Source of the DNA: Halanaerobium saccharolyticum
GTDB taxonomy: Bacteria > Bacillota > Halanaerobiia > Halanaerobiales > Halanaerobiaceae
Length of the DNA stretch: 40,149 nt
Assembly: GCF_004362045.1 (NCBI RefSeq)
Contig: NZ_SNWX01000029.1
Coordinates: forward strand, 1-40,149
Reading direction: 5' to 3'
Under the pieces are notes generated by a model. The model did not search any database. It saw only the letters and a list, made by a program, of their open reading frames with translations, and had not been told where the DNA came from. How positions within the stretch are numbered: the stretch's first letter is position 1; every line of letters begins with the position of its first letter. Shown piece after piece: positions 1 through 40,149 of the stretch. The position numbers and the translations under genes are program-made.

Positions 1-36
1 AATATTTCTAATATTCTTTATTTTGGTACTACTGCT

Positions 37-62
37 GAGAATACTGTTTGAACGGTATTCTC
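37..62. terminator. Hairpin, probable intrinsic terminator
   Basis: An 8-bp stem, GAGAATAC at 37-44 pairing with GTATTCTC at 55-62, has a 10-base loop. On the plus strand it is followed by CTTATTTTTT, so it fits best as the terminator of a plus-strand gene lying left of the window. On the minus strand, downstream of the SPOR gene, no T-run follows. The rest of bases 1-117 shows no gene. Confidence 0.5.
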
Positions 63-117
63 CTTATTTTTTAAAAATCATTTGCGGAATCTCTGAACAG
101 TATTTGAGATAAAGATT

Positions 118-711
118 TTATTCACGAATGACTATGAATCCCGGATAACCTTCTGCTTCCAGTTTTTTAGCGGCTGCTTCCGCGTCCTCTCTAGTTTGAT
201 AACCAGTTACCTGAACCTGATGAGGACTGGCCTCAGTAACAACAACCTCATAACCTAAATCCTCTACTTCTTTTTTAACGGAGAGTGCATTGTTATAATT
301 AGAAAAAGCTCCAATCTGAACTCCAAAATCACCAGCTATTTCGCTATCCTGGGAAGAAACTTCATTTTCTTCTGCTGGCTGACCACTCTGATTCTGGTCA
401 GGATTAGCTGTTTCTTCTGCCACTTCCTGATTATTTTGTTCAGGAGCAATCTTTAACTCTTCTTCTGTTGGAGCAGTTAAATTATTTTCAGTATTATTAA
501 TGTCTTCCGGTTCTGAAGTTTGCTCATCATTTTGCTGCAGCTCCTGGCTTACATTTGGAGTGTTTTGTTCCTGCTCAGCAATTTCTGTAGAATCGTCTTC
601 TACCAGAAAAGAAATCAACCAACTTCCCATTAAATAACCAATGAATAACGCAGCTATCGACATAAAAATAACTACAATAACCAGTGAAAAACCATTTTCA
701 TTTTTATTCAT
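118..711 (-). CDS. SPOR-domain membrane protein
   Basis: A single-pass membrane protein of about 197 residues. A hydrophobic segment spans roughly residues 8-34. A long Glu/Gln/Asn/Pro-rich linker follows to about residue 125, then a C-terminal SPOR domain that begins FGVQIGAFSNYNNA and ends at the stop. SPOR domains are known to bind denuded septal peptidoglycan, so a role in cell division or envelope maintenance is inferred. The GTG at 720 could be used, but the ATG at 711 is preferred because AGAGGTGGAG lies just before it. The gene overlaps the end of folC by 8 bases and is presumably translationally coupled to it. It is not a known named division protein. Confidence 0.85.
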   Translation of the reverse strand: MNKNENGFSLVIVVIFMSIAALFIGYLMGSWLISFLVEDDSTEIAEQEQNTPNVSQELQQNDEQTSEPEDINNTENNLTAPTEEELKIAPEQNNQEVAEETANPDQNQSGQPAEENEVSSQDSEIAGDFGVQIGAFSNYNNALSVKKEVEDLGYEVVVTEASPHQVQVTGYQTREDAEAAAKKLEAEGYPGFIVIRE

Positions 712-2032
712 TTTCTCCACCTCTAATCATTTTTGACATAAATTCGATTCCTGCTTCAAACACGGTATTAAATGAACCAGCTGCAATTATTAGATCATCG
801 ATCTCAGCATTTGCTAAAGCTTCACTGCTGGCCTCTGCTACATCACTAAAACTCTGGTATTCAAAGCCTCCTGCCTTTACTGTTTCAACTAGGTTGTTAA
901 GCGAGACTGTTCTAAAAGAATTATTTTCGGCCAGATAAAATTTAACTCGAGATTTAAAAGCAGTCAGTACTTCTAAAATAGCATTTAAATCTTTGTCTTT
1001 TAAAATTGAAAAAACTAAATGCAAATTTTTGAATTCATCAGAAAAATTATCAATATTTTTAGCAAGTTTTTTAAAAGCTGCCGGATTATGAGCTCCATCG
1101 AGAAGTATCAGCGGTTTTTTGGATATTTTTTCCATTCTTCCCGGCCAGTAAATATCCCCCAGGGCAGCTTTAATATCTTTTTTCTTTACAGGAAATCCTG
1201 CTGCAAGTTCCTCCACCGCTCTCAGGGCAAGAGCTGTATTTACAGCCTGATGTTCACCTAAAAGTGATAGTTTATATTGAGCTTCCGCCTTCCCTTTTCT
1301 TTTTACACTAATAAAATTCCTCTGCAAATTACCACTGGATTTTATTAAGGAATATTCCTCTTTTAAATCTATAAATTTTGAGTTTTCAGAGACAGCTTTA
1401 GCCCTGATTACTTTAAGTGCTTCTTTTTGTTCTGCAGCTGTAAGGACCCTGGAATTTTGTTTAATAATCCCTGCTTTTTCGGCTGCTATTTCAGCAGCAG
1501 TATTACCCAGAAATTTTCTGTGCTCCAGGCTGATATTAGTTATTATTGATAAAAGTGGTTTTTTAATAATGTTTGTAGCATCTAATCTGCCGCCAAGCCC
1601 GGTTTCTAAAATTACAATATCTGGCTCGTGCTGCTTAAAATATTTAAAAGCGATAGCTGTCACAACCTCGAAAAAACTGGGTTCTGCATAGTTTTCAGAT
1701 TTTAATTTTTCAGCTGCCGCTTCCACTTCTTGAGCTATCTCAGCCAGATGGTGAGTGGAACAGGCCCTGCCATTAATTTTGATTCTTTCATTAAAATGAT
1801 AATAGTGAGGTGAACTATAAAGGGCAGTTTTATAACCAGCCTCCCTGTAAATACGCTCCAGAATAGCTGCGGTTGATCCTTTGCCATTTGTACCTGCTAG
1901 ATGAATTACCCTTAAATTTTGATGAGGATTGCCCAGATAATAAAGCAGTCTTTTTATTCTGGCAAGTCCCGGCTTATAACCAGCATCAGTTCCAAATAAT
2001 GATAACGAATTTATATATTTAAATGGATCCAT
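704..2032 (-). CDS. folC: Folylpolyglutamate synthase / dihydrofolate synthase
   Basis: A Mur-ligase-family ATP-dependent enzyme that adds glutamate to folates, and in bifunctional forms also makes dihydrofolate from dihydropteroate. The P-loop GTNGKGS is at residues 47-53. The family signature LETGLGGRLDATN and the C-terminal LLDGAHNP motif are present, and the length (442 residues) is normal. An in-frame extension to 2110 exists, but the ATG at 2032 has a good GGAGG site six bases upstream. The -10 box of the promoter at 2102-2130 would overlap the longer version, so 2032 is the start. The SPOR gene follows with an 8-base overlap, forming a two-gene operon. Confidence 0.93.
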   Translation of the reverse strand: MDPFKYINSLSLFGTDAGYKPGLARIKRLLYYLGNPHQNLRVIHLAGTNGKGSTAAILERIYREAGYKTALYSSPHYYHFNERIKINGRACSTHHLAEIAQEVEAAAEKLKSENYAEPSFFEVVTAIAFKYFKQHEPDIVILETGLGGRLDATNIIKKPLLSIITNISLEHRKFLGNTAAEIAAEKAGIIKQNSRVLTAAEQKEALKVIRAKAVSENSKFIDLKEEYSLIKSSGNLQRNFISVKRKGKAEAQYKLSLLGEHQAVNTALALRAVEELAAGFPVKKKDIKAALGDIYWPGRMEKISKKPLILLDGAHNPAAFKKLAKNIDNFSDEFKNLHLVFSILKDKDLNAILEVLTAFKSRVKFYLAENNSFRTVSLNNLVETVKAGGFEYQSFSDVAEASSEALANAEIDDLIIAAGSFNTVFEAGIEFMSKMIRGGENE

Positions 2033-2101
2033 TTTTGCCTCCAGTTCTAAATTTGCATTAATAAGTATAAATAAGTTAAAATATATTAAGGCACTAATAT
2101 T

Positions 2102-2130
2102 ATTATACACAAAAACTTAGAAAAGAACAA
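2102..2130 (-). promoter_or_regulatory. Promoter of folC operon
   Basis: On the minus strand TTGTTC (2125-2130) and TATAAT (2102-2107) are separated by exactly 17 bases. Transcription would start near 2095, leaving a leader of about 60 bases before the folC ATG at 2032. The yuiD-like gene diverges from the same interval. Confidence 0.6.
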
Positions 2131-2160
2131 AATAATATATTAATTTATGGGGGAGATTAC

Positions 2161-2589
2161 ATGTCATTACTGGAAGTTTCAATATTCTCATTGTTTACCG
2201 CTCAATTCTTAAAAATCTTTTTTATTCGGCCAATGAATTTTTATACATTTTTTACTTCTGGAGGAATGCCCAGCTCTCATTCTTCTTTTGTTTCCGCTTT
2301 AGCCATTACAGTTGGTTTAAAATATGGATTTGGCTCTGATTTATTTGCAATTGTAACGGTTTTTTCTCTAATTGTCACTTATGATGCAAGTGGAGTTCGT
2401 CGAGCTGTAGGTCATCAGGCCAATGTTTTAAATAATCTAGTTAAACATCTGGAAGGAAAAGATTTTGCTAATGATAAACAGTTGATCAAAGACGACTTAA
2501 AAGAATTAATTGGCCATACCCCCTTTGAAGTATTTGCCGGTGTGCTGCTGGGAGCCTTAATTGCTTTAATTAACTGGTATTTTATTTAA
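2161..2589 (+). CDS. Divergent PAP2 family membrane protein (YuiD-like)
   Basis: A small membrane protein of 142 residues resembling Bacillus YuiD (DUF212, acid phosphatase / vanadium-haloperoxidase-related family). The features visible are GGMPSSHSS near residues 38-46, YDASGVRRAVGHQA near residues 76-89, and several hydrophobic helices ending in a final transmembrane segment. The SSH and R-x6-H type residues match the phosphatase-like active site of this divergent PAP2 family; the substrate is unknown. A GGGGGAG ribosome binding site lies seven bases before the ATG. The gene stands alone and converges on transketolase across a shared terminator. Confidence 0.85.
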   Translation: MSLLEVSIFSLFTAQFLKIFFIRPMNFYTFFTSGGMPSSHSSFVSALAITVGLKYGFGSDLFAIVTVFSLIVTYDASGVRRAVGHQANVLNNLVKHLEGKDFANDKQLIKDDLKELIGHTPFEVFAGVLLGALIALINWYFI

Positions 2590-2663
2590 ATTTTTGCTGC
2601 CAGACCGCAAATGTTCTAATATATCTTTAACTATAAATAATTTTATAAAAGCTCAAATAAACA

Positions 2664-2713
2664 AAAATCCGTCCAATAGACCACAATAATGTGATCTACA
2701 CTGGACGGATTTT
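2664..2713. terminator. Bidirectional terminator between yuiD-like gene and tkt
   Basis: A long hairpin whose outer arms are AAAATCCGTCCA (2664-2675) and TGGACGGATTTT (2702-2713), with an inner TAGACCACA/TGTGATCTA stem holding one mismatch and a four-base loop. T-rich sequence follows on both strands, so it can serve the convergent genes on either side. Confidence 0.85.
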
Positions 2714-2766
2714 ATCATTTACTCAATCCTTAATTCATATTTATTTTTAATTTAAGTTAGTCAATT

Positions 2767-4731
2767 TTATTTTAAAGCAGCTTCGATTTTTTCTACAACT
2801 TTTTCTGCTTTAAATCCTAGTTCTTCTCCAACTTCCTGACCTTTACCACTTAAACCAAAGCGGTCAAGACCAATAACTAATCCATCTCTACCAACAAGCC
2901 TATACCAGCCGTCTGTTACTCCAGCTTCGATAGCCACTCTTAATTTAACTTCAGGTAGATCATGTTCGGCTGCATATTTTTCCAGCTTTCTTCTTTCTGG
3001 TACTGACATTACAGCAGCTTTGATTCCCTTTTCTGCTAATAACTTTGCACTCTCTTCTGCCAGATTAACTTCACTTCCACTGGCAAAAATAATTGTATCA
3101 GCATTTTCAGGATCAGAAACAAAATATCCTCCATTATTAAATTTATCAAGTCCCTGATATTTTTCAATATGCTCTAAGTTCTGTCTGGTTAAAATTAAGG
3201 CTGTTGGCTGATCTGTTGTTTCTAGTGCTTCTACCCAGGCAGCTTTTGCTTCTTCCTCATCTCCGGGTCTTAAAACTTTAAGCCCTGGAATAATTCTTAA
3301 AGCTTCAACATGTTCTACCGGCTGGTGAGTTGGTCCATCTTCTCCAACAAAAATAGAATCATGGGTAAAGACATAAATTACAGGCTCTCTCATGATAGCA
3401 GCCAGTCTAATTGAAGGACGCATGTAGTCAGAAAAGACTAAGAAAGTTGCTGCAAAAGGCCTTAGACCCTGATGCAGGGATAAACCATTTGTAATAGCTC
3501 CCATTGCATGTTCTCTGACTCCAAAACGGAAGTTGCGGCCAGAGTAATCTCCTTTTTGAACCTCTCCATACTCTCCATTGTAGGTTTTAGTGGAAGGAGC
3601 AAGATCTGCTGATCCACCTACTAAATATGGTACAAGTTCAAAGGCTTTAGATAAAGCTGCTCCTGCTGATTTTCTACTTGCTATTGGAGCCTCAATTTCT
3701 AAGTCCATAATTTCTTCTTTTAAATCTACCGGAAGCTTTAATTCCATTGCCTGATCCCATTCTTTTTTCAGTTCGGGATTGGCTTTAGCCCAATTTTTAA
3801 ATTCTTTTTCCCATTCCAATCTCTGATCCTGCATCTCAGCAGCACGGGAGCGGAAAAATTCTTTTACTTGATCGGAAACATAAAACTTCTCATCTACTGG
3901 CAGACCAAATTTTTCTTTTAAACCTTTAATTTCATCTTCTCCCAGAGGTGCACCGTGAGCATCAGCTGTATCCTGCTTATTTGGTGCTCCTAAAGCAATA
4001 TGAGTTTTTGCCATAATTACTGTTGGTCTATCTTTGTCAGATTTAGCCTGATCTATTGCTTCTCTAACTTTGTCAATATTATGTCCATCTACATTTTCTA
4101 TTACCTGCCAGCCAAATGCTTTAAAACGATCAGCTACAGATTCTGTAAAGGCTAGGCTAGTATTTCCGGCAATGGAAATATTGTTATCATCATAAATTGC
4201 AATTAACTTATCCAGACCCAGATGACCTGCCAGTGAGGCTGCTTCTGATGTTATACCTTCCATCATACAGCCATCACCCATAATAGTATAGGTGTAATGG
4301 TCTACAATATTGTGCTTTTCTGTATTATATTTTTCTGCTAACATTTTTTCTGCCAGTGCCATACCAACAGCATTTCCAAAGCCCTGTCCTAAAGGTCCTG
4401 TTGTGGTTTCTACTCCGTCGGTATCTCCCTTTTCTGGATGGCCTGGAGTATTAGAATGAAGCTGTCTAAACTCTTTGAGATCATCCATCGAAATGTCATA
4501 TCCTTTTAAATGTAAAAATGAGTACAAAAATGCTGAACCATGTCCTGCTGACAGTACAAAGCGATCTCTATTAGGCCAGTCTGATTTTGATGCATCTAAG
4601 TTCATTACCTCTCCAAATAATAATGCTCCAATATCAGCACAGCCAATTGGCATTCCTGGATGTCCAGAATTTGCCTTTTCTACTATGTCTGCCGCTAAAC
4701 CTCTTACTGTATTCGCAACTTCTTTTAGCAA
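2767..4731 (-). CDS. tkt: Transketolase
   Basis: Thiamine-diphosphate enzyme that transfers two-carbon ketol units between sugar phosphates in the non-oxidative pentose phosphate pathway. The protein is full length (654 residues). N-terminal SGHPGMPIGCADI, the TPP/metal motif GDGCMMEG, the pyrimidine-domain GEDGPTHQPVEH and the C-terminal domain are all present. It starts at a TTG at 4731, decided by a strong GGGAGGG site seven bases upstream; no better ATG exists. It is a single-gene unit, with rpiA of the same pathway about 27 kb away in this window. A perfect inverted repeat lies about 60 bases upstream and may be an operator. Confidence 0.96.
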   Translation of the reverse strand: MLKEVANTVRGLAADIVEKANSGHPGMPIGCADIGALLFGEVMNLDASKSDWPNRDRFVLSAGHGSAFLYSFLHLKGYDISMDDLKEFRQLHSNTPGHPEKGDTDGVETTTGPLGQGFGNAVGMALAEKMLAEKYNTEKHNIVDHYTYTIMGDGCMMEGITSEAASLAGHLGLDKLIAIYDDNNISIAGNTSLAFTESVADRFKAFGWQVIENVDGHNIDKVREAIDQAKSDKDRPTVIMAKTHIALGAPNKQDTADAHGAPLGEDEIKGLKEKFGLPVDEKFYVSDQVKEFFRSRAAEMQDQRLEWEKEFKNWAKANPELKKEWDQAMELKLPVDLKEEIMDLEIEAPIASRKSAGAALSKAFELVPYLVGGSADLAPSTKTYNGEYGEVQKGDYSGRNFRFGVREHAMGAITNGLSLHQGLRPFAATFLVFSDYMRPSIRLAAIMREPVIYVFTHDSIFVGEDGPTHQPVEHVEALRIIPGLKVLRPGDEEEAKAAWVEALETTDQPTALILTRQNLEHIEKYQGLDKFNNGGYFVSDPENADTIIFASGSEVNLAEESAKLLAEKGIKAAVMSVPERRKLEKYAAEHDLPEVKLRVAIEAGVTDGWYRLVGRDGLVIGLDRFGLSGKGQEVGEELGFKAEKVVEKIEAALK

Positions 4732-4788
4732 AATTTATCCCTCCCAGAATTAAATAAAGTTTTCTCAATTATTATTTTATATGTTAAA

Positions 4789-4802
4789 TGGACAAATGTC
4801 CA
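4789..4802. promoter_or_regulatory. Inverted repeat upstream of tkt, possible operator
   Basis: TGGACA-AA-TGTCCA is a perfect 14-base inverted repeat about 60 bases before the tkt TTG. A TATAAA-like box lies just downstream toward tkt, so the repeat falls in the promoter region. I could not pair it with a convincing -35 box. The regulator is unknown. Confidence 0.4.
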
Positions 4803-4856
4803 GTCAGACAACTAAATAATTTTAATTGCACTTGATTAATTTACTGACAGTTAAAG

Positions 4857-4885
4857 AGAGTTAATTTAAAGCTTAAATTAACTCT
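4857..4885 (-). terminator. Hairpin at end of EamA gene
   Basis: A perfect stem, GAGTTAATTTAA (4858-4869) and TTAAATTAACTC (4873-4884), with a three-base loop overlaps the stop codon of the EamA gene. Only a short T-run follows on the minus strand, so termination strength is uncertain. Confidence 0.5.
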
Positions 4886-5777
4886 AAGAGCTTTTTAGCT
4901 TGCTCTGCTTCCGCTTTTGATGGTTATTGTAAACTGAAGCCAGATAAATACCTCCCAGAATAAAAGCTCCCCCAAAAATTGTTGTTAGTCGAACGGCCTC
5001 ATTTAACAGCAGCCAGGCCAAAAATGTAGTTATAATTGGTTCTCCCAGAATTGATAGTGATACAATTGAAGTTGATAAATAGCGCACTGCAAAATTAAGT
5101 ATTGAGTGTCCGATTAAGGTTGGACCAACTGCCAGAGCTAAAAAGATTAGATAATTATTTAAACCATAGCCACTAAAGGATAGATCAAAAAAATAAACCC
5201 CTATTCCTAAAAATAAAGCAGCATAACTATATAAAATATATAAATAGGGAAAATAGTCAAGCTTTTTGCGTACGCCTCTGCCAATAAATAAATAAGAAGA
5301 AGCAAATAAAGCTGCCGAAAGGGCCAGAAAATTACCAAATAGCTTATCTCCCAGCTGATAAAAATCTCCAATACTGATAATTGAACTTCCAATTAAAGCC
5401 ATGATAATTCCAATAACTGCCCCTTCTTTTAAGTCCTCTCTGGCAAATAAATACTCCAAAATAATTGTAAATAGCGGCTGCATCGCTACAAAAATAACTG
5501 AATTAGATATATCAGTATATTGAATTGAACTGATCCATAATATAAAATGAACTGCCAGGAGAAAACCGACCACGATTGGTCGGTAATCCAGAAAATAACG
5601 AAGCTTACTTCTGTGTTTAAAAAAGAAATAGGGGCTGAGAAGCAGCACAGTTAAAAACATTCTATAAAAGGCAGTTATCAGCGGTGGGGCAGTGGCTATT
5701 TTAATCAGTATTCCAGAGAGCGATAAAAAGAAAATCCCTACCGCAAGCAGAATATATATTTTTTTCTTATAATCCAT
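4884..5777 (-). CDS. EamA/DMT family transporter
   Basis: An integral membrane protein of 297 residues with about ten hydrophobic helices arranged as two EamA repeats, typical of the drug/metabolite transporter superfamily. The final helix is followed by a short basic tail (HQKRKQSK). These proteins usually export or import small metabolites such as amino acids, and the substrate cannot be read from the sequence. It is the last gene of an operon with the GH65 phosphorylase, 16 bases downstream of it. An AGGTG site precedes the ATG. Linkage to a sugar phosphorylase may hint at a metabolite link, but that is inference only. Confidence 0.88.
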   Translation of the reverse strand: MDYKKKIYILLAVGIFFLSLSGILIKIATAPPLITAFYRMFLTVLLLSPYFFFKHRSKLRYFLDYRPIVVGFLLAVHFILWISSIQYTDISNSVIFVAMQPLFTIILEYLFAREDLKEGAVIGIIMALIGSSIISIGDFYQLGDKLFGNFLALSAALFASSYLFIGRGVRKKLDYFPYLYILYSYAALFLGIGVYFFDLSFSGYGLNNYLIFLALAVGPTLIGHSILNFAVRYLSTSIVSLSILGEPIITTFLAWLLLNEAVRLTTIFGGAFILGGIYLASVYNNHQKRKQSKLKSS

Positions 5778-5793
5778 CTATCACACCTGCTTT

Positions 5794-8127
5794 TTAAATT
5801 TCTAATTCCTGGCACAAATTACTTTCTTCCAGAACAACTAGTTGATCATAGTGCTTAAATTCTACCTTTTCTCCAGCTAGTAACATATATTTTGCTTCAT
5901 TTTCTTTAACTGTTACCTCTATCTGACTTCCTTTAAAACGCAGTCTAAACTGATATTTATCCCAGCCATCAGGTAAATGCGGATGGAAATAAAGCTTATT
6001 ATTAAACATTCTCATTCCGGCAAATCCCTGTACCAGAGCCAGCCAGGTACCACCCATACAGGCAGTATGAACCCCCTGATAAACATTTTCGTTAAAATCA
6101 TCTAAATCAAGTCTTGCTGTCTGCATAAAATAATTATAGGATTGATTCTTATAACCAATTTCAGAAGCCAGTATACTATAAATAGCCGGAGACAGGGAAG
6201 AATCATGAGTAGTTTTAGGTTCATAATAGTCATAATTTCTAATTTTTAAATCTCTGCTAAATTGATCTCCTAACTGCAGCATCAATAACAAAACATCAGC
6301 CTGTTTTATAACCTGATAGCGCCAGATTATAAGAGGATGCCAGTTTTTAACTAAGGGCAGTTCCGCTTCCGGTATATTATCTACTTCAATGGGGTTTTTA
6401 TACAGAAATGAATCATCCTGAGGTGTTATTTCTAATTCCTCATTATATGGTAAATAAATATCTTCAGCAACTTCACGCATCCTATCAATTTCGTTATCGG
6501 TTAAATCAATTTTTTCAGCTACTCTTTTATATTTTTCTGGAGATTTATCTTTAATAATCTCAGCCATTTTAATAGCAATATCTAGATTAAACTTTGCCAT
6601 ATAATTTGTATAAGCATTATTATTTACACCAGGCTTATATTCGTCAGGACCACACACTTCATTAAAACAAAATTTATTATCACGCATAGGAATATAACTA
6701 CCCAGGCTGAGCCACATTCTGGCAGTCTCAATTAATATCTCCAGTCCGTAATTTTCCATAAATTCCTGATCTCTACTCACCTGATAATACAAATTAACTG
6801 CATAAGCAATGTCAGCATTAATATGATACTGCACAGTGGATCCCATAAAAAAACCAGAAGCTTCTTCTCCATTTATTGTCCGCCAGGGATATAAAGCCCC
6901 ATTGAGTCGCATCCGATCAGCATTTTTCTTTGCTTTATCCAGGGTATTATAACGGTACAGCAGTAAATTTCTTGCCACTTCGGGCCGTTGAAAAGCAAAA
7001 AACGGAAGAATATAACTCTCCGTATCCCAGAAATAATGACCTTCATAATGTTCGCCACTAATCCCCTTAGCTGCAACGCTTGTCTGGCCATCTTTTCCAG
7101 CTGCCTGCAGGATATGAAAAGCATTAAATCTAAAGGCCTGCTGTAGAGCTTCGGCACCTTCAATCTTTACATCTACATCCTGCCAGTAACCAGACATGAA
7201 CTCTGCCTGTTCTTCTACTAAGTTTTCAAAACCAGTAATTGATGCCCTGGCTACTGAAGCTCGAGCAGCACTCAGAGGATTTTCCGCTTCTTCCTTACAG
7301 TGATTTATACCAACAATTTTATCAATTGTATATTCTTCACCTTCCACAGCACTAATCTCAAAAATCCAGTCAATTCGATTATCTGAAGATCTTTTACTGA
7401 TTTCACAATTGTCTTTCGAATATTCATCTAACAAATGTTCCACTACATAGGCAACCTTAAAATTGCTAGTTTTAACTTTATGTAAGAGATGACCAGTATT
7501 AGTATCTGTTTTACTTTCGATGACCTCCAGAGCCCTTTTTTCTCTGAGATTATGATGATTTCTTACATCACCATTCAAAGCAGAATTAACACTAATTTTA
7601 CCGGAAAAATTAATTGCTTTAAACTGATATCTTATTGCCCCAATATGTTCTCGACTTAAGGAAATTAAGCGGGTGATTTTTATTTCTATTTTTCTTCCCT
7701 GACGATCTTCCCAGATTATCTTTCGGCGCAGGAGCCCCTGTTTTAAATCAAGTTCTCGTTTATAATCATGAATTTTACCTTTTAACAAATTTAGTTTTTC
7801 TTCATTAATATATAAATTTATTTCGCTCCAGTCGGCAAGATTGACAATTGTCTGCCCTTTTTGAGGAAGATTTGGCGCCTCTTCTCCATAAATTATTTTT
7901 TCTGAAGCATAAACTCCATTAATATAAAAACCAGGAGTTGTAGTATCTTCACTACCGGGATAATCTTCTTCAAGAGTTCCTCTTAATCCCATATAACCAT
8001 TCCCTAAAGAAAATATGGCTTCATTATGGTGATTTGTATTAATTAGAAATTCCTGTTCAGTGATTTTCCATGGTTGATAAGGGTAAAGTGCTTCCTTATC
8101 AAGCTTTTTTGCATGATATTTTCTCAC
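5794..8127 (-). CDS. Glycoside hydrolase family 65 disaccharide phosphorylase
   Basis: A full-length GH65 enzyme (777 residues) that would split an alpha-linked glucose disaccharide with phosphate, giving beta-glucose 1-phosphate by inversion. Visible landmarks are FWDTE at about 366-370, the catalytic acid in GPDEY (Glu about 496) followed by VNNNAYTNYMA, KQAD at 608-611, and THDSS at 640-644, a conserved region near the phosphate site. The specific substrate (maltose, trehalose, kojibiose or nigerose) cannot be assigned by eye. There is no signal peptide, so it is cytoplasmic. It lies 21 bases downstream of the P-loop/Asp23-like gene and upstream of EamA. No beta-phosphoglucomutase or sugar ABC transporter lies nearby, although both often accompany GH65 genes. 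Confidence 0.92.
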   Translation of the reverse strand: MRKYHAKKLDKEALYPYQPWKITEQEFLINTNHHNEAIFSLGNGYMGLRGTLEEDYPGSEDTTTPGFYINGVYASEKIIYGEEAPNLPQKGQTIVNLADWSEINLYINEEKLNLLKGKIHDYKRELDLKQGLLRRKIIWEDRQGRKIEIKITRLISLSREHIGAIRYQFKAINFSGKISVNSALNGDVRNHHNLREKRALEVIESKTDTNTGHLLHKVKTSNFKVAYVVEHLLDEYSKDNCEISKRSSDNRIDWIFEISAVEGEEYTIDKIVGINHCKEEAENPLSAARASVARASITGFENLVEEQAEFMSGYWQDVDVKIEGAEALQQAFRFNAFHILQAAGKDGQTSVAAKGISGEHYEGHYFWDTESYILPFFAFQRPEVARNLLLYRYNTLDKAKKNADRMRLNGALYPWRTINGEEASGFFMGSTVQYHINADIAYAVNLYYQVSRDQEFMENYGLEILIETARMWLSLGSYIPMRDNKFCFNEVCGPDEYKPGVNNNAYTNYMAKFNLDIAIKMAEIIKDKSPEKYKRVAEKIDLTDNEIDRMREVAEDIYLPYNEELEITPQDDSFLYKNPIEVDNIPEAELPLVKNWHPLIIWRYQVIKQADVLLLMLQLGDQFSRDLKIRNYDYYEPKTTHDSSLSPAIYSILASEIGYKNQSYNYFMQTARLDLDDFNENVYQGVHTACMGGTWLALVQGFAGMRMFNNKLYFHPHLPDGWDKYQFRLRFKGSQIEVTVKENEAKYMLLAGEKVEFKHYDQLVVLEESNLCQELEI

Positions 8128-8148
8128 AAAAATGCCTCCTTAATTTCA

Positions 8149-8961
8149 TTATTCATTAACTTTTAAAGAATAAATTTCAATATTAATTTCTTTAACATTG
8201 ATACCTGTATTATTTTCTAAGTGTTCCTTTAATAATTTCTTAAATTTATTAATATATTTAGGTATTTCCAGGCCATAATTGACTTCTAACGAAAGATTCA
8301 AAAATAATTGATTGCTAATTTCATCTACTTTTACCTTCTTATAACCGGTAATTTCATCAAATTGAGCAATTAAATATCTAATTAAATCAACCAGAACTCT
8401 GTTGCTAATACTTAAGTTTCCAAAAAAACTAAATCTAGGTCTGACAATACTTTTTTCATGTCTGACAGTTTTATTGTCCTTTTTAAAAAAAAGATCTAAT
8501 GAATGCAGCAAATAGCCGGAAAAATCCTTTTCAACTTCAATAGTAGGTACCGGGATTACATGTTTACCTTCATTATTCCTGACTGAGAGCGCTTTTTCTA
8601 TTTCCTCGGAGGATGAAATATCTTCAATATTAATATATTGATCAATCCCTCCCAGTTCCAGCCTTTCATTAATTCGCTCTACCATTCCCATCGAAGTACC
8701 TAAAATCAATATTTTATCTTCATCAATTTTTTTTAAACACTCTCTAACTTCTCTAGTCTGTTTTTCATCGAAAAATAGGGCTCTTCTGATGGCCCCCATT
8801 TTACTTTCTTCCCTTTTGGCAGAACTTCCGGCCATAATTTTACCAGCATATATTAAAAGTCCATCATCAACTATTAATGGAATCTGATACTTATTTGCCA
8901 GCAAAACTGCTCGGTGACTTTTGCCTGTTCCACTGGGTCCAACAAGAGCATATACTTCCAT
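8149..8961 (-). CDS. P-loop NTPase fused to Asp23/Gls24-like domain
   Basis: A 270-residue protein with two parts. The N-terminus is a nucleotide-binding domain with Walker A GPSGTGKS at residues 8-15, a possible Walker-B-like strand at DKILILGTS (about 82-90), and VDDG at 31-34. Residues about 180-266 resemble the Asp23/Gls24 alkaline-shock family: a start like GNLSISNRVLVDLIRYL, a central strand pair reading LSLEVNYGLEIPKYI, and an end like NNTGINVKEINIEIYSL. No transmembrane segment or signal is seen. It is the first gene of the GH65 operon, behind a strong promoter. Its function is not known to me; an ATP-dependent envelope-stress or regulatory role is speculative. The domain calls are by pattern, the P-loop being firmer than the Asp23 match. 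Confidence 0.75.
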   Translation of the reverse strand: MEVYALVGPSGTGKSHRAVLLANKYQIPLIVDDGLLIYAGKIMAGSSAKREESKMGAIRRALFFDEKQTREVRECLKKIDEDKILILGTSMGMVERINERLELGGIDQYINIEDISSSEEIEKALSVRNNEGKHVIPVPTIEVEKDFSGYLLHSLDLFFKKDNKTVRHEKSIVRPRFSFFGNLSISNRVLVDLIRYLIAQFDEITGYKKVKVDEISNQLFLNLSLEVNYGLEIPKYINKFKKLLKEHLENNTGINVKEINIEIYSLKVNE

Positions 8962-8991
8962 GATTAAAAAAATACCTTCTTTCCTTAAAAA

Positions 8992-9018
8992 ATATAATCG
9001 ACTTCAGGTTGATTATAT
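8992..9018. promoter_or_regulatory. Palindromic operator candidate over GH65-operon promoter
   Basis: ATATAATCGAC (8992-9002) and GTTGATTATAT (9008-9018) form 11-base arms with one mismatch around a five-base spacer. The palindrome covers the -10 box of the promoter at 9012-9040, which is a typical repressor position. The regulator is not in the window as far as I can tell. Confidence 0.5.
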
Positions 9019-9040
9019 ATTTTTTTAGAGATAATTTCAA
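9012..9040 (-). promoter_or_regulatory. Promoter of P-loop/GH65/EamA operon
   Basis: On the minus strand TTGAAA (9035-9040) and TATAAT (9012-9017) are 17 bases apart, close to the sigma-A consensus. Transcription would start near 9005, about 45 bases before the start codon at 8961. It lies just after the carbamate kinase gene, so the operon can be expressed independently of arcC. Confidence 0.7.
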
Positions 9041-9094
9041 TTTATTATGAAAATAACTAAAAAAAATACTTCAGATTAACTGACTATCAATAAT

Positions 9095-10033
9095 TTAATT
9101 TTTATTTTTTCTGATGATTGTTCCTGCTTCTCCTCTGACAGCTGCTGTTACCTGATCCAGAGATGTAATAACAGCTTTTTTACCACCTTCTCTGACAAAT
9201 TTAACTGCAGATTCTACCTTCGGAGCCATACTTCCCTTTCCAAACTGTCCTTCTGCCAGATGTTTTTCGATTTCAGAAATGCTGACTTCTTTTAAAGCTT
9301 TTTCCTCAGCTGTCCCATAATTAATCATTACATTGTCCACATCTGTTAATATCAAAAAGAAATCTGAGTTAGTATTTTGTGCTAAAATACAGCCGGCCCT
9401 ATCTTTATCGATTACCGCTTCTATTCCTTTAAACCCATCTTCTTTTTCAACAACAGGAATACCGCCTCCTCCTGCTGCAATGACAATTCTATTTTTCTCT
9501 ACTAAATCATTAATCAATTCTTTTTCCATAATTTTAAGCGGCTCTGGTGAAGGAACAACTCTTCTCCAGCCACGGCCGCTGTCTTCAATCCATTTTTCAC
9601 CATTTTCTCTTTCCTGTTTTAAGGCATGTTCTTGCTTAAAAAACGGTCCCACTGGTTTTGAAGGCTGCTTAAAAGCAGGATCATCTTCAGCAACCAGCAC
9701 CTGGGTTACTACTGAGGTGCTGTGTATATTTATATTTCTATCTTTAAAAACATTTAAAAGACTATTTTGAATCATATAACCAATAAAGCCCTGAGTCTGA
9801 GCTCCACAAAAATCCAGGGGCAGAGCCGGAATCTCAATTGAAGAAGCCTGCTGTAATAGTATATTCCCAACCTGAGGCCCATTACCATGAGTGATAACAA
9901 TCTCATGTCCTGCAGCTGCCAACTCCCCAATCTGCTGACAACTTTGATATACATTGGCCATTTGTTCGTCTGCTTTCCCCTTTTGTCCGGGTTTTAAAAT
10001 TGCGTTTCCTCCTAAAGCGATTGTAAGTCTCAT
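9095..10033 (-). CDS. arcC: Carbamate kinase
   Basis: Catalyses carbamoyl phosphate + ADP to ATP + carbamate, the energy-yielding last step of arginine, agmatine or purine-derived carbamoyl phosphate fermentation. Family motifs seen include the N-terminal LGGNAIL, THGNGPQVG, the central AAGGGGIP, and LTDVDNV; the 312-residue length is normal for the amino-acid-kinase fold. The ATG at 10033 has a GGAGG site eight bases upstream. It is unaccompanied: no arcA (arginine deiminase), carbamoyltransferase or arginine/ornithine antiporter flanks it, so the source of carbamoyl phosphate is not shown by context. A short hairpin with T8 follows near 9061-9085 and may be a weak terminator. Confidence 0.94.
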   Translation of the reverse strand: MRLTIALGGNAILKPGQKGKADEQMANVYQSCQQIGELAAAGHEIVITHGNGPQVGNILLQQASSIEIPALPLDFCGAQTQGFIGYMIQNSLLNVFKDRNINIHSTSVVTQVLVAEDDPAFKQPSKPVGPFFKQEHALKQERENGEKWIEDSGRGWRRVVPSPEPLKIMEKELINDLVEKNRIVIAAGGGGIPVVEKEDGFKGIEAVIDKDRAGCILAQNTNSDFFLILTDVDNVMINYGTAEEKALKEVSISEIEKHLAEGQFGKGSMAPKVESAVKFVREGGKKAVITSLDQVTAAVRGEAGTIIRKNKN

Positions 10034-10161
10034 CCTATAACCTCCAGATTAATATTAATTTATATTTAATAAATTAAATAATATTTAATTATATAACAAT
10101 AGTATAATATCTTTCTGAAAATTACAATATGTTTTTAGATATTTATGCCTGCATACACAAA

Positions 10162-10196
10162 TAAGACCTGCTCATTAAATTAACAAGCAGGCCTTA
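10162..10196 (-). terminator. Terminator downstream of fabF
   Basis: TAAGACCTGCT (10162-10172) and AGCAGGCCTTA (10186-10196) form an 11-bp stem with one wobble pair, followed on the minus strand by TTTGTG. It separates the fab cluster from arcC. The remaining 10034-10266 interval is very AT-rich and has no gene. Confidence 0.75.
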
Positions 10197-10266
10197 ATAA
10201 TTAATTAATTTATTTATCTGTACCTGATACAAAACAGCTATTTTATACCCAGATACCTATATATTT

Positions 10267-11508
10267 TTAATCCTGATATTTTTTAACAATAATACATGCA
10301 TTCTGTCCACCAAAACCAAAGGAATTACTTAAAGCAGCATTTAATTTAACTTCTCCTGCCTTATTTGGCTGATAATCGAGATCACAGCCTTCTCCACCTT
10401 CTTCGAAGTTAATAGTTGGAGGTACAATATCTTCCTTAACTGCCATCGCGGAAATAATAGTTTCAATTCCACCAGCAGCTCCTAATAAATGTCCGGTCAT
10501 TGATTTTGAAGAAGACACTTTAAGATCATAGGCATGATCTCCAAATAATTTTTTAATTGCTGTTGACTCATACTTATCATTTAAAGGTGTTGATGTTCCA
10601 TGAGCATTAATGTAATTGATATCTTCTGGCTTCATCCCGGCTCTATCAATAGCAGCCTTCATTGCTCTAACTGCACCTTCTCCTTCTGGTGCTGGAGAAG
10701 TAATATGATAGGCATCACCGGATGCTCCATAACCAACAACTTCTGCAATAATATTGGCTCCCCGCTTTTTGGCACTTTCCAGTGTCTCTAAAATAACAAT
10801 TCCTGAACCTTCTCCGATTACAAAGCCATCACGATCCTTATCAAAAGGACGACTTGCCTTTTTTGGCTCATCATTTCTGCTAGATAATGCTTTCATATTA
10901 CCAAAACCTGCAACTGCAGATGGAGTAATCGAAGCTTCTGTACCACCAGCAATCATAATATCAGCAGCACCTCTTATAATAGTTTCAAAAGCTTCTCCAA
11001 TAGCTGTTGTTGCAGATGCACAGGCTGTTACTGTATTCATATTTGGTCCTTTTGCCCCAGAATAAATCGCAACATTACCCGCTGCCATATTCGAAATCAT
11101 CATCGGGATAAAAAAAGGACTTACCCTTCTTGGACCTCTGCTGTTAAGTTTTTCTACCTGTTCTTCAAAAACTTCAATACCCCCAATACCAGAACCAACA
11201 ATAACACCAGTCCGATCAGCAATTTCATCAGTTATTTCCAGATCCGCATTTTCTAGGGCTTTCATTGCAGAAACAATAGCATACTGACTGTAAAGAGCTA
11301 AACGCTTTGCCTCCTTACGATCTATGTATTCTCCTGGATTAAAATCCTTAAGTTCTGCTCCAATCTGACTTGGAAAATCGGAAGCATCAAAATTTTCAAT
11401 TTTAGAAACACCTGATTTACCGGCTTTAATATTTTCCCAGAATTCATTTAACTCTGTACCTAAAGAATGGACAACACCAGCACCTGTGATTACAACTCTT
11501 TTACTCAT
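10267..11508 (-). CDS. fabF: 3-oxoacyl-ACP synthase II
   Basis: Condensing enzyme that elongates acyl-ACP with malonyl-ACP in type II fatty-acid synthesis. The catalytic triad is intact and numbered as in E. coli FabF: Cys163 in TACAS, His303 in NAHGTSTPLND and His340 in SKSMTGHLLGAAG. The C-terminal NSFGFGGQN loop is present and the length is 413 residues. AGGAGGAG precedes the ATG. It is last in a fabH-fabD-fabF cluster, about 54 bases behind fabD. The genes acpP and fabG, often placed between fabD and fabF, are absent here. Confidence 0.96.
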   Translation of the reverse strand: MSKRVVITGAGVVHSLGTELNEFWENIKAGKSGVSKIENFDASDFPSQIGAELKDFNPGEYIDRKEAKRLALYSQYAIVSAMKALENADLEITDEIADRTGVIVGSGIGGIEVFEEQVEKLNSRGPRRVSPFFIPMMISNMAAGNVAIYSGAKGPNMNTVTACASATTAIGEAFETIIRGAADIMIAGGTEASITPSAVAGFGNMKALSSRNDEPKKASRPFDKDRDGFVIGEGSGIVILETLESAKKRGANIIAEVVGYGASGDAYHITSPAPEGEGAVRAMKAAIDRAGMKPEDINYINAHGTSTPLNDKYESTAIKKLFGDHAYDLKVSSSKSMTGHLLGAAGGIETIISAMAVKEDIVPPTINFEEGGEGCDLDYQPNKAGEVKLNAALSNSFGFGGQNACIIVKKYQD

Positions 11509-11562
11509 TTAAATAATCTCCTCCTAGAACAATCTTATTAATCAATATTTTATTCTACTATC

Positions 11563-12492
11563 CTATTTTAGTTTCTTTAAAGTCTTATTTAAACTTTTTT
11601 CATCTTCAACATTATAGGCATTAAGTGAGCGGTCTATCCGTCTCATTAAACCTTTTAACACTCTTCCCGGACCCACTTCAACATAATCATCATAACCATC
11701 CTCTTTAAAACGCTCAATTGTCTCTACCCAGCGCACACTATTGTCCAGCTGTTTTATTAAAGCAGATTTTATCTCACTGCTGCTATTTACATAATCAGCT
11801 GTAACATTGGCAATTAAAGGAATCTGGGCATCATCAAAATCTACTGATTCAATAGTATTTTTTAATTCTTCTTTAGCGGGTTCCATTAAAGGAGAATGGA
11901 AAGCTCCACTTACTGAAAGCGGAATAACTCTTTTAGCACCTTTTTCTGCCAGTGCTTTTTCGGCTGCTCCTACAGCTTCAACCTCTCCGGAAATAACTAC
12001 CTGACCGGGAGAATTATAGTTTGCAACTGTTACAATTCCATCAACTTCTTCTAAAACCGCTTCTACTTCTTTATCAGCAAGTCCAATTACTGCTGCCATG
12101 GTTCCTCTACCTTCTGGATCTGCCTGATCCATCAGCTCACCGCGGCGGCGAACTAATTTTAAGCCAGCTTCAAAAGATAACACCCCTGCAGCATGAAGGG
12201 CAGAATATTCTCCCAGACTGTGGCCGGCAGCGGCTGCAGGTCGAATATTATTTTCAGCCAGGACAGCTTTAATCATCGCACTAACAGTATAAATGGCAGG
12301 CTGTGTATTTTTAGTATCATTTAAATCTTCTTCTGGACCATTAAAAATCAGGTTTTTTAAATCAAAATCAAGTATCTGATTTGCTTCATCTAAAACTTTT
12401 TTGGCTGCTTCATAATTTTCATATAACTCTTTTCCCATCCCCACATACTGTGAACCCTGACCTGAGAACATAAAAACTAAATTATCACTCAT
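11563..12492 (-). CDS. fabD: Malonyl-CoA:ACP transacylase
   Basis: Transfers malonyl from CoA to acyl carrier protein, supplying the extender unit for FabH and FabF. The N-terminal MFSGQGSQ motif, the nucleophile Ser92 in GHSLGEY, an RRRG segment near 115-118 that carries the carboxylate-binding Arg, and the catalytic His199 in GAFHSPLM are all visible. The 309-residue length is standard. The ATG has a GGAGG site. It is the middle gene of the fab cluster, 54 bases after fabH. Confidence 0.96.
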   Translation of the reverse strand: MSDNLVFMFSGQGSQYVGMGKELYENYEAAKKVLDEANQILDFDLKNLIFNGPEEDLNDTKNTQPAIYTVSAMIKAVLAENNIRPAAAAGHSLGEYSALHAAGVLSFEAGLKLVRRRGELMDQADPEGRGTMAAVIGLADKEVEAVLEEVDGIVTVANYNSPGQVVISGEVEAVGAAEKALAEKGAKRVIPLSVSGAFHSPLMEPAKEELKNTIESVDFDDAQIPLIANVTADYVNSSSEIKSALIKQLDNSVRWVETIERFKEDGYDDYVEVGPGRVLKGLMRRIDRSLNAYNVEDEKSLNKTLKKLK

Positions 12493-12546
12493 TGTAAAGC
12501 CTCCAGTTTAATATTTTTTTCACTTATTTTTCCAATATATTTTAAT

Positions 12547-13536
12547 TTATTTTAGGTCATTCCACTCTAAAACTGCAGATGCCCAGGTTAGTCCGGCACC
12601 AAAGGCGACTAATAAAACCTTATCACCATTTTTAACCAGACCTTTTTCTTTCGCCTCTGTCAGCGCAATTGGCACTGAAGCCGCTGATGTATTTCCATAT
12701 TCAGGTAGATTAACATAGACCTGATCATCAGCCAGTTTTAATCTTTTGGCTGCAGCCCCAATAATCCGGGTATTTGCCTGGTGTGGAACCAGTAAGTCGA
12801 CTTCCTCTTTTTTTACTCCAGCTTTCTTGAGCACTTTTAGTGATGCCCTGCCCATTGTTTTAACAGCAAACTTAAAGACCGGAGTCCCTTCCATATATAA
12901 AAAATGACCAGCCTGATCTATTGTCTCATGGGAAGCTGGCTGTCTTGAACCTCCAGCAGGCTGATATAAGGCATTTGCCCCTGAACCATCAGAACCTAAA
13001 TCAGTGGCCAGAAATCCCCCTTTTTCGGCAGCTGATAAAATTGCAGCTCCGGCACCATCTCCAAATAAGACACAGGTACCTCTGTCCTCCCAATTTAAAA
13101 TTTTGGAAAGAACTTCAGTTCCAATGACCATAACATTATCATACATGCCTGATTCTATAAAATTAGCAGCTACACTTACTCCGTATACAAAACCGGAGCA
13201 GCCAGCTTCTAAATCAAAAGCACCAGCATTTTTAGCTCCTATTTTATCCTGAATAAGACAGGCAGTAGCTGGAAACATCATATCGGGAGTAATTGTTGCC
13301 ACAATAATTAAATCCAGATCTTCAGCATCTAGTTCTGCATCTTTTAGAGCTTCTTTTGCAGCTTCAACTCCTAAGTCAGATGCTGCCTGATCATCAGCAG
13401 CAATTCTTCTTTTTTCTATTCCTGTTCTAGTTTTTATCCATTCATCAGATGTATCTACTATTTTTTCTAAATCATGATTTGTCATTACTTTATCCGGGAG
13501 GTATTTACCCAGACCTGTTATCGTTGCTCTACGCAA
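12547..13536 (-). CDS. fabH: 3-oxoacyl-ACP synthase III
   Basis: Initiates fatty-acid synthesis by condensing acyl-CoA with malonyl-ACP. The Cys-His-Asn triad is present: Cys113 in EAGCSGF, His252 in VPHQANTRI and Asn282 in YGNTSAAS, counted from the TTG start. The TTG at 13536 is chosen because GGTGA lies about five bases before it, and because it gives the family-typical opening RRATITGLGKYLP. A GTG at 13545 would add three residues but has its purine-rich site only two bases away. It is the first gene of the fab cluster, with a good promoter at 13569-13597. Confidence 0.95.
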   Translation of the reverse strand: MRRATITGLGKYLPDKVMTNHDLEKIVDTSDEWIKTRTGIEKRRIAADDQAASDLGVEAAKEALKDAELDAEDLDLIIVATITPDMMFPATACLIQDKIGAKNAGAFDLEAGCSGFVYGVSVAANFIESGMYDNVMVIGTEVLSKILNWEDRGTCVLFGDGAGAAILSAAEKGGFLATDLGSDGSGANALYQPAGGSRQPASHETIDQAGHFLYMEGTPVFKFAVKTMGRASLKVLKKAGVKKEEVDLLVPHQANTRIIGAAAKRLKLADDQVYVNLPEYGNTSAASVPIALTEAKEKGLVKNGDKVLLVAFGAGLTWASAVLEWNDLK

Positions 13537-13568
13537 AATATTCACCTTCCTTAGTTGGTCTATATAAA

Positions 13569-13597
13569 TTTATATCACTTTTTCGACTCTTAGTCAA
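13569..13597 (-). promoter_or_regulatory. Promoter of fabH-fabD-fabF cluster
   Basis: On the minus strand TTGACT (13592-13597) and TATAAA (13569-13574) are 17 bases apart. The -10 box lies inside a perfect 14-base AT palindrome, ATATAAATTTATAT (13562-13575), which could be an operator or simply base composition. No FapR-type box was seen. Confidence 0.65.
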
Positions 13598-13602
13598 GAA
13601 TG

Positions 13603-13673
13603 GTACCGGGTACTTGGTAAATTTTGGTTTTTTATTTTTATTAACATTCCAAAATTTACCAAGTACCCGGTAC
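13603..13673. repeat. Dispersed long palindrome, copy 1
   Basis: A perfect 25-bp inverted repeat (13603-13627 and 13649-13673) with a 21-base AT-rich loop. Its outer arm shares GTACCGGGTACTTGG with the element at 20203-20283; the inner arm and the loop differ. It begins seven bases after the stop of the mobB-like gene and ends the molybdenum-cofactor gene run. No T-run follows on the minus strand, so it is not a standard intrinsic terminator. A REP-like or miniature mobile element is the likeliest class. Confidence 0.8.
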
Positions 13674-13679
13674 TAAAAA

Positions 13680-14285
13680 TTAAAATAAACCAAGCTGACA
13701 TTTAACTATCTTTACCTCCTGCTCTTTTATAACCTTACCAACCTGGCCCACCGACATTTTAAGTAGATCGGCCAGTAGAAAAGCCTGATTACAGGTCATT
13801 TTTTCTGGCTGAATTATAAATGGTAAATCATATAGTTTACCGGCTGAAAGAAGAATATTGGTATTTATTTTTACATTGGCCCTGTTTTTTACCATTTTTG
13901 CTGACTCCTTCTCCGGTTCATCATTATTTTCTAAATAAAAGAGTAAATCAGGATTCAAAAAATTAATAATTGTATTTCCTTCAATAAAAAGTCTCTCTAT
14001 ATCATCATCTAATAAATTACGGGCCAGCTGATAAGCACTTGGCAGTTCTGCAGCAGGACTTTCTAAAAGTATTACTTTATCTGCACCATGCTCAACAACC
14101 CTTGCTGTATCAGTGCCTGCCTGATTAATCACCTTAGGATCGTTAATCACCTTATATTGGTCAAGTTCATTATCAATCGATGTCTTAATGACCGCAGTTT
14201 TGGGACCGCTGTCTTCCAACATTAAGGAAATTAAAGTCGTCTTACCTGCCTTACTGGCAGATGCACTGACTCCTATCATTTCCAT
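13680..14285 (-). CDS. MobB-like P-loop protein
   Basis: A 201-residue P-loop protein resembling the MobB family, which assists molybdopterin guanine dinucleotide formation. The loop SASASKAGKTTLI lies at residues 7-19, followed by the family-like pattern of an IKTSID strand, a D-x-A-R-x-VEHGADKV segment and ILLESP. Residues after about 105 (including KINTNILLSAGKLYDLPF) are less familiar. It is the last gene of the cofactor cluster, 165 bases after the MOSC gene, with its own AAGGAGG site. A CACCA-ATTAA-TGGTG inverted repeat (14342-14356) lies upstream. Assignment to MobB rests on the P-loop and context, so another cofactor-insertion GTPase is possible. Confidence 0.65.
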   Translation of the reverse strand: MEMIGVSASASKAGKTTLISLMLEDSGPKTAVIKTSIDNELDQYKVINDPKVINQAGTDTARVVEHGADKVILLESPAAELPSAYQLARNLLDDDIERLFIEGNTIINFLNPDLLFYLENNDEPEKESAKMVKNRANVKINTNILLSAGKLYDLPFIIQPEKMTCNQAFLLADLLKMSVGQVGKVIKEQEVKIVKCQLGLF

Positions 14286-14450
14286 TATTATTCCTCCTTA
14301 TAAACGCTATTTATTACTAAAACAAGTATTGTGTTATTTTTCACCAATTAATGGTGCACATTTAAATAGTAAAGGAAAACTTTAAAAAAATCAAATTCTA
14401 AGTCTTAAAAAAGCAAATCATTTGGATTCTAATCCTGCCTAAAACATTTA

Positions 14451-14891
14451 CTAATTTAAAATTTCTATTTTATCTCCTGCCTTAATCTCGCCACCTTTAA
14501 TCACTCTTGCAAAAACCCCTTCTCTGGGCATTACACAATCCCCAATGGCCTCCATAATCTCACAGTCATGGTGACATTTTTTTCCAATCTGTGTAATCTC
14601 CAGCAGAATTTCGCCGTTGATTCTTAATTTTTGACCTACGGGCAGCTGAAATAAATTTTCTATTCCTTCGGTTGTTATATTTTCTGCAAAGTCACCAAAA
14701 TTCAACTCATAACCCTGACCACGCATTTTGTCAATACTGGTCTCATCCAGGAGGCTGAGCTGTCTGTGCCATTTTCCGGCATGGGCATCACCTTTAAGAC
14801 CAAATTCTTTAATCAGTTCACCTTTTGTTATTACTTTTTTAGTTGTTCCCTTTTCTTCACTTAGACAGACGGCTTTTACTTTTGCTTCCAT
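14451..14891 (-). CDS. MOSC domain protein
   Basis: A stand-alone MOSC domain (146 residues) of the kind linked to molybdenum cofactor sulfuration or sulfur transfer. Motifs seen are GLKGDAHAGKWHRQLSLL near the N-terminal third, FGDFAENITTEGI, and PREGVFARV near the end. Cysteines cluster in KKCHHDCEIMEAIGDC and could carry sulfur. The ATG at 14891 is preferred over a GTG at 14900 because AGAGGTG lies six bases before it. It follows the mogA/moaB gene by 17 bases. MOSC proteins beside MoaC/MogA are common in anaerobic Firmicutes, but the acceptor enzyme is unknown. Confidence 0.87.
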   Translation of the reverse strand: MEAKVKAVCLSEEKGTTKKVITKGELIKEFGLKGDAHAGKWHRQLSLLDETSIDKMRGQGYELNFGDFAENITTEGIENLFQLPVGQKLRINGEILLEITQIGKKCHHDCEIMEAIGDCVMPREGVFARVIKGGEIKAGDKIEILN

Positions 14892-14908
14892 TTGCTGCAC
14901 CTCTTAAC

Positions 14909-15442
14909 TTAATTTTTATGGTTGGGCTGATGTTCGGTAATTTCTCCTTTTAAAATTTTTACCGCATGGGGTAAAATATCAATCACTGCCTGCAGACATT
15001 CTCTGACCGCTTTCGGACTACCTGGAAAATTAATGATTAAAGTTTTATCTCTAATCCCGGCTCTGGCGCGTGATAAAGCAGCCAGAGGAGTGATAGAAAT
15101 TGTATCAGCTCTAATTTTTTCTGGAATTCCAGGCACTTCTTTTTTTATAACCTCTAATGTAGCTTCAGGAGTAATATCTCTTTCTGCAAAACCTGTTCCC
15201 CCTGTGGTTAAGATCAGATCTGCAATTTTTTGGTCAGCTATTTTAATTAAGGCTTTTTTAATCTCCTCTTTTTCATCAGCAATTATTTGTTCATAAACTA
15301 TTTTAGACCCTATATCTTCCATCATCTCTTTAAGTACAGGACCACTTAAATCTTTTCTGACACCCCGGGAACCCTTATCGCTAATTGTTAAAACCGCAGT
15401 TCTTATTTTAAAGTTATTATTCTTCTCGCTCATAAATCCCAC
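14909..15442 (-). CDS. MogA/MoaB family molybdopterin adenylyltransferase
   Basis: A MoCF-fold protein of 177 residues that activates molybdopterin with AMP before metal insertion by MoeA. Motifs TISDKGSRG near residues 19-27, DLSGP, GGTGFAERDITPEAT and NFPGSPKAVRE are typical. The GTG at 15442 has GGAGG five bases upstream, so it is chosen over the ATG at 15433. The gene overlaps the end of moaC by 26 bases, indicating tight coupling. MogA and MoaB cannot be told apart here. Confidence 0.9.
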   Translation of the reverse strand: MGFMSEKNNNFKIRTAVLTISDKGSRGVRKDLSGPVLKEMMEDIGSKIVYEQIIADEKEEIKKALIKIADQKIADLILTTGGTGFAERDITPEATLEVIKKEVPGIPEKIRADTISITPLAALSRARAGIRDKTLIINFPGSPKAVRECLQAVIDILPHAVKILKGEITEHQPNHKN

Positions 15443-15896
15443 TCTTTCCTCCAGCTTTATAGATTAATTTAATTCTGCCAATTTCCATTGATTTATCAAC
15501 TGCTTTTGCCATATCATAAATTGTAAGTGCCGCTAAGTTAACGGCTGTTAGAGCTTCCATTTCAACACCGGTCTGACCGCTATTTTTGACCTCTGCTTCA
15601 ATTTTTATTTTATCTTCAAAATCAAGATTAAAATCAACTTTGATACTGCTTAAAAACAGGGGATGGCACATTGGAATTAAATCAGAAGTTTTTTTGGCTC
15701 CTGTTATCCCGGCAATTCTTGCAGTTTCAATTACAGCTCCTTTTTCTATGTTTCCATCTTTAATCATCATTAAAGTTTCCGGCTTCATTTTAATTTCACC
15801 AATTGCACGGGCAGTACGCTGAGTAATTTCTTTATCTGAAACATCTACCATCTTTACCTTACCATCCTGATCTAGATGAGAAAATTCTTTTTCCAT
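15417..15896 (-). CDS. moaC: Cyclic pyranopterin monophosphate synthase
   Basis: Together with MoaA it converts GTP to cyclic pyranopterin monophosphate, the first step of molybdenum-cofactor synthesis. The 159-residue protein carries the active-site segments SDLIPMCHPL (Cys77, His78) and GVEMEALTAVNLAALTIYDM...KAVDKSMEIG. It starts eight bases after moaA; its GGAGG site lies within the last codons of moaA, twelve bases from the ATG. It overlaps the mogA/moaB gene. Confidence 0.96.
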   Translation of the reverse strand: MEKEFSHLDQDGKVKMVDVSDKEITQRTARAIGEIKMKPETLMMIKDGNIEKGAVIETARIAGITGAKKTSDLIPMCHPLFLSSIKVDFNLDFEDKIKIEAEVKNSGQTGVEMEALTAVNLAALTIYDMAKAVDKSMEIGRIKLIYKAGGKSGIYEREE

Positions 15897-15904
15897 TTCT
15901 ATTT

Positions 15905-16864
15905 TTAGCCTCCGATCTGGGACATATTTCTGCTGTATTTTTGATTTTCAAAATTAAGATTATGACAGACAGGTTTGAGGTCAAGTGCCTTTTTATAAGC
16001 AGCCTCTATTTCTTTTTTATTCATCCCGGAGATTTTTATTTCCTGATTACCGGCCAGACAGGGTTTGAATTTACCATCTGCAGTCAGACGCAGACGATTA
16101 CAGCTGCTGCAGAAGTGTTCACTCATTGCCGAAATAAAACCAATAGTTCCCTCAGCTCCCTGCAGTTTAAAATAAGTGGCAGGACCGTTTCCTGTACTGA
16201 CAGCAGGCAGCAGCTCAAAGCTTGCCTGAATTAAATGTTTTATTTCACTGCTGCTGATAAATTTTTCTGCTTCAGCTTCTCCACCAAGAGGCATATATTC
16301 TATAAATCTGATACTTAACTTTTCACGCCTGCTTAATTCAACAAAATCAAATATTTCATCATCATTGATTCCCTTCATTACAACAACATTCAGTTTAACT
16401 GGTTCCAGTCCGACTCTTAAAGCAGCTCTGATACCTTTTAAAACTTTAGCCAAGTTATCTCTACGGCTAATTTCTTTAAATTTTTGGGGATCAAGTGTAT
16501 CCAGGCTGATATTAATGCGCTGCAGACCAGCTTCTTTTAATTTTTTAGCCTTTTCAGCAAGTAAAACTGCATTTGAAGTCATAGAAATATCCTCTAATCC
16601 AAGCTTATTTAGCTTAGAAACAAAATCTTCTACACCCAGTCTGACTAAAGGCTCACCACCTGTAATTCTCACCTTTTTAATACCCAATTCAATACCAGTT
16701 TTAACTATTTTCAAAATATCTTCATAACTTAAAATATCCTGATGATTTTTGTTTTCTACTCCTTCGGCCGGCATACAGTAGCGGCAGCGAAGATTACAGC
16801 GGTCAGTTATTGAAATTCTTAAATAATCTATTTCTCTGCCCAGACGATCATTTAAATTCTGCAT
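15905..16864 (-). CDS. moaA: GTP 3',8-cyclase (radical SAM)
   Basis: A radical-SAM enzyme that forms 3',8-cyclo-GTP. The N-terminal cluster ligands Cys23, Cys27 and Cys30 (CNLRCRYC) and the C-terminal cluster ligands Cys252, Cys255 and Cys269 are all present, as is RITGGEPL. The C-terminal diglycine needed for activity is intact: the protein ends SQIGG. Length 319 residues. It is 14 bases after the moeA-PBP gene with a GGGAGG site, in the cofactor operon. Confidence 0.97.
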   Translation of the reverse strand: MQNLNDRLGREIDYLRISITDRCNLRCRYCMPAEGVENKNHQDILSYEDILKIVKTGIELGIKKVRITGGEPLVRLGVEDFVSKLNKLGLEDISMTSNAVLLAEKAKKLKEAGLQRINISLDTLDPQKFKEISRRDNLAKVLKGIRAALRVGLEPVKLNVVVMKGINDDEIFDFVELSRREKLSIRFIEYMPLGGEAEAEKFISSSEIKHLIQASFELLPAVSTGNGPATYFKLQGAEGTIGFISAMSEHFCSSCNRLRLTADGKFKPCLAGNQEIKISGMNKKEIEAAYKKALDLKPVCHNLNFENQKYSRNMSQIGG

Positions 16865-16878
16865 TTTGCAGCCTCCCT

Positions 16879-18792
16879 TTATAAATCCAGGATTCTAATC
16901 TTACCCGTATCTCGGCACTTATAACCTCCCAGTTTTTCAATTTCATCTTTTATATCTTCTTTATTTATCAGCTCGATTAAATTTTGAATCCGGGGATTAA
17001 CTAAAATATCTTCTTTAAAAATTAGATCATATTTTTCCTCTGTAAGCGGTAAGAAATCTACATCCATTACTTCCGCAGCAGCTCTAATTCCTAAAGCAGC
17101 ATCTGCTGAACCCCTTCCAACAGCAGCAGCGGCCGCTATATGGGTGAATTCTTCTTTTTCATAGCCTGCTATTTGTGCTGATTCTATATTGTTTTGAGAG
17201 AGTAAATAGTCAAATAAAACTCGAGTACCTGCTCCCCGCTGTCGATTAATATAATTGATTTCTTTTTTGGTCAAATCCTTAATTCTATTTATGTTTTTCG
17301 GATTTCCTTTTTTAAGATATAAGCCCTGTTCACGATGGACTAGATTGAGTACTACTAATTTCTGTCCTTTAAAAAATCTTTTTAAATAAGAAATATTATA
17401 TCTACCGGTTTCTGGATCAAGCAGATGTGCTCCGGCCAGATGGGATTCTCCCCGCCTGAGGGATGTTAAACCTGCCATCGAACCAACTGTCTGTAGTTTT
17501 AAATCAAAACCATAATTTCTTTTGCGAACTTCATTTCTAATCAAATCCAGGCTCAGATCATGGCTTCCAATTAACAGCAAATTATTCTGCAGCATGTTCT
17601 TATCATTTAGAAGGATTACCGGAGCTTTATCTCCAGGATGGAGTCCCTCTTTATTATCCGAAATTCGCATTATTCCATCAGCCTTAACAATTGATTCCAT
17701 TGCAGAAGATCCTCTTTTTAATGGTACAGCAGTATATCGATTGTCAGCTTCAGCTATTAAATTAACCCGCAGAAATTCTTCTAAACCAATATCCGAAGGC
17801 ACTTTTCTTTTTACCACTGCCTCAATCTGATTAAACTCTGGTGCCGGAACTCCCTGCAGTTGAAAGATTAATTCGCGAATAAATAATTGATTATCAAGCC
17901 AGGCAGAAAGAGGATATCCAGGTAAACCAAAAACTGGCTTTTCCTCTACTTCAGCCGCGATTAGAGGTTTGCCGGGCATAATATTTACACCATGGAATAA
18001 AATTTCCCCCTTATTTTTGATTATTTCAATTGTATAATCTCCTCTTCCAGCTGATGAACCCGAAAGAATAATAACTATTTTACTTTCTTTTACTGCCTTA
18101 CTAAAAGCTTTTTTAATTAAATCTTTTTTGTCAGGAATAATCCCGGTTATTTTAACTTCAGCTCCCCATTTCTGGAGAGCTGAACTCACCATCTGAGAGT
18201 TGAATTCTACTAATTCTCCCTTTTGAGGAGTACTTTCTGCTGTAATTAATTCATCTCCTGTGGGAATGATTGTAACCAGTGGTTTTTTATAAACCTCAAC
18301 TTCCGTTACCCCCGCCTCCAGCAAAGCTCCCAGGTCATAATCTTTCAGACTGTGGGAGGCAGTGACCAGAAGATTACCCCTAACTGCACTTTCTCCAATA
18401 GAGCGAATATGATTCCAGGGAGGAACTCCTTTTTCTATAGAATATGTTTTTGTATCAATTTGATTTACTGCTTCAATTTTTATAACAGCATTAAACTGCT
18501 CTGGAATTGGATCTCCAGTATCTACCGGCAGTGCATCTCTACCAATTTTCAGAGAGATCGGGTTTCTCTCGCTGGCTCCTGCAGTTTTTTGAGCCTGAAC
18601 AGCTATTCCGTCCATTGCTGCCGCATAATAATCTGGAGCTGAGCGTCGGGCTTTAATTCCACTGACAGTAATTCTACCTTCTGCCTCAGAAGTTTTAATT
18701 TTTTCAGTTTCAGTTCTTAAATTTTTAAAGTTTTCTTTTAATTTATTTAAAGCAGCAGTTAGTGATATTTTATCCAGGTATTTTTTTACCAT
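16879..18792 (-). CDS. MoeA-like molybdopterin molybdotransferase fused to periplasmic-binding-like domain
   Basis: A 637-residue fusion. Residues about 1-400 are a MoeA domain, with IPTGDELI, LSGSSAGRGDYT and HGVNIMPGKPL motifs of the metal-insertion family. From about residue 405 to the end there is a PBP-like domain starting LLLIGSHDLSLDLI, like those in molybdate-sensing or LysR-type proteins. The fusion type is known in clostridia. The second domain may bind molybdate, tungstate or another ligand, but the ligand is not shown. No signal peptide is present, so it is cytoplasmic. It lies between a second, plain moeA (54 bases upstream) and moaA. Confidence 0.92.
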   Translation of the reverse strand: MVKKYLDKISLTAALNKLKENFKNLRTETEKIKTSEAEGRITVSGIKARRSAPDYYAAAMDGIAVQAQKTAGASERNPISLKIGRDALPVDTGDPIPEQFNAVIKIEAVNQIDTKTYSIEKGVPPWNHIRSIGESAVRGNLLVTASHSLKDYDLGALLEAGVTEVEVYKKPLVTIIPTGDELITAESTPQKGELVEFNSQMVSSALQKWGAEVKITGIIPDKKDLIKKAFSKAVKESKIVIILSGSSAGRGDYTIEIIKNKGEILFHGVNIMPGKPLIAAEVEEKPVFGLPGYPLSAWLDNQLFIRELIFQLQGVPAPEFNQIEAVVKRKVPSDIGLEEFLRVNLIAEADNRYTAVPLKRGSSAMESIVKADGIMRISDNKEGLHPGDKAPVILLNDKNMLQNNLLLIGSHDLSLDLIRNEVRKRNYGFDLKLQTVGSMAGLTSLRRGESHLAGAHLLDPETGRYNISYLKRFFKGQKLVVLNLVHREQGLYLKKGNPKNINRIKDLTKKEINYINRQRGAGTRVLFDYLLSQNNIESAQIAGYEKEEFTHIAAAAAVGRGSADAALGIRAAAEVMDVDFLPLTEEKYDLIFKEDILVNPRIQNLIELINKEDIKDEIEKLGGYKCRDTGKIRILDL

Positions 18793-18846
18793 AGTCGGAT
18801 TCCTTTCCTCAAAAATTTACTGTATTCTTATACTTTATTTAAAAAT

Positions 18847-20100
18847 CTATTCTATAAGGGTCAATTCTACTATTTCTCCTTTTTCTTTACCTTCCTGATT
18901 TCTTGGAACCCTGAGTACTGCATCACCATAGGCTAAATTTGTAATTAAACTTGACTTACCCAGAAGCGGTTCTGCCATTAACTTATCATTTTCTTTATAG
19001 ATTCTAACTGGAATATATTCTTCTCTACCTTTATCTGAGACCAGGCTCCTTGTTAACTCAGCCTTGATCAAATATTTATTATTTGAAGTCCCAATTTCAG
19101 CTGCTCTCTTTTCTCCATTTAAGACCCTTACAATCTCAGCAACTAAAACATTATTAACTGTCCAGGCAGAGGCTGGATGGCCGGGAAGACCCATAACTAT
19201 TGTTCCCTCTATTACTGCTAAAATTGTCGGTTTGCCCGGTTTAATTGCCAGTCCATGTAAAAGGACTCCCGGCTCACCTAAAGAATTAAGCAGATCAATA
19301 GTCATATCTTTAATTCCTACTGAACTTCCACCTGAGATTAATACCAGTTCCTGATCAAGTTCACTTTTTACAGCCTCTTTTAAACTTTCAAATTTATCTT
19401 CTACAATGCCTACTTTTTTTGTCTGAGCCCCTATTTTGTTTAAATAAGAAGTTATAGAATAACTGTTAATGTCTCTGATCTGTCCTGGTTTAGCTTCAGC
19501 CTCTGCCGGAATTAGTTCATCACCAGTAGAAATAACTGAAACCTTTGCCCTGGCAGCCCCTTTAAACTCTGTAATTCCAAGTCCAGCTAAAGCTCCAATA
19601 TCCCGGGCCATAATTTTATGTCCTTTTTTAAACAATAATTCACCTGCAGCTATGTCTTCTGCTTTTTGCACTAAATTTTCTCCTGCTGCCAGGGATTTAA
19701 AGCTCTCAATTGTATTAGCTTCGATTTTCTCCGTATCTTCAATCATCAAAACAGAATCTGCACCAGCTGGAAGCATCCCCCCGGTCGGAATAGCTGCTGC
19801 CTGACCACTTTTAAGTTCAAGTTTAGTGCTCTCTCCCATTTCCACGCTTCCAATTATCTCAAAATATGTGGGCATCGAAGCAGAAGCTCCTGCTGTATCT
19901 GCAGCTTTAACTGCATAACCGTCAACTGTAGAGCGGCTAAAGGGCGGCAGATCGACAGGTGAATATAAATCTTCCGCCAGAATTCTACCCAGGCAATTAT
20001 CTAAATTTAATATTTCTGTATTTAAATTTTTATTACTTAAAAAAGATTTAATTTCCTGCCAGAATTTTTCTGGAGGATTTAATTCTAAAAACTCTCGCAT
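18847..20100 (-). CDS. moeA: Molybdopterin molybdotransferase
   Basis: Inserts molybdate (or tungstate) into adenylylated molybdopterin. The 417-residue protein shows PPFSRSTVDGYAV, STGDELIPA, SGGSSVGIKD and HGLAIKPGKPT, with the usual MoeA domain layout. It opens the cofactor gene run. Its ribosome binding site AAGGA is about twelve bases before the ATG, longer than for neighbours. Having two MoeA-type proteins (with the fused one next) may allow discrimination of metals, which is inference. The promoter is not obvious; the upstream gap holds palindrome copy 2. Confidence 0.94.
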   Translation of the reverse strand: MREFLELNPPEKFWQEIKSFLSNKNLNTEILNLDNCLGRILAEDLYSPVDLPPFSRSTVDGYAVKAADTAGASASMPTYFEIIGSVEMGESTKLELKSGQAAAIPTGGMLPAGADSVLMIEDTEKIEANTIESFKSLAAGENLVQKAEDIAAGELLFKKGHKIMARDIGALAGLGITEFKGAARAKVSVISTGDELIPAEAEAKPGQIRDINSYSITSYLNKIGAQTKKVGIVEDKFESLKEAVKSELDQELVLISGGSSVGIKDMTIDLLNSLGEPGVLLHGLAIKPGKPTILAVIEGTIVMGLPGHPASAWTVNNVLVAEIVRVLNGEKRAAEIGTSNNKYLIKAELTRSLVSDKGREEYIPVRIYKENDKLMAEPLLGKSSLITNLAYGDAVLRVPRNQEGKEKGEIVELTLIE

Positions 20101-20202
20101 AATTTATTTTCATCCTTTCCAACTGATATGAAAATATTCAAAAAATTTATCTTCTCTATAAAATTTATTCTAGTTAAAAGCTGCAAATCCTTTTTTTAAA
20201 TA

Positions 20203-20283
20203 GGTACCGGGTACTTGGGAATATTTACCATATCAAGTAAGTTAATTTTATTAATAAGTAAATATTTCCAAGTACCCGGTACC
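20203..20283. repeat. Dispersed long palindrome, copy 2
   Basis: Arms of 26 bases (20203-20228 and 20258-20283) with one mismatch and a 29-base loop. The outer 16 bases GGTACCGGGTACTTGG match the element at 13603-13673 while the inner arm differs, yet both arms of this copy remain complementary. It lies 12 bases after the valS stop. On the minus strand no strong T-run follows. Confidence 0.8.
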
Positions 20284-20295
20284 ATCAACCATCAA

Positions 20296-22950
20296 TTACT
20301 TAGCTAATTCTTTTTTTCTTTCAATTAACTTTTCTTTTTTTTCTCTGTATTCTTTGAGCTTCTGTCTTTCTCCTTCTACTAAGTCCTGGGGGGCATTATT
20401 AATAAAACCCTCATTATTTAATTTACCTTCTGCTCTTTTGATCTCGAATTCCATTTCTTCAATTTCTTTTTCCATTCTTTCTATCTCTTTATCAAGATCA
20501 ATCATTCCCTCAAGCGGCAGAATAACCTCTACTTCTTTAACAATTGAAGTAGACACCTTATCAGGTCGCTCTAGCTCATCTCCACCAATTTTTAGTTCCT
20601 TAATCCGGGCCAGATTTTCTATATATTCTCTACCCTCTTTTAGAATCTCCCTCTTAGCTGCTGGGGCAGAAAGAAGTGCTTTAATTCTGCGGCCAGGATT
20701 AACCTTCATTTCATTTCTGATATTTCTAACTGATTTAATAACATTCATTACCAGATCCATTTTTTCTTCAGCAGCAGGATTTAAGCCGCTTTCTTGCTTC
20801 TCTGGATACTGAGCTCGCATAATTGTTCCTTCAGTTCCGGGAAGCTTCTGCCAGATTTCCTCTGTAATAAAGGGCATTACAGGATGTAATAATCTAAGTA
20901 AGCTCTCCAGAGTATTAAGGGCATAATATTGAGCAGTCAATTTTGCCTGAGGATCTTCGTCCTGATATAATCTGGCTTTTAATAATTCGATATACCAGTC
21001 ACAAAATTCATTCCAGATAAAATCATATAGGGAACTCGACATTTCACCAAAATTATATCTTTCTAATGCATCATCAATTTCTCCAGCTACAGTATTTAAA
21101 CGGCTCTGCATCCAGTTATCAGCCAGAGTTGGCTTAAGATCTGCCTCATCAACCGAGTCAAGATTAAAGTCCTCTAAATTCATCAGCACAAAGCGAGAAG
21201 CATTCCAGATTTTATTGGCAAAATTGCGGCTGGCCTCAAGCCTTTCTTCTCTAAAGCGCATATCATTACCGGGTGTATTACCTGTAATTAAAGTAAAACG
21301 CAGTGCATCTGCACCAAATTGATCTATAATATCTAAGGGATCAATTCCATTACCTAAGGATTTACTCATCTTTCTTCCCTGAGCATCCCGAATCAAACCA
21401 TGAATATAGATATCTGAAAAAGGTTTTTCATCCTGGAATTTAAGCCCCATAAAGATCATCCGGGCCACCCAGAAGAAAATAATATCTCTACCAGTTACTA
21501 AAACATCAGTTGGATAAAAGCTTTCTAAATCATCAGTGTCTTCCGGCCAGCCTAAGGTTGAAAACGGCCAGAGAGCTGAAGAAAACCAGGTATCTAATAC
21601 ATCTTCATCCTGATGTAAATTGTTACTATCACAATTGGGACAGCTTTCTGGTTCTTCTTTGCTTACTATTACCTCATCACAATCATCACAGTAATAAACC
21701 GGAATCCGGTGTCCCCACCAGAGCTGTCGGGAAATACACCAGTCTCGAATATTATTCATCCAGTTCATATATACTTTTGAAAAGCGGTCAGGCACGAAAT
21801 TGATATCACTATCTTCTACAGCTTCAATTGCCGGCTCTGCCAGCGGCTGCATTTTAACAAACCACTGTTTGGAAATTAAAGGTTCAATTACTGTATCACA
21901 GCGGTAACATTCTCCTACATTGTGCATGTGATCTTCAATTTTAAGCAGCAGACCCTCTTTTTCAAGATCCTCAATTACCTTTTTGCGAGCTTCGTAGCGA
22001 TCCAGACCGGCATAGGATTCTCCGGCAGCCTCTGTCATCTTAGCATCTTCGTCAATCACAGTTACAATTTCTAAATGATTGCGGCGTCCAATTTCGAAGT
22101 CATTTGGGTCATGAGCAGGTGTAACCTTAACCATTCCGGTTCCAAATTCACTGTCTACATATTCATCAGCTATAATTTTAATTTCTCTATTAACAAGTGG
22201 AACAATTACTGTTTCTCCAACCAGATCTTTGTAGCGCTCATCAGAAGGATGAACTGCAACTGCAGTATCTCCAAGCATTGTTTCAGGTCTGGTAGTTGCA
22301 ATTGTAATATATCCTTCTCTATCCTTAAATGGATATTTATAGTGATAAAACTTACCTTCAGTTTCCTGATGTTCAACCTCAATATCACTTAAGGTTGTGT
22401 GACAGCTCGGACACCAGTTAACAATATAATCTCCCTGGTAAATTAAACCTTCTTCGTATAATTTAATAAATACTTCTTCCACTGCATCTGAACAACCTTC
22501 ATCAAGAGTAAATCTTTCCCGGGACCAGTCACAGGAAGATCCCATCTTTTTAAGCTGATTGGTAATCCTGGTTCCGTATTCTTCCTTCCATTCCCAGGCT
22601 TTTTCTAAGAATTCCTCCCTTGTTATATCTTCCTTTTCAATACCCTCACTCCTCAGTTTATCTACAACCTTAACCTCAGTTGCAATACTGGCATGATCAG
22701 TACCCGGAAGCCATAAGGAACGATAACCCTGCATTCTCTTCCAGCGGGTTAAAATATCCTGTAAGGTATTATCCAGAGCATGCCCCATATGCAGCTGACC
22801 TGTAATATTTGGGGGAGGCATTACAATACTAAAAGTCCCCTTCTCAGCTTCTCTTTTCTCTCTCGGTGCAAAATAATCGTTTTCCAGCCAGTAATCATAC
22901 CACTTATCTTCGGTTTTGGCCGGATCATAAGTTTTTTCTAAATTTTCCAC
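20296..22950 (-). CDS. valS: Valyl-tRNA synthetase
   Basis: Class I aminoacyl-tRNA synthetase that charges tRNA-Val. The HIGH-type motif is HMGH in GQLHMGHALDN, and KMSKS sits in GRKMSKSLGNG. Zinc-type Cys pairs CPSC, CDDC and CPNC occur in the mid-region, and the C-terminal coiled coil is rich in Glu/Lys. The start is taken as GTG at 22950, giving MENLEKTYDP, because GGAGGG lies seven bases upstream; the ATG at 22965 would place that site inside the coding region. It is regulated by the T-box leader at about 23075-23350. Length 884 residues, full size. Confidence 0.97.
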   Translation of the reverse strand: MENLEKTYDPAKTEDKWYDYWLENDYFAPREKREAEKGTFSIVMPPPNITGQLHMGHALDNTLQDILTRWKRMQGYRSLWLPGTDHASIATEVKVVDKLRSEGIEKEDITREEFLEKAWEWKEEYGTRITNQLKKMGSSCDWSRERFTLDEGCSDAVEEVFIKLYEEGLIYQGDYIVNWCPSCHTTLSDIEVEHQETEGKFYHYKYPFKDREGYITIATTRPETMLGDTAVAVHPSDERYKDLVGETVIVPLVNREIKIIADEYVDSEFGTGMVKVTPAHDPNDFEIGRRNHLEIVTVIDEDAKMTEAAGESYAGLDRYEARKKVIEDLEKEGLLLKIEDHMHNVGECYRCDTVIEPLISKQWFVKMQPLAEPAIEAVEDSDINFVPDRFSKVYMNWMNNIRDWCISRQLWWGHRIPVYYCDDCDEVIVSKEEPESCPNCDSNNLHQDEDVLDTWFSSALWPFSTLGWPEDTDDLESFYPTDVLVTGRDIIFFWVARMIFMGLKFQDEKPFSDIYIHGLIRDAQGRKMSKSLGNGIDPLDIIDQFGADALRFTLITGNTPGNDMRFREERLEASRNFANKIWNASRFVLMNLEDFNLDSVDEADLKPTLADNWMQSRLNTVAGEIDDALERYNFGEMSSSLYDFIWNEFCDWYIELLKARLYQDEDPQAKLTAQYYALNTLESLLRLLHPVMPFITEEIWQKLPGTEGTIMRAQYPEKQESGLNPAAEEKMDLVMNVIKSVRNIRNEMKVNPGRRIKALLSAPAAKREILKEGREYIENLARIKELKIGGDELERPDKVSTSIVKEVEVILPLEGMIDLDKEIERMEKEIEEMEFEIKRAEGKLNNEGFINNAPQDLVEGERQKLKEYREKKEKLIERKKELAK

Positions 22951-22969
22951 ATTAATTCCCTCCATTTCA

Positions 22970-23067
22970 CTAACTTTTCATTATAGAGCGCATGGTCAAG
23001 TTAGTATTAAGGCATCGAGCCTGTCACTCTAACTTTTCATTATAGAGCGCATGGTCAAGTTAGTATT
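22970..23067 (-). repeat. Pair of 39-bp direct repeats in valS leader
   Basis: Two identical 39-base copies (22970-23008 and 23029-23067) are separated by 20 bases. Each copy carries CTAACTT and AAGTTAG, so each can fold into a hairpin; the second arm of one can also pair with the first arm of the next. The 20-base spacer has its own AGGC-TCGAT-GCCT hairpin. The pair lies between the T-box terminator and the valS ribosome binding site, which standard T-box leaders do not contain. Confidence 0.85.
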
Positions 23068-23074
23068 TATTTTT

Positions 23075-23350
23075 TAAAAATAAAAAAAGCTCTCTCATCC
23101 GGTTAAGGACGAAAGAGCATTAAATTCGCGGTACCACCTTAGTTCTTCCTGTTAGCACAGAAAGCTCTCATTTGTTAACGACTGCTGTGCCGTTACTAAT
23201 TACTTTCAGAAATAAATCTGTTTCATCAGCAAAACTCTGAGGCGACTTCATTTTCCATCACTGTCGGAATCTTACAGCCGCTGGATTCCGTTCTCTTTCA
23301 GCTTCAGAAAAATTACTGCTCCTCATCTAAGTCTCTAATTATTCAGCTAT
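23075..23350 (-). promoter_or_regulatory. T-box leader of valS
   Basis: On the minus strand the leader holds the T-box core AAGGTGGTACCGCG (23127-23140). A terminator stem follows (23107-23118 with 23089-23100, 12 bp including wobbles) and then a T-run. Upstream is a Stem I with GAGG...CCTC at its base, a candidate specifier codon GTC (Val) at 23244-23246 following GAA, and a TAACG/CGTTA stem. The UGGU of the bulge fits a tRNA with discriminator A. Uncharged tRNA-Val would stabilise the antiterminator and switch valS on. This fills most of the 483-base gap 22966-23448. Confidence 0.93.
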
Positions 23351-23357
23351 CGTTATT

Positions 23358-23387
23358 ATAATATCTTATTTGTCACTCCACTGTCAA
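23358..23387 (-). promoter_or_regulatory. Promoter of valS T-box leader
   Basis: TTGACA (23382-23387) and TATTAT (23358-23363) are 18 bases apart on the minus strand, placing transcription start near 23350. A shifted TATAAT at 23355-23360 would give a 21-base gap, which is less likely. Confidence 0.7.
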
Positions 23388-23448
23388 GAGCTAAAAGAAT
23401 TATTGGGATTAAATTAGCATAAATTAAGATCCTGTCTGAATTTAAAAG

Positions 23449-24909
23449 CTAATTGTCAATCACTTCAACATCTATACCAGCTTTCTCAAACTGGGGCAGG
23501 ATTTTTTCTTTTGGCCCCACAATGACTGTAAAAAGGATATTTGGATATATATCTTCTGCAAAAATCTTTTGTACTTCCTCAACCTCAAGTCCATTATACT
23601 GTTTAATGAAGTTATTTAAATAATTGTCTGAGTGGTTATAAAATTCCTTTTGATAGATTATTTCATCTAAAACATCTATCTGATGCTGATAGGCTTTTGG
23701 AAACACCGCATTATATAAATTAATATTCTCAAATAGTTCTTCCTTTTTGAAAGGTTCCTTTTTATTTTTAATCTTCAACATCTCTTTTTTTACAGCTTTC
23801 ATTCCAGCCAGTGCTTTTTCTGGCTGCAGGCTTAAGTTAATAAAATAGGCTCCACCATAATCATTATAGCGAGTCTGAGCATTAATTCCATACACATAAC
23901 CTTTATCACTGCGTAGATTTTCCATTAAGCGGCTGTTAAAAGAGCCACTACCAAAAATTCTATTTCCCATCATGAAAGGGATTCTTTTCGGATATTTACT
24001 GGTATAAAAATTATAACCCATTCTCATATTGGCCTGAGTGGCATCAGCCTTATTAACAACTATTATTTTCTGATGTATTTCAGAATTAACATCTACATAA
24101 TTTTTATCTAACTCTTCTTTGTTATTTTCCCAGTTAGAAAAACTTTTTCTCAGCTTTTCTTTTATCTTTTCAACTTCAAAATCTCCGCTGACAGCAATTA
24201 CAATATCTTCCGGTTCAATAACTTTTTGATAAAAATCATTCACTACTTCTGAATCAACCTGATTTAAAAAATCAAGAATCAAATTATAATTGTAACTATA
24301 GCCATAGGGATGGTCCCCGTAAATATTTTTAAAAAAATGCATATTTAAAAGAGCAGAATCATCATAAAACTGCTGTCGATAAAGCTGCTGGTATTCTTTA
24401 ACAGTTCTCTTAAAATGATTTCCCTCAAATTTAGGCCGCCTTAAAACTTCTGTCAGCAGTGTAATTAGCTCACTACTTTCGGTGTTTAATGAATTTCCAC
24501 TAATAGAAATTCGATCTGAGCCAGTCCCCAGATTTAAGGATAAGGCATTGAGTTCCTTAAAAACAGAAAGTTCACTTTCCCCATAATTTTCTGTCGCTAA
24601 AAGCATAATTTCTGTCATCAAAGAAGTTATACCTGCATTATTACTGCTTTCATTAATTTTGCCTCCATCTATATAGCCTCTGATTTCGAAAATTGGCAGA
24701 CTTCGGTCCCGGGCTAAGTAAAATTTCATCCCATTATCCAATTCTAAAATCTCATAATCTGGGATCTCAATCCTGGGTTTTTCATTAACTACATCTGCCA
24801 GTTCTCTAAAGAAATCAGGACTGAAATTCTTAGGCCCGGCAGAAACACTTAAACTTAGTGTAAGTACTATTATTAGGATATAGAATATAATATTATTAAA
24901 GTTTTTCAC
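23449..24909 (-). CDS. Exported M16-family protein, non-catalytic partner
   Basis: A 486-residue M16 (pitrilysin-like) protein with an N-terminal signal or anchor segment, about residues 5-24. The fold is recognisable by DNGMKFYLARDRSLPIFEIRGYIDGG near the start and by the R/Y-containing NLRSDKGYVYGINAQTRY later. Where the catalytic HxxEH should be it reads SLMTE, so the zinc site is lost. It starts at a GTG whose GTGA overlaps the TGA of the next-upstream M16 gene. The two proteins are thus likely a catalytic/inactive pair working together outside the cytoplasm, as described for other two-gene M16 systems. Confidence 0.88.
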   Translation of the reverse strand: MKNFNNIIFYILIIVLTLSLSVSAGPKNFSPDFFRELADVVNEKPRIEIPDYEILELDNGMKFYLARDRSLPIFEIRGYIDGGKINESSNNAGITSLMTEIMLLATENYGESELSVFKELNALSLNLGTGSDRISISGNSLNTESSELITLLTEVLRRPKFEGNHFKRTVKEYQQLYRQQFYDDSALLNMHFFKNIYGDHPYGYSYNYNLILDFLNQVDSEVVNDFYQKVIEPEDIVIAVSGDFEVEKIKEKLRKSFSNWENNKEELDKNYVDVNSEIHQKIIVVNKADATQANMRMGYNFYTSKYPKRIPFMMGNRIFGSGSFNSRLMENLRSDKGYVYGINAQTRYNDYGGAYFINLSLQPEKALAGMKAVKKEMLKIKNKKEPFKKEELFENINLYNAVFPKAYQHQIDVLDEIIYQKEFYNHSDNYLNNFIKQYNGLEVEEVQKIFAEDIYPNILFTVIVGPKEKILPQFEKAGIDVEVIDN

Positions 24910-26288
24910 TGCTGAGCACCACCTTTAATTTTAGGTAAAATATAGCCTCTTGTACGCTGACTCTGTTTAAAATATTTTTGAGCTATTTGAACAACCTTTT
25001 CTCTGCTTAAATTATTGATATACTCTATTTTATCTTCAATTAAGTCTGCTCTATTAAAACGTAATTCATTTAATGCATAAGTAGAAGCTGCTGAATTAAT
25101 GTTTTTTTGAGAAAAAATTAGAGACTTTTGATATTGTTTTTTGACCATTTCAAATTCCTGAGCAGTTATTCCTTCAGCAAAAATCTTCTGCAATTCTCTG
25201 TCAAAAGCCTGCTGTGCCTGATCAACCAAGTTCTCATTAGTAGGAATAAAATAAATCAAAGCAAAAGATTTGACCCGCAGTGGAGACATAAAAGCACCAC
25301 TATCTAAGATGATTCCAGCTTCTTTTTGCAAATTTTCTTTTAAACGGGAACTCTGATTATTCGCCAGAATATCAAGAAAAATTTCCAGAGCAGCTATTTC
25401 AAGATTATCAGCCGCTGGAATCCTATAAAGCTGCAGAGCATACGGAATATTTGTATTTAAACGAACCCTATAAGTTTTTTCCTGATTCTGTTCAGGCAGC
25501 TCAAAATCTTTGCGCGGAATATTTTCTGATTGATACTCTCCATAATATTCTTGAGCCATTCTTTTTACTGCTTCAGCTTCTACATCACCACTGACTACAA
25601 TTAAAGCATTATTTGGAGAATAATAACGCTGATAATATTTTTTTAATTCTGCTGTAGAAATACTGTTAAGATCTTCCATCCAACCAATAACATTATGTTC
25701 TAGATAACTATCTTTGAAAGCATGGGCTTTAATTTTTTCAAAACCTCTGGAAAAAATATTATTTTCCGTCCGCATTCTTCTTTCCTGTTTAATAACTTCT
25801 CGCTCTCTATTAATTTCCTGCTCATTAAATCTTAGATTCTGCATTCTATCTGACTCTAAAGCCATTACCAGTTCCAGGGCCGAAGATGGTACTTCATGGT
25901 AATAATAAGTGTAATCGTAACTTGTAGCAGCATTAAGCTGGCCGCCAACTGAAGAAATTAAATCATCAATCTCACCTTCAGGAACATTTTTTGTACCTAA
26001 AAACATCAGGTGTTCTAAAAAATGAGAAATTCCAGTCTGATCCTCTTTTTCATCAATTGAACCCACATTATAGTAGATTGAATATCGAAGTAAAGGAATT
26101 GAATGATCCGGGAAAACCATAACCTGTAGTCCATTGTCTAATTTAAAACTCTGATACTCTGGCTGCTCAAATTTAATTTCTTCTGCTGCAGCTGTTAAAG
26201 TAAAAAATAAAGTTAGTGATAAAATACACATAAAAAAGAAAAATAATTTTATTTTTTGAATAAAGACGTTCTGTCTTAATTTTTCCAC
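24906..26288 (-). CDS. Exported M16 zinc peptidase
   Basis: A 460-residue M16 peptidase with a signal peptide (hydrophobic stretch about residues 15-34, ending TAAAEE). The inverted zinc motif HFLEH is at residues 89-93 and a distal Glu ligand lies in the EREVIKQE segment (Glu162 or Glu169). The late RSR-type region is present. The expected site of action is the periplasm or outer envelope; the substrate is unknown. The GTG at 26288 has GGAGG nine bases upstream. It is followed by the degenerate partner with a 4-base overlap, and it lies 85 bases after the cadC-like gene. Confidence 0.92.
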   Translation of the reverse strand: MEKLRQNVFIQKIKLFFFFMCILSLTLFFTLTAAAEEIKFEQPEYQSFKLDNGLQVMVFPDHSIPLLRYSIYYNVGSIDEKEDQTGISHFLEHLMFLGTKNVPEGEIDDLISSVGGQLNAATSYDYTYYYHEVPSSALELVMALESDRMQNLRFNEQEINREREVIKQERRMRTENNIFSRGFEKIKAHAFKDSYLEHNVIGWMEDLNSISTAELKKYYQRYYSPNNALIVVSGDVEAEAVKRMAQEYYGEYQSENIPRKDFELPEQNQEKTYRVRLNTNIPYALQLYRIPAADNLEIAALEIFLDILANNQSSRLKENLQKEAGIILDSGAFMSPLRVKSFALIYFIPTNENLVDQAQQAFDRELQKIFAEGITAQEFEMVKKQYQKSLIFSQKNINSAASTYALNELRFNRADLIEDKIEYINNLSREKVVQIAQKYFKQSQRTRGYILPKIKGGAQQ

Positions 26289-26373
26289 TTCTAATTGCCT
26301 CCTCTATTTAATTTTATAATTTTTTTGATCTGCTGGATAAATAAGATTTAAAATATTCAGTTCACAATTTCTT

Positions 26374-26754
26374 TTATTTGTCTTCAAGTACATGTTCCAG
26401 ACCCTGACCGAAAAGACACATTACATGGTCATCATCAAGCGAATAATAGACTGAGCGCCCTTCTTTACGGTACTTAACCAGTTTGTTATTTCTTAAAACT
26501 CTGAGCTGATGCGAAATGGCAGAAGAACTCATATTCAGTAATTCCGAAAGATCACAAACACATAATTCCCTTTCTTTGAGAGCATAAAGTATTTTAATTC
26601 TAGTTGGATCTCCCATTGTCTTAAATAATTCTGCCAGATCATAAACTACATCATCAGCCAGCGTTTTTTTCTTCATCACCTTTACTACCTGATTATCTGG
26701 ATTAAAAACCTCACAAATATCACACATTGCCTTTTCTTTTAATTGTGCTGCCAT
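26374..26754 (-). CDS. ArsR/SmtB-family metal-sensing repressor (CadC-like)
   Basis: A winged-helix repressor of 126 residues. Cys11 and Cys14 in the N-terminal arm (CDIC) and Cys65/Cys67 in ELCVCDL match the CadC-type cadmium/lead/zinc site; DDDH and a later His in LEHV resemble the alpha-5 zinc site. The DNA-reading helix is in LLNMSSSAISHQLRVL. The ATG at 26754 is chosen because GGAGTGG lies six bases before it. It follows the P-type ATPase gene in the same operon, so it probably represses the shared promoter at 29034-29062 until metal binds. Confidence 0.9.
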   Translation of the reverse strand: MAAQLKEKAMCDICEVFNPDNQVVKVMKKKTLADDVVYDLAELFKTMGDPTRIKILYALKERELCVCDLSELLNMSSSAISHQLRVLRNNKLVKYRKEGRSVYYSLDDDHVMCLFGQGLEHVLEDK

Positions 26755-26817
26755 CTTAATCCACTCCATTTTTTAATAATAAAATCTCTAGTTAATAATT
26801 TTAAACAAATAGTCAGT

Positions 26818-28971
26818 TTAGATATTATCTGTTTGTAAAATCCTCATAACATTAAATACAGCCATTAAGGCAACTCCAACATCGGCAAATACTGCTGCCC
26901 ACATTGAGGCCATTCCCAAAATACTCAATATCATCACAACTGCTTTAATTGAAAGAGCCATAATAATATTCTGCCAGACCAGTTTTTTAGTTTTAGCAGC
27001 AATATTTAAGGCAGTAACTATTTTAGAAGGTTCATCAGTCATCAGCACTACATCAGCAGCTTCAACTGCAGCATCTGACCCAAGTCCACCCATTGCGATT
27101 CCCAGATCAGAACGGGCAAGTACTGGAGCATCATTAATTCCATCACCAACAAAGGCCAGTTTTTTTGAATTACTTAATAGTTCTTCCACTTTTTTTACCT
27201 TCTGATCAGGAAGTAATTCTGCATAAAAATTATCAAGACCGAGTTTAGAAGCAACATCAGCTGCTGTCAACTTATTATCTCCGGTCAGCATTGCTAAATT
27301 TTTAATCCCCATCTTTTTTAGACTTAAAATTGCTTCTACAGCATCTTTTTTAAGCTGATCAGAAATTATAATTGAAGCCAAAAATTCACCATTCTGAGCC
27401 AGATATACAGCTGTCCCCGAATTTTTAGATTTTTGGAAGTTAATATTATTCTTCTGCATAAGTCTTTCATTTCCTGCTAAAATTTGATTATTACCCAGTA
27501 CAGCCTTAATACCAGCTCCCGAGATCTCCTGATAATCACTGTCTGCAGAATGTTTTTTATAATCTCCAGCTGCCTCAACAATTGACTGGGCTATAGGATG
27601 ATTAGAAAATTGTTCTGCTTCTGCAGCAATATTTAAAATTTCTTCCCGGCTGTGATCACTGTAAATATTTACTTCGGTTACTTTAAAATCACCTTCTGTT
27701 AGAGTTCCGGTCTTATCAAAAATAATGCTGTCCAGTTCATTTAGAGCTTCCAGATAATTTCCACCTTTAACTAAAATACCATTTTTTGATGCCAGACCGA
27801 TACCACCAAAAAAACCAAGCGGTATAGAAACAACCAGAGCACAGGGACAGGAAACGACCAAAAAGACTAAGGCTCTATAAAACCAGGGACTGAATGCTGC
27901 TCCGGTAAATAGAGGCGGCAAAATCGCAACTAAAGCTGCTGACAGAACCACAAACGGGGTGTAATAGCGAGCAAATTTGGTAATAAACTGCTCAGTAGGT
28001 GCTTTTTTGGAACTGGCATTTTCCACCAGTTCTAATATTTTTTTAACAGTCGAATCTTTATATTCTTTAGTTACTTTAACAGTTATTAATTTATTTAAAT
28101 TGATCATCCCACTTAAGACCTGATCACCTTCTGCTACATCTTTAGGCAGGGATTCTCCAGTTAGTGCTGAAGTCTCAAGTGCTGTCTCTCCACTTACTAT
28201 TTTGCCATCAACAGGAATTTTTTCTCCTGCCTTAACAGCAATTAAATCATCAACATTTAATTGCTCTGGCTCAACTTTAATAATTTCTTCATCTTTAACC
28301 AAATTAGCATATTCAGCCTGAATATCCATCAAATCCTTAATTGAACGGCGGGAATTATTGACTGCTCTTTCCTGAAATAATTCTCCTACCATATAAAAAA
28401 GCATTACTGCAACTGCTTCCGGATATTCGCGAATTCCAAAGGCCCCGATGGTTGCTATGACCATTAAGAAATTTTCATCAAAAATCTGACCACGGCCAAT
28501 ATTTAAAACCGCAGATTTAAGAACAGGATAGCCGATTAAAAAGTAGGCTGTTATGTAAGCCGGTAGAGCCAGAGTATTAAAAACAGTATTTGCAAAAATA
28601 TTTAAATGAGAAAAACTAAGTGCAAAGGCAAAAAACAGAGCCCCAATAAAAATATTTTTCTTTTCCCAGAGATAAGATTTAAGAGAAGAGTTATTATCAT
28701 TTTTTTTGTTTTGATTATTACTTTTATCTTTAACTTTTACTCCAGGTTCAATCCTATCTGAAATATTCTGTAATTCGTCTTTAATTTTTTCCAGTCTTGA
28801 TTCTTCTGCTGCAACTTTAAGAGTGGAAGTTGCAAAGTTAAGTTCTACATTTTCCATACCCTCAAGATTTTTTACCTGATTCTCAATTTTTAAGGCACAG
28901 TTTGAGCAGTTTAATCCTTCCAGTTCAAATTCTTTTTGATTCTTTTCTTTTTTTTCCAGTGTGTTCTGCAT
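26818..28971 (-). CDS. Zn/Cd/Pb-type P1B ATPase
   Basis: A metal-efflux ATPase of 717 residues. An N-terminal heavy-metal domain carries GLNCSNC (Cys22, Cys25). The membrane metal site CPC is in SCPCALVVS, the phosphorylated Asp in DKTGTLTEG, and the hinge in GDGINDAPVLARSD. The last-helix segment ADVGVALMAVFN keeps the Asp typical of Zn/Cd/Pb rather than copper pumps. The start at 28971 is supported by GAGGTGG five bases upstream; the longer in-frame version lacks a site and would cover the operator. It is the first gene of an operon with the CadC-like repressor. Confidence 0.93.
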   Translation of the reverse strand: MQNTLEKKEKNQKEFELEGLNCSNCALKIENQVKNLEGMENVELNFATSTLKVAAEESRLEKIKDELQNISDRIEPGVKVKDKSNNQNKKNDNNSSLKSYLWEKKNIFIGALFFAFALSFSHLNIFANTVFNTLALPAYITAYFLIGYPVLKSAVLNIGRGQIFDENFLMVIATIGAFGIREYPEAVAVMLFYMVGELFQERAVNNSRRSIKDLMDIQAEYANLVKDEEIIKVEPEQLNVDDLIAVKAGEKIPVDGKIVSGETALETSALTGESLPKDVAEGDQVLSGMINLNKLITVKVTKEYKDSTVKKILELVENASSKKAPTEQFITKFARYYTPFVVLSAALVAILPPLFTGAAFSPWFYRALVFLVVSCPCALVVSIPLGFFGGIGLASKNGILVKGGNYLEALNELDSIIFDKTGTLTEGDFKVTEVNIYSDHSREEILNIAAEAEQFSNHPIAQSIVEAAGDYKKHSADSDYQEISGAGIKAVLGNNQILAGNERLMQKNNINFQKSKNSGTAVYLAQNGEFLASIIISDQLKKDAVEAILSLKKMGIKNLAMLTGDNKLTAADVASKLGLDNFYAELLPDQKVKKVEELLSNSKKLAFVGDGINDAPVLARSDLGIAMGGLGSDAAVEAADVVLMTDEPSKIVTALNIAAKTKKLVWQNIIMALSIKAVVMILSILGMASMWAAVFADVGVALMAVFNVMRILQTDNI

Positions 28972-29003
28972 TTTTACCACCTCAACTTTATATTTATTAT
29001 ATA

Positions 29004-29017
29004 TGAACAATTATTCA
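29004..29017. promoter_or_regulatory. ArsR/SmtB-type operator
   Basis: TGAACAATTATTCA is an imperfect inverted repeat matching the CzrA/SmtB operator type (TGAAyAA-nn-ATTCA). It lies about 17 bases downstream of the -10 box of the cad promoter and before the ATPase start. The likely ligand is the CadC-like product of this operon. Confidence 0.65.
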
Positions 29018-29033
29018 AGTGTTTGTTGAATTT

Positions 29034-29062
29034 ATTATAAAATATATTTTTATCACTGTCAA
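29034..29062 (-). promoter_or_regulatory. Promoter of cadA/cadC-like operon
   Basis: A perfect sigma-A consensus promoter on the minus strand: TTGACA (29057-29062), 17-base spacer, TATAAT (29034-29039). The transcription start is predicted near 29027, followed by the operator at 29004-29017. A consensus promoter gated by a repressor is typical of metal-resistance operons. Confidence 0.8.
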
Positions 29063-29108
29063 GGCAGTAATTTTAAAAACTTGATTATATATTTTAATAA
29101 ATATAAAA

Positions 29109-29145
29109 ACTCCCCATTACAAAATAAAAATTTGTAATGAGGAGT
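29109..29145 (-). terminator. Terminator of M23 peptidase gene
   Basis: ACTCCCCATTACAAA (29109-29123) pairs with TTTGTAATGAGGAGT (29131-29145), a 15-bp stem with one wobble, followed by TTTTTATATTT on the minus strand. Confidence 0.85.
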
Positions 29146-29167
29146 AATAGCCATTGTCTATTCATTT

Positions 29168-30310
29168 TTAGCGGTTAATATAATCTAAAGGATTCTCAGG
29201 CCTCCCATTGACCTGTACTTCAAAGTGTAAATGTGGTCCAGTTGAATTACCAGTATTACCGGAACGAGAAATCACTTCTCCTTTACCCACTGATTCGCCT
29301 TCTCTAACTAAAAGCTTGGAGTTATGAGCATAAAGGGTTCTCAGTCCCCTTTGATGTTCAATAATTACCACATAACCGTAACCAGTAGCCCAGCCGCTGT
29401 AAACCACTCGCCCAGAACTAACTGCTCTAATTGGACTACCCATTGGAGCTGCAAAATCAATTCCTTCATGCATTCTGCCCCAGCGTGGTCCATAATAAGA
29501 GGTGATACGGGTATTAATGGGGTACATAAATTTCTGATCCAGCCGATCCTGATAACTGAATTCCGGTTTTGCCCCTCTTAAAATTAATTTCTGATCAATT
29601 TTAAGCGAAGCTGCATCTTCTATATTATTATCTTTCATAATAGTTTCTGCTTTTAGATCAAACTTCCGGGCAATACTGACCACACTTTCGCCAGGTGAGA
29701 CCCGATAAATAATTCCTTTAACCGGTAAAATCTTAAATTTCTGACCGGGTTTAATACTATTCATATTACTAATATTATTAGCACCAATTAGAGAATCAAT
29801 ATTCAGGTCATGTTTATCTGCTATATCCCAGAGTGTTTCTCCTTTTTTTACCTTATGTACTTTAACCTGATCTATTAATTGTGGTTCAGGTTTTCTTTTA
29901 AAAACTGTTTTCTGATTATCGGAATTATTATTTTCTTCTCTTTGAGTTTTAAAATTAGAATTATTATCTCTATTTAAATTAAAATTGTTATCAATCTTTT
30001 TTCTATCGGTATCTATAGCCTGCAGACTGCTGGCCTGCTCTGAAGCTGAATTCTTATTTTCTTCTTTTAGAGCAAGCTGTTCTGAAATTTGATTATTATT
30101 TTGCTCAGCTGAATTATTTACCTTATTCTCACTAATATTTGTATTAATATTTCTGATTTCCTGGATTCGATGACTACTCTGTTCAATTTCTCTCTGCTGA
30201 TTATTGGGGGTTCCAATTCGCCCACCTACATTCATGGAATTACTGTAGGCAGAAAAGGTAAGTAAAATAAATATGATAAAAAAACCGGTTAAACGTTCTC
30301 GTCTTCTCAA
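29168..30310 (-). CDS. LysM-M23 cell-wall endopeptidase
   Basis: An exported murein hydrolase of 380 residues. A signal or anchor segment covers about residues 8-22; an Asn/Gln/Ser-rich linker runs to about 145; LysM domains lie at 151-195 and 201-245; and an M23 lysostaphin-type domain fills the end. Zinc ligands are His281 and Asp285 (HEGID), with His329, His360 and His362 (HLHF). The start is TTG at 30310 with AGGTGGAG just upstream. It probably cuts peptidoglycan cross-links or activates another hydrolase. A -10 box at 30380-30385 and an inverted CTGTTATAAT pair (30348-30357, 30380-30389) precede it. Confidence 0.92.
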   Translation of the reverse strand: MRRRERLTGFFIIFILLTFSAYSNSMNVGGRIGTPNNQQREIEQSSHRIQEIRNINTNISENKVNNSAEQNNNQISEQLALKEENKNSASEQASSLQAIDTDRKKIDNNFNLNRDNNSNFKTQREENNNSDNQKTVFKRKPEPQLIDQVKVHKVKKGETLWDIADKHDLNIDSLIGANNISNMNSIKPGQKFKILPVKGIIYRVSPGESVVSIARKFDLKAETIMKDNNIEDAASLKIDQKLILRGAKPEFSYQDRLDQKFMYPINTRITSYYGPRWGRMHEGIDFAAPMGSPIRAVSSGRVVYSGWATGYGYVVIIEHQRGLRTLYAHNSKLLVREGESVGKGEVISRSGNTGNSTGPHLHFEVQVNGRPENPLDYINR

Positions 30311-30442
30311 TTTTTCTCCACCTTTTTGAGTTATGATTAGTTTTCTGCTGTTATAATGAAAATTGTTATCTACTTTACTATTATAACAGAATTCAGCAGC
30401 TATTTAAAGAGTTTGAGATTAAAAATAAATTAAATATTCACT

Positions 30443-31528
30443 TTAGCTAATATTATCCCGAAACACATCTACAACAAACGGTGAGAACTGTTTGCCGCGA
30501 TTATTAATTATTCTCTTAACTGCTTCTTCCTTTCTAAGAGCTTTTCTGTATGAGCGATCAGAAGTCATGGCATCCCAGGCATCAGCAACAGAAACAATCT
30601 GAGAAATAAGTGGGATTTCTTCTCCTGCTAAACCGGCAGGGTAGCCGCTGCCGTCCCAGTGTTCATGGTGATGGAGTATATATTTTGCAATATTTTTTAA
30701 TTCAGCTGAATCTTTCAAAGTTTTATAAGCAAGTTCGGGATGTTTTTTTATCTCAGAAAACTCTTTTGTAGTTAAAGGCCCCTTTTTATTTAATATTGAA
30801 GCCGGGATTAGAGTCTTACCAAAATCATGCAAAATTCCTGTCCAGTAAGTTTTTTTGATCTCTTCTCTATTTAAACCCATTCTTTTTGCAAGCTTTCTGC
30901 TCAACTTCGCTACTTTTTGGTTATGCCCTGCTGTATATTGATCATGGAGACCAAGCAGGTTAGTTAAAGACAAAATAATTTCCTCTTTAAATTTTTCCTC
31001 CAGCCTCTGATAACGTTTTGTGGTTAAATAGGAGGAGGCAATCTTTTCTAAAATTGAAACCATTTTTATTGACCGGGCACTGAAAATTTTAGAACTTTCT
31101 GTTCCCAGGTATAAAACCACCGCCCCCAGAAAATCATTATTAACTTTTAAATTTATAGTAAGCTTTTTATTTTCTTTTTGAGATTTAAAAATAATATCGG
31201 TAGAATATTTCTGCCCTGATTTCTCATAAAATTTTTCTCCATTTATAAAAATATCGTCTTTTCTATATACTTTTTCTAAAAAATAAGCAGACTCTTCCTT
31301 ATTTATAACTATCTTCCCATAGTCAGCTTCCGGAATTAAATTAAATGATTTGTCCAAAATTAAATATAAAAAATCAATTTCATTTTTTGCCTGATTTATT
31401 TCCTCAATAATTTCAATTATACTCTCGAAATTTAAGTTTAGTTCAGCCAGTTTTAAACAGGAATTCCTTAATTTCCAGTCCTGTTCTTCTATTATTCTTT
31501 TTGGTCCAGCAGTATAATTATTCTTCAT
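30443..31528 (-). CDS. HD-GYP domain protein with N-terminal GAF-like region
   Basis: About 361 residues. The N-terminal part (about 35-180) looks like a GAF-type sensor. The C-terminal 170 residues are an HD-GYP domain with GHNQKVAKLS, LHDFGKTLIP, HHHEHWDGSGYP and SVADAWDAMTSDRSYR, which in this family hydrolyses cyclic di-GMP or related dinucleotides. No membrane helix is seen. The ATG at 31528 with AAAGGGG five bases upstream is preferred; the TTG at 31573 would overlap the TATAAT of the promoter at 31579-31608. Monocistronic, divergent from the glutaredoxin-like gene. Confidence 0.88.
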   Translation of the reverse strand: MKNNYTAGPKRIIEEQDWKLRNSCLKLAELNLNFESIIEIIEEINQAKNEIDFLYLILDKSFNLIPEADYGKIVINKEESAYFLEKVYRKDDIFINGEKFYEKSGQKYSTDIIFKSQKENKKLTINLKVNNDFLGAVVLYLGTESSKIFSARSIKMVSILEKIASSYLTTKRYQRLEEKFKEEIILSLTNLLGLHDQYTAGHNQKVAKLSRKLAKRMGLNREEIKKTYWTGILHDFGKTLIPASILNKKGPLTTKEFSEIKKHPELAYKTLKDSAELKNIAKYILHHHEHWDGSGYPAGLAGEEIPLISQIVSVADAWDAMTSDRSYRKALRKEEAVKRIINNRGKQFSPFVVDVFRDNIS

Positions 31529-31578
31529 CTTGTCCCCTTTCTGAATAAATGGATTAAATATATCCTGGTTCAAAAATA

Positions 31579-31608
31579 ATTATACCATATTTTTACATTA
31601 AATTGTAA
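31579..31608 (-). promoter_or_regulatory. Promoter of HD-GYP gene
   Basis: TTACAA (31603-31608) and TATAAT (31579-31584) on the minus strand are 18 bases apart, about 50 bases before the chosen start codon. Confidence 0.5.
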
Positions 31609-31702
31609 TATTTTTCAATTTAATTTTTTTAAAGGAATTTAAAGATTTAAATAGAAATTATAGTTAGAAGATAATAATTATTAATTTGGAAAGGATGATA
31701 AA

Positions 31703-31948
31703 ATGTCTGACTTAAAATTATACTATTTTCCTACCTGTCCTTACTGCAAAAAAGTCTTAAAAGTTATTGAAAATAATGACTTAGATGAAATTGAATTAAA
31801 AAATATTAATCAAGATCAGGAAGCCGAAGCAGAGTTGATTGAAGTGGGAGGTAAAAGACAGGTACCCTGTTTATTTATCGATGGTGAGCCTTTATATGAG
31901 TCTGATGATATTGTTGACTGGCTGAAAAGCAATCTGGTTCAAGATTAA
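31703..31948 (+). CDS. Glutaredoxin-like thiol-redox protein
   Basis: A small thioredoxin-fold protein of 81 residues with an N-terminal CPYC active site at residues 12-15 and the cis-proline segment QVPCLFIDG near residues 53-61. The C-terminal YESDDIVDWL helix resembles the GST N-terminal-like or GrxC-type family. It likely reduces disulfides or mixed thiols in the cytoplasm, with an unknown partner. AAAGGA precedes the ATG. The gene stands alone and converges on rpiA across a shared terminator. Confidence 0.87.
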   Translation: MSDLKLYYFPTCPYCKKVLKVIENNDLDEIELKNINQDQEAEAELIEVGGKRQVPCLFIDGEPLYESDDIVDWLKSNLVQD

Positions 31949-31971
31949 TTTGATAAAGTTTGATTTTAATA

Positions 31972-31995
31972 AAAGCCGCTCTTAAGAGCGGCTTT
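31972..31995. terminator. Bidirectional terminator between glutaredoxin-like gene and rpiA
   Basis: A perfect 10-bp stem AAAGCCGCTC/GAGCGGCTTT with a TTAA loop. T-rich sequence follows on both strands, serving the convergent genes. Confidence 0.9.
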
Positions 31996-32039
31996 ATATT
32001 TTTTAAAGATATAATTTTTTAATTAAAGATACTAATAGC

Positions 32040-32711
32040 TTAATCTTTTTCTAATACTTCAATGTGTCCATCATTATAACCAACAACCACTATTTCTGCC
32101 ATTTCCGCAAAGATCCCATTTTCTACTACCCCTGGTAATTTATTTAACTCCACAGTTAGTTTTACAGGATTTTTAATTTTTCCAAAGTCACAATCTAAAA
32201 TATAATTACCATTGTCAGTTACAAAAATTTCTCCATCTTCTTTTCTGATTTCTGAGCTGCAGCTGAATTTTTCAATCATGCGCTGGGTATACTGCCAGCT
32301 AAAAGGTGTTATTTCTATCGGTAAAGGAAATGCCCCTAAATGCTTAACTAACTTTGATTCATCAACAACAATAACTAATTTATCTGTGGCTGAGGCAACT
32401 ATTTTTTCTCTTAATAAAGCACCCCCACCACCCTTGATTAAGTTGAAATCCGGATCCACCTCATCTGCACCATCAATTGTTAAATCAAGTGATTTAACAT
32501 CAGCTAACTCCACTAATTCAATTCCTTCTTCAGCAGCCAGTTCTGCAGTTTCTTTAGAAGTTGGAACCGCCTTTACTTTCAACCCATTTCTAACCATTTC
32601 TCCTACTTTTTTGATAGCATAATAGGCAGTAGAACCAGTACCCAGACCAATTATCATTCCAGCTTCAATATATTCTGCTGCTTTTTCACCTGTTAATTTT
32701 TTTGCTTTCAT
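32040..32711 (-). CDS. rpiA: Ribose-5-phosphate isomerase A
   Basis: Interconverts ribose 5-phosphate and ribulose 5-phosphate. The 223-residue protein has GLGTGSTAYYAIKKVGE, the catalytic-region DGADEVDPDFNLIKGGGGALLREKIVA and the KLVKHLGAFPLPIE segment. GGGAGAG lies seven bases before the ATG. Single gene; its pathway partner transketolase is elsewhere in this window. The 263-base gap upstream (32712-32974) is AT-rich, holds no gene and divides it from a divergent phospholipase-like gene. Confidence 0.96.
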   Translation of the reverse strand: MKAKKLTGEKAAEYIEAGMIIGLGTGSTAYYAIKKVGEMVRNGLKVKAVPTSKETAELAAEEGIELVELADVKSLDLTIDGADEVDPDFNLIKGGGGALLREKIVASATDKLVIVVDESKLVKHLGAFPLPIEITPFSWQYTQRMIEKFSCSSEIRKEDGEIFVTDNGNYILDCDFGKIKNPVKLTVELNKLPGVVENGIFAEMAEIVVVGYNDGHIEVLEKD

Positions 32712-32974
32712 CAGTCATCTCTCCCTTAATATATTATTTTTTATAAATTCCAACTTTAAATCTCATTCATTTGCATTAAATATTTTGATAAATTATTACT
32801 CTTTAAATAGATAAAGTACTAAAATTAACTTCAAATAAAATCTTATCAAAAGTAAAATATATAATCAACTTTTCCAGGTTGTTTTACATTATTATCCATT
32901 TGCTAAAAAGAGTTTATTATGTTATTATTGATTTAATGAAAATAAGTTTATAAGGACATAATAACCGGGAGGTA

Positions 32975-33595
32975 TTGACACTGGATACTAGAACTCATAA
33001 AATGTTGGCTTATAAAATCCATGATCATTTTGCAAAAAATGGTGTCTGGCTTTCCAAAATGGCGTTAGCCTGGGGAAGTATGAAACCGGATTTTATTGAA
33101 GGAAAAATAAGTCACTTTAAAGATGAAACTATAGAAGACTTTTATCAACAATTTGATAAATTAAAGGAAATGGACCCAGACCAAACCCCTTATCGTTTCG
33201 CTGTTATGCTGGGAGAACTATTTCATTATATTGCAGATTATTTCTGCAGAGCTCATAATGATCCTGAACTTAATCCAGGAACACTGTGGGAAAAAACAGT
33301 TCACATTTTTCATGAATGGCAATTAAATCAACATGCCAAAAATTTACATCCAGATTTTTTTAAAAAAGAACTTGAAGAAAAATTTGTTTATAAAAATGAT
33401 CTGGAGACTTTTATTGAAAAAGAACACGCAGCATTTTTAGATAGAGATTATAGTTTTGAAAATGATCTCGCTTCAGCTTTTAGAATTTCTGTTTTAATGA
33501 CAAATAAGCTGATTTATGAGATGCAGTTAGAAGAAAACTATGCTTTTGCCCATGTTTTTAATTTAAGGCATCGTCTGCTCTATCAGAATGCATAA
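32975..33595 (+). CDS. Zinc-dependent phospholipase C family protein
   Basis: A 206-residue protein with the histidine pattern of the zinc-dependent phospholipase C fold: an early RTHK, GSMKPDF, GELFHYIADYFCRAHND, and HIFHEW. No signal peptide is visible, unlike secreted phospholipases, so it is probably a cytoplasmic member of this broad family with unknown substrate. The start is unsure: the TTG at 32975 lies only two bases after GGGAGG, whereas a CTG at 32981 would have an eight-base spacing. A promoter-like TTGCTA, 17 bases, TATTAT precedes it. Monocistronic. Confidence 0.78.
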   Translation: MTLDTRTHKMLAYKIHDHFAKNGVWLSKMALAWGSMKPDFIEGKISHFKDETIEDFYQQFDKLKEMDPDQTPYRFAVMLGELFHYIADYFCRAHNDPELNPGTLWEKTVHIFHEWQLNQHAKNLHPDFFKKELEEKFVYKNDLETFIEKEHAAFLDRDYSFENDLASAFRISVLMTNKLIYEMQLEENYAFAHVFNLRHRLLYQNA

Positions 33596-33620
33596 ATTAA
33601 ATTTAATAGTAAAATTATAA

Positions 33621-33650
33621 AGAGGAGCTCAGTTTTTAACTGGCTCCTCT
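33621..33650. terminator. Terminator between phospholipase-like gene and fxsA
   Basis: AGAGGAG (33621-33627) and CTCCTCT (33644-33650) form the base of a hairpin with an inner CAGTT/AACTG stem. TTTTT follows on the plus strand and TTTATAATTTT on the minus strand, so it can serve both convergent genes. Confidence 0.8.
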
Positions 33651-33675
33651 TTTTGCTGCTTATTTAGTAAAATAT

Positions 33676-34170
33676 TTACTTTGAATCATCATCTTCTACC
33701 TCTTCAGCTTCTACATCAATAAAATCATCTTGATAATCATCTTTCTCTTTTCTGCTGTTACGACGCTGATTAAACTGATTTCCATAATGGACTTCAACTT
33801 TATTTTCTTTAACATATTTGAGGAAATATTTTTTAACCAGAGCTCCAATTAAGTCTCTGGAGCCCGGTAAAATAAGTAAAAATCCCGTGATGTCAGTTAA
33901 AAAGCCCGGAGTCAAAAGAGTTACTCCCCCAATTAAAATAAGCAAAGCACTAATTAAATCATCAGTCGGCATTTTTCCAGCATTTAAAGTAGAACGAATG
34001 TTATTAACAACCTGATAACCCTGTCTTTTGGCAATACTGACTCCAGCAGCTCCGGTAAAAACAATGATCATTATAGTTGTGAATACTCCGATAACTTGAC
34101 TGACCTCCAGCAAAAAATACAGCTCAATTAGCGGCACTAAAATAAATATTAACAATAATTTATAAAACAT
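33676..34170 (-). CDS. fxsA: FxsA family membrane protein
   Basis: A 164-residue inner-membrane protein with about four hydrophobic segments. The FxsA pattern is clear: PLIELYFLLEVSQVIG, TGAAGVSIAKRQG, and GVTLLTPGFLTDITGFLLILPG. The C-terminal tail is charged and acidic and should face the cytoplasm. In E. coli FxsA overproduction relieves phage T7 exclusion by F; the normal role is not known. It is 39 bases after the HD phosphohydrolase gene, probably in its operon. Confidence 0.92.
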   Translation of the reverse strand: MFYKLLLIFILVPLIELYFLLEVSQVIGVFTTIMIIVFTGAAGVSIAKRQGYQVVNNIRSTLNAGKMPTDDLISALLILIGGVTLLTPGFLTDITGFLLILPGSRDLIGALVKKYFLKYVKENKVEVHYGNQFNQRRNSRKEKDDYQDDFIDVEAEEVEDDDSK

Positions 34171-34209
34171 AATTACCTTCCTTAATTAAATTGCAAATTT
34201 ATTATATAT

Positions 34210-34887
34210 CTAATTTTCCTGGTAGTTAACATGACCTAAAAGTTCTAAATCATTGATTAAAAGTCTAAATCTGCAGCCCAGGTATTTAGCTGCTTCCTTA
34301 CAAATTTCCATTCTGTGTAAATAAATTTCGAAATAATCCATTACCTGACTGATTGAGGAATCATAATCTATACTCAAAGTTATGGTTTCCTCTTCTGCAT
34401 CCACAGAAATCTCCGAATCTCTAATTGCCAGATTAACCCGATCATGAATAAAAGTAGAATCTTTTTTATTAACTCTGGTTCGATGAGCATCACTTTTATC
34501 AGCCAGAATCAAAGCAGCAGTTATTGGACTTACTGCCTGACCAATTTCTACATCATGATTGGCAATTGCAGTAGTAATTTTAGTTATATCCTCCAGAGGT
34601 ACATCCATTCTTCTGAGTTCTGTATATACTATATTGGCACCAGAAATACCGTGATGTTTACGATTAAACATATTACCAATATCATGTAAATAACCGGTAA
34701 TAGCACCAAGTTCGACTATTTTTTTATCAAAGCCTAACTCCCTTAAAATTCTCGCTGTAGTTTTCGAAACAAAATTAACATGTCTAAAACCATGTTCTGT
34801 ATATCCTTTTTCCGAAAGATAATGATTTGCTTCTTTGATCATATGCTGAAAGTCAGAGTCAGCTTTAATTTCTTTTAATGTCAACAT
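34210..34887 (-). CDS. HD-domain phosphohydrolase
   Basis: A 225-residue HD-superfamily protein. Metal-binding motifs are seen in EHGFRHVNFV, YLHDIGNMFNRKHHG, NHDVEIG and LADKSDAHR. The C-terminal part has a beta-rich segment (EETITLSIDYDS). Substrate unknown; HD proteins cleave phosphate esters or nucleotides. The ATG has GGGGAGG upstream, and a promoter at 34939-34967 is apparent. The gene is followed by fxsA. Confidence 0.85.
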   Translation of the reverse strand: MLTLKEIKADSDFQHMIKEANHYLSEKGYTEHGFRHVNFVSKTTARILRELGFDKKIVELGAITGYLHDIGNMFNRKHHGISGANIVYTELRRMDVPLEDITKITTAIANHDVEIGQAVSPITAALILADKSDAHRTRVNKKDSTFIHDRVNLAIRDSEISVDAEEETITLSIDYDSSISQVMDYFEIYLHRMEICKEAAKYLGCRFRLLINDLELLGHVNYQEN

Positions 34888-34938
34888 TATATTACCTCCC
34901 CTATTTATTTTTCAGTAATTTTATAGGTATTAACATAT

Positions 34939-34967
34939 ATTATCTAACATTCAGGGAGGCAATGCAA
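34939..34967 (-). promoter_or_regulatory. Promoter of HD phosphohydrolase / fxsA
   Basis: TTGCAT (34962-34967) and GATAAT (34939-34944) on the minus strand with a 17-base spacer, about 50 bases before the ATG at 34887. Confidence 0.55.
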
Positions 34968-34988
34968 GTTAAAGAGATTACAATTTGA

Positions 34989-35786
34989 TTAAAAATTATC
35001 TCCATCCAGCATATTTCCAATCTGACCTAAGACAGAGCCTTCCCCTTTTTGATTTCCTGAAAGCCGGGGAGCACTCTTGATAATTCTATCGGCAAGTCTG
35101 GAAAATGGTAGACTCTGCAGATAAACTGTGCCAGTACCTTCGAGTGTGGCCAGAAATAATCCTTCACCACCAAAAAGCATTGATTTTAACTCACCTGCTC
35201 TTTCAATATTGTAATCAATCCCTGCGGTAAATCCAACCAGACAGCCGGTATCAACCTTAAGTTTTTCATTGTTCAACTCTTTTTTAACTACAGTTCCCCC
35301 TGCATGAACAAAGGCTCTACCATCTCCACTCAGTTTCTGGAGGATAAATCCTTCACCACCAAATAAGCCGCTGCCGAAACGCTTATTAAAAGTTATGTCA
35401 ACTTTTGTACCCAGAGCAGCACATAAGAACGCATCTTTTTGACAGGTAAATTGATTTTGAGGCAGTTTTGATAGTTCTAAAGCAATTATTTTACCTGGAT
35501 AAGGAGCAGCAAAAGCAATTTTCTTTTTATCATAATCCCTATTTGTAAAATGAGTCATAAATATTGATTCACCGGTGATTGCTCTTTTTCCAGCTCCAAA
35601 TATTTTACCTAAAATAGATTTATCTACTTCAGTTCCATCTCCCATTTTAGCCTCGAAAGATATCCCATTATCCATCCAGTTCATCGTTCCCGCTTCCGCA
35701 ATGACTGTTTCCTCGGGATCCAATTCCACCTCTACTACCTGCATATCATCACCAATAATTTCATAATCAATTTCATGGCTTAACAT
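34989..35786 (-). CDS. AIM24 / TIGR00266-family protein
   Basis: A 265-residue protein of the AIM24-like family. It shows the repeated glycine-rich beta pattern: [59 protein letters not shown] and [27 protein letters not shown]. No signal or transmembrane helix is seen. Members have a trimeric beta-fold and no established biochemical activity in bacteria. It follows the Cys-rich small protein by 19 bases, so the two are probably co-transcribed. Confidence 0.92.
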
Positions 35787-35805
35787 TTATATCTCCTCTT
35801 TTCTC

Positions 35806-36120
35806 TTATTGGACTAAATCAGAAATTTCAGCTGGGGTAATTAAACGATCATCATAAGATATTATCAGCTCATCTTCGGTGAATTCTACTTCATCAACTA
35901 TTCCTGTATAAGCAATAATTCTATCTATTAACTCATCAGCCTCACATTCCAATTCATTCAGACTAATTCTATACTCAACCGTATATTTCCTGTTGTGTTC
36001 ACTTTTTTCTTTTAAAACCTTTTCTAATTCATCTTCATTTATTTGCTGACTGCCGCAGTTAGCATGAGAACCATTAGTTCCATGAGAACCACAGCCGCAT
36101 TTTCCACAATTTTTAGACAT
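35806..36120 (-). CDS. Cys-rich N-terminus small protein
   Basis: A 104-residue protein I do not recognise. The first 22 residues hold four cysteines and two histidines (CGKCGCG, then HANCG), a possible metal or Fe-S binding tail. The rest (about 35-104) looks like a small alpha/beta domain rich in acid residues, with YTVEYRISLNELECEADELID and a final EISDLVQ. AAGGAGG precedes the ATG. It is the first gene of an operon with the AIM24-like gene, which suggests a shared process. Confidence 0.8.
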   Translation of the reverse strand: MSKNCGKCGCGSHGTNGSHANCGSQQINEDELEKVLKEKSEHNRKYTVEYRISLNELECEADELIDRIIAYTGIVDEVEFTEDELIISYDDRLITPAEISDLVQ

Positions 36121-36196
36121 TATTTACCTCCTTAACTTAATTTTAGATTTTATATTTACTGTAATTTATTATTATAAAGAATTTTCTCTTCAAATT

Positions 36197-36225
36197 CTGA
36201 AAATATTTTTATTCTCTGTTATAAT
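36197..36225 (+). promoter_or_regulatory. Promoter of FliK-like gene
   Basis: CTGAAA (36197-36202) and TATAAT (36220-36225) are 17 bases apart. Predicted start near 36232 gives an 80-base leader that contains a TTCAAT/ATTGAA inverted repeat. Confidence 0.6.
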
Positions 36226-36313
36226 AATATATGAGATTTTAAAGGATTTCAATCAATTTTATTGAATTGTAATCAATAAGTATTATATTTTTTATGACCT
36301 GGGAGTGACAGTT

Positions 36314-37939
36314 ATGGATTTGAATGGTCTAGCACCAATCAGAAAATTAGATATAGGAATGCTGAGACAGGCTTTAAATAATGACAATATTAGTACTGAT
36401 GAAAGTCAGGCCAAAAGTCAAAGCGCTGAACTTTTGCCGGAAATTTTTCGGCTCCTGGCCTCTTTAGAAGATGATAGTCAAAAAATGCTTTTAGATAGCT
36501 GGGCCAAAATGGAAATGCCTCTAAATGAAAAAACTGTGGCAAATCTACTGCAGTACCTGGGCAATAATCCTGCCTCAACTGCTGAAGATAAAATGGCTGT
36601 GATAAAAGCTTTCGCTTTCCTGGAAAGTAATGGTCTTCCCTTTTCGGAAAAACTGGTAGATGCACTGCGCTCTATCTTTAATAATAATGGTAATTTAAGT
36701 TCCACTTTAGAACAATTTATGACTTCTAATAATTCTTTATCTCAGGATCAGCTTAACAATCTTCTCTCACAGCTTAATCTTGGGGAACTTAAAAATTCTT
36801 TAGTAAATATTGATAACTTCAGCCAGCAGTCACAGGGAGCAGCCAATCAGGAAGCTGCTGCTTCTACAGCCAACCTTAATCCCGAAATAACAAATCCGGT
36901 GTCTTCCAATAATACTGCTGCAAATCAACCTGCAGCTGAGTTATCTTCTCAATCAGGAACAGCTCCAGCTGAAAGTAATAATCTAAATTCACAAATTTTA
37001 AATAATTATCCTCATTTAGACCAGGAAACAAAAAATTTAATCTTAAATAATTTAAACAGCCTCAGCCAGAATTTTGATCAAAATACAGTTAAGGTTTTAA
37101 ATAATTTTTTAGCTCAAAATAATATTGAGGGAAGTGCTCAAAAAATTGCTCTCTTAAAAGCATTTGCTTTTTTAGAAAATAATCAGCTTCCTTTAACTGA
37201 AAGTCTGATTAAAGAAACAGCCGCTCGCTTTGAACAAAATATCAGTCAATTTTCGGAAAGCTTAAATAATAAAACTCAGGTTCTGGCTAATTTAAGTAAT
37301 GGAAATTCTCAACTGATTGGCCAGAAGGAAGCAGCAGTTAATTTAAATGCTTCTGCTCAGCAAATTGCCGAATCATTAGCTGCTCACAGTAAAATCTCTG
37401 ATCAGATTCTTTCACTTTTTAATAAAATAGGTGGAGAAAATGAAGAAAAAATGGCAGATAATTTTTTAGGACAAAAATTAGTTAACTTACAGCAGCAGAG
37501 TCAAAACACTCCCCTGATGCTGGCTTTAGAAATCCCGGTAAGGCTGCCAGATAATAAACTCTCTTCTCTGCTTTTAAAAGTGGAAAAAGAAGAAGACGGT
37601 GGTGCTGAAAACCAGGCAAACAAAAATGGCTATAATATTTCTTTTATCTTAGAATTTGAAAATATTGGTCCTGTACAGACTAAAGTTAATGTCAACCAAA
37701 AAAATATTAGCACTACTTTTTTTACAGAAAATGCTAAAACAGCCAACTTAATTGAAAGTAATTTTGGCCGGCTTCAGTCTGCTCTGCAGGGTGAGGGATT
37801 TAATATAAATAGTGTTCGAATAAAAAACTTTGATAATTTAGAAGAAGAAAAATCTCAGTTTTTCAATAAAATTATTTTAAGTGAGTTAAATGACTTAGGT
37901 GAGGATGGAAAATATAGGCATATTGATATTAAAATATAA
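36314..37939 (+). CDS. FliK-like hook-length-control protein (YlqG-like)
   Basis: About 541 residues. The C-terminal ~140 residues resemble the FliK C-domain (LEIPVRLPDNKLSSLLLKVE, SFILEFENIGPVQTKV, FGRLQSALQGEGFNI). The N-terminal 320 residues contain two diverged copies of an ~80-residue unit, each with KAFAFLE followed by an NxLP motif, separated by a Gln/Asn/Ser-rich linker. The ATG at 36314 is preferred, with GGGAG eight bases upstream, over a GTG at 36305. It is followed by a FlhB-C-like gene, the order seen for ylqG-ylqH. No flagellar genes are nearby, so a flagellar role is not certain. Confidence 0.78.
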   Translation: MDLNGLAPIRKLDIGMLRQALNNDNISTDESQAKSQSAELLPEIFRLLASLEDDSQKMLLDSWAKMEMPLNEKTVANLLQYLGNNPASTAEDKMAVIKAFAFLESNGLPFSEKLVDALRSIFNNNGNLSSTLEQFMTSNNSLSQDQLNNLLSQLNLGELKNSLVNIDNFSQQSQGAANQEAAASTANLNPEITNPVSSNNTAANQPAAELSSQSGTAPAESNNLNSQILNNYPHLDQETKNLILNNLNSLSQNFDQNTVKVLNNFLAQNNIEGSAQKIALLKAFAFLENNQLPLTESLIKETAARFEQNISQFSESLNNKTQVLANLSNGNSQLIGQKEAAVNLNASAQQIAESLAAHSKISDQILSLFNKIGGENEEKMADNFLGQKLVNLQQQSQNTPLMLALEIPVRLPDNKLSSLLLKVEKEEDGGAENQANKNGYNISFILEFENIGPVQTKVNVNQKNISTTFFTENAKTANLIESNFGRLQSALQGEGFNINSVRIKNFDNLEEEKSQFFNKIILSELNDLGEDGKYRHIDIKI

Positions 37940-37981
37940 AAAAATGAAACCCCAGTTTATCCAGGAAATGAGGTAATTAAG

Positions 37982-38269
37982 ATGGCAGTTGATAAAAATA
38001 AAGATAATCCTAAAACTAAAAAAACCGTTGCTTTAAAATATAATCAAAATACTGATCAGGCTCCAAAAATTATTGCCAGCGGCAGAGGAAGTATTGCTGA
38101 ACAAATATTAAAAAAAGCCAGAGAAGAAAACATCCCTATTAAAGAAGATAAGGATGTTGTCCAGGTTCTGGCCGAACTTAATATTGGTGATGAAATACCG
38201 GAAGAACTATATACAGTTATTGCAGAAATACTTTCGTTTTTCTATGACTTAGAAGATCTTCAGAGTTGA
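37982..38269 (+). CDS. FlhB C-terminal-like protein (YlqH-like)
   Basis: A 95-residue protein similar to the cytoplasmic C-domain of FlhB/EscU export-switch proteins: VALKYNQNTDQAPKIIASGRG, then AEQILKKAREENIPIKED and LNIGDEIPEELYTVIAEIL. The membrane part and the NPTH cleavage motif of FlhB are absent, so it is a stand-alone YlqH-like paralogue. GAGGT lies seven bases before the ATG. It follows the FliK-like gene by 42 bases and is probably co-transcribed with it. Confidence 0.88.
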   Translation: MAVDKNKDNPKTKKTVALKYNQNTDQAPKIIASGRGSIAEQILKKAREENIPIKEDKDVVQVLAELNIGDEIPEELYTVIAEILSFFYDLEDLQS

Positions 38270-38349
38270 GAATTGTTGGCTTTAACATTAAGGGTTTTTT
38301 TAATTTCTAGAATTACTGCCGGACAGTTTTCCACACAGGTATTACAGCT
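38260..38349 (-). pseudogene. Possible ferredoxin-domain remnant
   Basis: A minus-strand frame of 29 codons reads SCNTCVENCP and on to a stop inside the ylqH-like gene. The C-x2-C-x3-CP spacing is that of the end of a [4Fe-4S] ferredoxin motif, here missing its first cysteines. It has no start codon and sits between two TAA codons in frame with the neighbouring PH-like gene. It may be a decayed ferredoxin domain, or chance. Confidence 0.3.
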
Positions 38350-38367
38350 TTAGATACTAACACCTTG

Positions 38368-38892
38368 TTACTTTAGAGCGATATCGGCCTGGTACCACTT
38401 AATAAACTCTTCTACAAACTCTTCTGGCAGCAGTTCCAGGTGAATTATTAATTCATCTTCTGCAGTATCAGTATCATATTCTATAATAAATTTTCGTCCT
38501 GCCAGCTCATATAAATCATCATCAATATCCTCTAACTTGCGATAATGAGGGATTTCCACATCTTCTCCCCGTAAAGATCTAAATATTACCCTTTCAATAT
38601 CTTTTCGATTAACAACTCTGGTTTTTAAATGATCATCACCCTTAAGAACAATAGTTCGATTGGTTAAAACTATTTCTTTATTCCAGACGTTATAAGTGCT
38701 AATTATTATTGGAAGGGTATCAAAAGTAAATAAAAGCACCCCGGAAAGATACACTAAATAAATTAATAATTCTTGATAAAAGCCAATTCCCGGATAAAAA
38801 AACTGAAGTAAAATACCAGCCATAAAAATTCCAATTGGTGTATATAATTTTTCTAAAAATTTATATTTATTATATTGATAAATTTCTTCCAT
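38368..38892 (-). CDS. PH-like-domain membrane protein
   Basis: A protein of about 174 residues with two hydrophobic helices near residues 18-65, followed by a cytoplasmic PH-like segment: YNVWNKEIVLTNRTIVLKGDD, and later GRKFIIEYDTDTAEDELIIHLELLP. This resembles the bacterial YdbT/PH-domain families, but the match is by pattern only. The ATG at 38892 with AGGA just upstream is preferred over the ATG at 38907. The function is unknown. Its upstream region holds a tandem repeat at 38935-38976. Confidence 0.65.
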   Translation of the reverse strand: MEEIYQYNKYKFLEKLYTPIGIFMAGILLQFFYPGIGFYQELLIYLVYLSGVLLFTFDTLPIIISTYNVWNKEIVLTNRTIVLKGDDHLKTRVVNRKDIERVIFRSLRGEDVEIPHYRKLEDIDDDLYELAGRKFIIEYDTDTAEDELIIHLELLPEEFVEEFIKWYQADIALK

Positions 38893-38934
38893 AATTCCTA
38901 CCCCCATTTAACTGAAAATTATAGTCCTATAATC

Positions 38935-38976
38935 ACTGTTATATATATTATTCTACTGTTATATATATATTATTCT
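38935..38976. repeat. Tandem repeat in promoter region
   Basis: ACTGTTATATATATTATTCT (38935-38954) is followed directly by a 22-base copy with one extra TA (38955-38976). It lies about 45 bases upstream of the PH-like gene start, in its probable promoter. Confidence 0.75.
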
Positions 38977-39011
38977 ATAGAAAAAAAAATTATCCTGCCT
39001 AAAGTAAAAAA

Positions 39012-39025
39012 GCTCCCTCAGGAGC
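39012..39025 (-). terminator. Terminator of cheX operon
   Basis: GCTCC-CTCA-GGAGC hairpin with TTTTTT following on the minus strand, directly after cheX. Confidence 0.8.
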
Positions 39026-39035
39026 CTTAAATACA

Positions 39036-39491
39036 CTACTTAATCGAAAATCCAACATCAAATTCTCCTAAATCAGTATTAAACTTAACCATTAAGACTT
39101 TATCAGACTCAGACGAAATATTTATATCTTTGCCTGTGACAATTTGGGGTGGAGCAATATCACAAATTAAGTCCTGTTCAGCCAATCCTGTTGTAGCTTT
39201 GCCGCTAATAATGTTACCAAGTTCACCCATAGCAGAAGTAACAAATTTATCAAGTTCCTTCATTTCCATTCCTGACATCGCTTCGACTACCTTTAAAGCC
39301 ATATCTTTTGAAAAACTATAGACAATAGAACCTTTTATATCTCCTGTCATCCCAATAATTACATTTGCTTCTTTATCAGTTACCAGATCCTCCTGAATTG
39401 AAACTTTCCCTTTTTCTGGTTTAACTGAAAGCATAGTTTGAAAAACTGAATCGGTTGCTGCAATTATTGGATTTAAGTTTTTTACATCCAT
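39036..39491 (-). CDS. cheX: CheX-like CheY-P phosphatase family protein
   Basis: A 151-residue CheC/CheX/FliY-family protein. The signature GELGNIISGKA near residues 88-98 provides the acidic and Asn residues that dephosphorylate response regulators. No CheA, CheW or receptor gene lies nearby, so the target regulator is unknown. It starts in TAATG, overlapping the hemerythrin stop by one base, which signals translational coupling. It is followed by a terminator. Confidence 0.87.
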   Translation of the reverse strand: MDVKNLNPIIAATDSVFQTMLSVKPEKGKVSIQEDLVTDKEANVIIGMTGDIKGSIVYSFSKDMALKVVEAMSGMEMKELDKFVTSAMGELGNIISGKATTGLAEQDLICDIAPPQIVTGKDINISSESDKVLMVKFNTDLGEFDVGFSIK

Positions 39492-39922
39492 TACTTTGTT
39501 TCCTCCTCTTTTTCTAGTACAGAATTTATATGTTCCCCTATATCCTGATCGGTTGAAGCGACATGATTGATTAACCAGGTTAGCAGGCGACCACTGAATT
39601 CCATCACAAAATCTTCATCAAATTTATTTTCCCGGTATTCCTGCTGGAATTCTGCGACTTCTGCCTTAAAATCCTCATGAATCTGATGATGGTTTTTAAA
39701 GTCAGGATAATTATATTTTTTCTGCAGTGCTTCCTCAGCATCAAAATGGGTTGCAACATATTCCCCCATAAAGTTTAATGTTTTTTCCACCTCTTTTTTC
39801 TTCTCAGATTCTTCTTTATCACTTCTTACTGTCTGTATAAAGTCACCCAGACGCTTAAAAAGTTCCTGATGCTGCTCGTCAACCAGTTTTACTCCAATTT
39901 TATACTCGTCTCTCCAGATCAT
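39491..39922 (-). CDS. Bacteriohemerythrin
   Basis: A 143-residue hemerythrin-fold protein that binds oxygen at a di-iron centre. All ligands are present: His18, His59, Glu63, His78, His82, His120 and Asp125 in the usual spacing. No membrane helix or methyl-accepting domain is fused, so it is a cytoplasmic single-domain protein. GGAGGAG precedes the ATG. It is co-transcribed with cheX, which suggests oxygen sensing or scavenging tied to signalling; that is inference. Confidence 0.92.
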   Translation of the reverse strand: MIWRDEYKIGVKLVDEQHQELFKRLGDFIQTVRSDKEESEKKKEVEKTLNFMGEYVATHFDAEEALQKKYNYPDFKNHHQIHEDFKAEVAEFQQEYRENKFDEDFVMEFSGRLLTWLINHVASTDQDIGEHINSVLEKEEETK

Positions 39923-40054
39923 TTTTTCACTCCTCCATCAATTATGTAAAACTAAAGTCTATAATATAAATATTCTTTATAACAATAATTATTCCTGCTT
40001 TTAATTTGATGATCTTCAATTCGGAATATTTTTGATATAAAATTTATTCTGGTA

Positions 40055-40149
40055 ATCGAGTAGGAGGGAAATAATTAGTTTATTCCCCGTCCTCTCACAC
40101 CACCACAGCTTACCGATCGGTACTGGGCGGTTCATTAAGAATTAATTAC
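40055..40149 (-). mobile_element. 3' end of group II intron (domains V-VI), cut by window edge
   Basis: On the minus strand the sequence enters with domain V: GAACCGCC pairs with GGTGGT, with CAG/CTG, a two-base AG bulge and a TACC-GATC-GGTA tip. A domain VI hairpin follows: GAGAGGACGGGG pairs with CCCTCCTACTC, the branch-point A lying in ACTC. The intron ends near CGAT at about 40055. The CGC triad and overall form suggest class C. The reverse transcriptase and 5' part lie beyond the window, so intactness is unknown. Confidence 0.75.

Follow-up and report, generated by a model that had tools for sequence, protein, structure and literature searches.

Results

A P-loop domain and an Asp23-like domain in one gene

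A minus-strand gene at positions 8149..8961 of the window, the 40,149-nucleotide stretch of Halanaerobium saccharolyticum DNA analyzed here, raises the question of whether a P-loop domain is truly joined to an Asp23/Gls24-like domain in a single protein, what such a protein might do, and whether it heads an operon with the GH65 gene next to it, as a sequence-only reading of this DNA had proposed. The 270-aa coding sequence, with an ATG start, is supported by the list of open-reading frames and by relatives and is present as a single copy in all 14 genomes of the family. Its N-terminal domain comprises residues 1–165 (8467..8961, the strand being minus for this and all other features of the gene), as delimited by models, fold search, and conservation, with low confidence for the last ~ 40 residues, and carries a Walker A P-loop (GPSGTGKS, residues 8–15; 8917..8940). 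The C-terminal Asp23/AmaP-like domain comprises residues 181–267 (8161..8421), as delimited by Pfam PF03780, hhalign, and a model with pLDDT of about 80–92. The proposed joining of the two domains was borne out by the Walker A motif, by a Pfam score of 36.9 bits for PF03780, and by the presence of both domains in 108 of 108 aligned relatives.

The gene is preceded by a carbamate kinase gene (9095–10033) and followed on the same strand of the window, after a gap of 22 bp, by a gene for a GH65 glycoside phosphorylase-type enzyme with three GH65 Pfam domains (5794..8127, minus), then by an EamA-family permease assigned by Pfam (4884..5777, minus) and a transketolase (2767–4731, minus). The nearest solved structures to the GH65 protein are kojibiose and maltose phosphorylase, and it scored under the NCBIfam cut-offs of both models that it matched. 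Upstream of the ATG, a promoter-like site (TTGAAA-17-TATAAT; 9012..9040, minus) is assigned by an 11/12 match to a sigma-70-like consensus alone, and promoter-like sites around the gene showed no excess over shuffled sequence (19 found and 20.8 expected).

Other genes in the window drew attention in passing. An ORF of 201 aa that begins much like a P-loop (SASKAGKTT) lies beside fabH-fabD-fabF (13680–14285, minus) and gave no Pfam match at E ≤ 0.001; a similar gene, also of 201 aa, precedes fabH in another three loci of Halanaerobium (L009, L011, and L042). Molybdenum-cofactor genes stand in a row at 14451–16864 (minus), encoding a MOSC domain, MoCF_biosynth, MoaC, and a MoaA-like radical SAM protein, and the product of 32975–33595 (plus) matches the Pfam model for zinc-dependent phospholipase C (43 bits, cut-off 26.8).

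The fusion is fixed and widespread

Of 299 genomes sampled from the phylum, 127 carry full-length relatives; 137 had a match, ten of them to the Asp23 part only. Full-length copies are present in 33 of 59 genomes of the class, 28 of 38 of the order Halanaerobiales, and 14 of 14 of the family. Rather than being confined to Halanaerobiales, the fusion is spread over the phylum. The remaining matches in the class begin at residue 157 or later and so cover nothing but the Asp23 part; no P-loop domain lacking the tail was seen there. The 108 aligned relatives are the window protein, those of seven close loci, and 100 fetched from the 126 other genomes with full-length copies; since eight of these loci are the window and its close relatives, one genus is over-represented. 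An alignment of 60 of the 108 sequences (A2) served for the counts out of 60 given below. With both domains retained throughout this set, the two-domain fusion is real and fixed, and full-length relatives in 127 genomes take it far beyond chance. No relatives were found in phages or viral contigs, and one plasmid record, from Monoglobus, carries a homolog.

Several associations with gene content were examined. A link to sporulation was rejected: Spo0A was detected in 257 of 299 genomes, and at least eight fusion-bearing genomes are among the Spo0A-negative ones listed (G029, G046, G071, G092, G109, G144, G145, and G158), with 22 further Spo0A-negative genomes outside those listed. HPr kinase (69 of 299 genomes) did not evidently track with the fusion when compared by eye. 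In a 61-genome set, 29 of the 30 genomes with the fusion also have a canonical Asp23 gene, the exception being a genome 78% complete; because Asp23 genes are near-universal in this set (60 of 61), this co-occurrence says little.

The tail belongs with Asp23 and AmaP

Residues 206–265 match Pfam Asp23 (PF03780) at 36.9 bits, above the cut-off of 28, as do 57 of 60 relatives at E ≤ 0.01. In hhalign comparisons, the tail aligned with the profile of 29 Asp23 proteins from the phylum at 98.5% over 87 columns, spanning Asp23 positions 1–105 and therefore the whole domain, with one gap, at an Asp23 loop of 18 residues that is missing from the tail. AmaP, which is likewise loop-less, matched best of all profiles (98.9%, 96 columns); against the NCBIfam model for AmaP, NF033218, the protein scored 21.6 bits, under the cut-off of 55. 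These probabilities come from single pairs and are not calibrated database E-values, so comparisons between families serve as the control. Profiles were built from the seed loci kept for each family (MiaA 28/30, shikimate kinase 28/29, CDF 28/30, HPr kinase 30/30, Asp23 29/29, cytidylate kinase 29/30, and adenylate kinase 29 of 29–31 candidates); the last MiaA match and further Asp23 and kinase matches without a locus were excluded.

The AlphaFold model, predicted from the window protein and seven close relatives, gives residues 187–267 a confident α-β-β-α-β fold. Together with the Asp23-like profile, this lets the two-domain reading withstand the structural objection foreseen for it, a C-terminal half predicted to lack the Asp23 fold. 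No solved structure that matches the Asp23 protein of this genome by sequence, and could serve as a reference for the fold, was found. In a tree, AmaP (98/98) and Asp23 (99/91) form separate branches, with the fusion proteins placed between them and poorly resolved; the tree was computed from 36 of the 108 fusion sequences, one in every three, and its bootstrap values had yet to converge. The tail belongs with Asp23 and AmaP. Relative to the Asp23/Gls24 family (PF03780; Staphylococcus aureus Asp23, Bacillus subtilis YqhY, and YloU), it is homologous over the whole domain, and the protein differs by the missing loop and the added N-terminal P-loop domain. To our knowledge, the B. subtilis and S. 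aureus members of the family are small and have no P-loop domain, and the short Asp23 ORFs of the 61-genome set are consistent with this. Compared with AmaP, the Asp23 membrane anchor, the protein shares the loop-less Asp23-like C-terminal domain and has a P-loop domain in the place of the transmembrane part at the AmaP N-terminus. The AmaP-like protein compared here has predicted membrane segments and is encoded next to the main Asp23 gene in 30 of 30 loci, those of this genome and 29 others.

The tail model is also close in fold to the dimerizing C-terminal domain of CDF transporters (ZT_dimer, PF16916), with Z 10.8 and an rmsd of 1.8 over 78 residues. Membership of the tail in that family was rejected, as the sequence relation is weak (54–56%) and profiles favor AmaP and Asp23 by far; the transporter part of CDF proteins is also absent. 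Profiles of the AmaP-like proteins (L142–L170) aligned with ZT_dimer at 76–77% over 58–59 columns. A remote kinship between the Asp23/AmaP-like domain, here residues 184–269, and the CDF C-terminal domain is possible.

The N-terminal domain resembles several P-loop families and is assigned to none

At least 17 positions of the N-terminal domain are invariant among the relatives, including K14, S15, D32, D33, K49, S90, R128, and H134; P137 is also invariant. Within the Walker A motif, G8, G11, G13, K14, and S15 are found in 108 of 108 sequences. The DDG motif that follows the second strand (residues 32–34; 8860..8868), likewise present in all 108, is a candidate magnesium or substrate site. A GTS motif (residues 88–90; 8692..8700), with T89 in 107 and S90 in 108 sequences, ends the next central strand, and a further segment holds R128, H134, and P137 (8551..8580). 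Mean pairwise identity, from 1500 random pairs with the seven close-relative loci excluded, was 0.51 for residues 1–140 and 0.26 for residues 180–267. The N-terminal domain is thus twice as conserved as the tail, as expected for an enzyme joined to an adaptor, and this conservation, with the invariant residues, suggests that it is probably a working enzyme.

What kind of enzyme this may be was approached through fold and profile comparisons. The model of the domain is of moderate quality (mean pLDDT 61, pTM 0.58, residues 117–167 under 50). Its best Foldseek matches, to shikimate, gluconate, and adenylate kinases, are weak (E of 5e-3 or worse), and with VIA the top match to this moderate model was a GPN-loop GTPase followed by adenylate kinases, again with weak scores (Z ≤ 7.6). 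The predicted fold class appears nearest to that of the AdK, CMK, and SKI kinases, the best Foldseek rows among them; scores against these families are weak and alignments short or at the level seen between families. No acidic Walker-B-like residue follows strand 83–88, and the invariant DD pair comes after the second strand. These features would suit a P-loop protein of the kinase/transferase type, and suit ATPases of the ABC or AAA kind less well. The earlier suggestion of a kinase or ATPase is plausible. Pfam and NCBIfam scans returned no dedicated model for the domain.

The longest good profile alignment was to MiaA (149 columns, 94%), with the P-loop, D33, and a GxSAK segment in register with MiaA motifs; D33 falls in line with the catalytic aspartate of MiaA. 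Pfam IPT (PF01745) also matches residues 1–62 (24.0 bits, cut-off 20) and 17 of 60 relatives at E ≤ 0.01, and the P-loop, aspartate, and GxSAK-type segment are common to the domain and the MiaA/isopentenyltransferases (PF01715 and PF01745). These data are the grounds for an alternative in which the domain is a shortened MiaA/IPT prenyltransferase whose P-loop binds prenyl diphosphate, not ATP, and which modifies adenine or another acceptor. Control pairs of different P-loop families scored much the same, however (MiaA with cytidylate kinase 95% and with shikimate kinase 92%), so the MiaA match is not clearly above the level between families. The C-terminal half of MiaA and its tRNA-binding insertion have no counterpart in the protein, the alignment stopping at about column 190 of 340, and the same genome has a separate MiaA gene. 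We therefore regard a prenyltransferase as quite improbable and, since the MiaA score is no better than those of the inter-family controls, describe the region as a kinase-like P-loop domain without assigning a family. Kinship with HPr kinase/phosphorylase (PF07475) was also rejected: the P-loop/DD spacing is suggestive of the HPr kinase motif, yet just 31–45 columns align locally, with nothing beyond the P-loop/DD region. The N-terminal domain resembles nucleotide and shikimate kinases and MiaA, and could be placed in none of the families tested.

Gene neighborhoods vary among lineages

Genes of the neighboring loci were called with a simple longest-ORF script, which makes errors, chiefly in GC-rich genomes. 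Of the 108 loci, nine have a GH65 gene within four genes of the fusion, and these nine come from a single family out of 54. In the nine Halanaerobium loci, the order of fusion gene, GH65, and EamA is kept on one strand with gaps to GH65 of up to 37 bp, and this shared order is what speaks for a disaccharide-phosphorylase operon in which the protein would be a regulator or helper of the GH65 enzyme and the permease. Even in two sister genera, other genes intervene and GH65 lies further on, and relatives elsewhere have unrelated neighbors. Because the adjacency is limited to one family, the GH65 operon was rejected as a functional unit; GH65 is a lineage-specific neighbor outside the mechanism, the EamA permease is lineage-specific as well, and a role for the protein in a disaccharide-phosphorylase operon is very unlikely. 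The partnership proposed by the sequence-only reading thus fell to variable neighborhoods.

The commonest neighbors elsewhere are dnaD-like and dnaC-like genes, which stand no more than four genes away in 33 of 108 loci (a count that includes two doubtful loci, L098 and L103) from 16 of 54 families. They are either co-directional, in the order fusion gene, dnaD, dnaC with gaps of 4–28 bp in several loci, or divergent. Co-directional loci include L048, L054, L055, L058, L063, L074, L083, and L108, and the divergent arrangement is found in other lineages. An aminotransferase gene lies within four genes in 23 of 108 loci, and neighbors confined to single lineages include a YmdB/PHP cluster, a MazF-type gene, GAPDH, a GH18 protein, and pyruvate:ferredoxin oxidoreductase subunits. 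A same-strand gene within 60 bp is present downstream in 38 of 108 loci and upstream in 32 of 107. No general neighbor was found across the 108 loci.

Discussion

We observed that the protein has two domains, that this architecture is fixed, that residues resembling an active site are invariant, and that the tail is related to Asp23 and AmaP. On this basis we favor a reading, at a probability of roughly 40%, in which the protein is a phosphate-transferring or nucleotide-switch enzyme whose fast-evolving Asp23/AmaP-like tail docks it to Asp23-type partners. The N-terminal domain would bind a substrate that carries phosphate, ATP or some other nucleotide being the likeliest; D32 and D33 may be placed to hold magnesium or the acceptor, and the domain would transfer phosphate or act as a nucleotide switch. 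The tail may be the dimerizing and docking part and would carry the enzyme to partners of the Asp23 type close to the membrane. AmaP anchors Asp23 at the membrane in S. aureus and Asp23 forms filaments (PMC6954212), and in B. subtilis, YqhY restrains acetyl-CoA carboxylase, by the inference of the authors (PMC5437119). Against the docking enzyme stand the moderate model of the N-terminal domain (pLDDT 61) with its weak fold matches, the lack of support for an envelope or lipid role from any conserved gene neighbor, replication genes being the most frequent, and a poorly conserved tail that would equally suit a loose structural role.

Neighborhood evidence is better for another reading, in which the protein is a nucleotide-dependent factor linked to replication, acting with DnaD and DnaC, and the tail serves for oligomerization or membrane attachment. 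Proximity to dnaD/dnaC recurs in 16 families and two orientations, yet 75 of 108 loci, that of the window included, have neither gene within four genes, two of the 33 positive loci are doubtful, the gene order may have come down from an ancestor and been retained by chance, and 172 of 299 genomes lack the fusion gene, all of which leave a replication factor unlikely in our judgment. Alternatively, the protein could be a non-catalytic scaffold whose P-loop senses ATP/ADP or GTP and so regulates the assembly of Asp23-type filaments. Filament formation by Asp23, as reported in PMC6954212, and a tail from the Asp23 superfamily accord with such a scaffold, but the invariant K49, S90, R128, and H134 outside the P-loop suggest catalysis over sensing, and we consider it just as unlikely as a replication factor.

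A literature search of open-licence papers returned, among the matches listed, no report of a P-loop/Asp23 fusion. The Monoglobus plasmid homolog bears the NCBI name 'Asp23/Gls24 family envelope stress response protein', which indicates that the tail is already known and that the head has no name; given the identities of 0.51 and 0.26, the part named in the database is the variable one and the unnamed part the conserved one, and the name overlooks the enzyme half. In the docking-enzyme reading, the fusion could add one more branch to the Asp23 superfamily, next to Asp23 and AmaP, in the form of an undescribed P-loop kinase or transferase riding on the Asp23 layer under the membrane, a picture that we offer as possible though doubtful. 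What Asp23 does at the molecular level is, according to PMC6954212, still unclear. A conserved Asp23 relative with an apparent active site offers a handle on that function and, if the picture of a kinase or transferase on this layer is true, the enigmatic Asp23 layer would have a catalytic member in a large part of the phylum.
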